A DNA stretch of 57,289 bases. Source: Bacteroidales bacterium (GTDB lineage Bacteria; Bacteroidota; Bacteroidia; Bacteroidales; UBA932). Under the pieces are notes generated by a model. The model searched no databases, had not been told where the DNA came from, and saw only the letters and a list, made by a program, of their open reading frames with translations. This document shows positions 1-57,289 of the stretch, piece by piece. The DNA lies in NCBI GenBank assembly GCA_028691975.1, contig JAQUYF010000005.1:1-57289 (forward strand), given 5' to 3'. The stretch's first letter is position 1. The number at the start of each line of letters is the position of its first letter. A program made the translations under genes and the position numbers.

Positions 1-161
1 ATATACACAAAACCCAGACGCGCAGCGAAAAACACATCCAACAATGGTAGTTCATGCTGATAGTTAGTTACTAAGAAGCTCATTTTTGTGTGCTAACGGC
101 ATGTATATTAGACATAACTTACTATATTACAGATCTTTAGTATTTGTAGTCGTCACAATAA

Positions 162-690
162 TCCTGCAACAGCGACACATGAATTGTGGCTGCTACGAGA
201 TGTCCCTTTCGGCGCCAACAAATGCGCCTCAAAGGACATTCTCGTCTTCGCCAAACTGAATCTTACTGCAGTATGATTTCTCCGGCGATGTTGCAGTACC
301 AATAAGTTGTCAATATGGTCATTCTTTACGTCGAAGTCTATTATGTGGGCGAGCACGAATGGAATGACATCTGGGCCATATTTTGCCGATACAGCCAAAT
401 ATTATGAAATAAGATGTAGAATGGCAAAAGTAGTATAGTGCGTATTATCAGTATGTTACAAATATGGCTATTCTTTATGTCAAAGTTTTGTGTCTGACAT
501 AGGGATTAACTTATGTGGTAACAAATTGTTAACATGGTTTTACGAATAATACTACTCCCTATATCTCGGTTAAATCTGTCTCTGGAGTGTGTATTGTGTC
601 GGATATAGGGATTGGTCCGCGTTGCAATAGGTTGTAATACTGAGTCTTACGAATGATATCAATCCCTATGTCTCGGTTGAGTGTATCTCT
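162..690. repeat. Dispersed intergenic repeat, copy A
   Basis: This non-coding stretch is clearly similar to 33413-34375. Shared blocks include the one around 198-310 and the blocks beginning at 424 and 481. Its 3' half contains two tandem modules about 106 bp apart. Each starts with a GAYATAGGGATT block (496-507 and about 602-613) and ends with a complementary TCCCTAT block (556-565 and 663-672), so each could fold into a hairpin. A short reading frame on the minus strand at 153-398 is shared with the other copy, but I judge it a by-product of the repeat. Confidence 0.8.
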
Positions 691-705
691 GGCGGTTGTC
701 CCACT

Positions 706-1055
706 ATGATGGTAGTTTGTGAGTGGTAACTTGTGATTGGTAGCTTTGGGATGGTGGCTTGGAATGATAACTTGGGAGTGGCAGCCTTAAGATGTTAGAT
801 TATGAGTTGTAACTTGTGGTGGCAGATTGTGCTGGTAACTTGGGAGCGGTAGCCTTAGGATGGTAGATTATGAGTGGTAAATTGTGATAATAGCTTGTGA
901 GTGTAGATTGTGATGGTAGCTTGTGAGTGGTAGATTGTGCTGGTAACTATAGAATGGTTACTTTAGGAGTGCAGATTGTGCTGGTAACTTGGAGTGATAA
1001 CTTGTGATGGCAGCTTGTGAGTGATAGCTTTTGGGTGTCAGCTGTGGGTGGAAGT
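706..1055. repeat. Degenerate TGGTAGCTTGTGAG-type microrepeat
   Basis: About 20 imperfect copies of a 14-16 bp unit resembling TGGTAGCTTGTGAG or TGGTAACTTGGGAG run head to tail with small indels. The sequence is strand-asymmetric (G and T rich). Unit length varies, so it is neither a codon-phased repeat nor a CRISPR. Slippage-driven expansion is the simplest reading. Confidence 0.75.
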
Positions 1056-1105
1056 TTGGAATAGATTGTTTGCTGATTCGTGTTATTAGTGTTACTTTTG
1101 CGCAT

Positions 1106-1178
1106 AGTTCGATTCGTTCAGTTCGTTTGGTTCGTTCGATTCGTTTGCGCCGTTCGTTCGATTCGTTCGGGTCGTTTG
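1106..1178. repeat. ATTCGTTCG simple-sequence block
   Basis: Short TTCG, GTTCG and ATTCG units are repeated for about 70 bp directly upstream of the SUMF1-domain gene. The unit is unrelated to the neighbouring GT-rich microrepeat. Confidence 0.65.
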
Positions 1179-1212
1179 AATTTGATCAAATAAGCAATAA
1201 TAACAATATAAA

Positions 1213-2046
1213 TTGAATGATATGAAGCAATTACTATTAATGACATTTCTAACTGCGACGATTTTAGTTGGCGGAAGTTCTATTTGCATGGCGCAAGAAA
1301 ATCCTGAAAAACAAACGATTACTGTGCAAAATAATGGGATGACAGTCTCGTTTGATATGATTTACGTGCAGGGTGGTGAGTTTTGGATGGGTGCCACAAG
1401 TGAACAATCTAAAGCTGCTTATGACGATGAAATGCCTTCTCACAGAGTTGCTGTCAGTGATTATTATATTGGAAAGACCGAGGTGACTCAGGCTCTATGG
1501 TTTGCGGTTATGGGAGAATCGCCTTCACAGGATGAGGATAAGTGGAGTGATGATTATGGTCTTGGTGATGATTTTCCGGCATATTATATTTCATGGAATC
1601 AGATTAGCTATTTTATAACTAAGTTGAATGGACTTACAGGCAAAAAATTTAGATTGCCGACTGAGGCTGAGTGGGAATATGCTGCGCGCGGAGGTGCAAA
1701 AAGCCAAAAATTCAAATTTAGCGGTAGCAATACTATAAAAAATGTTGCATGGTATGTTGATAATAGTCAGCCGGTTGCTCATAAAGTTGCTTTGAAGACT
1801 CCTAATGAACTTGGGTTGTATGATATGAGTGGTAACCTGTTTGAATGGTGCAGTGACTGGCACGATGACAATTACTATAAAAGTAGTCCTGTTGACAACC
1901 CCAAAGGTCCTCAGGATGGTTATATGAAGGTCTTGCGTGGTGGCAGCATGAATATGAGTGCGTCCGGCTGTCGCGTGTCCTATAGGTATAGTAATGATCC
2001 CGGAGATGTATATTATCGCAACGGTCTCAGACTGGTTTGTGAATAG
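1213..2046 (+). CDS. SUMF1/formylglycine-generating-enzyme-like domain protein, exported
   Basis: The 277-residue protein has an N-terminal signal peptide (hydrophobic stretch at about residues 6-25, ending near CMAQ) followed by an SUMF1/FGE-sulfatase fold. Visible family motifs are GGEFWMG, the KTEVTQALW block, RLPTEAEWEYAARGG, GNLFEWCSDW, and the C-terminal RGGS and GLRLV blocks. True formylglycine-generating enzymes use a pair of active-site cysteines near the C-terminus. Here only one Cys (in SGCRVSYR) is seen, so sulfatase activation is doubtful and a binding or other SUMF1/EgtB/PvdO-type role is as likely. Two ATGs are possible (1213 and 1222); the second gives a more typical signal peptide beginning MKQLLL. 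The gene stands alone between repeat-rich spacers. Confidence 0.85.
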   Translation: MNDMKQLLLMTFLTATILVGGSSICMAQENPEKQTITVQNNGMTVSFDMIYVQGGEFWMGATSEQSKAAYDDEMPSHRVAVSDYYIGKTEVTQALWFAVMGESPSQDEDKWSDDYGLGDDFPAYYISWNQISYFITKLNGLTGKKFRLPTEAEWEYAARGGAKSQKFKFSGSNTIKNVAWYVDNSQPVAHKVALKTPNELGLYDMSGNLFEWCSDWHDDNYYKSSPVDNPKGPQDGYMKVLRGGSMNMSASGCRVSYRYSNDPGDVYYRNGLRLVCE

Positions 2047-2424
2047 GTCTGTATTATCCTGATTTATAATAATTGCCGTGCTTCTGCATCGCTACTTGGT
2101 GTGGTCCCGGTTGTCTATGCTTGGCGGTGTCTGTCTGTCGGTTACTGAGGTACGGAGTCGGTTATGGAATCGGTATAGCTACGCGATGGAAGTATCGCTT
2201 GGTGAAGTCTCGCTTGGAGTAGTATCGTTTGGTAGAAGTCTTGCTTGGAGAAGTCTCATTTGGTGGAAGTATCGCTTGGTGAAGTCTCGTTTGAGAAGTC
2301 TTGGTGGTGAAGTCTCGTTTGAGAAGTATCGGTGGGTGAAAATCTCTGTTACTGCTGCGTAGTGGTGTATGTCTATTAGTTAGTGATGTATGGAGACGGC
2401 ATTGCTTCTTGGTGAAATTATTGG
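2047..2424. other. Intergenic spacer with microrepeat
   Basis: No supportable gene is seen. An open frame at 2078-2362 is mostly made of the microrepeat at 2186-2342 and has a biased Ser/Arg/Leu/Val translation, so I did not call it. The end of the spacer leads into the promoter of the aminotransferase gene. Confidence 0.6.
2186..2342. repeat. AAGTCTCGCTTGGTG-type microrepeat
   Basis: About nine imperfect copies of a 15-17 bp unit (GAAGTCTCGCTTGGTG or GAAGTATCGCTTGGTG) occur in tandem. The unit differs from those in the other spacers of this window. Confidence 0.75.
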
Positions 2425-2453
2425 TTGTTTTTGACTAAAAAATGTTACATTTG
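2425..2453 (+). promoter_or_regulatory. Bacteroidetes-type promoter for the PatB/MalY-like gene
   Basis: A TTG at 2425-2427 lies 18 bp before TACATTTG at 2446-2453, matching the Bacteroidetes -33/-7 consensus (TTTG and TAnnTTTG). Transcription would start near 2460, about 20 bp before the ATG at 2483. Confidence 0.65.
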
Positions 2454-2482
2454 TTGGATATAAATGAGTGTAATATTTGGAT

Positions 2483-3673
2483 ATGAGTTCAAGTTTTGAC
2501 AAAGTTATTGACAGAAGGGGTACGGGGGCCATTAAGACTGATCTTCTGAAAAAGCGTTTCGGAAGAGAGGATCTTATCCCTTTGTGGGTTGCGGATATGG
2601 ATTTTCAGACCCCCGATTTCATAGTGAAAGCCCTGAAACGCCGTTTCAGTCACGAAATATACGGCTACAGCGTGCCTCCGGACAGTTATTGGGATGCTAT
2701 TATCAATTGGGAATTAACTCTCCACGGATGGAAGTTTACTCGTGAGGAGCTGACATTTATACCGGGTATTGTGCGGGGTATTGGTTTTGCTATTCAGTGC
2801 TTTACGAAGCCAGGAGACAAAGTGATAATACAACCGCCGGTCTATATGCCGTTTATTCATGTTCCTCAGGATAATGGCAGGGAGTTGATATATAATCCTT
2901 TAAAGTACTCAAGAGAAAATTATGAGATGGATTTTGATCAGTTGGAAGAGTGTATGGCATATCGACCTAAGATGCTGATTTTGTCCAATCCTCATAATCC
3001 TGCCGGAAAGGTGTGGAGCAAAGAGACGCTCATCAAGCTGTCCGATATTTGTGAAAGGCACAATGTGCTGGTAATCTCAGATGAGATTCACGCAGATATG
3101 GCTCTTTACGACTATAAGCATATCCCGTTTGCTACCGTTTCTGACGGTGCTGCACAAAATTCAATCACATTCGGAGCTCCGACCAAGACTTTTAATATTG
3201 CAGGCTTGGTCAGCTCATTTGCCGTAGTGCCAAATAAGGAGATAAGGGAGAAGTTTTTTCACTACCTGACGGTAAATGAGTTGAATTCTCCTACTTTTGT
3301 CTCATATATTGCGACTGAAGCTGCATTTACGAAGGGAAAGAAGTGGAGAGAGAAGATGTTGGAATATGTGCAGGAAAATGTGGATTATGTATTTGATTAC
3401 ATAAGTGTTAATATTCAGACCATCACAGTTGTCCGTCCAAATGCCTCTTTCTTGATCTGGCTTAACTGTAAAAAGTTGGAGATGGATCATGGTCAATTGA
3501 TCGATCTCTTTGTCAATCAGGCTCATCTTGCTCTTAATGACGGTGAGGCTTTCGGCCCTGGTGGAGAAGGTTTTATGCGAATGAATGTAGGGACTTCGCG
3601 CCTTGTGCTGGAAAAGGCTCTACGACAATTGACGGATGCTGTAAATGCTTACTTGTCACTGAAGAAAGAGTGA
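2483..3673 (+). CDS. MalY/PatB-type PLP-dependent C-S lyase or aminotransferase
   Basis: This fold-type I PLP enzyme of about 396 residues belongs to the MalY/PatB branch, whose members commonly cleave cystathionine or cysteine to pyruvate, ammonia and a thiol. Signature regions are the N-terminal RRGTGAIKTD block, PLWVADMDF, the SNPHNPAGKVW segment that contacts the cofactor, SDEIHADM, and the Schiff-base lysine in GAPTKTFNIAGL. The C-terminal arginine that binds the substrate carboxylate lies in the FMRMNVGTSR block. A TTG codon at 2477 is an alternative start, but the ATG at 2483 is preferred because it lies just after the promoter. The gene appears monocistronic, with 36 bp to the next gene. 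The exact substrate cannot be read from the sequence. Confidence 0.9.
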   Translation: MSSSFDKVIDRRGTGAIKTDLLKKRFGREDLIPLWVADMDFQTPDFIVKALKRRFSHEIYGYSVPPDSYWDAIINWELTLHGWKFTREELTFIPGIVRGIGFAIQCFTKPGDKVIIQPPVYMPFIHVPQDNGRELIYNPLKYSRENYEMDFDQLEECMAYRPKMLILSNPHNPAGKVWSKETLIKLSDICERHNVLVISDEIHADMALYDYKHIPFATVSDGAAQNSITFGAPTKTFNIAGLVSSFAVVPNKEIREKFFHYLTVNELNSPTFVSYIATEAAFTKGKKWREKMLEYVQENVDYVFDYISVNIQTITVVRPNASFLIWLNCKKLEMDHGQLIDLFVNQAHLALNDGEAFGPGGEGFMRMNVGTSRLVLEKALRQLTDAVNAYLSLKKE

Positions 3674-3709
3674 TCACTATATTATTATTTTCATATAAAA
3701 CTTAAATCT

Positions 3710-4705
3710 ATGCATAAAAAACTTATATTTCTGATACTTGCCTGTGCCATGGTACTTTCCTCGTGCGAAGAGCAAAAACCGACAGTACAAAAAGAAGAGT
3801 GGTCGATAGTCCTTCACGCCGGAGCAGGTGGCTCTCAATTGATGCCTAAAGATACTGAAGATCAGTATAAAATATTTCTAAATGAGGCACTTACAGTTGG
3901 AAAGACAATTCTTGAGAATGGGGGAAGTGCGCTTGATGCCGTAGAGCAGACAGTGGTTTACCTTGAAAATTGTCCGCTGTTTAATGCCGGGAAAGGAGCT
4001 GTTATGACCATGGACGGACGTCACGAACTTGATGCTTCTATTATGGATGGAAGCAATCTTATGGCCGGTGCCGTTGCCGGTGTAACCGATATTAAAAATC
4101 CTGTTAAAGCTGCCAGGCTGGTTATGGAGAGGACACCGCATGTTTTGCTTATTGGAGAAGGTGCCTCTGCTTTTGCCAGGGAGCAAGGGCTTGAAATAGT
4201 GCCTAATTCATATTTTACGACTGAAGGTAAAAAGGCAGAGTTAGCAAAGCTGTTAGAGCAACACGCTCAAGGTGAGCCGCATGGTACGGTTGGGTGTGTG
4301 GCTCTGGATAAGAATGGAAATATAGCAGCTGCCACATCTACCGGAGGTATGGCAGGGAAAAAGTGGGGCAGGGTAGGTGATGCTCCTATTATCGGTGCTT
4401 CCACGATTGCCAATAATGACGTAGTAGGAGTTTCCAGTACTGGACACGGGGAGTTGTGGATCAGACAATCGGTTGCACACGATATATATGCTCTAATGGA
4501 CTATAAAGGACTTTCTCTTAAAGAGGCTGCCCATGAGGTTATCTGGAACAAGATTGACAAGATGGAAGGCTCCGGTGGAGGAGTGATCTGCATTGACAAG
4601 AATGGAGAGATTGTTATGGAGTTTGATACTAAGGTTATGAACAGAGCATGGGCCAAGTCCAGTGGTGAGTGTGGCGCTGCCGTTAATCCGGTTGTCAGTG
4701 AGTAA
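3710..4705 (+). CDS. Isoaspartyl peptidase / L-asparaginase, Ntn-hydrolase family, lipoprotein
   Basis: The 331-residue protein carries a lipoprotein signal peptide (lipobox LSSC, Cys19), so it should sit on the periplasmic side of a membrane. The rest is a plant-type asparaginase (IaaA, Ntn-hydrolase): HAGAGG near the mature N-terminus, GGSALDAVE, FNAGKGAV, and the autocleavage/nucleophile motif HGTVG with Thr193. The family autocleaves before this Thr to give alpha and beta chains. It releases Asp from isoaspartyl dipeptides or hydrolyses asparagine. The stop codon overlaps the next start by one base (TAATG), so it is translationally linked to the symporter that follows. The pair suggests release and uptake of a small amino acid. 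Confidence 0.93.
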   Translation: MHKKLIFLILACAMVLSSCEEQKPTVQKEEWSIVLHAGAGGSQLMPKDTEDQYKIFLNEALTVGKTILENGGSALDAVEQTVVYLENCPLFNAGKGAVMTMDGRHELDASIMDGSNLMAGAVAGVTDIKNPVKAARLVMERTPHVLLIGEGASAFAREQGLEIVPNSYFTTEGKKAELAKLLEQHAQGEPHGTVGCVALDKNGNIAAATSTGGMAGKKWGRVGDAPIIGASTIANNDVVGVSSTGHGELWIRQSVAHDIYALMDYKGLSLKEAAHEVIWNKIDKMEGSGGGVICIDKNGEIVMEFDTKVMNRAWAKSSGECGAAVNPVVSE

Positions 4706-5904
4706 TGAAGTATTTTAAGAAATTAGGTCTGTTACCTAAGGTACTGTTAGCTATAGCGTTAGGTATTGTATTTTCGTTTTTTACGCCTGATTGGGCCGTA
4801 AGGGTATTCATCACACTTAATTCGATCTTCAGCAATTTGCTTGGGTTGGTAATTCCGCTTTTGATAATAGGACTTATCGCTCCTGGGATTACGGAACTTG
4901 GTCGCGGTGCCGGTAAATTGTTGCTGATTACTGCCGGAATAGCATATCTGTCAACCATTCTTTCCGGATTTTTCTCCTTTTTTACATGTGAATGGGCTTA
5001 CCCTAAATTTCTTGGCGGCTCGATAATGTCTCTCGGAACTTTGGATATGTCAGGGGGATTAACTCCTTATTTTACGATAGAAATGCCTCCGGTCATGAGC
5101 GTTACGACGGCGCTGGTGATTGCTTTTATGATAGGTCTCGGACTGACTCTTGTCAAGGGGGATACTTTTCGCAAGTTGATGACCGACTTTAGAGATTTGA
5201 TCTATGTTATTATTTCTAAAGTGATTATACCTTTTTTGCCAATTTACATTTTTGGCATTTTTCTGCAAATGGGAGCGGAAGGAAAGGTTATGGCTGTAAT
5301 GGGAATGTTTTTGAAGATTATTGTAATTATTGCAATAATGCACATCTTACTGTTGCTGATACAGTTTTGTATTGCCGGAGCTATCTCTAAAAAGAATCCT
5401 TTTAAAGCGCTAATGACCATGTTGCCCGCATACGTCACGGCACTTGGAACGCAGTCTTCTGCCGCTACGATTCCGGTTACACTTGCGCAGACGCGCAAAA
5501 ATGGTGTGCGTAAGGAGATTGCAGACTTTGTTATCCCTTTGTGCGCAACAATCCATTTGTCCGGAAGTACCCTCAAAATTGTGGCCTGTGCGTATGCAAT
5601 TTCGCTGAGTTTGGGATTGCCTTCCGGTTTTGATCTGTATTCCGGTTTTATAATGATGCTCGGAATCACAATGGTTGCAGCTCCGGGAGTGCCTGGAGGT
5701 GCGATTATGGCTGCCATAGGACTGATTGCATCAATGCTGGGATTTGACGCCAATATGCAGGGGCTTATGATAGCTCTTTATATTGCAATGGATAGTTTCG
5801 GCACGGCCGGAAATGTTACGGGGGACGGAGCTATTGCATTGATTGTAAATTCTATGCATTTTACTAAAAAAGAAACAACACAAACAGATGAAGAAGTTAT
5901 ATAG
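4705..5904 (+). CDS. SDF-family (DAACS) sodium/proton:amino acid symporter
   Basis: The 399-residue polytopic membrane protein belongs to the glutamate/dicarboxylate/serine symporter family. Family landmarks are the serine-rich hairpin 1 (TQSSAATIPVTL), a TM7-like HLSGST segment, a Gly-rich hairpin 2 (GVPGGAIMAAIG), and the TM8 motif region MDSFGTAGNVTGD. In acidic-amino-acid carriers TM8 reads D-x-x-R-T; here the Arg that binds the side-chain carboxylate is Gly. That argues against aspartate, glutamate or C4-dicarboxylates and for a neutral substrate, in line with SstT/ASCT-like members. It overlaps the peptidase upstream by 1 bp and the nucleotidase downstream by 17 bp. Confidence 0.9.
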   Translation: MKYFKKLGLLPKVLLAIALGIVFSFFTPDWAVRVFITLNSIFSNLLGLVIPLLIIGLIAPGITELGRGAGKLLLITAGIAYLSTILSGFFSFFTCEWAYPKFLGGSIMSLGTLDMSGGLTPYFTIEMPPVMSVTTALVIAFMIGLGLTLVKGDTFRKLMTDFRDLIYVIISKVIIPFLPIYIFGIFLQMGAEGKVMAVMGMFLKIIVIIAIMHILLLLIQFCIAGAISKKNPFKALMTMLPAYVTALGTQSSAATIPVTLAQTRKNGVRKEIADFVIPLCATIHLSGSTLKIVACAYAISLSLGLPSGFDLYSGFIMMLGITMVAAPGVPGGAIMAAIGLIASMLGFDANMQGLMIALYIAMDSFGTAGNVTGDGAIALIVNSMHFTKKETTQTDEEVI

Positions 5905-7489
5905 ATTATTATTGTTACTGTCTATTGTTACTGCCTGTTCAGGTGCGGCAGATGGAATCCACAACCTTACTATATGTTCAACCACAGACCTCCATGGAGC
6001 CTATTTTGACTCTCTGTATGATGGCAATACTGTTAGAAAGACCTCTCTTTCAAGAGTATCTCAATACGTTAAGAGTGTTCGTAATAATGGAGACAATCTT
6101 GTCTTAATCGATATCGGAGATAATCTGCAGGGAGATCCGGCAGCATATTATTTCAACTATGTGAATACTACTGATGAACATGTTTGTGTAAGGACCTTTA
6201 AATATCTTGGTTATGATGCAGTTGTAGTAGGTAACCATGACTTGGAAGCCGGACATTCGGTCTATGACAGATTTAGAAAAGATATCGGTATCCCTTATTT
6301 AGCTGCCAATACTGTAATTACGGAGGGCGAAAAGAAGGGCGAGCCATATTTTGATCAATACACAATTGTCAAAAGAGATGGGATTAAGGTAGCCGTGATC
6401 GGTATGACCAACTCATGTATCAAGATGTGGATTAGCTCTAAACTTTATGAAGGAATAGATTTTATGCCGATTGCTGATGTTACTCAACAAGTTGTGGATC
6501 AGGTAATTGAAAAAGAGAATCCACATATTGTGGTACTTGGACTTCATTCCGGAGTCGGGACCGGCAGAGATGATGATTTGGAGGATGCTTCTCTTGCCGT
6601 AGCGAAGAGTGTCAAGGGTGTTGACATTATCTTTTGCGGACATGATCACCATCCGGATGCTCGTGTAGTTGAGAACCCTTCCGGGAATGTGATTCTTTTA
6701 GATGGTGGAAGTAGAGCTTCTGTTGTGGCGCAGTGTCTTGCCACAATTGAGATAAAAAAAGGGAAAGTGGTTGACAAGCACTTTGATTACAGGCTTATCC
6801 CGATGGCCGATTGTGAGTCGGATACTGCATATAATACTACTTTCGCTCCTGATTTTGAAGAAGTTAAAGAGTTTGCCAACGAGGAGATAGGGGAGTTGAA
6901 AGAGACTATCCATATGGCCGATGCACTTTACGGACCATCTGCCTATTTGCATTTAATTCATACTGTTCAGAATGAGAGTTCCGGAGCGGACATTTCAATT
7001 GCCTCTCCGCTTTCCACTGGTGGTGAAATCAAGGCGGGCAAATTGAAATTTTTGGATCTTGTTACCATATATCCATTTGAAAATCAGTTATATGTCATTA
7101 AGATGACAGGAGATCAGATAAAGAACTATCTTGAATATTCATACGATAACTGGATTAAGGGTAATGGTCCGTCATTTAATTATGATTCTGCCGAAGGTAT
7201 TAATTATACTGTCAGCAAGAGTGCTGCGTATGGAGAGAGGGTGCATATTATTTCCATGCAAAATGGGGAGAAATTTGATCCGGAAAAGAGTTATAAAGTG
7301 GCTATGACCTCATACCGCTTCAGTGGGGCAGGAGGCATGTTAGAAGAAGGGGCAGGAATTGACCAGAATCAGATAAAAGATCTGCTGGTGGATATCTTAC
7401 CTGAAATCAGAGTGTTACTCAACGATTATATTGTTGCAAAGAAAGAAATATTTCCAAAACGGGAGGATAACTGGAGCTTTGTTAGATAA
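5888..7489 (+). CDS. Exported 5'-nucleotidase / metallophosphatase (UshA-like), lipoprotein
   Basis: The 533-residue protein begins with a short lipoprotein signal (lipobox TACS). An N-terminal calcineurin-like metallophosphatase domain follows, with STTDLHG, DIGDNLQGDP, VGNHDLEAG (Asn-His catalytic dyad) and CGHDHHPDA supplying metal ligands. The C-terminal half is a 5'-nucleotidase substrate-binding domain, with ASPLSTGGEIKAG and FENQLYVIKMTG. Family members hydrolyse nucleotides or 2',3'-cyclic nucleotides outside the cytoplasm. The start lies inside the end of the symporter gene, so the two are co-transcribed and probably translationally coupled. Together the three genes look like an envelope scavenging unit. 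Confidence 0.92.
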   Translation: MKKLYRLLLLLSIVTACSGAADGIHNLTICSTTDLHGAYFDSLYDGNTVRKTSLSRVSQYVKSVRNNGDNLVLIDIGDNLQGDPAAYYFNYVNTTDEHVCVRTFKYLGYDAVVVGNHDLEAGHSVYDRFRKDIGIPYLAANTVITEGEKKGEPYFDQYTIVKRDGIKVAVIGMTNSCIKMWISSKLYEGIDFMPIADVTQQVVDQVIEKENPHIVVLGLHSGVGTGRDDDLEDASLAVAKSVKGVDIIFCGHDHHPDARVVENPSGNVILLDGGSRASVVAQCLATIEIKKGKVVDKHFDYRLIPMADCESDTAYNTTFAPDFEEVKEFANEEIGELKETIHMADALYGPSAYLHLIHTVQNESSGADISIASPLSTGGEIKAGKLKFLDLVTIYPFENQLYVIKMTGDQIKNYLEYSYDNWIKGNGPSFNYDSAEGINYTVSKSAAYGERVHIISMQNGEKFDPEKSYKVAMTSYRFSGAGGMLEEGAGIDQNQIKDLLVDILPEIRVLLNDYIVAKKEIFPKREDNWSFVR

Positions 7490-7496
7490 ATTGTAT

Positions 7497-7504
7497 TAAC
7501 TTTG
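7497..7504 (+). promoter_or_regulatory. -7 element upstream of the zapA unit
   Basis: TAACTTTG matches the TAnnTTTG consensus, 17 bp before the ATG at 7522. A TTTG at 7478-7481 is closer than usual for a -33 box, so only the -7 element is well supported. Confidence 0.5.
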
Positions 7505-7521
7505 CGATACTTGCATTAATT

Positions 7522-7806
7522 ATGGATGATAACTTAATAAACGGACTGAAAAGCAAGATAGGGCAAATCATATCGAGATATGAATCGCTCAAGTCCGAGA
7601 ATACGCAGATTAATGCGGAGTTATCCAAATGCAAACAACAATTACAGGATAAAAACGAACAAATAACAGAATTAAAAAAACAAATAGATAACTTACAATT
7701 GACAGAAGCATTCAGGTCTTCGTATGAAGATACGAAGGAGGCTAAACAAAAGATTGCGAAATTGATAAGAGAGATAGACAAGTGCATAACGATGTTAAAC
7801 GATTGA
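7522..7806 (+). CDS. Small coiled-coil protein encoded next to zapA
   Basis: The 94-residue protein is predominantly charged, with heptad-like Leu/Ile spacing over residues 8-60 (ISRYESLKSENTQINAELSK and on), so a long coiled coil is likely. There is no signal peptide. It is four bases upstream of zapA and shares its direction. The combination of a short coiled-coil protein and ZapA recalls the E. coli ZapB-ZapA pair that bundles FtsZ, but I cannot show sequence homology to ZapB. The division role is inferred from context. It is unlikely to be spurious: it has a promoter-like element and a Lys/Glu-rich composition typical of real coiled coils. Confidence 0.75.
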   Translation: MDDNLINGLKSKIGQIISRYESLKSENTQINAELSKCKQQLQDKNEQITELKKQIDNLQLTEAFRSSYEDTKEAKQKIAKLIREIDKCITMLND

Positions 7807-7810
7807 TGTT

Positions 7811-8098
7811 ATGGAGAAGCAGAAGATATCGTTGGTAATAGCCGGAAGGAGTTATGATTTTGTAATAGAGCCGGATAAGGAGGAGAAGTTGCGCTTGGCG
7901 GTAAAAAGACTTAATGAGACGATCCAGGACACACTGCTTAGGTTTAAAGGGGTGGATGTACAAGATGCCATGAGTATCATACTCTTCAGCAAAGAGGTGA
8001 GGATCATTGAGTTGGAGACGAAAGAAGAGATAAAAGATATATTGGACCAGTTAGAAGGTCTTAATGACCAGCTGGGCAATTATTTACTTAGCCGTTAG
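7811..8098 (+). CDS. zapA: Cell division protein ZapA
   Basis: The 95-residue protein fits ZapA in length and layout. An N-terminal beta-rich segment (KISLVIAGRSYDFVIEPDKE) is followed by a helical region that in the family dimerises and tetramerises through a long coiled coil. ZapA binds FtsZ and stabilises the Z-ring. It follows the coiled-coil gene by 4 bp. The 6S-like RNA lies immediately downstream, the same neighbourhood as in E. coli where ssrS follows zapA. The TAG stop codon (8096-8098) lies in both a TAnnTTTG element and a sequence complementary to 8267-8275. Confidence 0.85.
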   Translation: MEKQKISLVIAGRSYDFVIEPDKEEKLRLAVKRLNETIQDTLLRFKGVDVQDAMSIILFSKEVRIIELETKEEIKDILDQLEGLNDQLGNYLLSR

Positions 8099-8281
8099 TT
8101 TTGCTCTTTGCTGAAATCAACACTAAAAAATTTAACCGAGCCAACTCGATAGTTGAAGACAGGCCTGGGTTACCCCTTTGGGGGGATTCTATTTATAGGA
8201 CGTTGGAAGTCTGAGACGAATATCGGAGCTCAAATCTTATTTATTAAGATTTCTGATAGACCTTGACTAACGGCTTTTTTT
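8090..8281 (+). ncRNA. ssrS: 6S RNA (Bacteroidales type)
   Basis: This 240-bp gap between zapA and rny has no reading frame but strong folding potential. A closing stem pairs 8090-8098 with 8267-8275 (nine perfect pairs). Inner complementarity links CGATA near 8150 with TATCG near 8221. A C-run/G-run hairpin (CCCC TTT GGGG) lies near 8175-8188. The 3' side ends in CTAACGGC followed by a run of seven T, as in an intrinsic terminator. A long, mostly double-stranded RNA directly after zapA is the known position of 6S RNA, which binds housekeeping RNA polymerase; Bacteroidales carry a divergent form there. The 5' end is uncertain (8090 if processed, about 8110 if separately initiated). Confidence 0.75.
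8096..8103 (+). promoter_or_regulatory. Possible -7 element for the 6S-like RNA
   Basis: TAGTTTTG fits TAnnTTTG and overlaps the zapA stop codon. No good -33 TTG was found at the expected distance, so it may be weak. The RNA could instead be processed from the zapA transcript. Confidence 0.35.
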
Positions 8282-8336
8282 CAATTGTAAGTATTTATTA
8301 AACAGATATCTAATTAAATAATATATACTTACTCAA

Positions 8337-9881
8337 ATGGATAATATCACAATAATAATCATTACAGCTATAATTTCTGCCGCAGTAGCAATCGGTGCAT
8401 ACCTGTTCGTCAGAAACATTATATTGAAGAAAAAGAAATCTGCCATTCTAAGTGCTGCCGAACAGGAAGGCGAGAACATCAAGAAAGACAAGATCTTTCA
8501 GGCTAAAGAGAAGTTTCTTCAATTAAAGAGTGAACATGAGGCTTACATCAATGAGAAAAACGCTCAGATGCAGCAGCAGGAAAATAAGTTAAAACAGAGA
8601 GAACTTTATCTTAATCAACAGAATTCCGACATAGGCCGCAGGCAGAAAGAAGTTGAGACTATCAAGGAAAATCTTAAAGTACAGCTTGACCTTCTCAACA
8701 AGAAGGGAGATGAGTACGAAAAGCTCAGGGATCAGGTTATTGTCAAGCTTGAAGAGGTTGCTGGCATGACTGCCGCAGATGCAAAAAATCAATTAGTGGA
8801 GACAATGAAAGCTGAAGCAAAGACTGAGGCTATGTCATACATTAATGATGTGATGGACGAGGCCCGTCTCTCGGCAAGTAAAGAGGCCAAGCGTATTGTT
8901 ATCAATACAATTCAAAGAACTGCACCTGAGACTGCAATTGAAAATGCGGTTACGGTATTCAATATCGACTCGGATGAGATCAAAGGCCGCATCATTGGCC
9001 GTGAAGGACGTAACATTCGGGCACTTGAGGCTGCGACAGGGGTGGAGATTGTTGTTGACGATACTCCGGAGGCTATTTTGCTATCGGCATTTGATCCTAT
9101 CAGACGTGAAGTGGCAAGATTGGCACTGCACCAGTTGGTAACAGACGGACGTATTCATCCGGCAAGGATTGAAGAGGTGGTTGCCAAGGTTCAGAAGCAA
9201 TTGGAGGAGGAGATTATGGAGACCGGTAAGCGGACATGCATCGATTTGGGAGTACATGGACTGCACGTAGAGTTGATCAGGCTTATCGGACGTATGAAAT
9301 ATCGTTCTTCTTATGGACAAAATTTGCTTCAGCACTCACGTGAGGTGGCCAACATCTGTGCAACTATGGCATCGGAGCTTGGATTGAACGCAAAAATGGC
9401 CAAAAGAGCAGGTTTGCTCCACGACATAGGAAAGGTATCGGAGGAGGATCCGGAGCTTCCACACGCAATATTAGGTATGAAAATTGCCGAAAAATATAAG
9501 GAGAAGCCGGAGATATGCAATGCGATCGGATCTCACCATGAAGAGGTTGAGATGACCTCTCTGATAGCACCTCTTGTATTGGTAAGTGATGCTATTTCAG
9601 GTGCAAGACCAGGTGCGAGACGTGAAGTTATAGAGTCCTACATTAAGAGACTGAAGGATATGGAAGGCATTGCGCTTGCTTATCCGGGAGTTACGAAAAC
9701 TTATGCTATTCAGGCAGGTCGTGAGCTTAGAGTTATTGTCGGTGCCGAGGAGGTAGATGACAAGCAATGTGAAGAACTTTCAACAGAGATTGCAAAGAAG
9801 ATTCAGGACGAAATGGTCTATCCTGGGCAGGTAAAGATTACCGTCATACGTGAGACACGTTCTGTAGCCTTTGCCAAATAA
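8337..9881 (+). CDS. rny: Ribonuclease Y
   Basis: The 514-residue protein has the complete RNase Y layout. An N-terminal membrane helix (about residues 5-25) leads into a long charged coiled coil (about 30-150), a KH RNA-binding domain with the [12 protein letters not shown] motif near residues 215-235, and an HD phosphohydrolase domain with HSREVANIC and GLLHDIGK supplying metal ligands. Length matches the usual 510-520. RNase Y is a membrane-anchored endoribonuclease starting mRNA decay. It has its own spacer after the 6S-like RNA and is followed 11 bp later by the DUF3467 gene, probably co-transcribed. Confidence 0.97.
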
Positions 9882-9892
9882 TATTTTCAGCC

Positions 9893-10189
9893 ATGGAAGA
9901 AAAGAAACAGATTAACATAGAATTGAAGCCGGAGATAGCTCGCGGCTCATATTCAAATCTTGCAATAATCACCCACTCTAACAGTGAATTTGTAATCGAT
10001 TTCGTTCAGATGATGCCCGGAGTGCCGAAGCCTGAGGTTACCAACCGTATTATCATGACTCCCGAGCATGCAAAGAGGTTGCTGAATGCATTAAAAGATA
10101 ATCTCTCCAAATTTGAAGAACAATTTGGAGAGATTAAACTCACTTCCGCTCCTTCTCTGCCGCCGATGGGTTTTGGCGGAGATGCTTAA
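9893..10189 (+). CDS. DUF3467 family protein
   Basis: The 98-residue soluble protein shows the DUF3467 pattern: an N-terminal strand region (INIELKPEIARGSYSNLAII), HSNSEFVIDFVQMMPG, and a helical C-terminal part with MTPEHAKRLLNALKDN. The function of the family is unknown to me. It is common in Bacteroidetes, here 11 bp after rny and convergent with the oxidoreductase operon (3 bp between stops). Its 3' coding region contains a perfect 14-bp inverted repeat (10100-10135), which may act as a terminator on the opposite strand. Confidence 0.85.
   Translation: MEEKKQINIELKPEIARGSYSNLAIITHSNSEFVIDFVQMMPGVPKPEVTNRIIMTPEHAKRLLNALKDNLSKFEEQFGEIKLTSAPSLPPMGFGGDA
10100..10135. terminator. Perfect inverted repeat inside the DUF3467 gene
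   Basis: AATCTCTCCAAATT at 10100-10113 is perfectly complementary to 10122-10135, with an 8-base loop. Read on the minus strand it is 58 bp past the end of the oxidoreductase operon and is followed by a T-rich stretch (TATCTTTT), so it could end that transcript inside the convergent gene. Confidence 0.5.
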
Positions 10190-10192
10190 GCT

Positions 10193-10729
10193 TTACTGTA
10201 CTGCGTCCATTCCCGCTTTGATCGCCTCTTCATTCATTGGAATGAGGTTGTGGTGACGTGGCGGCAGTGATTTCTTCAATCCCTTAAGGACGTTTTCCAT
10301 TGAAACGACAGGCTTTTTCTTTAGATAGGCACCAAGGATAATCATGTTGTAAGCCTTTGCGTTGCCTATTTTTGCTGCCTCATCTACGGCTGCAATTTTG
10401 CATATTGTAATGTCTTTCCTTTCTGGATGACGGGTAATGCCGTTAGGGTCATAGATCAAAAGTCCGCCGGGCTTAACCTGATTTTCAAATTTGTCCATTG
10501 ACTGCTGGTTAAGAATTATGGCAGTATCGAACTTGCTCAAAATAGGGGAACTTATCTTGTTGTCGCTAAGGATAACGCTTACATTGCAAGTACCTCCACG
10601 CATCTCGGGACCGTACGAAGGCATCCAGGTGACTTCCTGATCCTGCATAATTCCGCCGTAGGCAAGTATCTTACCCATAGAGAGGACACCCTGTCCTCCG
10701 AAACCTGCTATTATTATTTCTTCTTTCAT
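10193..10729 (-). CDS. 2-oxoacid:ferredoxin oxidoreductase, gamma subunit
   Basis: The 178-residue protein has the gamma-domain signature GFGGQGVLSMGKILA at the N-terminus and the usual SYGPEMRGG block. In the family this subunit contributes to CoA binding and complex assembly. It is the last gene of the minus-strand operon, 22 bp after the beta subunit. The complex oxidatively decarboxylates a 2-oxoacid to an acyl-CoA while reducing ferredoxin. Close relatives in Bacteroidetes are named either 2-oxoglutarate or branched-chain (VOR) enzymes, and the sequence alone does not settle the substrate. Confidence 0.92.
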   Translation of the reverse strand: MKEEIIIAGFGGQGVLSMGKILAYGGIMQDQEVTWMPSYGPEMRGGTCNVSVILSDNKISSPILSKFDTAIILNQQSMDKFENQVKPGGLLIYDPNGITRHPERKDITICKIAAVDEAAKIGNAKAYNMIILGAYLKKKPVVSMENVLKGLKKSLPPRHHNLIPMNEEAIKAGMDAVQ

Positions 10730-10751
10730 AATGTACTTTTTAAAAATTAAA

Positions 10752-11513
10752 CTACCTGTCTTTCATATCGCCAAGCGGATAGAATGGGAACATATTATCT
10801 TCCATCCATTTATTAGCCTGTACAGGAGGGATTTTCCATCCTGAATTGCAGGTACTTACAACTTCTACGAAGGAAGTGCCTTTCTTCATCATGGAATTTT
10901 CAAAAGCTTTCTGAATGGCTTTTTTGGTTTTGCGAACTGCGCCGGGGTTTTGTACGGATTGGCGTGTTACGTAGCAAGTCCCTTCCAACTGTGCGATTAA
11001 TTCAGTGATTTTCAGAGGATAACCATTCAATTCGGCTTTTCTTCCGTAAGGGGTGGTAGCCGTTACCTGTCCCAAAAGGGTGGTAGGAGCCATTTGACCA
11101 CCGGTCATACCGTAAATAGCATTGTTGATAAAGATGACAACGATATTTTCGCCTCTGTTGCATGCATGCATGATCTCGGCAGTACCGATTGAAGCAAGGT
11201 CACCGTCACCCTGATAGGTAAATACATACTTGTCAGGCATAAGTCTCTTGGTAGCTGTAGCAAGTGCAGGCGCTCTGCCGTGTGCAGCCTGCTGCCAGTC
11301 AATATCTATATAATTGTAGGCAAATACGGAACAACCGACCGGTGAAATACCGATGGTTTTATCCTGAATACCCATCTCTTCTATAACTTCGGCAATGATC
11401 TTGTGAACTACTCCGTGAGAACATCCGGGACAGTAGTGAAGTATTGCATCTTTAAGCAGCGGAGTCCTTCCGTAAACTTTATTTTCGGGTTTAATAATAT
11501 CTTTAATATCCAT
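10752..11513 (-). CDS. 2-oxoacid:ferredoxin oxidoreductase, beta (TPP-binding) subunit
   Basis: The 253-residue subunit binds thiamine diphosphate. GDGDLASIG begins the TPP/Mg motif, which runs through to the NNAIYGMTGGQ segment. The early YCPGCSHG motif is typical of KOR/VOR beta subunits. It has no intrinsic ferredoxin domain, consistent with the separate ferredoxin subunit at the head of the cluster. It lies 8 bp after the alpha subunit. Length is near the usual 250-280. Confidence 0.94.
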   Translation of the reverse strand: MDIKDIIKPENKVYGRTPLLKDAILHYCPGCSHGVVHKIIAEVIEEMGIQDKTIGISPVGCSVFAYNYIDIDWQQAAHGRAPALATATKRLMPDKYVFTYQGDGDLASIGTAEIMHACNRGENIVVIFINNAIYGMTGGQMAPTTLLGQVTATTPYGRKAELNGYPLKITELIAQLEGTCYVTRQSVQNPGAVRKTKKAIQKAFENSMMKKGTSFVEVVSTCNSGWKIPPVQANKWMEDNMFPFYPLGDMKDR

Positions 11514-11521
11514 AGTCCCAC

Positions 11522-12601
11522 TTATTTAATTGTTTTAACAAAAGCGTCATAAATCTCTTCAGGAGACGGAACAACGCCACCCTGACGACCATAAAAACTT
11601 ACAGGAACTCTTCCGTCAGCGACGAGTTTTATATCTTCAACCATCTGGCCTGCATTAAGTTCAACTGACATTATGCTCTTCAATTGAGGAACAAGTGCAT
11701 TGAGCGCATCCTTAGGATAAGGGAACAATGTGATAGGACGCAAGATGCCGAGCTTTATGCCGTTTTCTCTCGCAATCTCTACTACATTTTCACAAATTCT
11801 TGACATACAGCCAAATGCTACGATAAGATGATCTGCATCTTCGCATTTATAGGTACTGTATCTGACTTCATTGGCTTCAACTTCGGCATATTTCTTCTGA
11901 AGCTTGATGTTAAACCTTTCCTGAACGTCTGCCTGAAGAGCAAGAGAGGTAATAGTATTAGCCGGTCTGTCTGCCGTCTTACCGATGGTGGCCCATGAAG
12001 AGCACAATTCACGAATCTCAGCCTCTGTTCTGCGTGGCTTTGACGGTCTGAGTTCGACTTTCTCCATCATCTGTCCGATAACGCCGTCACCAAGAATCAT
12101 GACAGGGTTGCGGTATTTGAAGGCAAGTTCAAAGGCAAGATCTACAAAGTCATACATATCCTGAGCGGAAGCCGGGGCAAGTACGATAGTTCTGTAATCG
12201 CCGTGTCCACCTCCTTTAGTAGCCTGGAAATAGTCTCCCTGACTCGGTTGAATAGTACCTAAGCCCGGACCTCCACGCATAACGTTTACTACAAGGCAAG
12301 GAAGTTCACTTCCTGCGAGATAACTGATACCTTCACACATCAGGCTGATTCCGGGGCTGCTTGAAGAGGTCATAACCTTCTTTCCGCAACATGCTCCGCC
12401 ATATACCATATTGATAGAGGCTGTTTCACTTTCAGCTTGAAGAACTACCATTCCGGTGCTCTCCCAAGGCTTTTCTTTCATAAGCGTCTCCATCACTTCG
12501 GACTGAGGCGTGATAGGATATCCGAAATAACCGTCGCATCCGCAGTTGATAGCGGCATAAGCGATAGCTTCGTTCCCTTTCATTAATATTTTTTCTGCCA
12601 T
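11522..12601 (-). CDS. 2-oxoacid:ferredoxin oxidoreductase, alpha subunit (VorB/KorA-like)
   Basis: This subunit of about 359 residues has the pyrimidine-binding domain of the complex: MKGNEAIAYAAINCGCDGYFGYPITPQSE at the start, QAESETASINMVYGGA, and SSSSPGISLM, followed by the domain II region. The ATG at 12601 is chosen because an upstream in-frame ATG (12625) lies inside the ferredoxin gene and would add eight unconserved residues. It follows the ferredoxin by 10 bp. The composition resembles subunits annotated VorB (3-methyl-2-oxobutanoate) in Bacteroides, but substrate assignment by name is weak. Confidence 0.93.
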   Translation of the reverse strand: MAEKILMKGNEAIAYAAINCGCDGYFGYPITPQSEVMETLMKEKPWESTGMVVLQAESETASINMVYGGACCGKKVMTSSSSPGISLMCEGISYLAGSELPCLVVNVMRGGPGLGTIQPSQGDYFQATKGGGHGDYRTIVLAPASAQDMYDFVDLAFELAFKYRNPVMILGDGVIGQMMEKVELRPSKPRRTEAEIRELCSSWATIGKTADRPANTITSLALQADVQERFNIKLQKKYAEVEANEVRYSTYKCEDADHLIVAFGCMSRICENVVEIARENGIKLGILRPITLFPYPKDALNALVPQLKSIMSVELNAGQMVEDIKLVADGRVPVSFYGRQGGVVPSPEEIYDAFVKTIK

Positions 12602-12611
12602 ATTTAAAATT

Positions 12612-12833
12612 TTAGATTTTAACACGATAAACAGTGATTACTGCATCCGGGCAAACGGTTGCGCAGTTAGTACATCCGGTGCAATTGTCCAGATTTGCCA
12701 TGTACAAGTAGTTGTATCCCTTGCTGTTAACCTCTTTGGATAAAGCAATGGTGTTAGTCGGACAGTTGGCGACGCATACTCCGCATCCTTTGCATTTTTC
12801 CGTGTCCACCACAATAGCTCCTTTAAGTGCCAT
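12612..12833 (-). CDS. 2x[4Fe-4S] ferredoxin subunit of the 2-oxoacid oxidoreductase
   Basis: The 73-residue protein contains two classic cluster motifs, CKGCGVCVANCP and CTGCTNCATVCP, so it holds two [4Fe-4S] clusters that pass electrons from the TPP subunit to soluble ferredoxin. It starts the delta-alpha-beta-gamma gene order seen in four-subunit KOR/VOR enzymes. It lies 32 bp after the small membrane protein gene and probably belongs to the same transcript as the acyl-CoA synthetase. Confidence 0.93.
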   Translation of the reverse strand: MALKGAIVVDTEKCKGCGVCVANCPTNTIALSKEVNSKGYNYLYMANLDNCTGCTNCATVCPDAVITVYRVKI

Positions 12834-12865
12834 GATTTTTTGATTTTAGTTATATTTTAAATAAT

Positions 12866-13021
12866 TTATTTTGTTGAATAAAAATTAAATCCTTTCAAGA
12901 TATGACTCCACACATAGTCCCACCTGAGTATAATACCTATCAGCAGGGCTATTCCGACCCATATTAACCCTTTAGTCGTGCTGTTTTGGGCCATATACCA
13001 CTCTTTGATCTTCCTAAACAT
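12866..13021 (-). CDS. Small single-span membrane protein (51 aa)
   Basis: Reading the minus strand from the ATG at 13021 gives a 51-residue product beginning MFRKIKEWYMAQ. It has one hydrophobic helix (about residues 18-33, GLIWVGIALLIGIILRW) and a basic/aromatic tail ending FYSTK. The start overlaps the last 8 bases of the acyl-CoA synthetase gene, suggesting translational coupling, and the stop is 32 bp before the ferredoxin start. Function is unknown. Position between an ATP-forming synthetase and a ferredoxin oxidoreductase suggests a membrane tether or accessory subunit, which is inference only. A chance frame of this length with such a clean helix and coupled start is unlikely. Confidence 0.65.
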   Translation of the reverse strand: MFRKIKEWYMAQNSTTKGLIWVGIALLIGIILRWDYVWSHILKGFNFYSTK

Positions 13022-15074
13022 CTTTTTCTATTCTTATTCTTGCATCGACTGCCGTAAGACGTTTCTTGTCTCCCATCAGCGGATTGATATCCATCTCAAA
13101 GATCTCCGGAGCAGCAAGACAAAGCGCGGATACTCTGCGAACAGTATCATTAAACAGGCTCTCGTTGATCCCTTCTTCTCCTCTCGTACCGTGAATCAGA
13201 GGATAGCTCTTCAGGTGAGTTATCATCTCATCGGCTTCAATCTTCGATATAGGGGAGATATTATATGAAATATCTTTCAATACCTCAATATAGATGCCTC
13301 CGAGACCGCACATAATCATGTGTCCAAACTTCCCTTCCCGCTTGGCACCTACAAATACATTTGTTCCGGTAAGCATCGGCTGAAGAAGTATGCCTACTGC
13401 CCCCTTAATTTCCATCATTCTCGTGTATTCGATCAGAAGGTTGCCATCATCCTTAATGTTGAGGGAAACTCCTCCTACATCTGACTTGTGAACCGGTCCG
13501 ACAACTTTCATTACAACCGGATATCCAAGGCTTTGAGCTGCGGCAACTAATTGAGATTCAGTGCTGACAACAATTTCTTTAACTCTGTCTATACCTGCTG
13601 CATCCAGCAGAATTTGTACCTTTTCTGGGGAAAGATAACCGTTTTCGGCACCTTCAATTACTTTCCTTATAAGAGTGGTCTCTACAGGAGGCAGGCTCGT
13701 CTGAAGGATAGGTGCGGGAGCGTTCATAACCTTGCCGAGGCAAGAGCCGAAAATAACCTCTTCGGGGAAAGATATTCCGCCCTGTGACTGGAAGTATGCA
13801 ATCTCCTCTCTGGCATTGACAATTGATGTCAATATGGGAAATATAGGTTTCTTACAGGTTTTCTGCTTCTTAAGCAGAAGATCCACAACCTCTTTGATGT
13901 TGCCCAAACCGGGGTTGCCGAAGATTACGGACATTGCATCCACATCAAAGTCGTTTTCGCATGCATCTATGATCAATCCCAACTGCTCTGCAGTGCCTGT
14001 GGCGAGAAAGTCAATCGGATTGCCTACTGAAGAGCCGATATAGAGGTGGGAGAGGAGTTCTTTGGCCTTAGGTCCTTCAATGTGCGGAATATGAATATTG
14101 TTGGATGAAAGTACGTCTGTCAGCATTACGGCAGGCCCTCCGGCGTGAGTGATGACACCCATTTTTGTCCCTTTGGGCTTTGGAAACATCATGACGGCAG
14201 CCGTTGTAACCAATTCGGTGCGGCTGTAACACCTTACGATGCCGGCCTTTCTGAACAGGGCGCTGACAGCTTTATCCGGTGATGCAAGTGCTCCGGTATG
14301 AGAGGATGCGGCTCTGCTTCCTTCTTCGCTGTATCCTGCTTTGACTGCGGCTATCTGTGCCCCTTTGGAAACAAGGGATGCAGCATGCTTGAGAAACTTC
14401 GCAGGATTGTTGATACTCTCAATATAGAGCATTTTGACAGGGGAACTTTCGCCCGGGACATAAGTCTCGTCAAGGTACTCCAGCATATCTTCAACTCCTA
14501 TCTGAGCACTGTTTCCGATGGAAAATACGCTTGCAAACTGCAAACCGAGCTGCATTGCTATTTCCAAAATGAAAACTATGGTTGCTCCCGATCCGGAAAT
14601 GAAATCAACTCCAAGATGAGATAATTTTGGAATAGGTTTAATGAACACTCCGGTATATGCAGGGGTGATTACACCCACACAATTAGGCCCGATAAATGAG
14701 GCATCTACACTGTTGGTGATCTCAACTATCTTGTGCTCGATCTCTGCCCCTTCGGGAGAGTCTTCTCCAAAGCCGGCAGAGATTATAATGATGGCTCCGC
14801 AGTTTTTGCGGTGGCACAGTTTGTCAACAACATCAACGCAAAGCTTTGCGGGAATGGCCAAAATTGCCAGATCCACATCCGGAATATCTTCGACATTTTG
14901 GTATGTCCTGATACCGTGTATGTTTTGGGTTGCCTTGTGGTTGACGATGTATATATCTCCTTTGTATTGAGTATCTATAAGATTTTGTAGAATGGCACCA
15001 CCAGGCTTGTGAATATCTTCACTTCCGCCGATTACGGCAATGCTGTTTGGTGAGATGAGTTGTCTTGTAATCAT
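13014..15074 (-). CDS. ADP-forming acyl-CoA synthetase (fused alpha-beta, acetate-CoA ligase type)
   Basis: The 686-residue protein fuses the two subunits of NDP-forming acyl-CoA synthetases. The CoA-binding domain comes first (PNSIAVIGGSEDIHKPGGAI). It is followed by the succinyl-CoA-synthetase-like region with phosphohistidine-loop features (SSHTGALASP, ITHAGGPAVMLTD) and a C-terminal ATP-grasp domain (LGYPVVMKVVGPVHKSDVGG, MEIKGAVGILLQPM, EMDINPLM). It converts acyl-CoA, ADP and phosphate to acid, CoA and ATP. With the downstream oxidoreductase it forms a 2-oxoacid-to-acid energy pathway with substrate-level phosphorylation. A consensus promoter (15098-15128) precedes it, and no terminator was seen before the oxidoreductase genes. 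Confidence 0.92.
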   Translation of the reverse strand: MITRQLISPNSIAVIGGSEDIHKPGGAILQNLIDTQYKGDIYIVNHKATQNIHGIRTYQNVEDIPDVDLAILAIPAKLCVDVVDKLCHRKNCGAIIIISAGFGEDSPEGAEIEHKIVEITNSVDASFIGPNCVGVITPAYTGVFIKPIPKLSHLGVDFISGSGATIVFILEIAMQLGLQFASVFSIGNSAQIGVEDMLEYLDETYVPGESSPVKMLYIESINNPAKFLKHAASLVSKGAQIAAVKAGYSEEGSRAASSHTGALASPDKAVSALFRKAGIVRCYSRTELVTTAAVMMFPKPKGTKMGVITHAGGPAVMLTDVLSSNNIHIPHIEGPKAKELLSHLYIGSSVGNPIDFLATGTAEQLGLIIDACENDFDVDAMSVIFGNPGLGNIKEVVDLLLKKQKTCKKPIFPILTSIVNAREEIAYFQSQGGISFPEEVIFGSCLGKVMNAPAPILQTSLPPVETTLIRKVIEGAENGYLSPEKVQILLDAAGIDRVKEIVVSTESQLVAAAQSLGYPVVMKVVGPVHKSDVGGVSLNIKDDGNLLIEYTRMMEIKGAVGILLQPMLTGTNVFVGAKREGKFGHMIMCGLGGIYIEVLKDISYNISPISKIEADEMITHLKSYPLIHGTRGEEGINESLFNDTVRRVSALCLAAPEIFEMDINPLMGDKKRLTAVDARIRIEKDV

Positions 15075-15097
15075 TCGTTCTATTCGCTTATATCATG

Positions 15098-15128
15098 CAA
15101 ATATAAAAAATATTATAGAAAGAACCAA
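15098..15128 (-). promoter_or_regulatory. Promoter of the acyl-CoA synthetase/oxidoreductase operon
   Basis: Read on the minus strand, TTG (15126-15128) and TATATTTG (15098-15105) are separated by 20 bp, a close match to the Bacteroidetes consensus. It lies about 23 bp before the start codon. Confidence 0.65.
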
Positions 15129-15256
15129 TAAATAAGAAATAAATAATACTTTTCAAGTAAAATTGAATAAAAAGTAATAATTTGCATTTTTTCCATACTT
15201 TTTCGTAACGATGAATCTATTATTACATGACAATAGGATAAACGATAAATTTTTGC

Positions 15257-15264
15257 TATATTTG
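15257..15264 (+). promoter_or_regulatory. -7 element for the purine/methylthioadenosine operon
   Basis: TATATTTG fits TAnnTTTG and lies 19 bp before the ATG at 15284. No clear -33 TTG was found at the usual spacing. Confidence 0.45.
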
Positions 15265-15283
15265 CTAAATTTTTAACCGTAAA

Positions 15284-16546
15284 ATGAGCACGATATTATT
15301 AAAACAAATATCCTTTAACTCTCAGATCAAAGATGTTCTAATTGAAGGGAATAAAATAGCAGAGATCGCCGACAATATTGCCGTGCAGGCCGATATAGTG
15401 ATAGATGGAAAGGACAGGCAGCTTTTGCCGGGATTTATAAATATGCACACGCACGCATCTATGACCCTTGTGCGTGGCGTGGAGGAGGATTGTCCGTTGC
15501 AGGAGTGGCTGGAACAGATTTGGAAGATAGAGAGCAACATGGATGAGGAGATGATTTACTGGGGTGCAAAACTTGCAATACTTGAGATGTTTCAAAGCGG
15601 GACTACCTCATTTTTGGATATGTACTGGATGGTGCCTCAGGTAATGCAGGCTGTTGAAGAGATGGGGATCAGAGCTAATTTGAGTTATGTATTTTTAACT
15701 CATTCCGATCAGGCCAAGGCCGAACGACAGAAAAGAGAGTGTATGGAGCTTTACAGGGCCTCAAGGAACTGGTGTGACAGATGCGACTTTTCCGTTGCGA
15801 TCCATGCAGATTATACCGTAGATGAGAAGACCATGATCTGGGCAAGCAATTTCGCCAAAGAGCATGGCCTTTTGCTTAATACTCATATTGCCGAGACTCA
15901 GGCTGAGACTCAGACCGACATTACAAATAGAGGGATGTCTCCGGTCAAATATTACGATTCACTCGGCATACTCGATGAAAATACCGTTGCAGCCCATTGT
16001 GTATGGCTTTCCGATGAAGATGTAGAGATACTTGGGAAGAGAAAGGTTAATGTCGTTCACAATATTAACTCCAATTTGAAACTGAGTTCAGGCTATAAGT
16101 TCAAGTACAGCGAGTTGAAAGCTGCCGGCGCAAATATTTGCCTTGGCACTGACGGAGCGGCATCTTCCAACAATTTGGATATCCTTGAGACGATGAAAAC
16201 CTCATCGTTGCTTCAGAAGGCATGGAGAGGGGATCCGAAGGCCCTGCCGATCGACGAGTTGATGGATCTCTCTTCGCTTAACGGAGCCAATGCTCTGAAT
16301 ATCAATGCGGGAAAGATCGAAAAGGGTGCTCTTGCCGATTTGATCATAGTTGATACAAGATCAGCTGCTTTTGTTCCCAATGTTGATTTTGAGGCTGACC
16401 TGATATTTGCGGCAAACAGCTCATGCATTGACAGTGTAATATGCGACGGGGTGCTTGTCATGGAGCACAGAAGGGTAAAGGGAGAGGATGAAATATTGGA
16501 CAATGTCAATCGTCTTGCAGAGAAATTATTAAGAACAAGTAAATAA
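15284..16546 (+). CDS. Amidohydrolase, MTA/SAH/adenosine-type deaminase
   Basis: The 420-residue enzyme is of the TRZ/ATZ (MTA/SAH deaminase) branch of the amidohydrolase superfamily. The metal site is visible as [11 protein letters not shown], the second-sphere VAIHADYT and LNTHIAE segments, the catalytic AAHCVWL and the aspartate in [14 protein letters not shown]. Such enzymes deaminate methylthioadenosine, S-adenosylhomocysteine, adenosine or 5'-deoxyadenosine to the inosine form. The next two genes encode a 6-oxopurine-type nucleoside phosphorylase and MtnA, so methylthioadenosine is the best predicted substrate. It is 1 bp from the phosphorylase gene. Confidence 0.9.
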
Positions 16547-16547
16547 T

Positions 16548-17375
16548 ATGGAAGAACAATTAAAGAAAATTTACGAGGCTGCCGACTATCTGAAGGAGAG
16601 ACTCGGTGGAAAAGTTCCTGAGGTTGGAATTATTCTTGGAAGCGGTCTCGGCAAGCTTGCCGACCAGATTCAAGATCGGGTTGTGATCCCTTATAAGGAG
16701 ATTCCGAATTTTGCTGTTTCGACTGCAATCGGCCATAAGGGCAATTTTATCTATGGAACTTTGGGGGGTAAATCCGTATGCGCAATGCAGGGACGTTTCC
16801 ATTACTATGAGGGTTATGGAATGGATAGGGTTACTCTCCCCGTACGTGTGATGAAAGTGCTCGGTATCAAATATCTGTTTGTGTCAAATGCTGCAGGTGG
16901 GGTTAATTTCGATTATAAGGTGGGAGATCTGATGATCATAAAAGATCATATCAATCTGCTTCCCAATCCGTTGATTGGCCGCAATTTTGAAGACTTCGGA
17001 CCGAGATTTCCGGATATGACCCGTCCTTACGATCTCAACCTTATAAGAAAGGTGGAGAAGATATGTATTGAATTGGATATTGATGTCAAGAAAGGGGTAT
17101 ATCTTGCAGGAACAGGTCCTTCATACGAGACTCCTGCAGAGTATGCATACTTCAGATTGATTGGAGCGGATGCTATCGGTATGTCAACCATTCCGGAAGT
17201 GATTGTTGCCCGTCAGTCCAACATTCCCGTATTCGGAATGTCGGTTATTACCAATGAGGCGCACGGGGATTTCTCAGAGGACTTTGTAAATGACGGACAC
17301 GAAGTGATTGTTGCAGCAGATGCTGCCGCCGACAAGATGTCCGCCATATTTAGCAAACTAATAGAATTATTATAA
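16548..17375 (+). CDS. Purine nucleoside phosphorylase (PNP/MTAP family)
   Basis: The 275-residue trimeric-type purine phosphorylase shows the phosphate-binding GSGLGKLAD motif, the conserved [32 protein letters not shown], and the base-binding region [10 protein letters not shown]. Asn in that last segment, rather than Asp, is the residue linked in the family to 6-oxopurines (inosine, guanosine) rather than adenine nucleosides. Sandwiched between a deaminase and MtnA, it most likely cleaves methylthioinosine (and possibly inosine/guanosine) to hypoxanthine and 5-methylthioribose-1-phosphate. It overlaps mtnA by one base. Confidence 0.93.
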
Positions 17376-18466
17376 TGCTTAAGAGTGTCTTTTCGTATGA
17401 TTCGGTCGAATTGAGCACTAATGGTCGCGAGGTGATCATTCTGGATCAGACATTATTGCCTAACCAGGAAAAGTTTCTTCATCTGACCACTTCCGAGCAG
17501 GTGTTTTTCGCCATAACCCTCTTAAAGGTAAGAGGTGCGCCGGCTATCGGTATCGCTGCTGCATTTGGAGTGGCAATGTGTGTTAACAGGTTTAAAACCA
17601 AGAGTGTAGATGCTTTAGAAAAAGAATTTCTACGGGTAAAAAGGTATCTCTCTATCTCTCGCCCTACGGCGATTAACTTGATGTGGGCGTTGAACAGAAT
17701 GGAGAGGTGTTTCTATGTCACTAAAGCCAAAATCGACACAACTGATAAAAATGCCGTTGAGGTGATCAAGAACGCTCTCATTGCTGAAGCTCGTTCCATC
17801 AAATTGGAAGATACGAGGATGTGCCTTTCCATTTCGGAAAATGGTTTTTCTCTTCTTTCTCCGGGAATGGGCATTTTGACCCACTGCAATGCGGGGCACC
17901 TGGCAGTTTCCAGGTACGGTACTGCACTTGGGCCGATATATCTCGCACAGCAGAAGGGGTATTCTCCCAAAGTATATGCGGATGAGACAAGGCCGATGTT
18001 GCAGGGGGCGCGTCTGACTACATACGAGTTGATGAAGGCGGGAATTGATACGACTTTGATATGTGACGATATGGCTTCGGTGGTAATGAGCCAGGGTAAG
18101 ATTAATATTATTTTTGTGGGCAGTGACCGCGTGGCTGCCAATGGAGATGCTGCCAATAAGGTGGGTACCAGTACTGTAGCTATTTTAGCTCACTATTACG
18201 GTATTCCATTTTATGTGCTTTGTCCTACCAGCACCATTGACTTTAACTGTCCTGACGGTAAGGGAATTGTGATTGAAGAGCGTCCTTCGTACGAAGTAAC
18301 AGATATGTATTTTAGCAAGCCTTGCGCCCCGGAAGGGACAAAGGTATATAATCCGTCTTTCGATATCACGCCTTCCAATCTTATTACCGGAATCATTACC
18401 GAAAAGGGAATTTTCAAGCCGAGCGAATTGAAGAAATTATTGGAAGTAGATGGTAAAGTTCATTAG
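17375..18466 (+). CDS. mtnA: S-methyl-5-thioribose-1-phosphate isomerase
   Basis: The 363-residue member of the eIF2B/MtnA family has RGAPAIGIAAAFGV near the N-terminus, the catalytic Cys in ILTHCNAGHLA, DETRPMLQGARLT, and the catalytic Asp in LICDDMASVVM with VGSDRVAANGDAANK. It isomerises methylthioribose-1-phosphate to methylthioribulose-1-phosphate. Length matches the usual 340-370. The start overlaps the phosphorylase stop and the end overlaps the next gene by 17 bp. No other steps of the methionine salvage pathway are in the window, so the fate of the product is unknown. Confidence 0.95.
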   Translation: MLKSVFSYDSVELSTNGREVIILDQTLLPNQEKFLHLTTSEQVFFAITLLKVRGAPAIGIAAAFGVAMCVNRFKTKSVDALEKEFLRVKRYLSISRPTAINLMWALNRMERCFYVTKAKIDTTDKNAVEVIKNALIAEARSIKLEDTRMCLSISENGFSLLSPGMGILTHCNAGHLAVSRYGTALGPIYLAQQKGYSPKVYADETRPMLQGARLTTYELMKAGIDTTLICDDMASVVMSQGKINIIFVGSDRVAANGDAANKVGTSTVAILAHYYGIPFYVLCPTSTIDFNCPDGKGIVIEERPSYEVTDMYFSKPCAPEGTKVYNPSFDITPSNLITGIITEKGIFKPSELKKLLEVDGKVH

Positions 18467-19247
18467 TCTGTCGAGTGGGAGCAACGGCAACAGTTATTAT
18501 ATAGGTAATGACACTACTGCTTTGCTGATTGATGTAGGAGTTGGAGCAAGAACTATAAAGAGACGTTTGGCGGAGCATGATCTGTCGGTTGACTCTGTCA
18601 AAATGGTTCTCGTCACGCACGACCATGTAGATCATATAAAGCACCTCGGTTCATTTACCGAAAGGTACGGGTTGCCTGTCTTTGCGACTGAAAAATTGAA
18701 GAGAGCGCTGAGTTACCACTTCTGTACGAGAGGAAGGTTGGGCGGTTGTGTACATTCCCTTAAATTAGATGAGAGGACTGAGTGGGAAGGGGTGCAGTTT
18801 ACGCCTTTTCAGGTGCCTCATGATGCTACCGAGACTGTCGGATTCTATATCAACTTCTTCGGAACGAAATTCACATTTCTTACCGATCTCGGAGAGCCTA
18901 CAGACGTAGCGGTTAAGTATGCTTCAATGGCTGACAATCTTATAGTTGAATCTAATTATGATGTGGATATGCTTATGAGAGGTGACTATACGGCCGCCCT
19001 TAAAATGAGAATTATGCAAAACAACGGGCATCTGTCCAATGAGCAGACCGCATCACTTCTGAAGCGTGCATATCACAAGTCGCTTAAAAACATATATTTA
19101 TGTCATCTGAGCCAAAACAATAACACACCTGCCTTAGCTTATGAAAGTGCAAAAGATGCACTCTCGAGCATTGGAGTAAAAGTGGGTAGTGACGTGATGC
19201 TTTACTGCCTGCCAAGGTGTGAAGCCTCTACAAAATATTGTTTGTAG
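18450..19247 (+). CDS. MBL-fold metallo-hydrolase (YycJ/WalJ-like)
   Basis: The 265-residue metallo-beta-lactamase-fold enzyme opens with the strand LSSGSNGNSYYIG, carries the zinc motif THDHVDHIKHL, and the further ligands in PHDATET and a Asp in FLTDLGEP. This arrangement and length resemble the YycJ/WalJ group, often annotated as 5'-3' exonuclease-like or phosphodiesterase. It overlaps mtnA by 17 bp and so is the last gene of the purine operon. Any link to nucleoside salvage is only positional. Confidence 0.85.
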   Translation: MVKFISLSSGSNGNSYYIGNDTTALLIDVGVGARTIKRRLAEHDLSVDSVKMVLVTHDHVDHIKHLGSFTERYGLPVFATEKLKRALSYHFCTRGRLGGCVHSLKLDERTEWEGVQFTPFQVPHDATETVGFYINFFGTKFTFLTDLGEPTDVAVKYASMADNLIVESNYDVDMLMRGDYTAALKMRIMQNNGHLSNEQTASLLKRAYHKSLKNIYLCHLSQNNNTPALAYESAKDALSSIGVKVGSDVMLYCLPRCEASTKYCL

Positions 19248-19269
19248 TCTATTAAATCGACATTTGTAT

Positions 19270-19277
19270 TATATTTG
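19270..19277 (+). promoter_or_regulatory. -7-like element just before a lipoprotein gene
   Basis: TATATTTG lies only 4 bp before the ATG at 19282, so if used it would give an almost leaderless mRNA. A -33 box at normal spacing is not evident. Confidence 0.3.
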
Positions 19278-19281
19278 CAGT

Positions 19282-19671
19282 ATGAAAAGAATATTTACTA
19301 TCGCTGCCTGCGTTTTGGCAATTGCCTTGTTAAGCGGGTGTTCAAAATTGAAAAAAGATTCCGATTTGCTGATCGGGACATGGACTTCAACTGTCTATTA
19401 CTCATCTTCAACGGCTGAGGGGCAGACTTGGAAAAATATGGAAAGATTGATCTTTAAAGAAGACGGCACTGTTTCATATTATGACTCTATAGAAGGTAAG
19501 ATCATCTGGACACTTCCTTTTGTGTACAGTGATACCAATAAGACACTTACCATTACTGACGGTACTAAAGACGGTAAGAAGAATGATGTAGTATACAACG
19601 TCCTTGATTTCCAGGATAATCTTTTAAAAATTGACTGGAAAGAATATATAATGGAGTATTCGAGACGGTAG
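19282..19671 (+). CDS. Small lipocalin-like lipoprotein, unknown function
   Basis: Starting at the ATG at 19282 gives 129 residues with a lipoprotein signal peptide (MKRIFTIAACVLAIALLSGC, Cys20). The mature part follows a pattern like LIGTWTSTVYYSS, LIFKEDGTVSYYD, VVYNVLDFQDNLLKIDW: the strand layout of lipocalin-like proteins common in Bacteroidetes. An upstream in-frame ATG (19219) lies within the previous gene and would put 21 residues ahead of the signal, so it is rejected. The gene is convergent with the peptidase. It resembles the lipoprotein at 21377-21838 in layout (opening with GTW/GQW, then a DG-S/T strand), suggesting paralogy. Confidence 0.7.
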   Translation: MKRIFTIAACVLAIALLSGCSKLKKDSDLLIGTWTSTVYYSSSTAEGQTWKNMERLIFKEDGTVSYYDSIEGKIIWTLPFVYSDTNKTLTITDGTKDGKKNDVVYNVLDFQDNLLKIDWKEYIMEYSRR

Positions 19672-19683
19672 ATCGGCTTTCGA

Positions 19684-21354
19684 TCAATCTACAAACTGCA
19701 TTTTGTAGTATTTGGCTGTCAACTTTTCACCTGTGGCGCGTTCTATCATGTCATTCCATTCGTAGCACATGCCCGGGTTGAATACATATTCCTGAATCCA
19801 TTCGCCAATGGCTTTATTGCCGAAGTAGTATTCTCCCTCCATGTCATTGGACTTTGTGATGTCGGTAATGATATAGTGGTGCATCTGTGATGCGAACAGT
19901 GCCCCAAGCTGATAGTTATGATAATAGCACGGATAGATGGCGATATGAATCTTTGAGGCCCAGTCAGGTTCATTTCTGCCTTCCGGACGCTTGAGCAGTT
20001 GGTACTTCTCCACCAAGTCCCACCAAAGTTTGTTAAGATCCTGTTCAGGATTGGCATACATCTCTTTTTCAAAACGATAGACAACCTGAGTCCAGCGACT
20101 GAACACGAGTTGCTGAAGCCTCTGAGATTTGGAGCAATCTTCGGCAATTGACTGACTCTCTTCTTCGGATATGCCCAACATCTGCTTCAACCATTGTGGG
20201 TTGCGAGATACCTTTTCAAACATCATTGCCACGCCTTCGGTGGTAAATGCATGGGCTGCATCGCGCAGAAAGTAAGGATTGCCGGCAGCATCGTGTCCCT
20301 GAGCATATACTCCGTGCCCGAATTCGTGCAGCATTGTACTCATCCAGCTTTCATTATCGGTGCAGTTGCACAGAACACGGATATCACCGTTACGGTCGAT
20401 ATCCGTACAGAAGGCATGCTGATTTTTATTTTCTTTTGGATACAAATCACTGTTATCCATGATCTTGTCTACGTTGAGGCCTATGCTTGCATAGAAGTCT
20501 GAAGTAAGCTTTTCAAGATTAGCTCCTTTGTAGTATTTGTCCAAATCAACGGGGTATAGATTAGGTGCTTCCTGAAAAAAACGGCTCTGATAGTGCCATG
20601 GCATAAGCTTTTCTGCAGGGATATGATACCTCTTGGAAAATGACTGATCCATCTCATCCTTGAGTTGTGCAAATCCGTCCCTTGTCATCTCGTCAAGCTC
20701 ATCAAAGAGTGCTGAAATCTCTTGCGGGTCCTGTTCAGAGAGAGCCAGGCTCATAGTGTGGAAGTTGTCATAGCCGATAGACTGAGCAAGTTTGTTGCGA
20801 AGCTTGACAATCTCGATGATGTCATCGGCAACAAGTGGACCGATAGCTTTGTGTGCATTCCAAACCTCTTCGAGGTCTTGATTGATGGTGGAGGTATGCA
20901 AAATGTCTTCGACAGTGTTGTCATTAATCTCTTTTCCTTTATATGATGCGCGGAAAGAGGCATATTTCTGCTCAATGGCAGCCTCTTTTTCGATGATTTG
21001 GTTTTGAAGAGAGGTGTCTGCCTGACGGCTTAAAAAAGCGAGGTAGAGGACATTGAGCTGCCTTTTCAGAAGGGGATTTTTAACGGATTTGTTGTCTTTC
21101 AGCTTCTTGAGTTTTTCAAAAGTGGCTTTGTCAGAGTAGATTTCAGACAACTTCTTGTTTGCCTCTGCATATTTTTGAAACTCTTCAGGGGAGCCTGTAA
21201 TAGTTCCGAACCAGTAGTTCAGGTTGGCTTCTGAGTAAACAGGTTCAACTTTCTTCTGAATCTCGTCTATCAGTTTTTTTGATTTCATTTCTGCGGTGGT
21301 TTTGCACCCGGTAAGTAAAACGGGGATTAAAAGAAAAACTATGATTCTCTTCAT
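19684..21354 (-). CDS. Zinc metallopeptidase, M2/M3-like (gluzincin), lipoprotein
   Basis: The 556-residue protein has a lipoprotein signal (lipobox LTGC) and a mostly helical zincin domain. The zinc motif HEFGH (His343) is followed by the third-ligand region FTTEGVAMMFEKVS. The later IAIYPCYYHNYQLGALFASQ resembles the substrate-binding segment of M2 (angiotensin-converting-enzyme-like) peptidases, while general layout also suits M3. Such enzymes trim oligopeptides; here anchored on the periplasmic side. It follows the small lipoprotein gene by 22 bp and is its operon partner. The family split between M2 and M3 cannot be settled by eye. Confidence 0.87.
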   Translation of the reverse strand: MKRIIVFLLIPVLLTGCKTTAEMKSKKLIDEIQKKVEPVYSEANLNYWFGTITGSPEEFQKYAEANKKLSEIYSDKATFEKLKKLKDNKSVKNPLLKRQLNVLYLAFLSRQADTSLQNQIIEKEAAIEQKYASFRASYKGKEINDNTVEDILHTSTINQDLEEVWNAHKAIGPLVADDIIEIVKLRNKLAQSIGYDNFHTMSLALSEQDPQEISALFDELDEMTRDGFAQLKDEMDQSFSKRYHIPAEKLMPWHYQSRFFQEAPNLYPVDLDKYYKGANLEKLTSDFYASIGLNVDKIMDNSDLYPKENKNQHAFCTDIDRNGDIRVLCNCTDNESWMSTMLHEFGHGVYAQGHDAAGNPYFLRDAAHAFTTEGVAMMFEKVSRNPQWLKQMLGISEEESQSIAEDCSKSQRLQQLVFSRWTQVVYRFEKEMYANPEQDLNKLWWDLVEKYQLLKRPEGRNEPDWASKIHIAIYPCYYHNYQLGALFASQMHHYIITDITKSNDMEGEYYFGNKAIGEWIQEYVFNPGMCYEWNDMIERATGEKLTAKYYKMQFVD

Positions 21355-21376
21355 TGTGTTGATAATTAACGATGTA

Positions 21377-21838
21377 TTACATTTTTTCCATATCTATGGT
21401 AGAGCCTTTTGAGAATATGCCGGACTCATCACTGTTAACTTCGATAAGCAGGCGTTGAGACGTCAACTCTTTAACTTGAAATAGAGTAGTGTGGACTACA
21501 GTGTTGTCTTGGGCATCTTTCATTTGTAGATCTACCTGCAAGATGTGCTTATTCTCGGAATAGACATATTTGCCCTTCAGGACGGAAGCCACTATAACAT
21601 CTTCGAGGTTGGAATTTGTGCTTTCCCACGTTTGGTATTTAGTACTGCCGTCTTTATCGAATACAAATGTGTATGTTGTTGTGCCGTAGTAGCTTTCACT
21701 ATCCTCGTAATAGATCTTTTCGATGTTCCACTGACCGTAAAGAAGAGTCTTGTCACTTGTAAGAGTCTCCCAAAGTTCGCACCCTGATGTTGTGAATAGA
21801 GCAACAAGAAAAGAGAGAAATAATGTCAATTTCTTCAT
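21377..21838 (-). CDS. Small lipocalin-like lipoprotein, unknown function
   Basis: The 153-residue protein has a lipoprotein signal (lipobox TSGC, Cys20). Its mature beta-rich part, with LYGQWNIEKIYYED, TYTFVFDKDGSTKYQTW and LQVDLQMKDAQDN, looks like a small lipocalin-type fold. It is the first gene of a two-gene unit with the metallopeptidase. A TATCTTTG element (21861-21868, minus) could be its promoter, although that element directly abuts the pckA terminator, so the separation of the two transcripts is sharp. Function is unknown. Confidence 0.75.
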   Translation of the reverse strand: MKKLTLFLSFLVALFTTSGCELWETLTSDKTLLYGQWNIEKIYYEDSESYYGTTTYTFVFDKDGSTKYQTWESTNSNLEDVIVASVLKGKYVYSENKHILQVDLQMKDAQDNTVVHTTLFQVKELTSQRLLIEVNSDESGIFSKGSTIDMEKM

Positions 21839-21860
21839 AAAAGGTTGGTTTTAGCAAATA

Positions 21861-21868
21861 CAAAGATA
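21861..21868 (-). promoter_or_regulatory. -7 element for the lipoprotein/peptidase unit
   Basis: Read on the minus strand this is TATCTTTG, matching TAnnTTTG, 22 bp before the ATG. A -33 box would fall within the pckA terminator hairpin and is not recognisable. Confidence 0.4.
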
Positions 21869-21901
21869 AAAAAAGAGGATGAATAACACTATTCATCCTC
21901 T
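21868..21901 (-). terminator. Intrinsic terminator of pckA
   Basis: A 12-bp perfect stem (AGAGGATGAATA / TATTCATCCTCT, 21874-21901) with a 4-base loop is followed on the minus strand by seven T. It lies 27 bp after the pckA stop codon. Confidence 0.9.
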
Positions 21902-21927
21902 AAATTTTTAAATTTTAGTACCGAAAA

Positions 21928-23529
21928 TTAAAGTTTTGGACCGGCTGCAACCAAAGCTGCACCCGCTGCATTGCCTGTAAATTTGGTAAAGTTCTTGACA
22001 AATCTGCCTGCCAGATCTTTTGCTTTAACTTCCCACTCCTGAGGAGTAGCGTAAGTATTGCGCGGATCAAGAATGTGAGTGTCCACGTTAGGAAGTGCTT
22101 TTGGCACTGCGAGGTCGAAGATAGGAATATTTACGGTCTCGGCTTTGTCCATTGAGCCGTCAAGGATAGCGTCTATGATTCCACGAGTATCTTTGATAGA
22201 GATACGTTTGCCTGTACCGTTCCACCCTGTATTTACGAGGTATGCGGTAGCACCGCTCTGCTGCATTCTCTTTACAAGTTCTTCACCGTATTTGGTAGGG
22301 TGAAGTGAAAGGAATGCTGCCCCGAAGCAAGCGGAGAAGGTAGGAGTCGGCTCTGTGATACCTCTTTCAGTACCTGCCAGTTTAGCGGTAAAACCGCTCA
22401 GGAAGTAGTATTTGGTCTGATCAGGGGTCAACTTTGACACAGGAGGCAATACTCCGAAAGCATCTGCTGTAAGGAAGATTACCTTCTTGGCAGCACCTGC
22501 CTTAGAAACAGGTTTAACGATATTGTTGATGTGATAAATAGGATAAGAAACACGTGTGTTTTCAGTAACACTCTTGTCCGTGAAGTCTATCTTGCCGTTT
22601 TTGTCAACCGTGACATTCTCAAGAAGAGCATTACGTCTGATAGCGTTGTAGATATCAGGCTCGGCATCTTTGTTGAGGTTAATAACCTTTGCGTAGCATC
22701 CTCCTTCGAAATTGAAGACTCCGTCATCGTCCCAGCCGTGCTCGTCGTCACCGATAAGTGCGCGTTTAGGGTCTGTTGACAGGGTAGTCTTGCCTGTTCC
22801 TGAAAGGCCGAAGAAGATAGCTGTGTCACCATCCTTGCCGACATTGGCAGAGCAGTGCATTGCAGCGATGCCCTTTAGCGGAAGCAAATAATTCATATAG
22901 GAGAACATACCTTTCTTCATCTCACCACCATACCAAGTGTTGATGATAACCTGCATCTTTTCAGTCAAGTTGAAGACAACAGCTGTTTCAGAATTAAGAC
23001 CAAGTTCCTTATAGTTTTCAACTTTTGCCTTTGAAGCGGTCAGAACAACGAAATCCGGCTCACCGAAATTCTTCAATTCCTCATCCGTAGGGCGTACGAA
23101 CATATTTTTTACGAAGTGAGCCTGCCATGCAACTTCCATGATGAAACGGATCTTGATACGGCTGTTCTCGTTAGCTCCGCAGTATGCGTCAACTACGTAG
23201 AGAGGCTTGTCTGAAAGCTCTTTTGCAGCGATGGCTTTTAGAGACTCCCATGCCTGAGGCGTAACAGGCTTGTTGTCATTCTTGTATTCGTCAGATGTCC
23301 ACCAGATAGTATTTTTGGTAACATCATCCATTACCCAGAACTTGTCCTTAGGGGAACGTCCCGTGTAAACACCTGTCATAACGTTAATTGCGTCAAGTTC
23401 AGTCTTCTGACCTACTTCATAACCTGTCAGTGACGGGTCAATTTCTGCTTTGTACAACTCCTCATAGCTTGGGTTGTAAATCACTTTTGTGGCATTCTTG
23501 ATGCCATACTTTGCTAAATTGATATTCAT
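21928..23529 (-). CDS. pckA: Phosphoenolpyruvate carboxykinase (ATP)
   Basis: From the ATG at 23529 the product is 533 residues, the usual ATP-PEPCK length; an upstream in-frame ATG (23571) would add 14 unconserved residues and lies in the promoter. Motifs: TGRSPKDKF at the N-terminus, the active-site [19 protein letters not shown], the kinase-1a loop [14 protein letters not shown], and the kinase-2 region [23 protein letters not shown]. The enzyme interconverts oxaloacetate and PEP with ATP/ADP. In anaerobic Bacteroidetes it typically runs as a CO2-fixing, ATP-yielding step on the route to succinate. Consensus promoter and a strong terminator make it a single-gene unit. Confidence 0.97.
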
Positions 23530-23568
23530 TTTATCAGAATTAATTTTAATCATGTTGATTTGCGGCCG

Positions 23569-23599
23569 CAAAATTATCCATTATTTTTCACGACACCAA
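23569..23599 (-). promoter_or_regulatory. pckA promoter
   Basis: On the minus strand a TTG (23597-23599) precedes TAATTTTG (23569-23576) by 20 bp, a good match to the Bacteroidetes consensus, about 40 bp before the pckA start. Confidence 0.65.
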
Positions 23600-23636
23600 G
23601 TTGTATGCAAAAAATATACCGATTAATTAATACAAA

Positions 23637-23747
23637 ATGAGAAAGATTACAGTACAATTTATGAACGGAAACAAACCCCGTACAGGCCTGCTTGAATACA
23701 TGCAGCAGCAGATCGCGACACTGCGCCTGGCGGGCATCAAACTTTAA
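23637..23747 (+). CDS. Possible 36-aa small protein, unknown
   Basis: An ATG at 23637 opens a 36-codon frame encoding a basic peptide starting MRKITVQFMNGNKPRTG and ending LRLAGIKL, which stops 13 bp before a strong hairpin terminator. It is divergent from pckA. The peptide has an amphipathic helical second half (LLEYMQQQIATLRLAG) and codon use like that of neighbouring genes. No family is recognised. It could be a small protein or leader peptide, or the frame could be fortuitous within a short transcribed RNA. The tight coupling with a terminator is the main support. Confidence 0.4.
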   Translation: MRKITVQFMNGNKPRTGLLEYMQQQIATLRLAGIKL

Positions 23748-23756
23748 CTGGTTCGA

Positions 23757-23796
23757 TAAAAAAGCACGTTGATCGATTGTGGTCAACGTGCTTTTT
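23757..23796. terminator. Strong bidirectional terminator
   Basis: AAAGCACGTTGATC at 23761-23774 pairs with GGTCAACGTGCTTT at 23781-23794 (one wobble), flanked by an A-run on the left and a T-run on the right. It can end the small plus-strand unit and also acts on minus-strand transcripts. Confidence 0.85.
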
Positions 23797-23816
23797 CATG
23801 TCCGTCCACGTTTAGG

Positions 23817-23887
23817 TCGGTTTTTGTGGCCGAGGTGGCCATGGTGGCTGCGGCTGCGGCTGAGGCTGTGGCTGCTGCGGTGCTGCG
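23817..23887. repeat. GTGGCTGCGGCT-type low-complexity block
   Basis: A run of short GGC/GCTGCGGCTG/GTGGCC units about 70 bp long sits in the spacer just past the end of the desulfurase gene. It is GC-rich against an otherwise AT-rich spacer background. No gene is supported here. Confidence 0.6.
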
Positions 23888-23908
23888 TTTTCAGCCCAAG
23901 CTATACTT

Positions 23909-25072
23909 TTAGTTCTTGATGGCGGCAATCTCGGTTACTGCCTGTATGGCGGTGTCGATCTCTTCCTCAGTGGTAAAGGCTCCGATGCTCATGCGGACAG
24001 TACCGTGCATGTCAAATGTGCCGATGCCTTCGTGTACTTTAGGTGCGCATTGCAGACCTGTGCGGACTGCTATGTTGTAGTCAACGTCAAGCATAATTCC
24101 TACGTCTCCGGCTTCAAACCCGTTGATATTGAAGCTCAGTACGGGATTGTGATTTTCCGTAGATTCTGCGCAATAAGTGGTAACACCTTTGATCTGCTGC
24201 AAAGCTTTGCGGAGCTTATCCCACAATGCCATTTCACGGCTGTGGATATTTTCAAGGCCATTTTCGTTAAGCCACTTTACACCTGCATTAAGACCTGCAA
24301 CTCCAAGGAGGTTGAGTGTACCATACTCAAGGCGATACGGATACTCTTCAAGGTGACCGGGGTATGCCGAGCGAACACCTGTTCCGCCTGCGCGTGTCTT
24401 ATTGATGGTAATGCCTTCTCTAACGTATGAGCCGCCTATTCCGGTAGGGCCCATCAGACATTTGTGTCCTGTAAAGCAGTAAACGTCAATGTTGTACGCC
24501 TGCATATCCATCGGATTGCAACCTGCGCCCTGACTGCCGTCAACTACGAAGATAAGTCCGTTTTCTTTGCAAATCTTACCGACTGCCGCAAGTGGCTGGA
24601 CTGTTCCTATTACGTTGGAACATTGAGTCATAATCACAAATTTGGTGTTCGGACGGATTGCCTTGCGAACATCCTCCGGATCGATATATCCGTGTTTGTC
24701 GAAAGGAAGGTAGGTAACATCAATCGTACCTGCCTCTTTGTGCTGGTATAGTGGTCTGAGGACAGAGTTATGCTCCAACATAGTGGTAATCACGTGAGCG
24801 CCCGGCTCTACAAGACCATTGATGATGAGGTTTAGAGAGTCTGTGGCGTTGTAGCTGAAAGTAAGGCGGTTATAATCTTCACCACCATTAAACAGCTTAG
24901 TCAGAAGTTTTCTGGTATTAGTTACTACTTCTTCGGTTTCGATGGCAGCATCAAAGCCTGAACGTCCCGGATTGACTCCGTGTTTACGGTAAAATGTATT
25001 CATGAAATCATAAACAGACTCAGGTTTCGGGAAACTTGTTGCCGAATTGTCAAGATAAATAAGTTTGCTCAT
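23909..25072 (-). CDS. Class-V aminotransferase, cysteine desulfurase family (TIGR01977/EF2568-like)
   Basis: The 387-residue PLP enzyme begins IYLDNSATSFPKPESV and has the Schiff-base lysine in CFTGHKCLMGPTGIGG. A Cys lies in the C-terminal loop VRTGLQCAPKVHEGIGT, the pattern I associate with the EF2568 branch of cysteine desulfurases. Members remove sulfur from cysteine as a persulfide. It is the fourth gene of a tight operon, 20 bp after the iron-sulfur protein, and so would supply sulfur to the DsrC protein encoded first. That partnership is inferred from gene order only. Confidence 0.88.
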   Translation of the reverse strand: MSKLIYLDNSATSFPKPESVYDFMNTFYRKHGVNPGRSGFDAAIETEEVVTNTRKLLTKLFNGGEDYNRLTFSYNATDSLNLIINGLVEPGAHVITTMLEHNSVLRPLYQHKEAGTIDVTYLPFDKHGYIDPEDVRKAIRPNTKFVIMTQCSNVIGTVQPLAAVGKICKENGLIFVVDGSQGAGCNPMDMQAYNIDVYCFTGHKCLMGPTGIGGSYVREGITINKTRAGGTGVRSAYPGHLEEYPYRLEYGTLNLLGVAGLNAGVKWLNENGLENIHSREMALWDKLRKALQQIKGVTTYCAESTENHNPVLSFNINGFEAGDVGIMLDVDYNIAVRTGLQCAPKVHEGIGTFDMHGTVRMSIGAFTTEEEIDTAIQAVTEIAAIKN

Positions 25073-25092
25073 ATTATATAGTATTGATTATT

Positions 25093-26487
25093 CTAAAACA
25101 GGGTTGGGTCTTTTTCGGCCGGCTCCGAAGAGTGGCCCGCGGCAGAAGTCGCAGTATCATTCGCAGGATCCGGTTTGGCAGCCGCAGGAGTGATGACAAG
25201 TGCATCCGCCACGATCTCGGCAACAGTCTTGATGGTGACTCCCAACTTGTAGGTATGGTTAAGTTGCATCAGCTGATCGACACAATTGTGGCAAGGGGTG
25301 ATGACAATCTTGGCTCCGGTAGCGCGAATCTGATTGGCCTTAATCTCTCCGATTTTAAGCCTGCGTTCATTATATTCACTCATTGCAAGTGCTCCTCCGC
25401 CTCCTCCGCAGCAGAAATTGTCATTTCCGTGAGGGGTCATTTCCACGAAGTTGGAGACACAGGACTTGACTACGAAGCGCATTTCCTGAAGTAAACCTCC
25501 GTTCCGAACGAGGTTGCACGGATCGTGCAGGGTGCAGAGAGTCGTGTTCAGACTCTTGTCCACTTTTATCCTGCCGCTGCGAATGTATTCGGCCATCAGT
25601 TCGAGGACTGTCTCCATCTCGAAGTCGTAAGGGTGTTTGATCAGGTTCGGACCCTCCCAGCGGGAAGCTCTCGAGCCGTGACCGCACTCTCCGAGGATGA
25701 GCTGTTTTGCACCCAGGTGGTGCACTTCATCATACAGATACTGTGCAATTTGCGCAGCATGCGCGTTATTGCCGCTGAAGTATCCGTAGTTGGTCACATC
25801 ATAATATTTGGAGGATAGTGTCCAGCTTTCGCCTGCGGCATAAAATACTTTCGCCATGGCGGAAATGGAGAGCGGGAAGAACTTCGGCTCTCGCGGGTTA
25901 AGCGTGTACATTATCTTCTTATCGTGCTGATCTACAGGAATATTGGCCTTTTCGTCATTCATCTCGTCCTGAAGCTCCTCTTCCATCCATTTCAGAGTGT
26001 CCAAAAACTCCTCTGTAGGGATAGCCATATTGTTGCCTGTATTGAGGGCGGCATCCACCGTTGCCTGAAGCGTTTTGGGCACAAGGCCCATTGCTGCAAG
26101 CATCTCTCTTCCTTTCTTAACGATATATGCCACATCCACTCCTATGGAGCAGTGCTTTACGCAGCGACCGCACATTGTACATCCTCCGTAGAGGCAGTCC
26201 ACCATCTCTTCAGCCATCTTCGCATCAAGATCTTTAGCTCTGAACAGGGCAGGAAAGTATTTCCCTTCAGGGGTAAAGTACCTTCGGTAAATGGAACTTA
26301 CAAGGTCCACTTTGCGCCCGGGAATGAATTTAGGATCCTTGTAAGCTATGTAATACATACAGGAAGTAGCGCAAAGTCCGCATTTTACGCAGGCATTAAG
26401 ATGGGTCTGAAACTTGCTGTCGGCAGCAAGAGTGGCTCTCATCACATCAAGAGCCGCTTTTCTCTGTTCTTTTGTTATATTGTCCAT
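25093..26487 (-). CDS. HdrD/DsrK-like iron-sulfur protein (CCG domains)
   Basis: The 464-residue protein has an N-terminal 2x[4Fe-4S] ferredoxin module: Cys33/36/39/43 (CVKCGLCATSC) and Cys103/106/109/113 (CTMCGRCVKHC). The C-terminal half has a complete CCG motif, with LHDPCN, FCCGGGGGA and the final TPCHNC (Cys399, Cys402). In HdrD and DsrK this CCG site binds a special [4Fe-4S] cluster that reduces disulfides. It sits 13 bp after the gene for a cytochrome-b-like subunit, matching HdrDE/DsrMK organisation. A low-complexity Pro/Ala-rich tail follows residue about 432. Substrate is most likely the DsrC encoded upstream. Confidence 0.9.
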   Translation of the reverse strand: MDNITKEQRKAALDVMRATLAADSKFQTHLNACVKCGLCATSCMYYIAYKDPKFIPGRKVDLVSSIYRRYFTPEGKYFPALFRAKDLDAKMAEEMVDCLYGGCTMCGRCVKHCSIGVDVAYIVKKGREMLAAMGLVPKTLQATVDAALNTGNNMAIPTEEFLDTLKWMEEELQDEMNDEKANIPVDQHDKKIMYTLNPREPKFFPLSISAMAKVFYAAGESWTLSSKYYDVTNYGYFSGNNAHAAQIAQYLYDEVHHLGAKQLILGECGHGSRASRWEGPNLIKHPYDFEMETVLELMAEYIRSGRIKVDKSLNTTLCTLHDPCNLVRNGGLLQEMRFVVKSCVSNFVEMTPHGNDNFCCGGGGGALAMSEYNERRLKIGEIKANQIRATGAKIVITPCHNCVDQLMQLNHTYKLGVTIKTVAEIVADALVITPAAAKPDPANDTATSAAGHSSEPAEKDPTLF

Positions 26488-26500
26488 ATCCGTGCCGAAT

Positions 26501-27160
26501 TTACGCCTTCTTAGGAGGCCAGGTATTGCGCCATCCGTAGAAGAATCCTAAGTGACAGCGTGCCGAAAAGTAGTAAAGCAGGTGTCTGATTTTACCAAGA
26601 GGCATCCAGAAAAAGAGCACTGCTGCCACAATAAAATAGACATTCAGCAAAACGGATGCGTGGGCCGCAAGAGGTCCGGCCTGCGAGAGCATTAGCAACA
26701 GCCCTGCTATCTGAAAGAGTGTACAGATGCCGTTGGAAAAGTAGTCATCGAAACAGGAGAGGGAACGTAAATTTTTGCTGAAAGCACGCTTAACAAAAAT
26801 AGAAAAGCCGCATATTGAGCTGATTGTCAGGCATGCGGCTAAGATCCACGCTAAAATTGCAGGAGTGTATAAGTTACAACAGCAACAGATTATCACCCAA
26901 ACAAACATCAGCAGTGAGAGAAAATTGCCCAAATGGAAAATGATGCCGGCAGTGTAGGTCGGAAGGTGCATATATGCAGATTCCTTAGCGTTAGGCATCA
27001 TCGCTCCGGTGTTGGAGTAGAGAATACCCTTGGCGGTGTTGCCCGACTTCTGGGAGAGGTCTTCAGGCTTGCCTTTCCTTATCAGTGTGAGAAGATAAGA
27101 TAAAAACAGCACAAAGCACCATACAAGTGCTACAATTGATATCCAAGCAGTTACTGTCAT
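26501..27160 (-). CDS. Cytochrome-b-like membrane subunit (HdrE/DsrM/NarI-like)
   Basis: The 219-residue protein has about five to six hydrophobic helices and His residues placed as in the b-haem subunits of nitrate reductase gamma and HdrE. Two are in the stretch AYMHLPTYTAGIIFHLGNF (His65, His76). The C-terminal signature PLGKIRHLLYYFSARCHLGFF is typical of the family. It would anchor the iron-sulfur partner to the membrane and take electrons from menaquinol. It is 18 bp after dsrC and 13 bp before the HdrD-like gene. DsrM proteins are often larger; this is at the small end, so both haems need not be present. Confidence 0.82.
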   Translation of the reverse strand: MTVTAWISIVALVWCFVLFLSYLLTLIRKGKPEDLSQKSGNTAKGILYSNTGAMMPNAKESAYMHLPTYTAGIIFHLGNFLSLLMFVWVIICCCCNLYTPAILAWILAACLTISSICGFSIFVKRAFSKNLRSLSCFDDYFSNGICTLFQIAGLLLMLSQAGPLAAHASVLLNVYFIVAAVLFFWMPLGKIRHLLYYFSARCHLGFFYGWRNTWPPKKA

Positions 27161-27178
27161 GATATTGGAGCGTGCTGG

Positions 27179-27481
27179 TTATACGCAACCGTCAGGCTTT
27201 GGAAGACCGGCAATACGGCAGGCTCCACGCGCCGGTCCCAAAGGAAATAACTCATATATCTCTCTGAGCTTCAGACCTGTCTCCTGGCAAATAGTTCTTA
27301 CCATTGGAGCATTTCCCTTCTCTTCAAAATTTTTACGAATGACTCTGACAACGGCCCAGTGCTTATCGGTCATTTCTCCTATGCCGTCAGCCTCTGCAAA
27401 CACCTTTGCCACTTCGTCGTTCCATAATGCGGGATTGGTAAGGAACCCATCACCATCTACTTCAAAATCTTTTATATCCAT
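27179..27481 (-). CDS. dsrC: DsrC/TusE-family sulfur-carrier protein
   Basis: The 100-residue protein matches DsrC/TusE in length and in the C-terminal arm, which reads GACRIAGLPKPDGCV. It contains both cysteines of true DsrC: the penultimate Cys99 and Cys88, eleven residues earlier. TusE-type proteins usually have only the penultimate Cys, so this one should be able to form the intramolecular disulfide or trisulfide used in DsrC electron transfer. It starts an operon with a membrane cytochrome-like subunit, an HdrD/DsrK-like reductase and a cysteine desulfurase. DsrAB sulfite reductase is not in the window. Confidence 0.9.
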   Translation of the reverse strand: MDIKDFEVDGDGFLTNPALWNDEVAKVFAEADGIGEMTDKHWAVVRVIRKNFEEKGNAPMVRTICQETGLKLREIYELFPLGPARGACRIAGLPKPDGCV

Positions 27482-27574
27482 GCTTTTTTAATTTTAATTT
27501 AACTTTCGAAGGTAGGCATTATCTTTCATTTTCAAATAAAAAAAGTGTATGTGGAAGGTATGAGTTAAAAATAC

Positions 27575-27582
27575 TACATTTG
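27575..27582 (+). promoter_or_regulatory. -7 element for recQ
   Basis: TACATTTG fits TAnnTTTG, 34 bp before the ATG at 27617. No clear -33 TTG was found. Confidence 0.4.
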
Positions 27583-27616
27583 TAGAATGAAACCGAATAT
27601 AATACTTTTCGTATAG

Positions 27617-29503
27617 ATGAAAGAGATGAAGGAGAAGCAAGAGATGAAAGAGGTATTGCAGCAATATTGGGGATACGACTCTTTTCGCCCGATGCAGGAG
27701 GAGATAATATGCTCTGCGCTTGACGGGAAAGATACTTTGGCCATTTTGCCTACAGGCGGAGGAAAGTCTGTATGCTTTCAGGTACCGGCTATGATGCGGG
27801 AGGGAATATGTCTCGTAGTCTCGCCGCTTATTGCGCTGATGAAAGATCAGGTACGGTCGCTCAATGAGAAAGGCATCAAGGCTTTGGCCATATATTCCGG
27901 TATGTCCTATCGGGAAATAGATATCGCTTTGGACAATGCTGTCTATGGCGATTACAAGTTTCTGTATCTCTCCCCGGAAAGACTCAGGACAGATTTGTTT
28001 AAGTTCAGGGTTACCAAGATGTCTGTAAGCTATATTGTTGTAGATGAGGCGCACTGTATCTCACAATGGGGGTACGATTTCAGGCCTGATTACCTTGAGA
28101 TAGCTGCCGTTAGATCAATATTGCGCAGTTCGTGGAGTGACAGGGTACCTGTAATAGCTCTGACTGCTACCGCCACAACCGTTGTGGCAAATGATGTGAT
28201 GGAAAAGCTTCTGTTTGAGAAGCCTAATCTGTTGCGCAGCGGATTTGAACGTCCAAACCTCTCCTATATTTGCCGTAAGGTAGAGGATAAACTCGGATAC
28301 CTATTGAAAATATGCAACAGTGTCTCCGGCAGTGGGATAGTATATGTCGGAAAACGGAAAACAGCAGAGGATGTGGCTGCTTTTCTTATAAGTCAAGGTG
28401 TTGATGCTCAGGCTTATCATGCCGGTATGGGCAGAGATGTGCGCTCTCTGATCCAGGATAAATGGCAGAAGGGTGCAACTCGCGTAATTGTCTCTACCAA
28501 TGCCTTCGGCATGGGAATCGACAAGCCTGATGTGCGTTTTGTGTGCAACTATGACCTGCCGGACTCAATCGAAACTTATTTCCAGGAGGCCGGAAGGGCC
28601 GGGAGGGATAGAAAGGAGTCGTATTCGGTGATGCTCTGGAATGAATCGGAGGTGGCGCGACTGAGGCAGGTAGTGAAAGTCACCTATCCGCCACTTGAAT
28701 ATATTAAGGATGTATATCAAAGGGTGTTTAATTACCTGGATTTTCCTTACGAATCGGCGAAAGGTATGAGCATCAAGTTTGATATGGAAAAGTTTGCGAA
28801 GGAGTATAAATTACACGCTGTAACTGCTTATTATGCAATTAAATATATTGATGCTTCAGGCTATTGGACATTGACTGAGGAGCTGGAGATTCCCGCCAAG
28901 GTGCTGTTTATTGTTCGAAGGGATGATCTTTATCACATTAGGTTCAGATCGGCAAATGTGGATGCTTTTCTCAAAGTGCTGCTGCGGCTTTATACCGGCT
29001 TGTTTTCTGATTATGTGGCTATAGATGAGCAGTTTATAGCTAATAATTGTGGATGTTCCGTGGCCTCTGTCAAGGATAACTTGATGTATTTATCCCAAAT
29101 ACAGGTGATTAAATATATTCCTAAGATTAAATCACCAATGCTCAATATTCATTATGAGAGACTTACGCCTGAAAATCTGAGGCTTCCTCTCTCTGAATAC
29201 GAGACTCGTGTCAGCCGTTTGACCGAGAGGGTTGATGCCATGATAGACTTTGTGCAGGATGAAAGTGAGTGCAGAAGTGTCAGGCTGCTGAGGTACTTTG
29301 GTCAGGATCAGTCTGAGCCTTGCGGCAAATGCGATGTATGCATGGCGCACAGGAAGATCGGGGCCGGTGGCTCTCCACAGCAATATTTAGAGAATCTTCT
29401 GACCGAGTGTGGCGGTGACAGATATAAAGCTGCCCTTGTTTTGCGTGAGCGTTGCAAGAGCAAGGAAGAATTCGATTTTCTGATAGAACTTTTGAGAGAG
29501 TAA
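27617..29503 (+). CDS. recQ: ATP-dependent DNA helicase, RecQ family
   Basis: The 628-residue helicase has the RecQ core: the Q-motif region YWGYDSFRPMQ, Walker A LPTGGGKS, the DEAH box VVDEAHCISQWG, STNAFGMGIDKPDVRF and QEAGRAGRD. After the core a region of about 200 residues with winged-helix-like features precedes a zinc motif with CRSVRLLRYFGQ and CGKCDVC near the C-terminus. E. coli RecQ has the zinc site before the winged helix and an HRDC domain at the end. Here the zinc site is late and no HRDC is seen. This organisation is, I believe, common among Bacteroidetes RecQ proteins. It unwinds DNA in repair and recombination. Confidence 0.92.
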   Translation: MKEMKEKQEMKEVLQQYWGYDSFRPMQEEIICSALDGKDTLAILPTGGGKSVCFQVPAMMREGICLVVSPLIALMKDQVRSLNEKGIKALAIYSGMSYREIDIALDNAVYGDYKFLYLSPERLRTDLFKFRVTKMSVSYIVVDEAHCISQWGYDFRPDYLEIAAVRSILRSSWSDRVPVIALTATATTVVANDVMEKLLFEKPNLLRSGFERPNLSYICRKVEDKLGYLLKICNSVSGSGIVYVGKRKTAEDVAAFLISQGVDAQAYHAGMGRDVRSLIQDKWQKGATRVIVSTNAFGMGIDKPDVRFVCNYDLPDSIETYFQEAGRAGRDRKESYSVMLWNESEVARLRQVVKVTYPPLEYIKDVYQRVFNYLDFPYESAKGMSIKFDMEKFAKEYKLHAVTAYYAIKYIDASGYWTLTEELEIPAKVLFIVRRDDLYHIRFRSANVDAFLKVLLRLYTGLFSDYVAIDEQFIANNCGCSVASVKDNLMYLSQIQVIKYIPKIKSPMLNIHYERLTPENLRLPLSEYETRVSRLTERVDAMIDFVQDESECRSVRLLRYFGQDQSEPCGKCDVCMAHRKIGAGGSPQQYLENLLTECGGDRYKAALVLRERCKSKEEFDFLIELLRE

Positions 29504-29504
29504 T

Positions 29505-29537
29505 TTTGCGAATAGCTGTATAGATAATCTACCTTTG
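29505..29537 (+). promoter_or_regulatory. Promoter of the alpha/beta-hydrolase gene
   Basis: TTTG (29505-29508) is followed after 21 bp by TACCTTTG (29530-29537), fitting the Bacteroidetes consensus. The start codon is 20 bp downstream. Confidence 0.6.
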
Positions 29538-29557
29538 CGCCTGAAATAATTGAAACT

Positions 29558-30487
29558 ATGAAAAGAAAACATACTGTAAAGCGCATTGTCATCCGGAGTC
29601 TTGTGATACTTGCTGCCGTATTTGTCATTATTGAGTTTACAATATCTATTCTTGTAACTCATTCTATGCTTGATAATAAAGTTACCTATTCAACAATTTG
29701 GAGTGCTGAAGATTTCGATCTTCCGACTCCGGATACTCTTCATCTGATAGCTTCAGACGGCTTGGCACTCACGGCTTATGCAGTCTCGCCAGTCTCTCCA
29801 AAGGCTGTAATCATTTGTTTGACAGGGATTAATAAGCCGTCAGTTACGTGCTATTGGGGCCATGCCAAAATGTTTTATGATGCAGGATATGCTTCAGTGC
29901 TTTTGGATGTTCGCGGACACGGACTGAGTGACGGCAACCGCATTTGCGCAGGCTATCAGGAGACTCGTGACGTTCAGGCGGTTACTGACTATCTTGATGC
30001 TTCTTCACAATTTGCCGGTGTCTCGATTATTGCGATGGGCATTTCGATGGGAGCAGGTATTGCAATCAACTCAGCTGCTGTAAATCAGGACATTGATGCT
30101 ATTGTCTCGATATCCTCTTATTCTTCATTAGAGGATATGTTTGCCGAATTTATGTCTGCGCAGGCACCTGCACCACTGACGGCATGCATCAAACCTTTTG
30201 TTCAAATTACATCACTATGTAAATATGGTGTCAATCCGTGGAAAGTGCGTCCTGTTCATGCGATACGCTCTCTTGGTTCTCGTCCGATTTTGCTGATGCA
30301 TACCAAACAGGACTCTAATGTATCTTTTGCCAATTTTGAACGTATTATGAAAAATGCTCCCGAACAGGCTCAAACTATGGTTAGAGATGTTGATGAGCAC
30401 TTTTTCATCAAGACTTTCACTGATCCGCAGGTAGATAGTGTTTATTGCACTGCGCTTATGAACTTTATTGGCAAAGTTGCCGGGTAG
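29558..30487 (+). CDS. Membrane-anchored alpha/beta hydrolase
   Basis: The 309-residue protein has an N-terminal membrane helix (about residues 10-32) followed by an alpha/beta-hydrolase fold. Seen motifs are DVRGHGLSDG (oxyanion strand), the nucleophile elbow GISMGAG (Ser), and a late DVDEHFF segment holding the likely catalytic His. Substrate cannot be read; esterase or serine peptidase activity in the envelope is plausible. It has its own promoter and no operon partner. It ends just before a GGTAGCCCGGTAGCTC-type block. Confidence 0.82.
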   Translation: MKRKHTVKRIVIRSLVILAAVFVIIEFTISILVTHSMLDNKVTYSTIWSAEDFDLPTPDTLHLIASDGLALTAYAVSPVSPKAVIICLTGINKPSVTCYWGHAKMFYDAGYASVLLDVRGHGLSDGNRICAGYQETRDVQAVTDYLDASSQFAGVSIIAMGISMGAGIAINSAAVNQDIDAIVSISSYSSLEDMFAEFMSAQAPAPLTACIKPFVQITSLCKYGVNPWKVRPVHAIRSLGSRPILLMHTKQDSNVSFANFERIMKNAPEQAQTMVRDVDEHFFIKTFTDPQVDSVYCTALMNFIGKVAG

Positions 30488-30532
30488 CTCAGTGGCCAGG
30501 TAGCCCGGTAGCTCCGTAGCCCGGTAGCTGCA
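30484..30532. repeat. GGTAGCCCGGTAGCTC microrepeat
   Basis: Three imperfect copies of a 15-17 bp unit overlap the stop codon of the hydrolase gene. The rest of the 30488-30820 spacer has no gene that I can support; its second half is AT-rich. Confidence 0.55.
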
Positions 30533-30820
30533 TCCGTGTTCGGGCTTGGCCTTTAACGTGGCCAACAGCATAAAATCCACCGCCGCGGCCGTGCTGAGTC
30601 GTATTTGCTGACTCGCAGGAATGGTAATTGTGTGGTGGAAATCATGCTCTGATGTTATTTTATTTTACACTGTGTGTCAAATAATCATACAATCTCAATA
30701 ATTATTAGAAGATGTAATATATTAATATTTAGAGTGTTACGTGTTGTGGCATTAATTTGGTACACGTCTCTTCGAATTAATGTATGTAACAAGAAAATAT
30801 AATTATTAAATACTTAAGAC
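30488..30820. other. Intergenic spacer
   Basis: Apart from the microrepeat at its left end and a GC-rich stretch near 30575-30600, nothing is recognised. It presumably holds the promoter of the permease gene, but no exact TAnnTTTG element was seen. Confidence 0.5.
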
Positions 30821-32104
30821 ATGCTTTCATTTATGCGGTTTCTGCAGAGAAACAAACTTTACACTTTTATCGAATTATTTGGAATGATTCTTTCGTTGGC
30901 TTTTGTCATTCTTATTTTTGTCTATTCTACACAGGAATTGACTGTTCCTAAGGATCAGAAAGATGTAAATCGGATATACGCACTTGGTTCGGGCAGTTAT
31001 ATGGGAATGACATATTCAACGGCAGAACATGTTTGTCCGCAGATACCGGAGATTGAAGATTATACCCGTATTGCTTGGACAGATAGAGATGTGGTTGTAG
31101 GGGATTCTTATTTTGCAACTCGCGCAGCGGCTGTTGATGATGATTTTTTGCAATTCTTTGCATTCAATATGTTGGAAGGGGATGCGACTTCGGTACTTAG
31201 TTCGTCACAAAATGTGATAATTTCAAAGCAATTTGCAAATGCCGCCTTTGGTGGAGATGCAATTGGAAAGCCATTAAGCGTTATTTATGGTGGTGAGAAA
31301 GTTGAATTAATCGTTGGGGGAGTCATGGATGATTTCAAAAATACGATTTTTCAACCTACCGATATTATTTTCAGCATAGAACATCCTGTACTCTACTCGG
31401 AAATGGCAATAGGAGATCCGTTAGACCATTGGGGCAGTACGGATATTTTTGTAAAAATTGTAGAAGGCAGTGATAGAAAAGTGATAGAAGATAAGGTGTT
31501 AAAGCAATATGAGGCACTTTGGCCAAACTATGGAAGTTTCATCAAAGGTGTTTCGATGACGAGAATGGATGAGATATATTTCTCCGAACTAAATAGCCAG
31601 TACCGTCATGGAAATAAGCGAATGGTGTGGAACTTGCTCATGGTAGGTTTTGTATTGCTGATTTCTGCTGTGCTTAATTATCTCAATCTCTCTGTTGCAC
31701 AGTCCGGTAAAAGGGCAAGGGAGATGGCGATGCGCAGGATGCTCGGATCTTCTAAGTTTGCTATCTTAGTCAGGTATTTTCTGGAATCGCTTTGCTTTTG
31801 CGCAATCAGTTTCTCTGTTGCCTTTCTGGTGGCTCTGTCGCTAAAAGGGAGTGCGTCATCTATTTTAGGCGTGTCACTTTCGTTAATTCCGGATATTAAG
31901 TTGTTGCTTATGTATATTGTTATGCTTGTGGTTATAGCAGTTGTTGCCGGTGGAATACAGTATCTTTTGGTATCAAAAATAAAGGCAATAGATGTCGTCA
32001 AGGGGGAGTTTGCCCTGCGGAGCAAAAATGTGTTTACAAAAATATTCATCATAATCCAAAGCAGCATTTGTATTGTGCTTTTGACTATGGCATTTACAAT
32101 GTAA
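30821..32104 (+). CDS. FtsX/MacB-like permease, N-terminal half, ended by an in-frame TAA
   Basis: This frame encodes 427 residues of an ABC-type FtsX/MacB permease: an N-terminal membrane helix, a large extracytoplasmic (MacB_PCD-like) domain, then three membrane helices starting near NLLMVGFVLLISAVLNYLNLSV and containing the REMAMRRMLGSSK coupling segment. It stops at TAA (32102-32104). The same frame continues without a gap as AAA CAG ATG AAT and gives the second half of the same family (32111-33145). Bacteroidetes permeases of this type are single proteins of about 775-800 residues, which the joined frame would be (773 sense codons). A nonsense mutation or sequencing error is likely. No ATPase gene is adjacent. 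Confidence 0.85.
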   Translation: MLSFMRFLQRNKLYTFIELFGMILSLAFVILIFVYSTQELTVPKDQKDVNRIYALGSGSYMGMTYSTAEHVCPQIPEIEDYTRIAWTDRDVVVGDSYFATRAAAVDDDFLQFFAFNMLEGDATSVLSSSQNVIISKQFANAAFGGDAIGKPLSVIYGGEKVELIVGGVMDDFKNTIFQPTDIIFSIEHPVLYSEMAIGDPLDHWGSTDIFVKIVEGSDRKVIEDKVLKQYEALWPNYGSFIKGVSMTRMDEIYFSELNSQYRHGNKRMVWNLLMVGFVLLISAVLNYLNLSVAQSGKRAREMAMRRMLGSSKFAILVRYFLESLCFCAISFSVAFLVALSLKGSASSILGVSLSLIPDIKLLLMYIVMLVVIAVVAGGIQYLLVSKIKAIDVVKGEFALRSKNVFTKIFIIIQSSICIVLLTMAFTM

Positions 32105-32110
32105 AAACAG

Positions 32111-33145
32111 ATGAATTATCTAAAGAATAGACCCCGCGGTTACAATTATGATAATATGATATTTATTGGCGTTCACTCTTTTAATGACAGAAACTCTTTC
32201 AATCTTTTGTTAGATGAACTTCGGAAACTACCTTTTGTCAAGAGTGCCGGAATAAGTAATGGAACTCCCGGTGGGTATTCCGGTGGACAATTTTTAACCC
32301 TTGCTGACGGCTCGGAGATGGTGATGCGTGTTGTGAAGGTAGATTCCACATGCTTTAATATGTATGGATTCAAAGTAGTCAGTACGTTTGAAGATGCAAT
32401 ACCTGGATCTGCTTTTTATACTCAAGAGGGAATAAATGCAGTGGGAGGTGTCGATGCAGCTCGCTCCATGGACAGGCTGCCTTGTTGTGGAATAATAGAA
32501 CCGTTTAAGTACGGAAGTGCCCTGTATAACGATCCTGCTGCGTATGATTATCGAGTACTTTCCGCAGTTCAGATTATTCCCAATACTCTCAATTGGATGT
32601 ATGGCATAATGGTTCTGACGGATGGAGATTACTCTGATGCGGTAGCAGAAATAGATAAGATGTGGAAAGAGAAGAGAGAGGAATTTACCTCAAATCCTGC
32701 TCCAATAGAGATTACTCCGTTCAAAGATATGATATATGGGGACCTTGAGGGACCGCGCAATACACTTATGCTGATTTTCACATTTATGATTGTGGCCATT
32801 ATAATCTCATTAATGGGACTATTTGCAATGTGCAGTTACTTTACAGGTCAAAATGCTAAAAACATTGCCATTAACAGGGTTTATGGTGCCCAAATACGGG
32901 ATGTAGTAATACAGTATTCTAAGTCGTTTTTATGGCCGATACTTGTGTCAATAGTTGTTGCCGTTCCTGTAGCTATTTATTTTATGGACAGGTACTTGAA
33001 TACAAATCCTGACCGGATATCAATTCCGTACGAGCTACTTGTTATTGCTGTGCTAATATCTTTGGTATTTTCAATGATGGTCATTGTTGGGCAGATGTTG
33101 GATGCTGCTACCGACGATCCTGTTAAAAGTCTAAAAAAGAATTAA
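32111..33145 (+). CDS. FtsX/MacB-like permease, C-terminal half after in-frame TAA
   Basis: This 344-residue continuation starts MNYLKNRPRGYNYDNMI, which in intact family members is an internal sequence just after a membrane helix, not a protein start. It contains a second extracytoplasmic domain, then helices around residues 220-240, 270-290 and 310-330. The INRVYGAQIRDVV segment is a second coupling region, and the frame ends DDPVKSLKKN. It is in the same reading frame as the upstream half with only TAA AAA CAG between them, so a single base change would restore one protein. Independent translation from 32111 is possible, but the half-transporter alone would probably not function. Confidence 0.82.
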   Translation: MNYLKNRPRGYNYDNMIFIGVHSFNDRNSFNLLLDELRKLPFVKSAGISNGTPGGYSGGQFLTLADGSEMVMRVVKVDSTCFNMYGFKVVSTFEDAIPGSAFYTQEGINAVGGVDAARSMDRLPCCGIIEPFKYGSALYNDPAAYDYRVLSAVQIIPNTLNWMYGIMVLTDGDYSDAVAEIDKMWKEKREEFTSNPAPIEITPFKDMIYGDLEGPRNTLMLIFTFMIVAIIISLMGLFAMCSYFTGQNAKNIAINRVYGAQIRDVVIQYSKSFLWPILVSIVVAVPVAIYFMDRYLNTNPDRISIPYELLVIAVLISLVFSMMVIVGQMLDAATDDPVKSLKKN

Positions 33146-33412
33146 CGGAGCTAAGGTCAGGCCTTGCATATTAGTGATGTACCATAGCCATGATAATCTT
33201 TTGTGGCATCTATGCTTATGTGTAGAGAGAGAATTAAAATGTGGGATGATAATCAAAGTTGTGGTGCGATGTTGCAGCATTTCTGGATGGGCTTGCGTGT
33301 GCGCAAATAGTGTAGCAACGTGATAATGCCGGCGATGTTGCCGCACCCTCAAGTGTTTTCTACGCTGCAATTGTCTGTATGTTAGTACATTGAGCTTGTT
33401 CGTTAAGTTCAA

Positions 33413-34375
33413 ACTCCTGCAACATCGACACCTGAATTGTGCTGTGACGAGATGTCCCTTTCGGCGCTGACAAATGCGACTCAAAGGACATTCTCGTCTC
33501 CGCCAAACTGAATTTTACTGCGGCATGATTTCTCTGGCGATGTTGCGGCACCAATAAGTTCAATATAGTAATTCATTATATCGAAACTGAAAATTACTGG
33601 ACAACCCTGCAAAAAAACGACATTTGGGCCGTATTTTGCCGACACTGCCAAATGTAATGCAATAAGATGTAGAATAGCAAAAGTAGTATCGTGGGTATTA
33701 TCAGTATGTTACCAATAGGGTCATTCTTTATGTCGTAATCTTCTTTTGGGTGACCATGCTCAAAGTGTCGTCTGAGCCACATTTCTCCAACATTGCCAAA
33801 TATAATGCAGTAAGGTGTAGAATTGCAAAAGTAGTATAGTGGGTATTATCAGTATGTTACCAATAGGGTCATTCTTTATGTCGTAATCTTCTTTTGGGTG
33901 ACCATGCTCAAAGTGTCGTCTGAGCCACATTTCTCCAACACTGCCAAATATAATGCAGTAAGGTGTAGAATTGCAAAAGTAGTATCGTGGGTATTATAAG
34001 TATGTTACCAATAGGGTCATTCTTTATGTCAAAGTTTATTTTGCGGGCGACCACGCATTAACTGACATCTGAGCCACATTTCTCCAACACTGCCAAATAT
34101 AATGCAGTAAGGTGTAGAATTGCAAAAGTAGTATAGTGGGTATTATAAGTATGTTACCAATAGGGTCATTCTTTATGTCAAAGATTTGTGTCGGATATAG
34201 GGATTAATTTGTGTGGTAATAAATTGTGTAACACTGTTTTACGAATAATGCTACTCCTTATGTCTCGGTTGAATGTGTCTCTGGAGTATGTATTGTGTCG
34301 TACATAGGGATGGTTCCGTGTGGTAATAAGTTGTAGTACTGATGTTTACGAATGACATCAATCCCTATGTTCGGA
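33413..34375. repeat. Dispersed intergenic repeat, copy B
   Basis: This is the partner of 162-690. The match starts at CTCCTGCAACA and continues through the block encoding the ORF fragment TRMSFE..APKGTSR on the minus strand. The equivalent of the 424-480 unit is present four times in tandem here. The copy ends with the same two hairpin modules (GATATAGGGA 34194-34203 with TCCTTATGTC 34255-34264; ACATAGGGAT with 34361-34370). Changes between the copies keep the stems pairable, mostly through G-U pairs. Confidence 0.8.
33629..34185. repeat. 148-bp tandem repeat, about four copies
   Basis: The segment GCAAAAGTAGTAT recurs at 33677, 33825, 33973 and 34122, giving periods of 148, 148 and 149 bp. 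Each unit includes ATGTTACCAATAGGGTC, TTCTTTATGTC, GAGCCACATTTCTCCAACA and AATGCAGTAAGGTGTAGAA. The two middle units are nearly identical; the outer ones diverge. The homologous region near 424 has one copy. Confidence 0.88.
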
Positions 34376-34554
34376 CGGAGCGGCCACCGTAGCGACATGT
34401 TTCTCCAATATTGCTTAAAGCAACGCAAGAAGATATAGAATGACAATATTCGTATAGTGTACAGCATAAGAATGTTACTAATGCAGTCATTCTTTACGTC
34501 ACATTATTCATGTCGTAATCTTCTTTTGGGGTGCAGGTCATTTCCATGTGCTTT

Positions 34555-34695
34555 GCCACTTTGGAGGGGGTTTCGTGGCCACGGCGGTGATTTTCATGAC
34601 TCCAGCCACGTTTGGGGGCTTTTTCGTGGCCGCGGTGGTGATTTTCATGACTCCAGCCACGTTTGGGGGCTTTTTCGTGGCCGCGGTGGAGGGGG
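34555..34695. repeat. 51-bp tandem repeat
   Basis: CGTGGCC recurs at 34574, 34625 and 34676, a period of 51 bp. The two full units share GGTGATTTTCATGACTCCAG and CCACGTTTGGGGGCTTT almost perfectly, and degenerate copies flank them. The flanks carry a shared TTTGCCACT motif on both sides. Confidence 0.88.
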
Positions 34696-34918
34696 GCGCA
34701 TGGAGTTTTTCCTGCACTTTGCCACTATAGGGGGATGGCGTGCAGATTATGTTTGCGCTCCATAAAAGCGAAGTTTACGATGAGAAGCCTCGAAGGTGTG
34801 CAACTATAGCAGGGGCGATGTATACAATTACCGATAAATACTTTAATATGGGTATAATAGGCATTATACCAGATGTCTATATATTATGCCTTAACATGGA
34901 GTTGGTATTAGTTGGCTC

Positions 34919-34941
34919 AAAAAAAGCAACCATAAGGTTGC
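34919..34941 (-). terminator. Terminator of the tRNA-Gly gene
   Basis: GCAACC (34926-34931) pairs with GGTTGC (34936-34941) over a 4-base loop. On the minus strand it is followed by seven T (34919-34925), 10 bp past the tRNA 3' end. Confidence 0.85.
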
Positions 34942-34950
34942 CATATTTTG

Positions 34951-35023
34951 AGCGGAAAACGAGGTTCGAACTCGCGACCTTCGGCTTGGGAAGCCGACGC
35001 TCTACCAACTGAGCTATTTCCGC
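34951..35023 (-). tRNA. tRNA-Gly (anticodon CCC)
   Basis: The 73-nt minus-strand sequence folds into a full cloverleaf. The acceptor is GCGGAAA with TTTCCGC, the D stem GCTC/GAGC, the anticodon stem TCGGC/GCCGA with loop TTCCCAA, a five-base variable region, and the T stem GCGAG/CTCGT with loop TTCGAAC. Anticodon CCC reads GGG. The discriminator base is U, as expected for bacterial tRNA-Gly. CCA is not encoded. Confidence 0.97.
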
Positions 35024-35134
35024 AATTATCTTCAAAAACCGCACTGCCTTTGGCTGTAGCCCAGCAAACCCAAGTAAGTTCTGTTTGCGTTGGTCTCGTT
35101 CAAAAACACTGTCTCTCTACCCCCAAAAGTTTGG

Positions 35135-35142
35135 CAAAGGTA
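35135..35142 (-). promoter_or_regulatory. Possible -7 element for tRNA-Gly
   Basis: On the minus strand this reads TACCTTTG (TAnnTTTG), about 112 bp before the tRNA. A -33 TTG is not evident, and the long leader between this element and the tRNA has no assigned content. Confidence 0.35.
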
Positions 35143-35533
35143 TAAAAAATAATCGGTGGTTCCATATTTTTTTCTACCTTTATATTTCTATTTGATTTAT
35201 CAAACAGATAACGATATTAGAGCTAACTGCATGCCTTTTTTATGGATGGCTAAGAAAGATGACTCTGAAATAATTGAGCTGGTGGGCTGGATGCATGAAG
35301 CTGAGATTAGATGGCGCATTATTGAGTAGCTACAGGGTATTGCGCAGGAGAGAGAGTTATTTGAATTTAGCTGGAAGGCTTGGGTTATCGATAGAGCGAT
35401 GTAAATTCTTCCATTGCGGTAAGTGGCGAGAGCGTTGTATGGAGGAGATTGAATGGCAAGGAATAGAGACGGTGGTTCTTGTGAAGTTGTTCAGGGCAAG
35501 GAATAAAGATGTGGTTCTCGCGAAGTGTTGTAG

Positions 35534-35630
35534 GTCAAGTCAAGTCAAGACAAGTCAAGTCAAGACAAGACAAGTCAAGTCAAGACAAGTCAAGTCAAGA
35601 CAAAGCAAGTCAAGACATGGCAAGGCAAAA
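35534..35630. repeat. CAAGT/CAAGA pentanucleotide repeat
   Basis: Nearly 20 consecutive 5-bp units, CAAGT or CAAGA, run for about 95 bp and degenerate at the right end (CAAAG, CATGG, CAAGG). The period of five is not codon-phased. Confidence 0.9.
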
Positions 35631-35750
35631 AGGCAAAGCAAAGAGTTGGGATGGTGACTTATGCGTGGAGGGTGAAGGAGTGGACATAGAATCAGTAGAT
35701 ATATAGTTATAACTAGAAATAACGGATACAATAGATAGATATAATAGAAT

Positions 35751-36800
35751 ATGAAGAATATGAAGAAGATTGACAAGATGTTTTTGCCATTTTTTGTGGC
35801 GATCACAGTTTGCGGACTCCTTTGCGGATGTCAAGGTAAGACAGATCCTGAAGTTGACCCTGTAATAACCGAAATTGATTTTGCCAAAGGCGCAGATGTG
35901 AGTTGGCTTACGCAGATGGAGGCAGAAGGAGCAAAGTTTTACAATGCCCAGGGGACGGAGACAGAGTGTATGGCTTTGCTTAAAAGTCTTGGAATGAATT
36001 CAATAAGGCTTCGTGTCTGGGTTAATCCGACTAATGGGTGGAATAATAAGGAAGATGTGTTGGTCAAAGCCAAACGTGCGAAGGCACTTGGACTGATGAT
36101 AATGATAGATTTCCATTACAGTGATTCCTGGGCGGATCCAGGTAAACAGAATAAGCCGGCTGCGTGGGCAAATCTTGATATTGAAGGACTTAAAACAGCG
36201 CTTGCACTTCATACAAAGGAAGTGCTTACTTTGCTTAAAGACAATAATATAGCTCCAACATGGGTGCAGGTGGGCAATGAGACGACTGATGGAATGTTGT
36301 GGGAAGACGGCAGGGCGTCTAAGAACATGAAGAATTATGCCGAACTCAACAACGCAGGGTATCTTGCTGCTAAGACAGTGTTTCCCAACACGATAGTAAT
36401 TCTTCATATTGATAACGGATGGGACAATGCCCGCTATCGCTGGCTGCTTGATGGCATCGCTCAGTACAGTGGCAATTATGATATGATAGGAATGTCGCTC
36501 TATCCGGAGGCAAACAATTGGCAAACCTTTAACCAACAGTGCATTGCAAACATAAATGATCTTTCTGCCCGCTATAATAAAGATGTCATTGTATGCGAAG
36601 TTGGGATGAGCTGGGATGAGGCTGCGGCCTGCAAACAGTTTCTCTCAGACTTGATTGAGAAGTCCAAGACTCAGACCGGTGGGCGGTGTAAGGGTGTGCT
36701 CTACTGGGAGCCGGAGGGATATGTTAACTGGAGTCACTATACTAAATGTGCTTTTGATAATAGCGGCAAGCCTACAATTGCACTTGATGCCTTTAAATAG
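35751..36800 (+). CDS. Arabinogalactan endo-beta-1,4-galactanase (GH53), lipoprotein
   Basis: The 349-residue protein has a lipoprotein signal (lipobox LCGC, Cys27) and a GH53 TIM-barrel. Motifs are KGADVSWLTQMEAEG, GMNSIRLRVWVNP, IDFHYSDSWADPGKQ, the acid/base Glu177 in VQVGNETTDG, and the nucleophile Glu283 in VCEVGMSWDE, followed by KGVLYWEPEGY. It cleaves beta-1,4-galactan side chains of type I arabinogalactan or pectin at the cell surface or periplasm. The following genes for a GH2 galactosidase, galactokinase and mutarotase complete a route from galactan to galactose-1-phosphate. No SusC/SusD pair is nearby. Confidence 0.95.
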   Translation: MKNMKKIDKMFLPFFVAITVCGLLCGCQGKTDPEVDPVITEIDFAKGADVSWLTQMEAEGAKFYNAQGTETECMALLKSLGMNSIRLRVWVNPTNGWNNKEDVLVKAKRAKALGLMIMIDFHYSDSWADPGKQNKPAAWANLDIEGLKTALALHTKEVLTLLKDNNIAPTWVQVGNETTDGMLWEDGRASKNMKNYAELNNAGYLAAKTVFPNTIVILHIDNGWDNARYRWLLDGIAQYSGNYDMIGMSLYPEANNWQTFNQQCIANINDLSARYNKDVIVCEVGMSWDEAAACKQFLSDLIEKSKTQTGGRCKGVLYWEPEGYVNWSHYTKCAFDNSGKPTIALDAFK

Positions 36801-37142
36801 ATCGTCTTAGACAGAGTCCGAAATAGCTTAACGGAAGGTTATAATCGTAAGGAGTGTGTGAGTTGTTAAGCAGAAGCAGAAGGATAAGACGAAGGTTGTG
36901 GATAAGAGATTGCCGGTAGGAGGTTGTGGATAAGAGATTGTGGATAGGAGATGCCAGCTGGTAGATTGCGACTGATAAGATTGCGGATGATAATGTGCCG
37001 GATGGGAGGTTGCATAAGTTTTGCCCGTGGTGTGGTACGGCTTAATAGGAATGGTTTAACGGCGGTGATAAGGAGGAAGATATCATGCCTGTCGCTGTTA
37101 GTCCGGCAAATATAATAAATTAGTAGAAACAACAATGGAAAT
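36801..37142. other. Intergenic spacer with microrepeat
   Basis: The 342-bp spacer is dominated by the GTTGTGGATAAGAGATT-type repeat. No gene or clear promoter is seen. The right end (AAACAACAATGGAAAT) is the A-rich leader typical before Bacteroidetes start codons. Confidence 0.55.
36892..37010. repeat. GGTTGTGGATAAGAGATTG microrepeat
   Basis: Six or seven imperfect copies of a 16-20 bp unit such as GTTGTGGATAAGAGATTG occur in tandem, decaying to the right. Confidence 0.7.
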
Positions 37143-39818
37143 ATGAAAGATACAGGATGGAACAGCCCTCTGACAATCAATGTTGAAGATCAGGTCGGAG
37201 GAGTATGCAGCGATAGTCAAGTGAGTCAGGCTTGTCAGGTCAGCCAGGCCGGTCAATCGTGTCGTGTATGGCAGTGGAGTATGGTAAATGTATTATGCGC
37301 GGTAGTACTGTTGTGTGCAGTATTTATACTTTCTTCTTGCAATACTGACGCTGCAATACAAAAGCGGTCTGAGCAGTTGTCTGTGCGCTCGGATGTAAAG
37401 TTGGAGAATGGTTGGAAGTTTGCCAAGGGAGATTTTCCGGAGGCATCGGAAATAGCATTTGATGACTCGCAGTGGGAAGATGTAGTTGTACCTCATGACT
37501 GGGCAATTTACGGTCCATTTGACCGCGAAAATGATATTGACAATGTTGCAATTACACAGAATTTTGAGACACAGAAGAGTGTAAAGACCGGTAGGACAGG
37601 TGGTCTTCCATATATGGGGGTGGGCTGGTACAGAACGAAATTTGATGTGGACGACTTTGATGCGGATAAAAAGTCTGTAGAGGTACTTTTTGACGGGGCG
37701 ATGAGCCAGGCTAAAGTATATGTCAATGGCAAATACCTTATGGAGTGGCCGTTGGGGTATAATTCATTTTATGGAAACATTACCGAATACCTCAATCCGG
37801 ACGGGAAAAACAACACTTTGGCGGTAAGGCTCGAAAATCCTGAGCACTCATCCAGGTGGTATCCTGGTGCCGGACTTTACCGCAATGTACATATTATCAC
37901 TACGCAGAAAACACATTTCCCGACATGGGGGACATATATTACAACGCCAAAAGTGTCTCAGCAAGAGGCAACCGTACAGATAAGGTATGAAATTGAGAAT
38001 GGAGGAACTCAGGCTTTGAGGATCGTGACAGAGATAAAAGATGAAAGTGGAAAGACGGTTGCAAGTCGGGAGGAGTGGATACTTGAAAACATGGGCATTC
38101 CGACTGCATGTGCGGCCTGTAAGAGCGGTTGCTACAAACGGAACACTACCATAGCCGCGCAAATCAACAATCCGAGTCTGTGGACTCCTGAGACTCCGGT
38201 ACTCTACACAGCTAATTCAACTCTGTACGATAAAGAGGGGCAAATGCTTGATAGTCAGGTAATCAAATTTGGCGTACGCTCGATAGAAATTATACCTGAA
38301 AAAGGTTTTTTCCTTAATGGAAAGAGCAGAAAGTTCAAGGGTGTCTGCAATCACCACGATCTTGGGCCTCTCGGGGCTGCTGTGAATGAGGCTGCAATTA
38401 GAAGACAACTCACCATTTTGAAGGATATGGGATGCGATGCCATCCGAACCTCACACAACATGCCGGCTCCGGAGCTTATCTCACTGTGTGATGAAATGGG
38501 CTTTATGGTGATGGTAGAGGCATTTGATGAGTGGGATATCGCTAAGTGCGAGAATGGATATCATCTCTATTTTGAAGAGTGGGCTGAAAAAGATATGGTC
38601 AACATGATACGACATTACCGCAACAATCCGAGTGTGGTAATGTGGAGCATAGGAAATGAAGTACCGACTCAGTGTTCGGATCAGGGCTATAAAGTAGCCT
38701 CATTTCTTCAGGAAATATGTCATAGAGAAGATCCTACGCGACCCGTGACCTGTGGGATGGATCAGGTCTCGTGTGTGGTTGCAAACGGATTTGCAAAGTT
38801 GATGGACGTAGTCGGTCTTAATTATAGGACATTCAGATATATAGAGGCTTATAATGATCTGCCTCAGAAAATAGTGTTAGGTTCGGAATCTGCTTCTACT
38901 GTCAGTTCCAGAGGAGTATATAAGTTTCCGGTGGAGAAAAAGTCCGGAGCTATGTATGATGACCATCAGGCCTCTTCATACGATCTGGAATATTGCTGGT
39001 GGTCCAATATTCCTGAGGAAGATTTCGCCCTTGCGGATGATTATCCATGGGCACTTGGACAGTTTGTCTGGACCGGATTTGATTATTTGGGGGAGCCAAC
39101 TCCATACGATACCGATGCCTGGCCGAGCCACAGCTCACTTTTCGGTATAGTGGATCTTGCATATATTCCAAAGGATCGATATTATCTCTACCGTTCTCAA
39201 TGGAATCAGAACGACAATACACTCCATATTCTGCCTCACTGGAATTGGGAAGGTCACGAGGGTGACACTATTCCTGTTTTTTGTTATACAAATTATCCGG
39301 TTGCAGAGCTGTTTGTGAACGGGGTATCGCAGGGTGTCATGCGCAAGGATAAGAGTGATCCTATTAGAAGATACAGGCTTATCTGGGATGATGTGGTTTA
39401 CCAACCCGGTGAAATTGAGGTAGTTGCTTACAATGAGATAATGGAGCGTCAGCAAAGTGCAAAAGTAGTGACTGCGGGCAAGCCGCATCATATTGAGTTG
39501 AGTGTGGATCGTGCAACTATTGCAGCGGATGGCAAGGATTTGGCATTTATCAATGCAAAAATTGTTGATAAAGATGGAAATCTTTGCCCAAATGAGAAAA
39601 AAGTCATTAATTTTGACGTTACGGGAGCGGGAAGTTTCAGAGCGATTGCAAATGGAGATCCGACATGCGTCGAACTTTTTCATTTGCCTGAGATGCACAC
39701 ATTTAGCGGTCAGTTGACAGCTATTGTGCAGTCTTGTACCGAAAGTGGCAAAATACACGTTACGGCACAATCCGATGGAATAAAGTCCTCATCAACAGTG
39801 ATAAAGACAAGAAAATAA
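37143..39818 (+). CDS. Beta-galactosidase, GH2 family, lipoprotein
   Basis: The frame encodes 891 residues with a GH2 architecture: a sugar-binding domain (VPHDWAIYGPF, the VEVLFDGAMSQAKVYVNG block), an immunoglobulin-like domain, and a TIM barrel with the acid/base Glu506 (WSIGNEVPT) and the nucleophile Glu582 (LGSESAS). A DUF4982-like domain (HILPHWNWEGHEGD) and a C-terminal Ig-like domain follow. A lipoprotein signal (VVLLCAVFILSSC) starts only near residue 47, so the true start is probably the ATG at 37281; the 46-residue extension is Gln/Ser-rich and looks like repeat DNA. The enzyme would release galactose from galactan oligosaccharides made by the GH53 enzyme. Confidence 0.92.
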   Translation: MKDTGWNSPLTINVEDQVGGVCSDSQVSQACQVSQAGQSCRVWQWSMVNVLCAVVLLCAVFILSSCNTDAAIQKRSEQLSVRSDVKLENGWKFAKGDFPEASEIAFDDSQWEDVVVPHDWAIYGPFDRENDIDNVAITQNFETQKSVKTGRTGGLPYMGVGWYRTKFDVDDFDADKKSVEVLFDGAMSQAKVYVNGKYLMEWPLGYNSFYGNITEYLNPDGKNNTLAVRLENPEHSSRWYPGAGLYRNVHIITTQKTHFPTWGTYITTPKVSQQEATVQIRYEIENGGTQALRIVTEIKDESGKTVASREEWILENMGIPTACAACKSGCYKRNTTIAAQINNPSLWTPETPVLYTANSTLYDKEGQMLDSQVIKFGVRSIEIIPEKGFFLNGKSRKFKGVCNHHDLGPLGAAVNEAAIRRQLTILKDMGCDAIRTSHNMPAPELISLCDEMGFMVMVEAFDEWDIAKCENGYHLYFEEWAEKDMVNMIRHYRNNPSVVMWSIGNEVPTQCSDQGYKVASFLQEICHREDPTRPVTCGMDQVSCVVANGFAKLMDVVGLNYRTFRYIEAYNDLPQKIVLGSESASTVSSRGVYKFPVEKKSGAMYDDHQASSYDLEYCWWSNIPEEDFALADDYPWALGQFVWTGFDYLGEPTPYDTDAWPSHSSLFGIVDLAYIPKDRYYLYRSQWNQNDNTLHILPHWNWEGHEGDTIPVFCYTNYPVAELFVNGVSQGVMRKDKSDPIRRYRLIWDDVVYQPGEIEVVAYNEIMERQQSAKVVTAGKPHHIELSVDRATIAADGKDLAFINAKIVDKDGNLCPNEKKVINFDVTGAGSFRAIANGDPTCVELFHLPEMHTFSGQLTAIVQSCTESGKIHVTAQSDGIKSSSTVIKTRK

Positions 39819-39838
39819 TAAAATAAAAAAATAGAACC

Positions 39839-41014
39839 ATGATTGAAGAAAGACTTGTAAAAGAATGCTTTGAGAAGCAATTCGGCACTGACAGGTGCGC
39901 TATTTTTACCGCACCGGGGAGAATCAACCTTATTGGAGAACATACTGATTATAACAACGGATTTGTATTGCCCGCCTCTATCGACAAATGTATTACCGTT
40001 GCTATCAGAACCAACCAGACTACTACGGTAAAAGTATATTCGATGGATTATGATGAGTCGGTAATATTTGACATAAACGGAGAAAAACCTGCTCAACAAT
40101 GGGCCTGCTACATCTATGGAGTAGTACAGGAGATGAAGAAGAGAAGGGCTCCGGTTGGTGGCTTTAACGCAGTATTCGGTGGAGATATTCCTCTTGGCGC
40201 AGGTATGTCGTCTTCTGCAGCTCTTGAGTCTGTATTCGGACTGGCTCTTAACGACAAATTTGAATTGTGGTTTTCAAGACGGGATCTTGCACAGATAGGT
40301 CAGATGACCGAGCACAACTATGTGGGAGTTCGTTGCGGTATCATGGACCAGTTTGCATCACTGTGCGGCCAGGCAGGCAAAGTTATCAAGCTTGATTGTC
40401 AATCACTTGAATATGAGTATTTTCCTTTCAACCCCGAAGGGATTAAACTTGTACTTATCGACACGATGGTTAAGCACTCTCTTGCATCTTCGGAATACAA
40501 TGTCCGTCGATCTCAGTGCGAGGCGGGTGTTGCAGTAGTGGCAAGCCACAAAAAGAAAATCGAGTCATTAAGGGATATTACTATGCCTCTTCTTAATAAA
40601 TATAAGGATGAAATGGATCCTGTAGTCTATAAGAGATGTGCTTTTGTAATCAATGAAAATCAGAGACTTATAGAAGGGTGTGCAGCTCTCGACAAGGGTA
40701 ATTACAAGCTGTTCGGAAAGAAGATGTATGCTACTCACGAAGGTTTGAGCAAAGAGTACGAAGTAAGCTGCAAGGAACTCGATTTTATAGTAAAGATAGC
40801 TAAGACACATAAAGATGTGTTGGGTGCAAGAATGATGGGAGGAGGCTTTGGCGGATGCGTACTCAGTATGGTGGAAGATAAGGCTTACGACTCGTATATT
40901 GATGACGTAAAGCAGCAGTACAAAAAAGAGTTCAATATTGATCCTCGTGTAATCGATGTAGTAATCTCAGACGGAGCAAAGAAATGGTTAGCGAAGAAAG
41001 AAATTGCGGATTAA
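39839..41014 (+). CDS. galK: Galactokinase
   Basis: The 391-residue GHMP kinase has the galactokinase signature GRINLIGEHTDYNNGFVLP, the ATP-binding loop PLGAGMSSSAALE, the catalytic-base region GVRCGIMDQFASL and the C-terminal GARMMGGGFGGC. It phosphorylates alpha-D-galactose to galactose-1-phosphate. Length is typical. It is 20 bp downstream of the beta-galactosidase and overlaps galM by 31 bp. galT and galE are not in the window. Confidence 0.97.
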   Translation: MIEERLVKECFEKQFGTDRCAIFTAPGRINLIGEHTDYNNGFVLPASIDKCITVAIRTNQTTTVKVYSMDYDESVIFDINGEKPAQQWACYIYGVVQEMKKRRAPVGGFNAVFGGDIPLGAGMSSSAALESVFGLALNDKFELWFSRRDLAQIGQMTEHNYVGVRCGIMDQFASLCGQAGKVIKLDCQSLEYEYFPFNPEGIKLVLIDTMVKHSLASSEYNVRRSQCEAGVAVVASHKKKIESLRDITMPLLNKYKDEMDPVVYKRCAFVINENQRLIEGCAALDKGNYKLFGKKMYATHEGLSKEYEVSCKELDFIVKIAKTHKDVLGARMMGGGFGGCVLSMVEDKAYDSYIDDVKQQYKKEFNIDPRVIDVVISDGAKKWLAKKEIAD

Positions 41015-42042
41015 CACCTGACGGGAAGCAGGTAATTCTCTTTACTCTTACAAATAAGAGTGGAGCCAAAGTGGTCCTTAGCAATATCGGTGCAGGAATA
41101 GTGTCAGTCATAGTTCCGGACAGAAACGGAAATATGGCAGATGTGGCTTTAGGATACAAGGATATGTTGAGCTACATCAATGACGGCCCGTGTATGGGTA
41201 AAATTCCGGGCAGGTATGCAAACCGCATTGCAGGAGGGCATTTTTCTCTTGAGGGAAAGGAGTACACTCTTGCGATAAACAATGGCCCGAATCATCTTCA
41301 TGGCGGTCCGGAGGCTCAGTGTTTTGCCAATAGAGTATGGTACGGTATCAGAAATGTGAATGAAATATCGTTTGCCCTTGAAAGCCACGATGGTGACGCC
41401 GGATATCCGGCAAATCTGATGGTTGAGGCAACCTACACGTGGAGTGAGGATAATGTGCTCACACTTAAGATTAGAGCTCAGAGTGACGGTGCTACAATCG
41501 TTAATCTTACCAATCACGCATACTTTAACCTGAAGGGGGAGAGTGTGGGAGATATTAAGGATCATAAACTGAAGCTTTATGCTTCAAATTATCTTCCTAC
41601 AGACTCGACATTGATCCCGAGCGGAGAGTTGGCTCCGGTGGCAGGCACTCCGATGGACTTCATTACAGGTGAGTTAATCGGAAAGCATCTTCATGACGAC
41701 TTTCCGGCGTTGAATTATGGTAAGGGGTATGACAATTGTTGGGCTGTAGATGATTATAAAAGGGGTTTGGTGCAACGTGTTGCCGAACTTTCGGAAGAGA
41801 CTTCGGGTCGTAGAATGGTGGTTCGTACCAATGCGCCCGGTATTCAAGTTTATACCGGTAACTGGCTTGACGGATCGCCGGAATCGAAAAGCGGTGCGAT
41901 GTATAAAGATTACGATGGAGTTGCTCTTGAGTGTCAGGCATTTCCCGATTCACCTAATAAAGCGCAGTTTCCGTTCCAACCTCTTTATATGGGGGAAATT
42001 TACGAAAATACCATTCAGTTTGCTTTCGACATCTTGTCTTAG
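40984..42042 (+). CDS. galM: Galactose mutarotase (aldose 1-epimerase)
   Basis: The 352-residue enzyme has MGKIPGRYANRIAGGHF, NNGPNHLHGGPE, the catalytic His in NLTNHAYFNLKGE, and the C-terminal catalytic Glu in ALECQAFPDSPN. It converts beta- to alpha-galactose for GalK. The start at 40984 lies within galK, giving a 31-bp overlap; a first TSLNxGxT-type segment begins about 15 residues in, so starting further downstream would truncate the fold. No signal peptide is present, so it acts in the cytoplasm. Confidence 0.95.
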   Translation: MVSEERNCGLTPDGKQVILFTLTNKSGAKVVLSNIGAGIVSVIVPDRNGNMADVALGYKDMLSYINDGPCMGKIPGRYANRIAGGHFSLEGKEYTLAINNGPNHLHGGPEAQCFANRVWYGIRNVNEISFALESHDGDAGYPANLMVEATYTWSEDNVLTLKIRAQSDGATIVNLTNHAYFNLKGESVGDIKDHKLKLYASNYLPTDSTLIPSGELAPVAGTPMDFITGELIGKHLHDDFPALNYGKGYDNCWAVDDYKRGLVQRVAELSEETSGRRMVVRTNAPGIQVYTGNWLDGSPESKSGAMYKDYDGVALECQAFPDSPNKAQFPFQPLYMGEIYENTIQFAFDILS

Positions 42043-42047
42043 CGGGT

Positions 42048-42078
42048 TTTGATAAATGATAATTAAGTAGTACATTTG
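42048..42078 (+). promoter_or_regulatory. Promoter of the aryl-polyene-type cluster
   Basis: TTTG (42048-42051), a 19-bp spacer and TACATTTG (42071-42078) form a near-perfect Bacteroidetes promoter, 44 bp before the ammonia-lyase start. No other consensus promoter was noticed in the following 15 kb, so it probably drives the whole run of overlapping genes. Confidence 0.7.
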
Positions 42079-42122
42079 CGAAATTTATTGTTTAATTGTT
42101 TATTCAAAATAAAGACTAAGAA

Positions 42123-43661
42123 ATGATTGTTGTTTATGATGAGGCTTTGACCTTAGAGGATGTTGAGAATCTTGTTTTTAACGGTGCAAAGCTTGAACTT
42201 TCCGATGGTGCTCGGCAGAGAGTGTCGAGGAGTTTCGATTTTTTGAAGACCTTTTCTTCAGACAAAATTATTTACGGAATTAATACCGGATTCGGTCCGA
42301 TGGCGCAGTATCGCGTTACGGATGAGCATCTGTCTCAACTCCAGTATAATATCATTAGAAGCCACTCTTGCGGGGCCGGTGAGCCTCTTGCAGATATTTT
42401 TGTAAAGGCAGCAATGATCGCCAGGGTAGGTTCTCTGATTCAGGGTTATTCAGGTATACATCTTTCGGCTGTAAATCTTCTTGTAGAATTTATCAATCGT
42501 GGAATTTATCCTTTCGTTCCGCAGCACGGCAGCGTTGGGGCCAGTGGCGACTTGGTGCAGTTGGCCCATATAGCTCTTTGCCTTATAGGTGAAGGGAAAG
42601 TTCATTACAATGGAGAGTGGATTCAGACTTCAAAGGTGATGGAGAAGGAGGGGCTTAAGCCGATGGGGGTTTTTGTCCGTGAAGGACTCTGCATTACAAA
42701 TGGTACCTCTGTCATGACAGGTATCGGCCTTATCAATCTGATATATGCCAAAAGACTTCTCGGCTGGAGTGTAAGTGCATCTGCCATGATCAATGAAGTG
42801 GTCTCTTCATACGGAGATTTTATGTCTGAACATCTTAATGCGGCCAAACATCATACCGGTCAACAGAAAGTAGCGGCTGCTATCTCTTCACTTGTGGACG
42901 GAAGCAAATTGATCAGGGACAGGACTGTGGAGCTTTATGCCTGCAAACATGCCGATGTCAAGACCTTTGAGACAAAAATACAGCCGTTTTACTCTCTGCG
43001 CTGTGTTCCTCAGATATTGGGACCTGTATATGACACACTTGCAAGTGCTCAGCAGATATTGGTAGATGAGTTGAATTCGGCTTGTGACAATCCTATTGTG
43101 GATTATCGCACTGAAAATGTGTATCACGGAGGTAACTTCCATGGTGACTATGTCTCTTTGGAGATGGATAAGGTTAAGATTGCCATGACGAGAGTGGCTA
43201 TGTTGACCGAGCGTCAGCTTAACTATATTTTCCATGACAAGATTAATGAACTTCTTCCCCCGTTTGTCAATCTCGGAGTGCTTGGGCTTAACTACGGGCT
43301 TCAGGCTGCTCAGTTTACGGCAACTTCTACAACGGCGGAGTGTCAGACACTTTCAATGCCTAATTATGTACACAGTATTCCTAATAACAATGATAATCAG
43401 GATATTGTAAGTATGGGTACAAATTCCGCACTCATTACCGAGAGGGTGATAGACAATGGGTATCAGGTCATGGCGATTGACATTATGGCCTTGGTACAGG
43501 CAGTTGACTGTCTGAAAAACGAAGACAAACTGTCACCGAGAGCAAAAAAGACTTATGATGAAGTAAGGGCAATGGTTCCTGTCTTCATAGAAGATACACC
43601 TAAGTACGAGGAGATCGAGAAGCTAATTAACTATTTGAAACACAGTAAAGTAGAACTATGA
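42123..43661 (+). CDS. Aromatic amino acid ammonia-lyase (HAL/TAL family)
   Basis: The 512-residue enzyme has the MIO cofactor triad Ala-Ser-Gly (residues 140-142, in GSVGASGDLVQL) and the catalytic Tyr51 in YGINTGFG. It eliminates ammonia from an aromatic amino acid. The two selectivity residues are Ser80-His81 (IIRSHSCG), the pair seen in histidine lyases, whereas classical TALs have His-Leu. Genes for histidine catabolism are absent. As the first gene of a flexirubin-type polyene cluster, where TAL makes the 4-coumaroyl starter, a tyrosine lyase is the most likely role, but substrate needs testing. It overlaps the ketoreductase by 4 bp. Confidence 0.88.
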   Translation: MIVVYDEALTLEDVENLVFNGAKLELSDGARQRVSRSFDFLKTFSSDKIIYGINTGFGPMAQYRVTDEHLSQLQYNIIRSHSCGAGEPLADIFVKAAMIARVGSLIQGYSGIHLSAVNLLVEFINRGIYPFVPQHGSVGASGDLVQLAHIALCLIGEGKVHYNGEWIQTSKVMEKEGLKPMGVFVREGLCITNGTSVMTGIGLINLIYAKRLLGWSVSASAMINEVVSSYGDFMSEHLNAAKHHTGQQKVAAAISSLVDGSKLIRDRTVELYACKHADVKTFETKIQPFYSLRCVPQILGPVYDTLASAQQILVDELNSACDNPIVDYRTENVYHGGNFHGDYVSLEMDKVKIAMTRVAMLTERQLNYIFHDKINELLPPFVNLGVLGLNYGLQAAQFTATSTTAECQTLSMPNYVHSIPNNNDNQDIVSMGTNSALITERVIDNGYQVMAIDIMALVQAVDCLKNEDKLSPRAKKTYDEVRAMVPVFIEDTPKYEEIEKLINYLKHSKVEL

Positions 43662-44386
43662 CTTATGCGCTTGTAACCGGTGGATCACGTGGTATAGGGA
43701 GAGCTATATGCATACAGCTTGCCCGTGACGGATATGCAGTAATTATTAACTATGTCAATAATGCGGAAGCTGCACGGCAGACGAAGCTGCTTGTCGAAGA
43801 GGCAGGCGGCGTTGCAGAGTTGTTGAAGTTTGACGTCTCCAACAAGGAAGAGGTGGATACCTGCCTTGAAAAGTGGGAAGATGAGCATCCGGAAGATTTT
43901 ATTTCTGTTCTTGTCAATAATGCGGGAATTCGTCAGGATGCCGTAATGATATTTATGCAGGACAGTCAGTGGAAGGATGTGATTGATACCACTTTAAATG
44001 GATTTTTCTTTGTTACGCGTCGCGTTCTGAAGGGAATGCTTACAAAGCGTCGTGGCAGGGTGATTAATATCGTTTCCCTCTCCGGACAGAAAGGACTTCC
44101 GGGACAGACTAATTATTCCGCTGCAAAAGCGGCTCTGATTGGGGCGACCAAAGCACTGGCGCAGGAGATTGGGGCAAGAAAGGTGACCGTAAACGCAGTG
44201 GCGCCGGGTTATGTGGAGACTGATATGACAAAAGATTTGGATCAGAATGCCTTGAAAAGCATGATCCCTCTCGGACGATTTGGAAAGCCGGAAGAGATTG
44301 CTTATTTGGTGAGCTTTCTCGCTTCAGATAAGGCTTCGTACATTACAGGTGAAACCATCTCCATTAACGGAGGTATATATACTTAA
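43658..44386 (+). CDS. 3-oxoacyl-ACP reductase (FabG-like)
   Basis: The 242-residue short-chain dehydrogenase has the NADPH motif TGGSRGIGRAI, NNAGIRQD, and the catalytic Ser-Tyr-Lys (SLSG and YSAAKAAL), ending ITGETISINGGIYT. It fits a ketoreductase that reduces the beta-keto intermediate each round of polyene extension. It overlaps the lyase by ATGA and is 5 bp before the first ketosynthase, so it belongs to the cluster rather than to primary fatty acid synthesis. Confidence 0.93.
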   Translation: MTYALVTGGSRGIGRAICIQLARDGYAVIINYVNNAEAARQTKLLVEEAGGVAELLKFDVSNKEEVDTCLEKWEDEHPEDFISVLVNNAGIRQDAVMIFMQDSQWKDVIDTTLNGFFFVTRRVLKGMLTKRRGRVINIVSLSGQKGLPGQTNYSAAKAALIGATKALAQEIGARKVTVNAVAPGYVETDMTKDLDQNALKSMIPLGRFGKPEEIAYLVSFLASDKASYITGETISINGGIYT

Positions 44387-44391
44387 ATACT

Positions 44392-45609
44392 ATGAGAAGA
44401 GTCGTAATCACGGGAATGGGCATTTATTCCTGCATCGGGACAACTCTTGAGCAGGTAAGAGAGTCTCTTTACAATGGAACGTCAGGTATAGGAATAGATC
44501 CTGAAAGAAAAGAGTTCGGGTACAGGTCGCCTCTGACAGGTATTGTCAGCAGACCTGCACTGAAAGGTTTGCTGGACCGCAGGTTGCGCAGTTCGTTGGC
44601 AGAGGAGTGCGAATATGCATTTATGGCCACGAAAGATGCTTTCGCAGATAGTGGAATTGACGCAGATTATCTCGATAATAACGAGGTCGGAATCTTTTAT
44701 GGCAATGACTCTACGGCTAAGGCTGTTATCGAATCGAATGACACAGTCAGAGCGAATAAGGATACGATGATGGTGGGTTCCGGCTCGATATTTCAGTCGA
44801 TGAACTCTACCGTGACAATGAATCTTTCTACAATTTTCAAGCTAAGGGGAGTTAATATTACAGTCAGTGCGGCCTGTGCAAGTGGATCGCACTCTATCGG
44901 GTTGGGGTTGATGTTTATACGTCACGGCTTGCAGGATATGGTGGTTTGCGGAGGGGCGCAAGAGACCAATCTCTATTCGATGGAGAGTTTTGACGGACTC
45001 AGCGCATTTTCCGTAAGGACAGATGATCCAACCAGGGCTTCACGTCCGTTTGATGCAGGGAGGGACGGTCTTGTACCGAGTGGTGGTGCAGCTACCGTGA
45101 TATTGGAGGAGTATGAACATGCTCTCAAAAGGGGAGCCAAAATATATGGAGAGGTGGCAGGATACGGCTTCTCTTCTAACGGTGGAAATATCTCTCAGCC
45201 GAGCGACGTCGGATGCGAGATAGCTATGAGTCGTGCGATGGCAGATGCAGGCGTAATGGCTGACGGGATAGATTATGTCAACGCACATGCCACATCTACT
45301 CCGCAGGGAGACGCATTTGAAGCAATGGCTTTGGATCGGCTTTTTGCTGCTCATAATACGCCGATCAGTTCTACCAAGTCCATGACAGGACACGAATGTT
45401 GGATGGCCGGCGCAAGCGAAATAGTCTATTCAATGCTTATGATGCAAAATTCGTTTGTGGCGCCAAATATCAATTTTGAGCGTCCGGACGAGTATTCTAA
45501 AAATTTGAATATTGCTGTCAAGACAATTGGCAGGAAGATAGATACATTTCTTTCAAATTCATTCGGGTTTGGAGGGACCAACAGTGCAATAGTTGTTAAA
45601 AAAATATAA
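44392..45609 (+). CDS. Beta-ketoacyl-ACP synthase (FabF-like), cluster KS 1
   Basis: The 405-residue thiolase-fold KS has all three catalytic residues: Cys162 in SAACASGSHS, His in NAHATSTPQGD and His in KSMTGHECWMAG. In a decarboxylating condensation the two histidines activate malonyl-ACP and Cys carries the growing chain. It precedes the first ACP by 11 bp and is likely dedicated to the polyene. It resembles the FabF-like KS (ApeR-type role) found in aryl-polyene clusters, but a letter-by-letter match is not claimed. Confidence 0.92.
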   Translation: MRRVVITGMGIYSCIGTTLEQVRESLYNGTSGIGIDPERKEFGYRSPLTGIVSRPALKGLLDRRLRSSLAEECEYAFMATKDAFADSGIDADYLDNNEVGIFYGNDSTAKAVIESNDTVRANKDTMMVGSGSIFQSMNSTVTMNLSTIFKLRGVNITVSAACASGSHSIGLGLMFIRHGLQDMVVCGGAQETNLYSMESFDGLSAFSVRTDDPTRASRPFDAGRDGLVPSGGAATVILEEYEHALKRGAKIYGEVAGYGFSSNGGNISQPSDVGCEIAMSRAMADAGVMADGIDYVNAHATSTPQGDAFEAMALDRLFAAHNTPISSTKSMTGHECWMAGASEIVYSMLMMQNSFVAPNINFERPDEYSKNLNIAVKTIGRKIDTFLSNSFGFGGTNSAIVVKKI

Positions 45610-45620
45610 ATCAATGCTTT

Positions 45621-45863
45621 ATGAGTAGAGAAGAGATTATAGAGAAAGTTAATGATTTTCTAATTGATGAGATCGAAATTGATTCTGATCTGATAAAAGA
45701 GGATGCTCTCTTGAAAGATGATTTGAAGATTGACAGTCTTGATTTTGTCGACATTGTGGTTATCGTTCAGCGTGTTTTCGGGTTTAAAATGAAGCCTGAG
45801 GATATGGGACCGGTAAAGACACTGTCACAGTTTTATGATTATATAGAAGCAAAAACGAAATAG
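45621..45863 (+). CDS. Acyl carrier protein 1
   Basis: The 80-residue helical, acidic protein has the phosphopantetheine Ser39 in LKIDSLDFVDI. It would hold the growing chain as a thioester. It lies 11 bp after KS 1. A second ACP of different sequence is encoded at 48643-48900, as in aryl-polyene clusters that use two carriers. Confidence 0.93.
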   Translation: MSREEIIEKVNDFLIDEIEIDSDLIKEDALLKDDLKIDSLDFVDIVVIVQRVFGFKMKPEDMGPVKTLSQFYDYIEAKTK

Positions 45864-46020
45864 CGGTGGCCGGACGCTGAGATGATGTGACTGTTTGTGG
45901 TTAGGAGTTAATTCCGGGGCCGCAATTTGCGTGATAGTATGCCTAAGAGCTTGGGGATGCGGAGACAAAGTATCCTTGCCTGGTTTAATTTTTGCAACTT
46001 TTGAAAACGGACGAGTAGAT

Positions 46021-46455
46021 ATGGATTGTACGCAGATAGACATTTTGGAGTTGTTGCCGCAGAAGCCGCCTTTTGTGATGGTGGATTTGTTGTTGAGTAT
46101 TACTCAGCAGGTCTCCGTCACCCGACTGACTCTCAAAGAGGATAATCTTTTTTGTGAGAACGGTGAGCTGTGTGATACAGGACTTATGGAAAATGTGGCT
46201 CAGAGTTGTGCCGCCCGCATTGGATATGTGAACAAGATAATTGAAGGAGATACGGTTAAGATAGGGGTTATTGGTGCTATTCGGGATTTTGTGGTCGAGG
46301 AGTTGCCTAAAGTTGGAGAAGTAATCGATACTGAGATAGTTGTCCTCGAAGAGGTATTTAATATGACACTCGTTGAGGCTAAGGTGCGTATTGAGGATAG
46401 AGTTGTGGCTTCGTGTAAGATGAAGATCTCGCTAACCGATATTGATGGTGAATAA
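46021..46455 (+). CDS. FabZ/ApeP-like hot-dog protein with Gln replacing the usual His
   Basis: From the ATG at 46021 the product is 144 residues, with a hot-dog fold that begins LELLPQKPPFVMVD. In FabZ dehydratases this segment reads LLPHRxPF with His as the general base; here position 14 is Gln. Later, ENVAQSCAARIGY matches the FabZ helix without the typical Glu. The protein may therefore be inactive on its own. In aryl-polyene pathways two dissimilar dehydratase subunits have been described as partners, so this could be the non-catalytic one. A TTG start at 45895 would add 42 residues of unconserved sequence and is rejected. A 157-bp spacer precedes it. Confidence 0.8.
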   Translation: MDCTQIDILELLPQKPPFVMVDLLLSITQQVSVTRLTLKEDNLFCENGELCDTGLMENVAQSCAARIGYVNKIIEGDTVKIGVIGAIRDFVVEELPKVGEVIDTEIVVLEEVFNMTLVEAKVRIEDRVVASCKMKISLTDIDGE

Positions 46456-46457
46456 TT

Positions 46458-46880
46458 ATGGAAAAAAAGATATTGACAGCATCCAGGGAGATTGATGTTC
46501 GCTTTTGCGAGGTTGATTCCATGTGCATTGTGTGGCATGGCTCATACGTGAAGTATTTTGAAGATGCGAGAGAGGCTTTCGGACTCAAATATGGCCTGGA
46601 TTATCTCACGATATTCAACAATGGCTATTATGCTCCGCTTGTGGATATGCACTATGAGTTTAAGTCTCCGCTGGTTTACGGCAAAAAGGCCCGGATCGTT
46701 ATTAACTACCATCCGTGCGCCGCTGCCAAGATTGTGTTTGAGTATGAAATATATTCTGTTGAGGATGATGTACTTATTGCCACAGGCAAGACTACTCAGG
46801 TTTTTTTGGACAAGCAGTATAAACTCGTATTGTACAACCCTCCATTTTACGATGAGTGGAAAAAGAAAATGAATTTATAG
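46458..46880 (+). CDS. 4-hydroxybenzoyl-CoA-thioesterase-like hot-dog protein
   Basis: The 140-residue single hot-dog protein has the 4HBT pattern: VRFCEVDSMCIVWHGSYVKYFEDAREAF, with the catalytic Asp in the EVDSM segment. Such enzymes hydrolyse acyl-CoA or acyl-ACP thioesters. In the polyene cluster it could release or proofread the chain on an ACP. It is 2 bp after the ApeP-like gene and abuts the next ketosynthase with no spacing. Confidence 0.87.
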   Translation: MEKKILTASREIDVRFCEVDSMCIVWHGSYVKYFEDAREAFGLKYGLDYLTIFNNGYYAPLVDMHYEFKSPLVYGKKARIVINYHPCAAAKIVFEYEIYSVEDDVLIATGKTTQVFLDKQYKLVLYNPPFYDEWKKKMNL

Positions 46881-48026
46881 ATGATAGCTGCACTTGGAGA
46901 TAATATAGTTTGCGGACTCGGCTTTTCTTCGGAAGAGGTCTATGCATCTGTGAAAAAAGGCATTGGCGGAGTTAAGAGGTATGAAGGTACTTTCGGACTT
47001 CCGGATCCTTTTATGGCTTCTCTGATAGCCGATGAGGCTCTTGACAGCGCATTTGCAGATTTGGGACGCGGTGCGGCAGGCGATTATACCAAGTTTGAAA
47101 AGGCTATTATCCTTTCCGCTTCCAAAGCTATCGCGCAGGCAGGTATTGATGCTTCCCACAAGAGAGTACTTTTTATACTTTCTACTACCAAGGGAAATGT
47201 AGATCTGCTTGAGCATGAGAATTATGATCGTCAGAAGGTGACATTATGGCACTCGGCAGGCTTGCTGGCGGGATGGTTTGGTAATACAAATGAACCTGTT
47301 GTGGTATCCAATGCCTGTATTTCGGGATTGTGTGCCCAAATTACTGCCCAAAGAATGATAGAAAGCGGCAGCTACGATGCCGTAGTCGTGGTGGGATGCG
47401 ATATGCTTTCCAAATTTGTAATTTCGGGATTTCACTCCTTTAAAGCACTTTCCGATACAGAGTGTAGACCGTTTGATGCTTTGCGGACAGGCCTTAATTT
47501 GGGTGAAGCTGCAGCTACGATTGTATATTCGGCATCGGACAATGTTGCCGGAGGCTGCGCCAAAATGCTTTGCGGAGCAATATGCAATGACGCTAACCAT
47601 ATTTCAGGGCCATCCCGGACAGCTGAAGGTCTTAACAATGCGTTGCAAGCCGTACTTCAGGTGCGTCCTGCGGACAAAATAGCTTTTGTAAATGCGCATG
47701 GTACCGCTACCTTGTACAATGATGAGATGGAGTCGATAGCTCTTTCCAGATCTGGGTTGAGCAGTGTTCCCGTCAACAGTCTGAAGGCGATATTCGGACA
47801 TACGCTCGGCGCGGCCGGCATACTTGAGACGATTATTTCCACAATGTCGTTGAAGAAACGGAAAGTGTTGGGTAGCAGGGGATTTGAAAGATCAGGTGTC
47901 TCATGCGAGGTAAATATTTCTGCCGAGGAAAGGGATATTACGGATGATACAAAGTCTTGTTTTATAAAGATGATGTCCGGGTTTGGAGGAAGCAATGCAG
48001 CAATAATAATGGAGGTGGGGCAATGA
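46881..48026 (+). CDS. Beta-ketoacyl-ACP synthase, cluster KS 2
   Basis: The 381-residue protein has the KS fold with intact residues: Cys146 in VVSNACISGLCAQ, His in NAHGTATLYND and His in KAIFGHTLGAAG. The N-terminus is shortened compared with FabF and starts MIAALGDNIVCGLG, without the VVITG strand. It overlaps by ATGA with a small KS-like protein lacking Cys, suggesting an active/inactive pair. Substrate is unknown; it may load or extend the aryl starter or synthesise the lipid part. Confidence 0.87.
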   Translation: MIAALGDNIVCGLGFSSEEVYASVKKGIGGVKRYEGTFGLPDPFMASLIADEALDSAFADLGRGAAGDYTKFEKAIILSASKAIAQAGIDASHKRVLFILSTTKGNVDLLEHENYDRQKVTLWHSAGLLAGWFGNTNEPVVVSNACISGLCAQITAQRMIESGSYDAVVVVGCDMLSKFVISGFHSFKALSDTECRPFDALRTGLNLGEAAATIVYSASDNVAGGCAKMLCGAICNDANHISGPSRTAEGLNNALQAVLQVRPADKIAFVNAHGTATLYNDEMESIALSRSGLSSVPVNSLKAIFGHTLGAAGILETIISTMSLKKRKVLGSRGFERSGVSCEVNISAEERDITDDTKSCFIKMMSGFGGSNAAIIMEVGQ

Positions 48027-48640
48027 TAAAGATAGCTGCATATACAAGGATCACCAATCGGTCGGTTGTGCTCAACGGCGAGAAGATATTTACCGCTAAG
48101 GGTGAAAACAGCCTTAATTTGACCGAATTGTATAGGAACAGAGGTATTGACTACCCCAAGTTCTTTAAGATGGATAATCTTGCCAAAAGTGGCTTTTTAG
48201 GGGCCGAGCTTGCTCTCAGGACTCTTGGTTTAGACACGGTTACACCAAAAAAGGGGACTGCAGTGATCTTTATGAATAGCAGCTCTTCTCTGGATGATGA
48301 CATCGCCTATCAACAGACTATTAAAAGTGGTGAGAACTACTTCCCGAGTCCGTCCGTTTTTGTCTATACTTTGGCAAATATCGTGACGGGAGAGGTGGCA
48401 ATACGCAACAAGATAATGGGGGAAAGTTCTTTTTATATCTTTGAAAAATTTTCTGCAAATAATATGCAAAGCATTATAGAACAGGCTTTTACTAATACTT
48501 CATTAGATATGGTCGTTTGCGGATGGGTGGAATATTTGCAGGGAGAGATGGATGTACTTGTGATGGCGGTTCAGCGTGACGTAGTTCGCGGCGATGAGTT
48601 TAATACATTGAATATTAATAAATTATACGATATTAAGTAA
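48023..48640 (+). CDS. Truncated ketosynthase-like protein without catalytic Cys
   Basis: The 205-residue protein starts at the ATG overlapping the KS 2 stop codon. It keeps part of the N-terminal KS fold (TAVIFMNSSSSLDDD, NYFPSPSVFVYTLANIVTGEVAIRN), but the place where Cys would be, IMGESSFYIFE, has Ser. The second half of the KS fold with both His is missing. It is only half the length of a KS and is not obviously a broken gene: it has a coupled start and normal stop, 2 bp before ACP 2. It may act as a chain-length-factor-like partner for KS 2. Confidence 0.75.
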   Translation: MIKIAAYTRITNRSVVLNGEKIFTAKGENSLNLTELYRNRGIDYPKFFKMDNLAKSGFLGAELALRTLGLDTVTPKKGTAVIFMNSSSSLDDDIAYQQTIKSGENYFPSPSVFVYTLANIVTGEVAIRNKIMGESSFYIFEKFSANNMQSIIEQAFTNTSLDMVVCGWVEYLQGEMDVLVMAVQRDVVRGDEFNTLNINKLYDIK

Positions 48641-48642
48641 TT

Positions 48643-48900
48643 ATGGAACAATTGATTTTAGATCTGAAACAGCAAATTATTGAAGTACTTAATCTTGAGG
48701 ACGTTAAGCCTGAAGATATTGATGAAAACGCCTCATTGTTCGGGGAAGGACTTGGGCTTGATTCTATCGATGCCCTCGAGCTTATTGTACTGATGGAGAA
48801 AAATTATGGAATTAAGTTGAGAGATCCTTCTCAAGGCAAACAGATTTTCACATCCGTAAAGACAATGGCTGAATACGTAGCTGCTAACAGAACAAAATAA
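48643..48900 (+). CDS. Acyl carrier protein 2
   Basis: The 85-residue acidic protein carries the phosphopantetheine Ser41 in GLGLDSIDALELIVL. The extra GL repeats before the Ser and the DPSQGKQIF loop separate it from ACP 1 and resemble the second ACP of aryl-polyene clusters. It overlaps by one base with KS 3 (TAATG), so the pair is probably co-translated. Confidence 0.92.
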   Translation: MEQLILDLKQQIIEVLNLEDVKPEDIDENASLFGEGLGLDSIDALELIVLMEKNYGIKLRDPSQGKQIFTSVKTMAEYVAANRTK

Positions 48901-50099
48901 TGAAAATATGTGTTACGGGGATAGGGATAATATCTGCCTTGGGAAGAGGCAGAGAGGCAACGTACGCCTCTTTGCTCTCCGAAAAGTCAAATATTGCTCC
49001 CTTGCGTCACTTTAAGACAATTCACTCCGATTTGCTCTCAGCTGAGGTTAGAGAGACAAATGAGGAGTTGATTGCTCTAATGGGAGGTGACATAAAAGAG
49101 CCTACCACCCGTACATCGCTGCTTGGCATGGTCGCACTTGACCAGGCATACAAAGAGGCTGAAATAGAGGAAAACAGGCCTGAAAGTATTGCTTTTATAT
49201 CCGGAACTACCGTTGGTGGAATGGATAAAAGCGAGCAGTACTATCGGGATTTTTTGGATAACAATTCCAGAAACGAATATATTGCCACACATGATTGCGG
49301 TACATGCAGCGAGATGACTGCCGAAAGGTACGGAAAGTTCGATATCATGACGACTATCTCAACTGCCTGCTCATCGGCGGCTAATGCCGTTATTCTCGGT
49401 GCAAACCTGTTAAAGACGGGTAGAGTGAAGATGGCAATTGTCGGAGGAAGCGAGTGTATCACTAAGTTTCATCTTAACGGCTTTAATACTCTGCGTATCC
49501 TGGATAAAGAGCCGTGCCGACCGTTTGACGCAACGCGTGCCGGTTTGAATTTGGGAGAAGGTGCCGCATATTTAGTATTGGAAAGTGAAGAGTCCGCTTT
49601 AGAGAGGGGAGTCGTTCCGCAATGCATTTTGGCAGGTTATGCCAATGCATGTGATGCCCACCACCAGACAGCTTCTTCGGATGACGGAGATGGCGCATAT
49701 CGCGCAATGAACGGAGCTCTCTGCAGTGCTTCTCTCCGCCCTGCAGATATTGACTATATCAACGCACACGGCACCGGTACGGTCAACAATGACCTAAGCG
49801 AAGGCATTGCGATCTCAAGACTTTTTGCAGGGCATATACCTCAGGTCTCTTCCACGAAAGCATTTACCGGACATACTACCAGTGCTTCCGGAAGTGTAGA
49901 GGCGGTGATTTCAATCCTTGCGATTGAACATAATTTTCTTCCGGTCAATCTCAGATTTAAGGAGCGTATTGAAGGGTTATCCTTCTCTCCTGTGACTAAT
50001 GCTCACCAAAAGGTGGCAATCAACAATGTGATGACAAACTCTTTCGGCTTTGGCGGGAATGATTCGTCTTTAATATTTTCAAGATATAAAAAAGGCTGA
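48900..50099 (+). CDS. Beta-ketoacyl-ACP synthase, cluster KS 3
   Basis: The 399-residue KS has the full catalytic set: Cys157 in TISTACSSAANAV, His in NAHGTGTVNND and His in KAFTGHTTSASG. It starts within the ACP 2 stop. It is followed 2 bp later by a KS-like protein without Cys (50102-51091), the typical arrangement of an active ketosynthase with its chain-length factor in type II polyketide and aryl-polyene systems. It is therefore the best candidate for the main chain-extending enzyme. Confidence 0.92.
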   Translation: MKICVTGIGIISALGRGREATYASLLSEKSNIAPLRHFKTIHSDLLSAEVRETNEELIALMGGDIKEPTTRTSLLGMVALDQAYKEAEIEENRPESIAFISGTTVGGMDKSEQYYRDFLDNNSRNEYIATHDCGTCSEMTAERYGKFDIMTTISTACSSAANAVILGANLLKTGRVKMAIVGGSECITKFHLNGFNTLRILDKEPCRPFDATRAGLNLGEGAAYLVLESEESALERGVVPQCILAGYANACDAHHQTASSDDGDGAYRAMNGALCSASLRPADIDYINAHGTGTVNNDLSEGIAISRLFAGHIPQVSSTKAFTGHTTSASGSVEAVISILAIEHNFLPVNLRFKERIEGLSFSPVTNAHQKVAINNVMTNSFGFGGNDSSLIFSRYKKG

Positions 50100-50101
50100 C
50101 T

Positions 50102-51091
50102 ATGGGAGTATTTATTCAATCATCTGCGCAAATATCTATCCAGGAGCCACTTTGTAACAATTATGTTACAAAGCCTGTTTTGCACGATGAGCCTTATGTA
50201 CGGGCTATTGAATGTGACTACAAAGCCTTTATTGACCCTATTTCGGCAAGAAGAATGGGGAAGATACTTAAGCGTGCTATTGCCGTATCTGTAACGGCAC
50301 TCAAGGCCTCAAATGTTACGATGCCGGATGCGGTGATTACAGGTACGGGACTTGGATGCATTGAGAATACTGAGAAGTTTCTCTCGGCAATGACCATGGA
50401 GGGAGAGGAGTTTTTACAGCCCGCCTTCTTTATCAATTCGACTCACAATACTATTAGTTCACAGGTGGCAATTTACTTAAAGTGCCACGGCTATAATAAT
50501 ACATACTCTCATCGGGGAATCTCTTTTGAGAGTGCATTAATGGATGCCTTTATGCAGTTTGAGACGGGGAGTGCAGCCTCGGCTCTCGTAGGTGGAGATG
50601 ATGAGATGACACCCGGCTATTTTGCCCTTTTGGACAAATTAAATTATTGGAAAAAGTCTGCCGGAGGGCCCGGGGCGATGGCAGGAGAGACAGCTGTGGC
50701 TTTTGTGCTGTCGAATGAGGTTTCGCCTGTGGAGTTGTCAGGGGTTGAGATACTGTTCAAACCTACTGCGGATGAGATGAATCGGCGATTGACGGCTATG
50801 TGTGAACGCAGAGGTATTTCCATAGGTGATATTGACGCTATTTTTGTCGGCAGGAGCGGTGACGTGGATGGAGATCGGATCTATGATGCATTTTGCGGGA
50901 AGTTTTTCCCGGACAGGGAACAGTTTACATGGAAAAAACTTTTCGGTGAATCCTTTACATCTCCGGCGATGGGCATGTATGTTGCTGATGAGTTACTCCG
51001 AAGCGACAGAAAGCCGTTGTTAAAGCACGTATTGGTTTATAACCATTTTCAAAATAAAGATCATTCACTAATACTGTTGTCAAAATGCTAA
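50102..51091 (+). CDS. Chain-length-factor-like ketosynthase homologue (no Cys)
   Basis: The 329-residue protein retains the overall KS path (AVITGTGLGCIENTEKFL, FINSTHNTISSQVAIYL, SALVGGDDEMTPGY) but the nucleophile region reads THRG-like SHRGISFESAL, with no Cys. The C-terminal segment with catalytic His is also not conserved. This fits a decarboxylation-incompetent chain-length factor that forms a heterodimer with KS 3. The start overlaps nothing; it follows KS 3 by 2 bp, and the end overlaps the small membrane protein gene by 7 bp. Confidence 0.82.
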   Translation: MGVFIQSSAQISIQEPLCNNYVTKPVLHDEPYVRAIECDYKAFIDPISARRMGKILKRAIAVSVTALKASNVTMPDAVITGTGLGCIENTEKFLSAMTMEGEEFLQPAFFINSTHNTISSQVAIYLKCHGYNNTYSHRGISFESALMDAFMQFETGSAASALVGGDDEMTPGYFALLDKLNYWKKSAGGPGAMAGETAVAFVLSNEVSPVELSGVEILFKPTADEMNRRLTAMCERRGISIGDIDAIFVGRSGDVDGDRIYDAFCGKFFPDREQFTWKKLFGESFTSPAMGMYVADELLRSDRKPLLKHVLVYNHFQNKDHSLILLSKC

Positions 51092-51438
51092 AATTAATTG
51101 CGATTTCATTAATACAGAGCTTTTTTACGGCGATGGCTCAGGTTACCTTGAAAATGGCGACCGCAAAGTTGGCCAAGTTCAGCTTTTCGTGGGCATTTTT
51201 TAAGACTGTTGTGACGAATATTCCGCTGTTGATAGCCGGAATCTGTGCTTTGACATCTATGGTTATGTGGATTCATATCTTGAAACGCTGGCCTTTTTCA
51301 ATTGCATACCCCCTTTCTACTTTTGCTTACGTCTGGGGTATGATTGCGGCGGCACTGATACTTCACGAGCCTATTGTAGCTACAAGGTGGATTGGTGTCG
51401 TACTTATAATAGCAGGAATGATATTTATTGCAAAATAG
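51085..51438 (+). CDS. EamA/SMR-type small membrane protein (ArnE/ArnF-like)
   Basis: The 117-residue protein has four hydrophobic helices (about residues 3-22, 42-62, 70-88 and 97-115). Its pattern, AMAQVTLKMAT at the start and SIAYPLSTFAYVWGM in the middle, resembles small multidrug-resistance and ArnE/ArnF flippase subunits. In this cluster a lipid-linked intermediate could be flipped across the inner membrane. It overlaps the chain-length-factor gene by 7 bp and precedes the LolA-like gene by 6 bp. Confidence 0.82.
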   Translation: MLKLIAISLIQSFFTAMAQVTLKMATAKLAKFSFSWAFFKTVVTNIPLLIAGICALTSMVMWIHILKRWPFSIAYPLSTFAYVWGMIAAALILHEPIVATRWIGVVLIIAGMIFIAK

Positions 51439-51444
51439 GATAAA

Positions 51445-52059
51445 ATGAAGCGTATTGTATTGATAATAAGTATGTTGATTTGCTCCATTACGATATGGGG
51501 ACAAGATCGGAGTGCTGTTGTTGAAAAGATTAATGCTGCCTCGCAGAAGATTACGTCACTCAGTTGTGACTTTATTCAGAAAAAGCAAGTTTCTATTCTT
51601 GATGAGAGCATTGTCTCTTCAGGAAAACTGTTTTTTGCCGCAGGCAACAAACTCTGCTGGGAGTATATCAAGCCGTACACATACTCTTTCATAATGAATG
51701 GCAGTAAGGTCTTGCTGCGCAGTGGCGACTCTTCCAATGTATTCGATACCAAGACCAATAAGATGTTTTCTCAGATTAGCAAGTTGATAATGAGCGGAGT
51801 GGACGGAAGCGGAATTACCGATTATGATAATTTTGACATAACTGTCATCGACGGGGTTAAGGAGGTGATTGTGACGATGGTACCAAAGAACAGGGATGTC
51901 AGGAAGATGTTTTCCAGGATATTGCTTCATTTTGGCAAAGAGGACTATTTTGTAAAGATGATACAGATGTTGGAACCATCCGGGGACGAGACAAGTATAG
52001 AGATAATTAATCGAAAGTTGAATAGTGCTATTGATGAAAAGGTGTTTGCTATTGAGTAG
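51445..52059 (+). CDS. LolA-like outer-membrane lipoprotein carrier protein
   Basis: The 204-residue protein has a cleavable signal peptide (MKRIVLIISMLICSITIWGQ) and a LolA-type half-barrel. Visible patterns are KITSLSCDFIQKKQVSIL, SGKLFFAAGNKLCWEY and YSFIMNGSKVLLRSGD. LolA shuttles lipidated cargo through the periplasm. Aryl-polyene clusters often contain a LolA homologue, consistent with delivery of the lipid-anchored pigment to the outer membrane. It overlaps the next gene by 26 bp (from the ATG at 52034). Confidence 0.88.
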   Translation: MKRIVLIISMLICSITIWGQDRSAVVEKINAASQKITSLSCDFIQKKQVSILDESIVSSGKLFFAAGNKLCWEYIKPYTYSFIMNGSKVLLRSGDSSNVFDTKTNKMFSQISKLIMSGVDGSGITDYDNFDITVIDGVKEVIVTMVPKNRDVRKMFSRILLHFGKEDYFVKMIQMLEPSGDETSIEIINRKLNSAIDEKVFAIE

Positions 52060-52450
52060 TCTGCTGCTTTGTCTCTTGTGCAGTTGTGGAGTGCAGAATA
52101 AAGCTCTCGGGGAGGGAAGTTCTGTTGCTTCGCAGAAATACAGGATGGTTGTGACCTTCCAGACAGGGCAGATAAGCGGTATTATGGCAATCAAACATAC
52201 GGAGGAGATGATTTACGGCACAGCCATAAATGAGTTTGGGGTGAAGTTGTTTGACTTTGTGATTAGTGGCAAAAAGTGCAAATTGAAAAATGTAGCATCT
52301 ATGATGAATAAGTGGTACATCAAGCGTACAATAGCAGGGGATCTGCATACGCTGTTTACTGAACAGTTAAATATCTATGAGAGTTCTGATATAGAGCTTG
52401 TAAACGATAAAAGAGGAATTATTTACAAACTTTCAAAGCTGGGAGAATAG
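52034..52450 (+). CDS. Small lipoprotein of the polyene cluster (LolB-/DUF3261-like in position)
   Basis: From the ATG at 52034 the product is 138 residues with a lipoprotein signal (MKRCLLLSSLLLCLLCSCG). A GTG at 52025 would also open the frame but puts three extra residues before the signal. The mature part is beta-rich (YRMVVTFQTGQISGIMAIKH, AINEFGVKLFDFVI). It shows no clear motif. Small lipoproteins often follow LolA homologues in aryl-polyene clusters and could be the receptor in the outer membrane. It is 26 bp inside the LolA frame and 2 bp before the fusion gene. Confidence 0.68.
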   Translation: MKRCLLLSSLLLCLLCSCGVQNKALGEGSSVASQKYRMVVTFQTGQISGIMAIKHTEEMIYGTAINEFGVKLFDFVISGKKCKLKNVASMMNKWYIKRTIAGDLHTLFTEQLNIYESSDIELVNDKRGIIYKLSKLGE

Positions 52451-52452
52451 TC

Positions 52453-53547
52453 ATGGTATTGAAGGATGATTTTTACACGGTAATTAAGGTTGAAAAGCAG
52501 AATGAAGAGGAGATTGTTACGCTCCGCCTCAATGCCGATCATCTTATATATCGTGCTCATTTTCCAAATAATCCTATTACTCCCGGAGTCTGTATTGTGC
52601 AGATATGTAAAGAGTTGGCGCAGATGATCATGGGCGGATTGCCTGCAAAGATCTCGTCGGTCAAAAGCATTAAGTTTATGAACGTAATCAATCCTCTGGT
52701 CAACAGTGAGATAACGTTCGGCATTACACTTACTCCGACTTCAACGGGATATGCTGAAAAGGTGACTGTCTCGGCGGGTGATACAATTTTTGCCAAAATA
52801 TCTATGAAACTTGTCATGGATAAAGTCTGTGTCATCATCCCTACATACAACAATATGAACACTGTTATAGAAGTGATTAATAACGTGTTAGAGTATTGTA
52901 GATATGTGATAGCGGTTAATGACGGTTCTACTGACGGTACTGCCCGTTTGCTTGATGGTGTGAAAGATAAAGTTACAGTTATGGGCTATGCCGATAATCG
53001 CGGCAAAGGGTATGCCCTGAGAGCGGGATTTGAGGAGGCACTCAGGAGGGGTTTTAAGTATGCCATTACCATAGACTCTGATGGACAGCACTTTGCTTCA
53101 GATATTCCACTTTTTTACGATGCTATAGCAAAATATCCCGATGCACTAGTTGTCGGCTCCCGTATGTTTGATCAGGAAAACATGCCTTCGGCAAATACAT
53201 TTGCAAATCGCTTTTCAAATTTTTGGTTTACAGTGCAAACCGGATGCAAACTACCTGATACTCAGACAGGATATAGACTTTATCCCATTTGCCGGATGGC
53301 AAAAATGAAGTTCATCACAAGCAGGTATGAGTCTGAACTTGAGATGCTTGTACGCTGTAAATGGAGGGGGATAAAGGTCGTCCCTATCTCAGTGGGAGTC
53401 TATTATGCTCCTGAGGGAGAAAGAGTTACACATTTCAGGAAGGGGAGGGACTTCTTCAGAATATCGCTCTTAAACACTGTATTGACACTGTGTGCAATAC
53501 TATATGGCTATCCATCAATGTTAATTCACAGAATAACGGGGAAGTGA
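52453..53547 (+). CDS. Fusion of ApeI-like dehydratase and family 2 glycosyltransferase
   Basis: The 364-residue protein joins two domains. Residues 1-121 form a hot-dog dehydratase with the catalytic His36 in AHFPNNPITPGVC. From Met122 a GT2 glycosyltransferase begins (VCVIIPTYNN), followed by VNDGSTDGTARLL, NRGKGYALRAGF and the metal-binding DSDGQH. The junction reads KLVMDKVCVIIP, and Met122 would be a natural GT start, so the gene looks like two ancestral genes joined by loss of a stop codon; translation of a separate GT from 52816 is possible. The GT could attach a sugar or phosphosugar to the polyene or its lipid anchor. Confidence 0.9.
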   Translation: MVLKDDFYTVIKVEKQNEEEIVTLRLNADHLIYRAHFPNNPITPGVCIVQICKELAQMIMGGLPAKISSVKSIKFMNVINPLVNSEITFGITLTPTSTGYAEKVTVSAGDTIFAKISMKLVMDKVCVIIPTYNNMNTVIEVINNVLEYCRYVIAVNDGSTDGTARLLDGVKDKVTVMGYADNRGKGYALRAGFEEALRRGFKYAITIDSDGQHFASDIPLFYDAIAKYPDALVVGSRMFDQENMPSANTFANRFSNFWFTVQTGCKLPDTQTGYRLYPICRMAKMKFITSRYESELEMLVRCKWRGIKVVPISVGVYYAPEGERVTHFRKGRDFFRISLLNTVLTLCAILYGYPSMLIHRITGK

Positions 53548-53548
53548 T

Positions 53549-56500
53549 ATGAGAAAGTGCTTTGTGGCAATATATGATTATCTGGTAAAACATCGTCTGC
53601 TGATGTGGGTTATACTCGTGCTTTTGGTCGTGGGGGCGATTATCTCTGTAGGAAGACTCAACTTCAGCGAAGATATTTCGGATTTTCTGCCTCAAAACGC
53701 TCAAAATGAGAAAATAAACTATGCTTACGAGCATATCGGATCGGCAAATACGATATTAATCAGCGTCTCTATGGCAGATGCGCAGGCAGAGCCGGATGAC
53801 GATGTGATTATGAACTCTATAGATGCTTTGGTGGAAAAGCTTGAGGATGGTTCTGCTGCCGAGCATATCAACAAAATCACATATCAGGTGGATCAGAGTA
53901 CGATACTTTCGGTGATGAACTTTGTGACCGCCAATATCCCGTATTTTCTGTCGGATGAGGATTATGTCAGATTGGATACCATGCTGACATACGGGAAGAT
54001 ATACGGCACTCTTGAGGCTGAAAAGAGGCTTTTGATGACTCCTGTCGGCGGCTTTATGAAAAACAATATCAGCATTGACCCGCTTTCAATCTCCGGACCC
54101 GTACTTGCGAATCTCAACAATTTCAAAATGAGTGACGCTTATCTGATGAAAGATGATTACATCTTTTCAAAAGATGGTAGAGAGGGGATTATCACAGTCG
54201 ATTCCAAATATCCTGTAAGTGAGACTGCCGGCAATACGCGGCTGATAGCTGCCATTGATCAGGCTGTCCGGGAAGTTGTAGCTCAGGAAGATGGCATAAT
54301 TGCAATTGAACCTTTCGGCTCGTCATACGTATCCAATACCAACTATTCTCAGATAATGAAGGACAGCATTTTGTCCGTTATCCTGGCTGTGGTTATTATT
54401 TTGGGGCTTTTGATATATTACTTCAGGCGACTCGGTTCCGTAATAGTGATACTTCTTCCGATACTTTTCGGGGCACTGTTTGCGCTTGGCTGTATTGCCC
54501 TGTTAAGTGATAAGGTGTCAATTATCGCCATCAGTGTAGGTTCAATCATGATAGGTATCGCTGCGAACTATCCGCTGCACTATCTGACTCATCGCTATCA
54601 GGGATATTCCAACAGAGAGACATTAAATGATATTACACAGCCTCTTACGACAGGCAATATCACGACGGTCGGTGCTTTTCTGAGTCTGCTTTTCATCAGT
54701 TCCGGAGCCATGCGGGATTTAGGGCTTTTTGCCTCACTGCTGCTCGTAGGAACTATTCTTTTTGTGCTGATATTCCTGCCGCACATTGTAGGAAAGGTGC
54801 GCACTCGTGAGGGTAAACTGGCTTTCAGACATATTGCAAGCCTGAGATTTGAGAACAGCAAAGTCAGTATCATTGCAGTGGTTGTTATTACCATATTTCT
54901 CTCATTTTTTCAAGGCAGGGTCAAGTTTGACAGCAATATGTCGAACATCAACTATATGACGAAAGAGCAGCATTTGCAGATGGATAAGTTGATGCAGAAT
55001 CTTCAGGGTGGCAAGCATCTGGTCTATTATGTCAATCAGGGAGAGACCATAGATGAGGCTCTTCGCTATTATGAGAGTACATATACGCAGGTTCAGAATG
55101 TCGTAAATTCTACTGACAGTAGTGCAACTATCAGTCGTATAGGTAATTTTATCCCCTCACTGGAAATGCAGGAGCAGAGACTCGCGCACTGGACCTCTTT
55201 CTGGAAGGAAAAGGCACCGTATGTTATTGAAAATCTGGGGAAAGCAGGTAGTGAGCTGGGCTTTAAAGAGGGTGCTTTTGCTCCTTTTGAAGAGATGGTA
55301 ACTTCTCATCACGAAGTTCAGGAATATGACTATTTCGAACCTTTGACAGCTCAATTCGGTAGCAGCTATATCGTGCAAAATCATGATAATGCCATAATAT
55401 ACAGTGCAATACACATTGATTCCGATAAGTCGCTCAACCTTATTGATGATCTTAACACTGTTTCTCCGGATCGCGGTTTTTCATTTGATGCAGGCTATGT
55501 TACCCGTGCGATGGTAAAGAACCTCTCAGATGACTTCGATTTTGTACTTTATATTTGCGGCTTTATCGTTTTTGCATTTTTGCTTTTATCATTCTCAAGA
55601 ATAGAACTTACCGTTATCTCTTTTTTACCGCTTGCGGTAGGATGGGTATGGATACTTGGAATAATGGGACTTTTCGGGCTAAACTTCAACATAATCAATG
55701 TTATTTTAGCTACCTTTATATTTGGTATGGGAGATGATTATTCGATATTTGTGACGGAAGGGATGCTCTATGAGAATGCTTACAACCGCAAAATGCTTGA
55801 TACTTACAAGGATGCGATAACTCTCTCCGCTTTGATCATGTTTGCGGGTATAGGCACTCTGATCTTCGCAAAGCACCCTGCAATGAGATCCCTGGCTCAG
55901 GTTACGATAATAGGCATGTTTACGGTAGTGTTAATGTCATACATTATTACACCGTTCATATTCAAATGGTTGACTGTACGAAAGGGCAAGAGACGCACAG
56001 AGCCGATAACATTGACCAATTGGGCTATTTCTATTATTTCCTTTGCAGTCTTTTTGATTGCAAGTGCAGTGATGACCGTTTCAGGATGGTTCATACTGTC
56101 GATAGGAGGTAGAAGCGATAAGCATAAATTGAAGTACCATAAGATATTACAGCGTATCAGCTCATGGCTGATAAGGATTATTCCGAGAACAAAATTTACA
56201 TACGACAATTTGTCCGGCGAGACTTTTGACAAGCCTGCCGTCTACATTGCAAACCACCAGTCCCATCTGGATCTTGTAGCCGTAATGATGCTGACGCCAA
56301 AGATGATAATTATTACAAACGACTGGGTATGGAACTCTCCGTTTTATGGTCAGATTATTCGCTATGCCGATTTCTTCCCGATGGATGATTTTATGACAAA
56401 GGATATTGCGCACATTAGAAAAATGGTAGATAAAGGCTATTCCGTAATGGTTTTCCCTGAGGGAACAAGATCTTTGGACTGCTCAATCCTCCGCTTCCAC

Positions 56501-57055
56501 AAGGGAGCCTTTTATCTTGCACAGGAGATGGGGCTGGATATCGTACCTCTGCTGCTTCACGGCTTCGGATATGTACTTCCGAAGGATTCCATGCTGATGC
56601 GAAAGGGGCAGATGAGCCTCTCTGTTATGGAGAGAATCTCTCCGACAGATACGGAGTATGGAGATTCATATTCGGCTCGCACAAAATCAATTCGCAAGAT
56701 GTATACCTCTCTGTATGCACAAAAATGTGCTGAAGTGGAGACAGCAGGATATTACAAAAACCGTGTGCTGCATAACTACATCTACAAAGGTGCGGAAGTT
56801 GAGAAAGATGCAAGACGTGTTCTGTTTGGAAACGGTGATTTGGAGCAGAGGCTTGAAAAGTTGCCGGAAACAGGTTCAGTACTTATTCAGGAGACAGGAC
56901 GGGGCGAGTTTTCGCTTCTTGCAGCCCTTGTACGCAAAAAACTTGAGATATTTGCATTAATTGAAGATGAACAAAAGCGTTCTCTTGCAGATAATTGTGC
57001 TTCCAAGCCTCTCAATCTGCATTATATCGCGTCAAAGGAGGAATATCAGATATGA
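53549..57055 (+). CDS. MMPL/RND-type exporter fused to a lysophosphatidic-acid-type acyltransferase
   Basis: The 1168-residue protein has two RND/MMPL halves. Each has an N-terminal helix (about residues 15-35 and 445-460), a large periplasmic domain (DFLPQNAQNEK, then NYMTKEQHLQMD), and five further helices (about 275-425 and 660-810). From about residue 860 a PlsC-type acyltransferase follows, with NHQSHLD (Asn902-His903) and FPEGTRS near residue 969. Proteobacterial clusters carry exporter and acyltransferase as separate genes; here they are one chain. It would both acylate and export the polyene product. It overlaps the FAD gene by ATGA. Confidence 0.92.
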   Translation: MRKCFVAIYDYLVKHRLLMWVILVLLVVGAIISVGRLNFSEDISDFLPQNAQNEKINYAYEHIGSANTILISVSMADAQAEPDDDVIMNSIDALVEKLEDGSAAEHINKITYQVDQSTILSVMNFVTANIPYFLSDEDYVRLDTMLTYGKIYGTLEAEKRLLMTPVGGFMKNNISIDPLSISGPVLANLNNFKMSDAYLMKDDYIFSKDGREGIITVDSKYPVSETAGNTRLIAAIDQAVREVVAQEDGIIAIEPFGSSYVSNTNYSQIMKDSILSVILAVVIILGLLIYYFRRLGSVIVILLPILFGALFALGCIALLSDKVSIIAISVGSIMIGIAANYPLHYLTHRYQGYSNRETLNDITQPLTTGNITTVGAFLSLLFISSGAMRDLGLFASLLLVGTILFVLIFLPHIVGKVRTREGKLAFRHIASLRFENSKVSIIAVVVITIFLSFFQGRVKFDSNMSNINYMTKEQHLQMDKLMQNLQGGKHLVYYVNQGETIDEALRYYESTYTQVQNVVNSTDSSATISRIGNFIPSLEMQEQRLAHWTSFWKEKAPYVIENLGKAGSELGFKEGAFAPFEEMVTSHHEVQEYDYFEPLTAQFGSSYIVQNHDNAIIYSAIHIDSDKSLNLIDDLNTVSPDRGFSFDAGYVTRAMVKNLSDDFDFVLYICGFIVFAFLLLSFSRIELTVISFLPLAVGWVWILGIMGLFGLNFNIINVILATFIFGMGDDYSIFVTEGMLYENAYNRKMLDTYKDAITLSALIMFAGIGTLIFAKHPAMRSLAQVTIIGMFTVVLMSYIITPFIFKWLTVRKGKRRTEPITLTNWAISIISFAVFLIASAVMTVSGWFILSIGGRSDKHKLKYHKILQRISSWLIRIIPRTKFTYDNLSGETFDKPAVYIANHQSHLDLVAVMMLTPKMIIITNDWVWNSPFYGQIIRYADFFPMDDFMTKDIAHIRKMVDKGYSVMVFPEGTRSLDCSILRFHKGAFYLAQEMGLDIVPLLLHGFGYVLPKDSMLMRKGQMSLSVMERISPTDTEYGDSYSARTKSIRKMYTSLYAQKCAEVETAGYYKNRVLHNYIYKGAEVEKDARRVLFGNGDLEQRLEKLPETGSVLIQETGRGEFSLLAALVRKKLEIFALIEDEQKRSLADNCASKPLNLHYIASKEEYQI

Positions 57056-57289
57056 AACAGAGCGTTACTATAGTTGGCGGTGGACTTGGAGGACTTTTTT
57101 GCGGAGCTATCTTAAGCAAAGATGGTCTGCAGGTACGGGTGCTTGAACGACATTGTGTAGCAGGCGGAGGTCTTCATACCTTCAGACGTAACGGAATTGA
57201 ATTTGAGACCGGTTTGCATTATGTATGAGGCTTCAAAGAGGGCGACATACGGAATAAGATATGTTCTTATCTCGGCAGTATGGATAAGT
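57052..57289 (+). pseudogene. FAD/NAD(P)-dependent oxidoreductase, partial, interrupted by in-frame TGA
   Basis: The start (ATG at 57052, in ATGA with the upstream stop) opens a Rossmann FAD-binding protein: SVTIVGGGLGGLFCGAIL, then VLERHCVAGGGLHTF. After FETGLHYV the codon is TGA (57226-57228), where relatives of phytoene-desaturase-like enzymes have Gly (HYVGG-type). The same frame then continues GFKEGDIRNKICSYLGSMDK to the window edge, just as an intact protein would. TGA is a normal stop codon for many genes here, so recoding is unlikely. The gene is either disabled or the base is a sequencing error (GGA to TGA). Similar oxidoreductases occur in flexirubin/aryl-polyene clusters. Confidence 0.7.

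Follow-up and report, generated by a model that had tools for sequence, protein, structure and literature searches.

The last step of sulfite reduction is the reduction of the DsrC trisulfide by DsrMK(JOP) (PMC10504309, PMC13232883), and the HmcEF and TmcBC complexes of sulfate reducers have also been proposed as DsrC partners (PMC6470260). The inner DsrC cysteine has been reported only alongside DsrAB, with exceptions in Methylococcaceae, Marinobacter and Lawsonia, and elsewhere its position is mostly occupied by Ala, Ser or Thr (PMC3397948). In E. coli, the DsrC-family protein TusE takes sulfur for MnmA (PMC3397948). In mycobacterial EtfD, Fer4 and CCG domains are fused to a membrane domain of five helices; two His residues bind the b haem, which lies 4-5 Å from a putative menaquinone (PMC13083937).

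The locus described here lies in a window of 57,289 nucleotides (contig JAQUYF010000005.1) from a Bacteroidales bacterium. It consists of dsrC, cytochrome, CCG protein and cysteine desulfurase (csd) genes in that order, all on the minus strand and separated by 18, 13 and 20 bp; the first-pass annotation had reported this order and spacing, and the open reading frames were recovered accordingly. The residues expected for catalysis are all present across the four gene products. The recQ gene diverges on one flank and pckA follows on the other, both outside the four-gene unit, and a search for promoters and terminators at the operon gave no signal above chance.

Products of the four-gene operon

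The dsrC gene (27179..27481, minus strand) encodes a two-cysteine DsrC that passes the cut-offs of both PF04358 (118.5 bits; cut-off 24.9) and TIGR03342 (TusE/DsrC/DsvC; 98.1 bits; cut-off 53.5); against the TusE equivalog model NF008562 it scores 65 bits, with a cut-off of 191. Its arm sequence, GACRIAGLPKPDGCV, contains Cys88 and Cys99, as had been claimed from the first reading, and both arm cysteines are kept in 67/67 operon-type homologues covering the position. A second class of Bacteroidales DsrC occurs at loci with type III sulfide:quinone reductase (SQR), DUF1641 and DsrE2. The PF04358 score splits the two classes, with at least 111 bits for the operon type and about 103 bits or less for the SQR-linked type, in which the inner cysteine has been lost in 38/40 proteins and replaced by Ser, Thr, Ala or Met. 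The operon-type DsrC, together with the CCG protein, breaks the rule linking the inner cysteine to DsrAB across 22 families. On a simple reading, this cysteine is retained because the CCG protein reduces oxidized DsrC.

The second gene (26501..27160, minus strand) encodes a putative NarI-type cytochrome b of 219 residues. It had no match in Pfam and no relative in a sequence search of the PDB, and its scores against HmcE (NF045716; 29 bits, cut-off 275) and TmcC (NF045723; 23 bits, cut-off 240) are weak and below the cut-offs. An AF2 model built on 57 sequences (pLDDT 93.1; 76 for an earlier model from 9 sequences) shows five membrane-spanning helices and an additional helix at the C-terminus. 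The structural matches to this model are headed by NarI chains and mycobacterial EtfD at Z 10.6-11.0 (NarI Z 11.0; EtfD Z 10.7, rmsd 3.7 over 190 residues). Unrelated helical bundles match at Z up to 8.8, and Z values alone are modest evidence of kinship when the protein is helical; a Foldseek search with the model returned no match at E ≤ 0.001. Among the conserved histidines, His76 and His193 occur in 67/67 homologues and His65 in 65/67, and His203 is not invariant. Since only two histidines are invariant in all 67 cytochromes, a two-haem redox loop is uncertain and a single predicted b haem is the safer guess.

The third gene (25093..26487, minus strand) encodes an iron-sulfur (CCG) protein of the HmcF/TmcB/DsrK type, with 464 residues, matches to PF02754 and Fer4, two Fer4 motifs and a single complete CCG motif (Cys324, 359, 360, 399 and 402). 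Its cysteines, Cys268 among them, are conserved in 94-95 of 95 homologues. HmcF (NF045711) is the best NCBIfam model, at 298 bits, below its cut-off of 750, followed by TmcB (NF045724; 289 bits, cut-off 735) and DsrK (NF045796; 250 bits, cut-off 400). HdrD is recognized by two complete CCG motifs, and one motif plus Cys268 was found here. EtfD (9ojn) was the sole PDB relative retrieved with the CCG alignment (E 1.2e-12), independently of the structural match of the cytochrome; DsrK, HmcF and HdrD chains were not returned in this search, which says nothing about their folds.

The first-pass annotation had labeled the two membrane components as DsrMK/HdrDE-like. The pairing of a cytochrome with a CCG protein stands, but by score the pair would be placed nearest HmcEF/TmcBC, and by curated cut-offs it is equivalent to none of HmcEF, TmcBC and DsrMK. 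The likeness to HmcEF/TmcBC lies in these being the top-scoring families for both membrane parts; the scores are nevertheless far under the curated cut-offs, and the described complexes come without a desulfurase or dsrC. With the DsrC-DsrMK(JOP) system the operon shares a two-cysteine DsrC and, next to a putative cytochrome b in the membrane, a CCG protein able in principle to reduce DsrC, but it has a desulfurase and no DsrAB, and its CCG protein falls under the DsrK cut-off. Methanogen HdrDE likewise combines a cytochrome b with a CCG protein working on a disulfide, whereas the operon protein conserves just a single complete CCG motif and the putative substrate is a protein disulfide. Mycobacterial EtfD joins a NarI-like cytochrome b to Fer4 and CCG domains and is menaquinone-linked, features that the predicted membrane pair would share, but it is one fused chain, has ETF as its partner and functions without DsrC.

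The fourth gene (23909..25072, minus strand) encodes a cysteine desulfurase, a class-V PLP enzyme that scores over the TIGR01977 cut-off (418 vs 377 bits) and whose Lys204 and Cys342 are invariant in 56/56 homologues with residues aligned there. In one genome (G513), csd is followed on the same strand by DsrE2, TusA and FlpD/HdrA-like genes.

Conservation of the set and the search for sulfite reductase

The CCG alignment was scanned over 84,980 species genomes, and the analysis went on with the best 80 of the 230 relatives found. By their records, these 80 loci are almost entirely Bacteroidales or Bacteroidetes, one being Ignavibacteriae. Among them are two Butyricimonas isolates, one of which is Butyricimonas synergistica DSM 23225, and the complete genome of Bacteroidales bacterium CF. 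All four genes were found in 43 of the best 80 of 230 loci, with csd immediately after the CCG gene in 42 of the 43, and a further 5 of the 80 have dsrC-cytochrome-CCG without an adjoining csd; the gene order is thus conserved in relatives, a point that the first-pass annotation had left to be checked. The operon is complete in the cultured B. synergistica DSM 23225. The genes flanking it differ between lineages, and the four genes are therefore the unit.

The components also occur in the same genomes. Among 101 relatives, the 9 genomes with operon-type DsrC are exactly those with the CCG protein and those with the desulfurase (>640 bits). A survey of 296 Bacteroidales genomes, made up of genomes at least 95% complete and the window's own, gave 35 with operon-type DsrC, 34 with the CCG protein, 36 with the desulfurase and 34 with all three (Fisher p < 1e-41, a value that ignores relatedness and uses no species tree), the DsrC carriers in this sample spanning 22 families; presence of the cytochrome was scored at fetched loci. 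Most carriers are metagenome assemblies. In one of the two near-misses (G517), dsrC and csd adjoin each other and their contig stops about 420 bp upstream; in the other (G681), csd sits at a contig end. Elsewhere the set is rearranged: G061, G552, G618 and G744 have dsrC-cytochrome at one locus, the CCG gene at a second and csd at a third, csd is located elsewhere in the genome in G554, G668, G706, G634 and G705, it is convergent in G519, G593 and G648, and it lies upstream of dsrC in G558. That the set is retained even where linkage is lost argues most strongly for a joint function.

The first reading had found no dissimilatory sulfite reductase in the window, and the search was extended to whole genomes. 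The NIR_SIR domain (PF01077) was found in 0/39 genomes with operon-type DsrC, one of them the genome of Bacteroidales bacterium CF in a single contig, and in 11/14 positive-control genomes; it was likewise not found in the window's own genome, which is 87% complete. Membership of the Dsr pathway, taken as DsrAB in the genome, was thus seen in none of the 39 carriers. A hidden sulfite reductase was rejected on the wider count of 0/40 genomes holding operon-type DsrC or the desulfurase, with the controls positive. DsrAB and other sulfite reductases of the NIR_SIR type are excluded at the sensitivity of the search, which covered that domain. A dedicated set of DsrC, a quinone-linked CCG protein and a desulfurase, without DsrAB, is therefore strongly supported.

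Possible functions of the operon

The reading we favor, with moderate confidence, is that of a dedicated sulfur-redox module, in which the desulfurase loads DsrC from cysteine, a quinol-linked CCG complex reduces DsrC, and H2S is released. Such a module is also favored by the TusA and DsrE2 genes that come after csd in G513 and by the matches of both membrane components to the menaquinone-linked EtfD, whereas the five of 80 loci that have no csd next to dsrC-cytochrome-CCG speak against it. The desulfurase would convert L-cysteine to alanine and pass the sulfane sulfur so freed to the penultimate Cys99 of DsrC, either directly or via a small carrier. DsrC from A. vinosum is persulfurated at the penultimate cysteine by E. 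coli IscS and cysteine (PMC3397948), and direct loading by the desulfurase is therefore chemically plausible. Attack of Cys88 on the Cys99 persulfide would release H2S and leave oxidized DsrC as a disulfide, with a trisulfide also possible. Electrons from menaquinol would then pass through the cytochrome b haem into the CCG protein, where [4Fe-4S] clusters would relay them to the CCG cluster for the re-reduction of DsrC, so that, in net terms, cysteine and quinol would yield alanine, H2S and quinone.

From analogy with described systems, we infer the transfer of sulfur among these proteins, the direction of the electrons, the sulfide product and any conservation of energy. The reductive direction is taken as the most likely and copies the DsrMK(JOP) step of sulfite reduction. 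Electron flow in EtfD is opposite, towards menaquinone, a point against this reading. Of the membrane-linked sulfur relay fed by cysteine that the first-pass annotation had proposed, the dedicated set without DsrAB has held up well, while the steps of the relay are proposed with the backing of experiments on other DsrC systems (PMC3397948, PMC10504309).

It is possible, though doubtful, that the operon supports cysteine respiration, an energy-conserving and menaquinol-dependent process in which cysteine would undergo reductive desulfuration, giving alanine and H2S by way of a DsrC disulfide or trisulfide cycle, and would act as the cell's terminal sink for electrons. The potential of the cysteine/alanine+H2S couple, from textbook formation energies, is about -0.1 V, near that of sulfite/sulfide, and quinol could thus drive the reaction at low sulfide.

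The main rival to the reductive module is the oxidative direction, because EtfD, the closest relative with a solved structure, delivers its electrons to menaquinone. The CCG protein would here oxidize a DsrC thiol or persulfide and send electrons to menaquinone, with cysteine or sulfide as the sulfur donor, and the DsrE2, TusA and HdrA-like genes of G513 are of the sulfur-oxidation kind. We consider this direction unlikely, as no enzyme was found to process the sulfur further (NIR_SIR, as above, in none of the 39 carriers) and the SQR-linked DsrC class, without the inner cysteine, is better suited to sulfide oxidation.

Ranking next, and also unlikely, is a biosynthetic relay in which DsrC, acting as a TusE, supplies tRNA, Fe-S or cofactor synthesis with sulfur from the desulfurase, the role of the membrane pair being only to reset or regulate it. 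A DsrC/TusE protein with a desulfurase is a known route of tRNA thiolation, and in the E. coli TusE/TusBCD/MnmA system a cysteine desulfurase also supplies a DsrC-family protein; that relay, however, has no membrane pair, whereas here MnmA is independent of the set and the inner cysteine is retained. A TusBCD-MnmA set had been named at the outset as a possible user of this DsrC, and the check did not bear it out: domains of the DsrE family (relatives of the TusB/C/D type) were absent or weakly matched in the carriers checked, MnmA is present both in carriers and in genomes without DsrC, and the score of DsrC stays under the TusE cut-off. A second, SufS-like desulfurase was found in 5/5 genomes examined, one of them without DsrC. 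With MnmA and the SufS-like enzyme independent of DsrC, the operon desulfurase is therefore extra, and housekeeping tRNA thiolation, rejected as an explanation, does not account for the set.

That DsrC is a redox switch, sensing the state of the quinone or thiol pool and regulating other functions, is improbable. DsrC has been suggested to contact several Hdr-like complexes (PMC6470260), but a switch leaves unexplained a dedicated desulfurase that is kept with DsrC even when unlinked. A selenium role, with the enzyme as a selenocysteine lyase and DsrC carrying selenide, was set aside as very improbable, since the lyase model SclA (NF040779), although second-best for the desulfurase at 320 bits, has a cut-off of 525 that is not reached, whereas that of TIGR01977 is. 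The patchy occurrence of the set and its frequent linkage would fit a block transferred horizontally without joint function, but the genes stay in the same genome when unlinked and the flanking genes change by lineage, so that chance neighborhood is just as improbable; linkage alone was rejected as an explanation, the set being kept in unlinked and inverted arrangements.

Meaning for sulfur metabolism in Bacteroidales

According to the first-pass annotation, such a pathway is not known to be described, and in the open-licence literature no account was found of a Bacteroidales set that joins dsrC to a desulfurase and a CCG/cytochrome pair. A two-cysteine DsrC, accompanied by a desulfurase and by a reductase-like pair in the membrane, occurs in 22 sampled Bacteroidales families in which no sulfite reductase of the NIR_SIR type was found. 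If the module works in the reductive direction favored here, the terminal DsrC step can use sulfur from cysteine, and gut and digester bacteria would hold a membrane-linked route to sulfide that is invisible to DsrAB surveys; dsrC or dsrMK-like genes by themselves would then be poor markers of sulfite reduction. Should cysteine respiration also prove true, it would constitute an overlooked source of sulfide in the Bacteroidales of the gut, rumen and digesters. The presence of the operon in the cultured B. synergistica DSM 23225 makes these proposals directly testable.

Constituents and variants of the operon

The DsrC of the window (27179-27481) carries a third conserved cysteine, Cys65, which is present in at least 90% of homologues. 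In at least 13 loci, dsrC is immediately preceded by a short, cysteine-rich ORF that encodes about 80 aa (L070:5786-6025, with further examples at L024:8556, L099:5828, L215:5791 and others). It has the pattern CPN..C...YC...CKR...CPDF.LPD, matched no entry in Pfam or NCBIfam and is absent from the window; possibly it represents a fifth part of the operon set.

In genome G513, genes for DsrE2, TusA and FlpD/HdrA-like proteins are located 3' of the operon on the same strand (L218:3-2567). The cysteine desulfurase (csd) frame of genome G648 (L205:5833-6996) is interrupted by one TGA, positioned away from the catalytic cysteine, which may be due to sequencing error, decay or recoding.

Possible DsrE domains in G000

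Weak DsrE-domain matches in genome G000, at C8:14901-15059 and C86:8540-8695, occur within long open frames, of 805 and 859 residues respectively, which are perhaps fusion proteins.

A second DsrC class in Bacteroidales

Another DsrC class of Bacteroidales (loci L025, L027-L030 and L221-L260), in which 38 of 40 proteins have a different residue at the inner arm cysteine, is accompanied by DUF1641, DsrE2 and a type III sulfide:quinone reductase, the latter identified by its match to the selenoprotein-subtype model. These loci probably constitute a sulfide-oxidation module.
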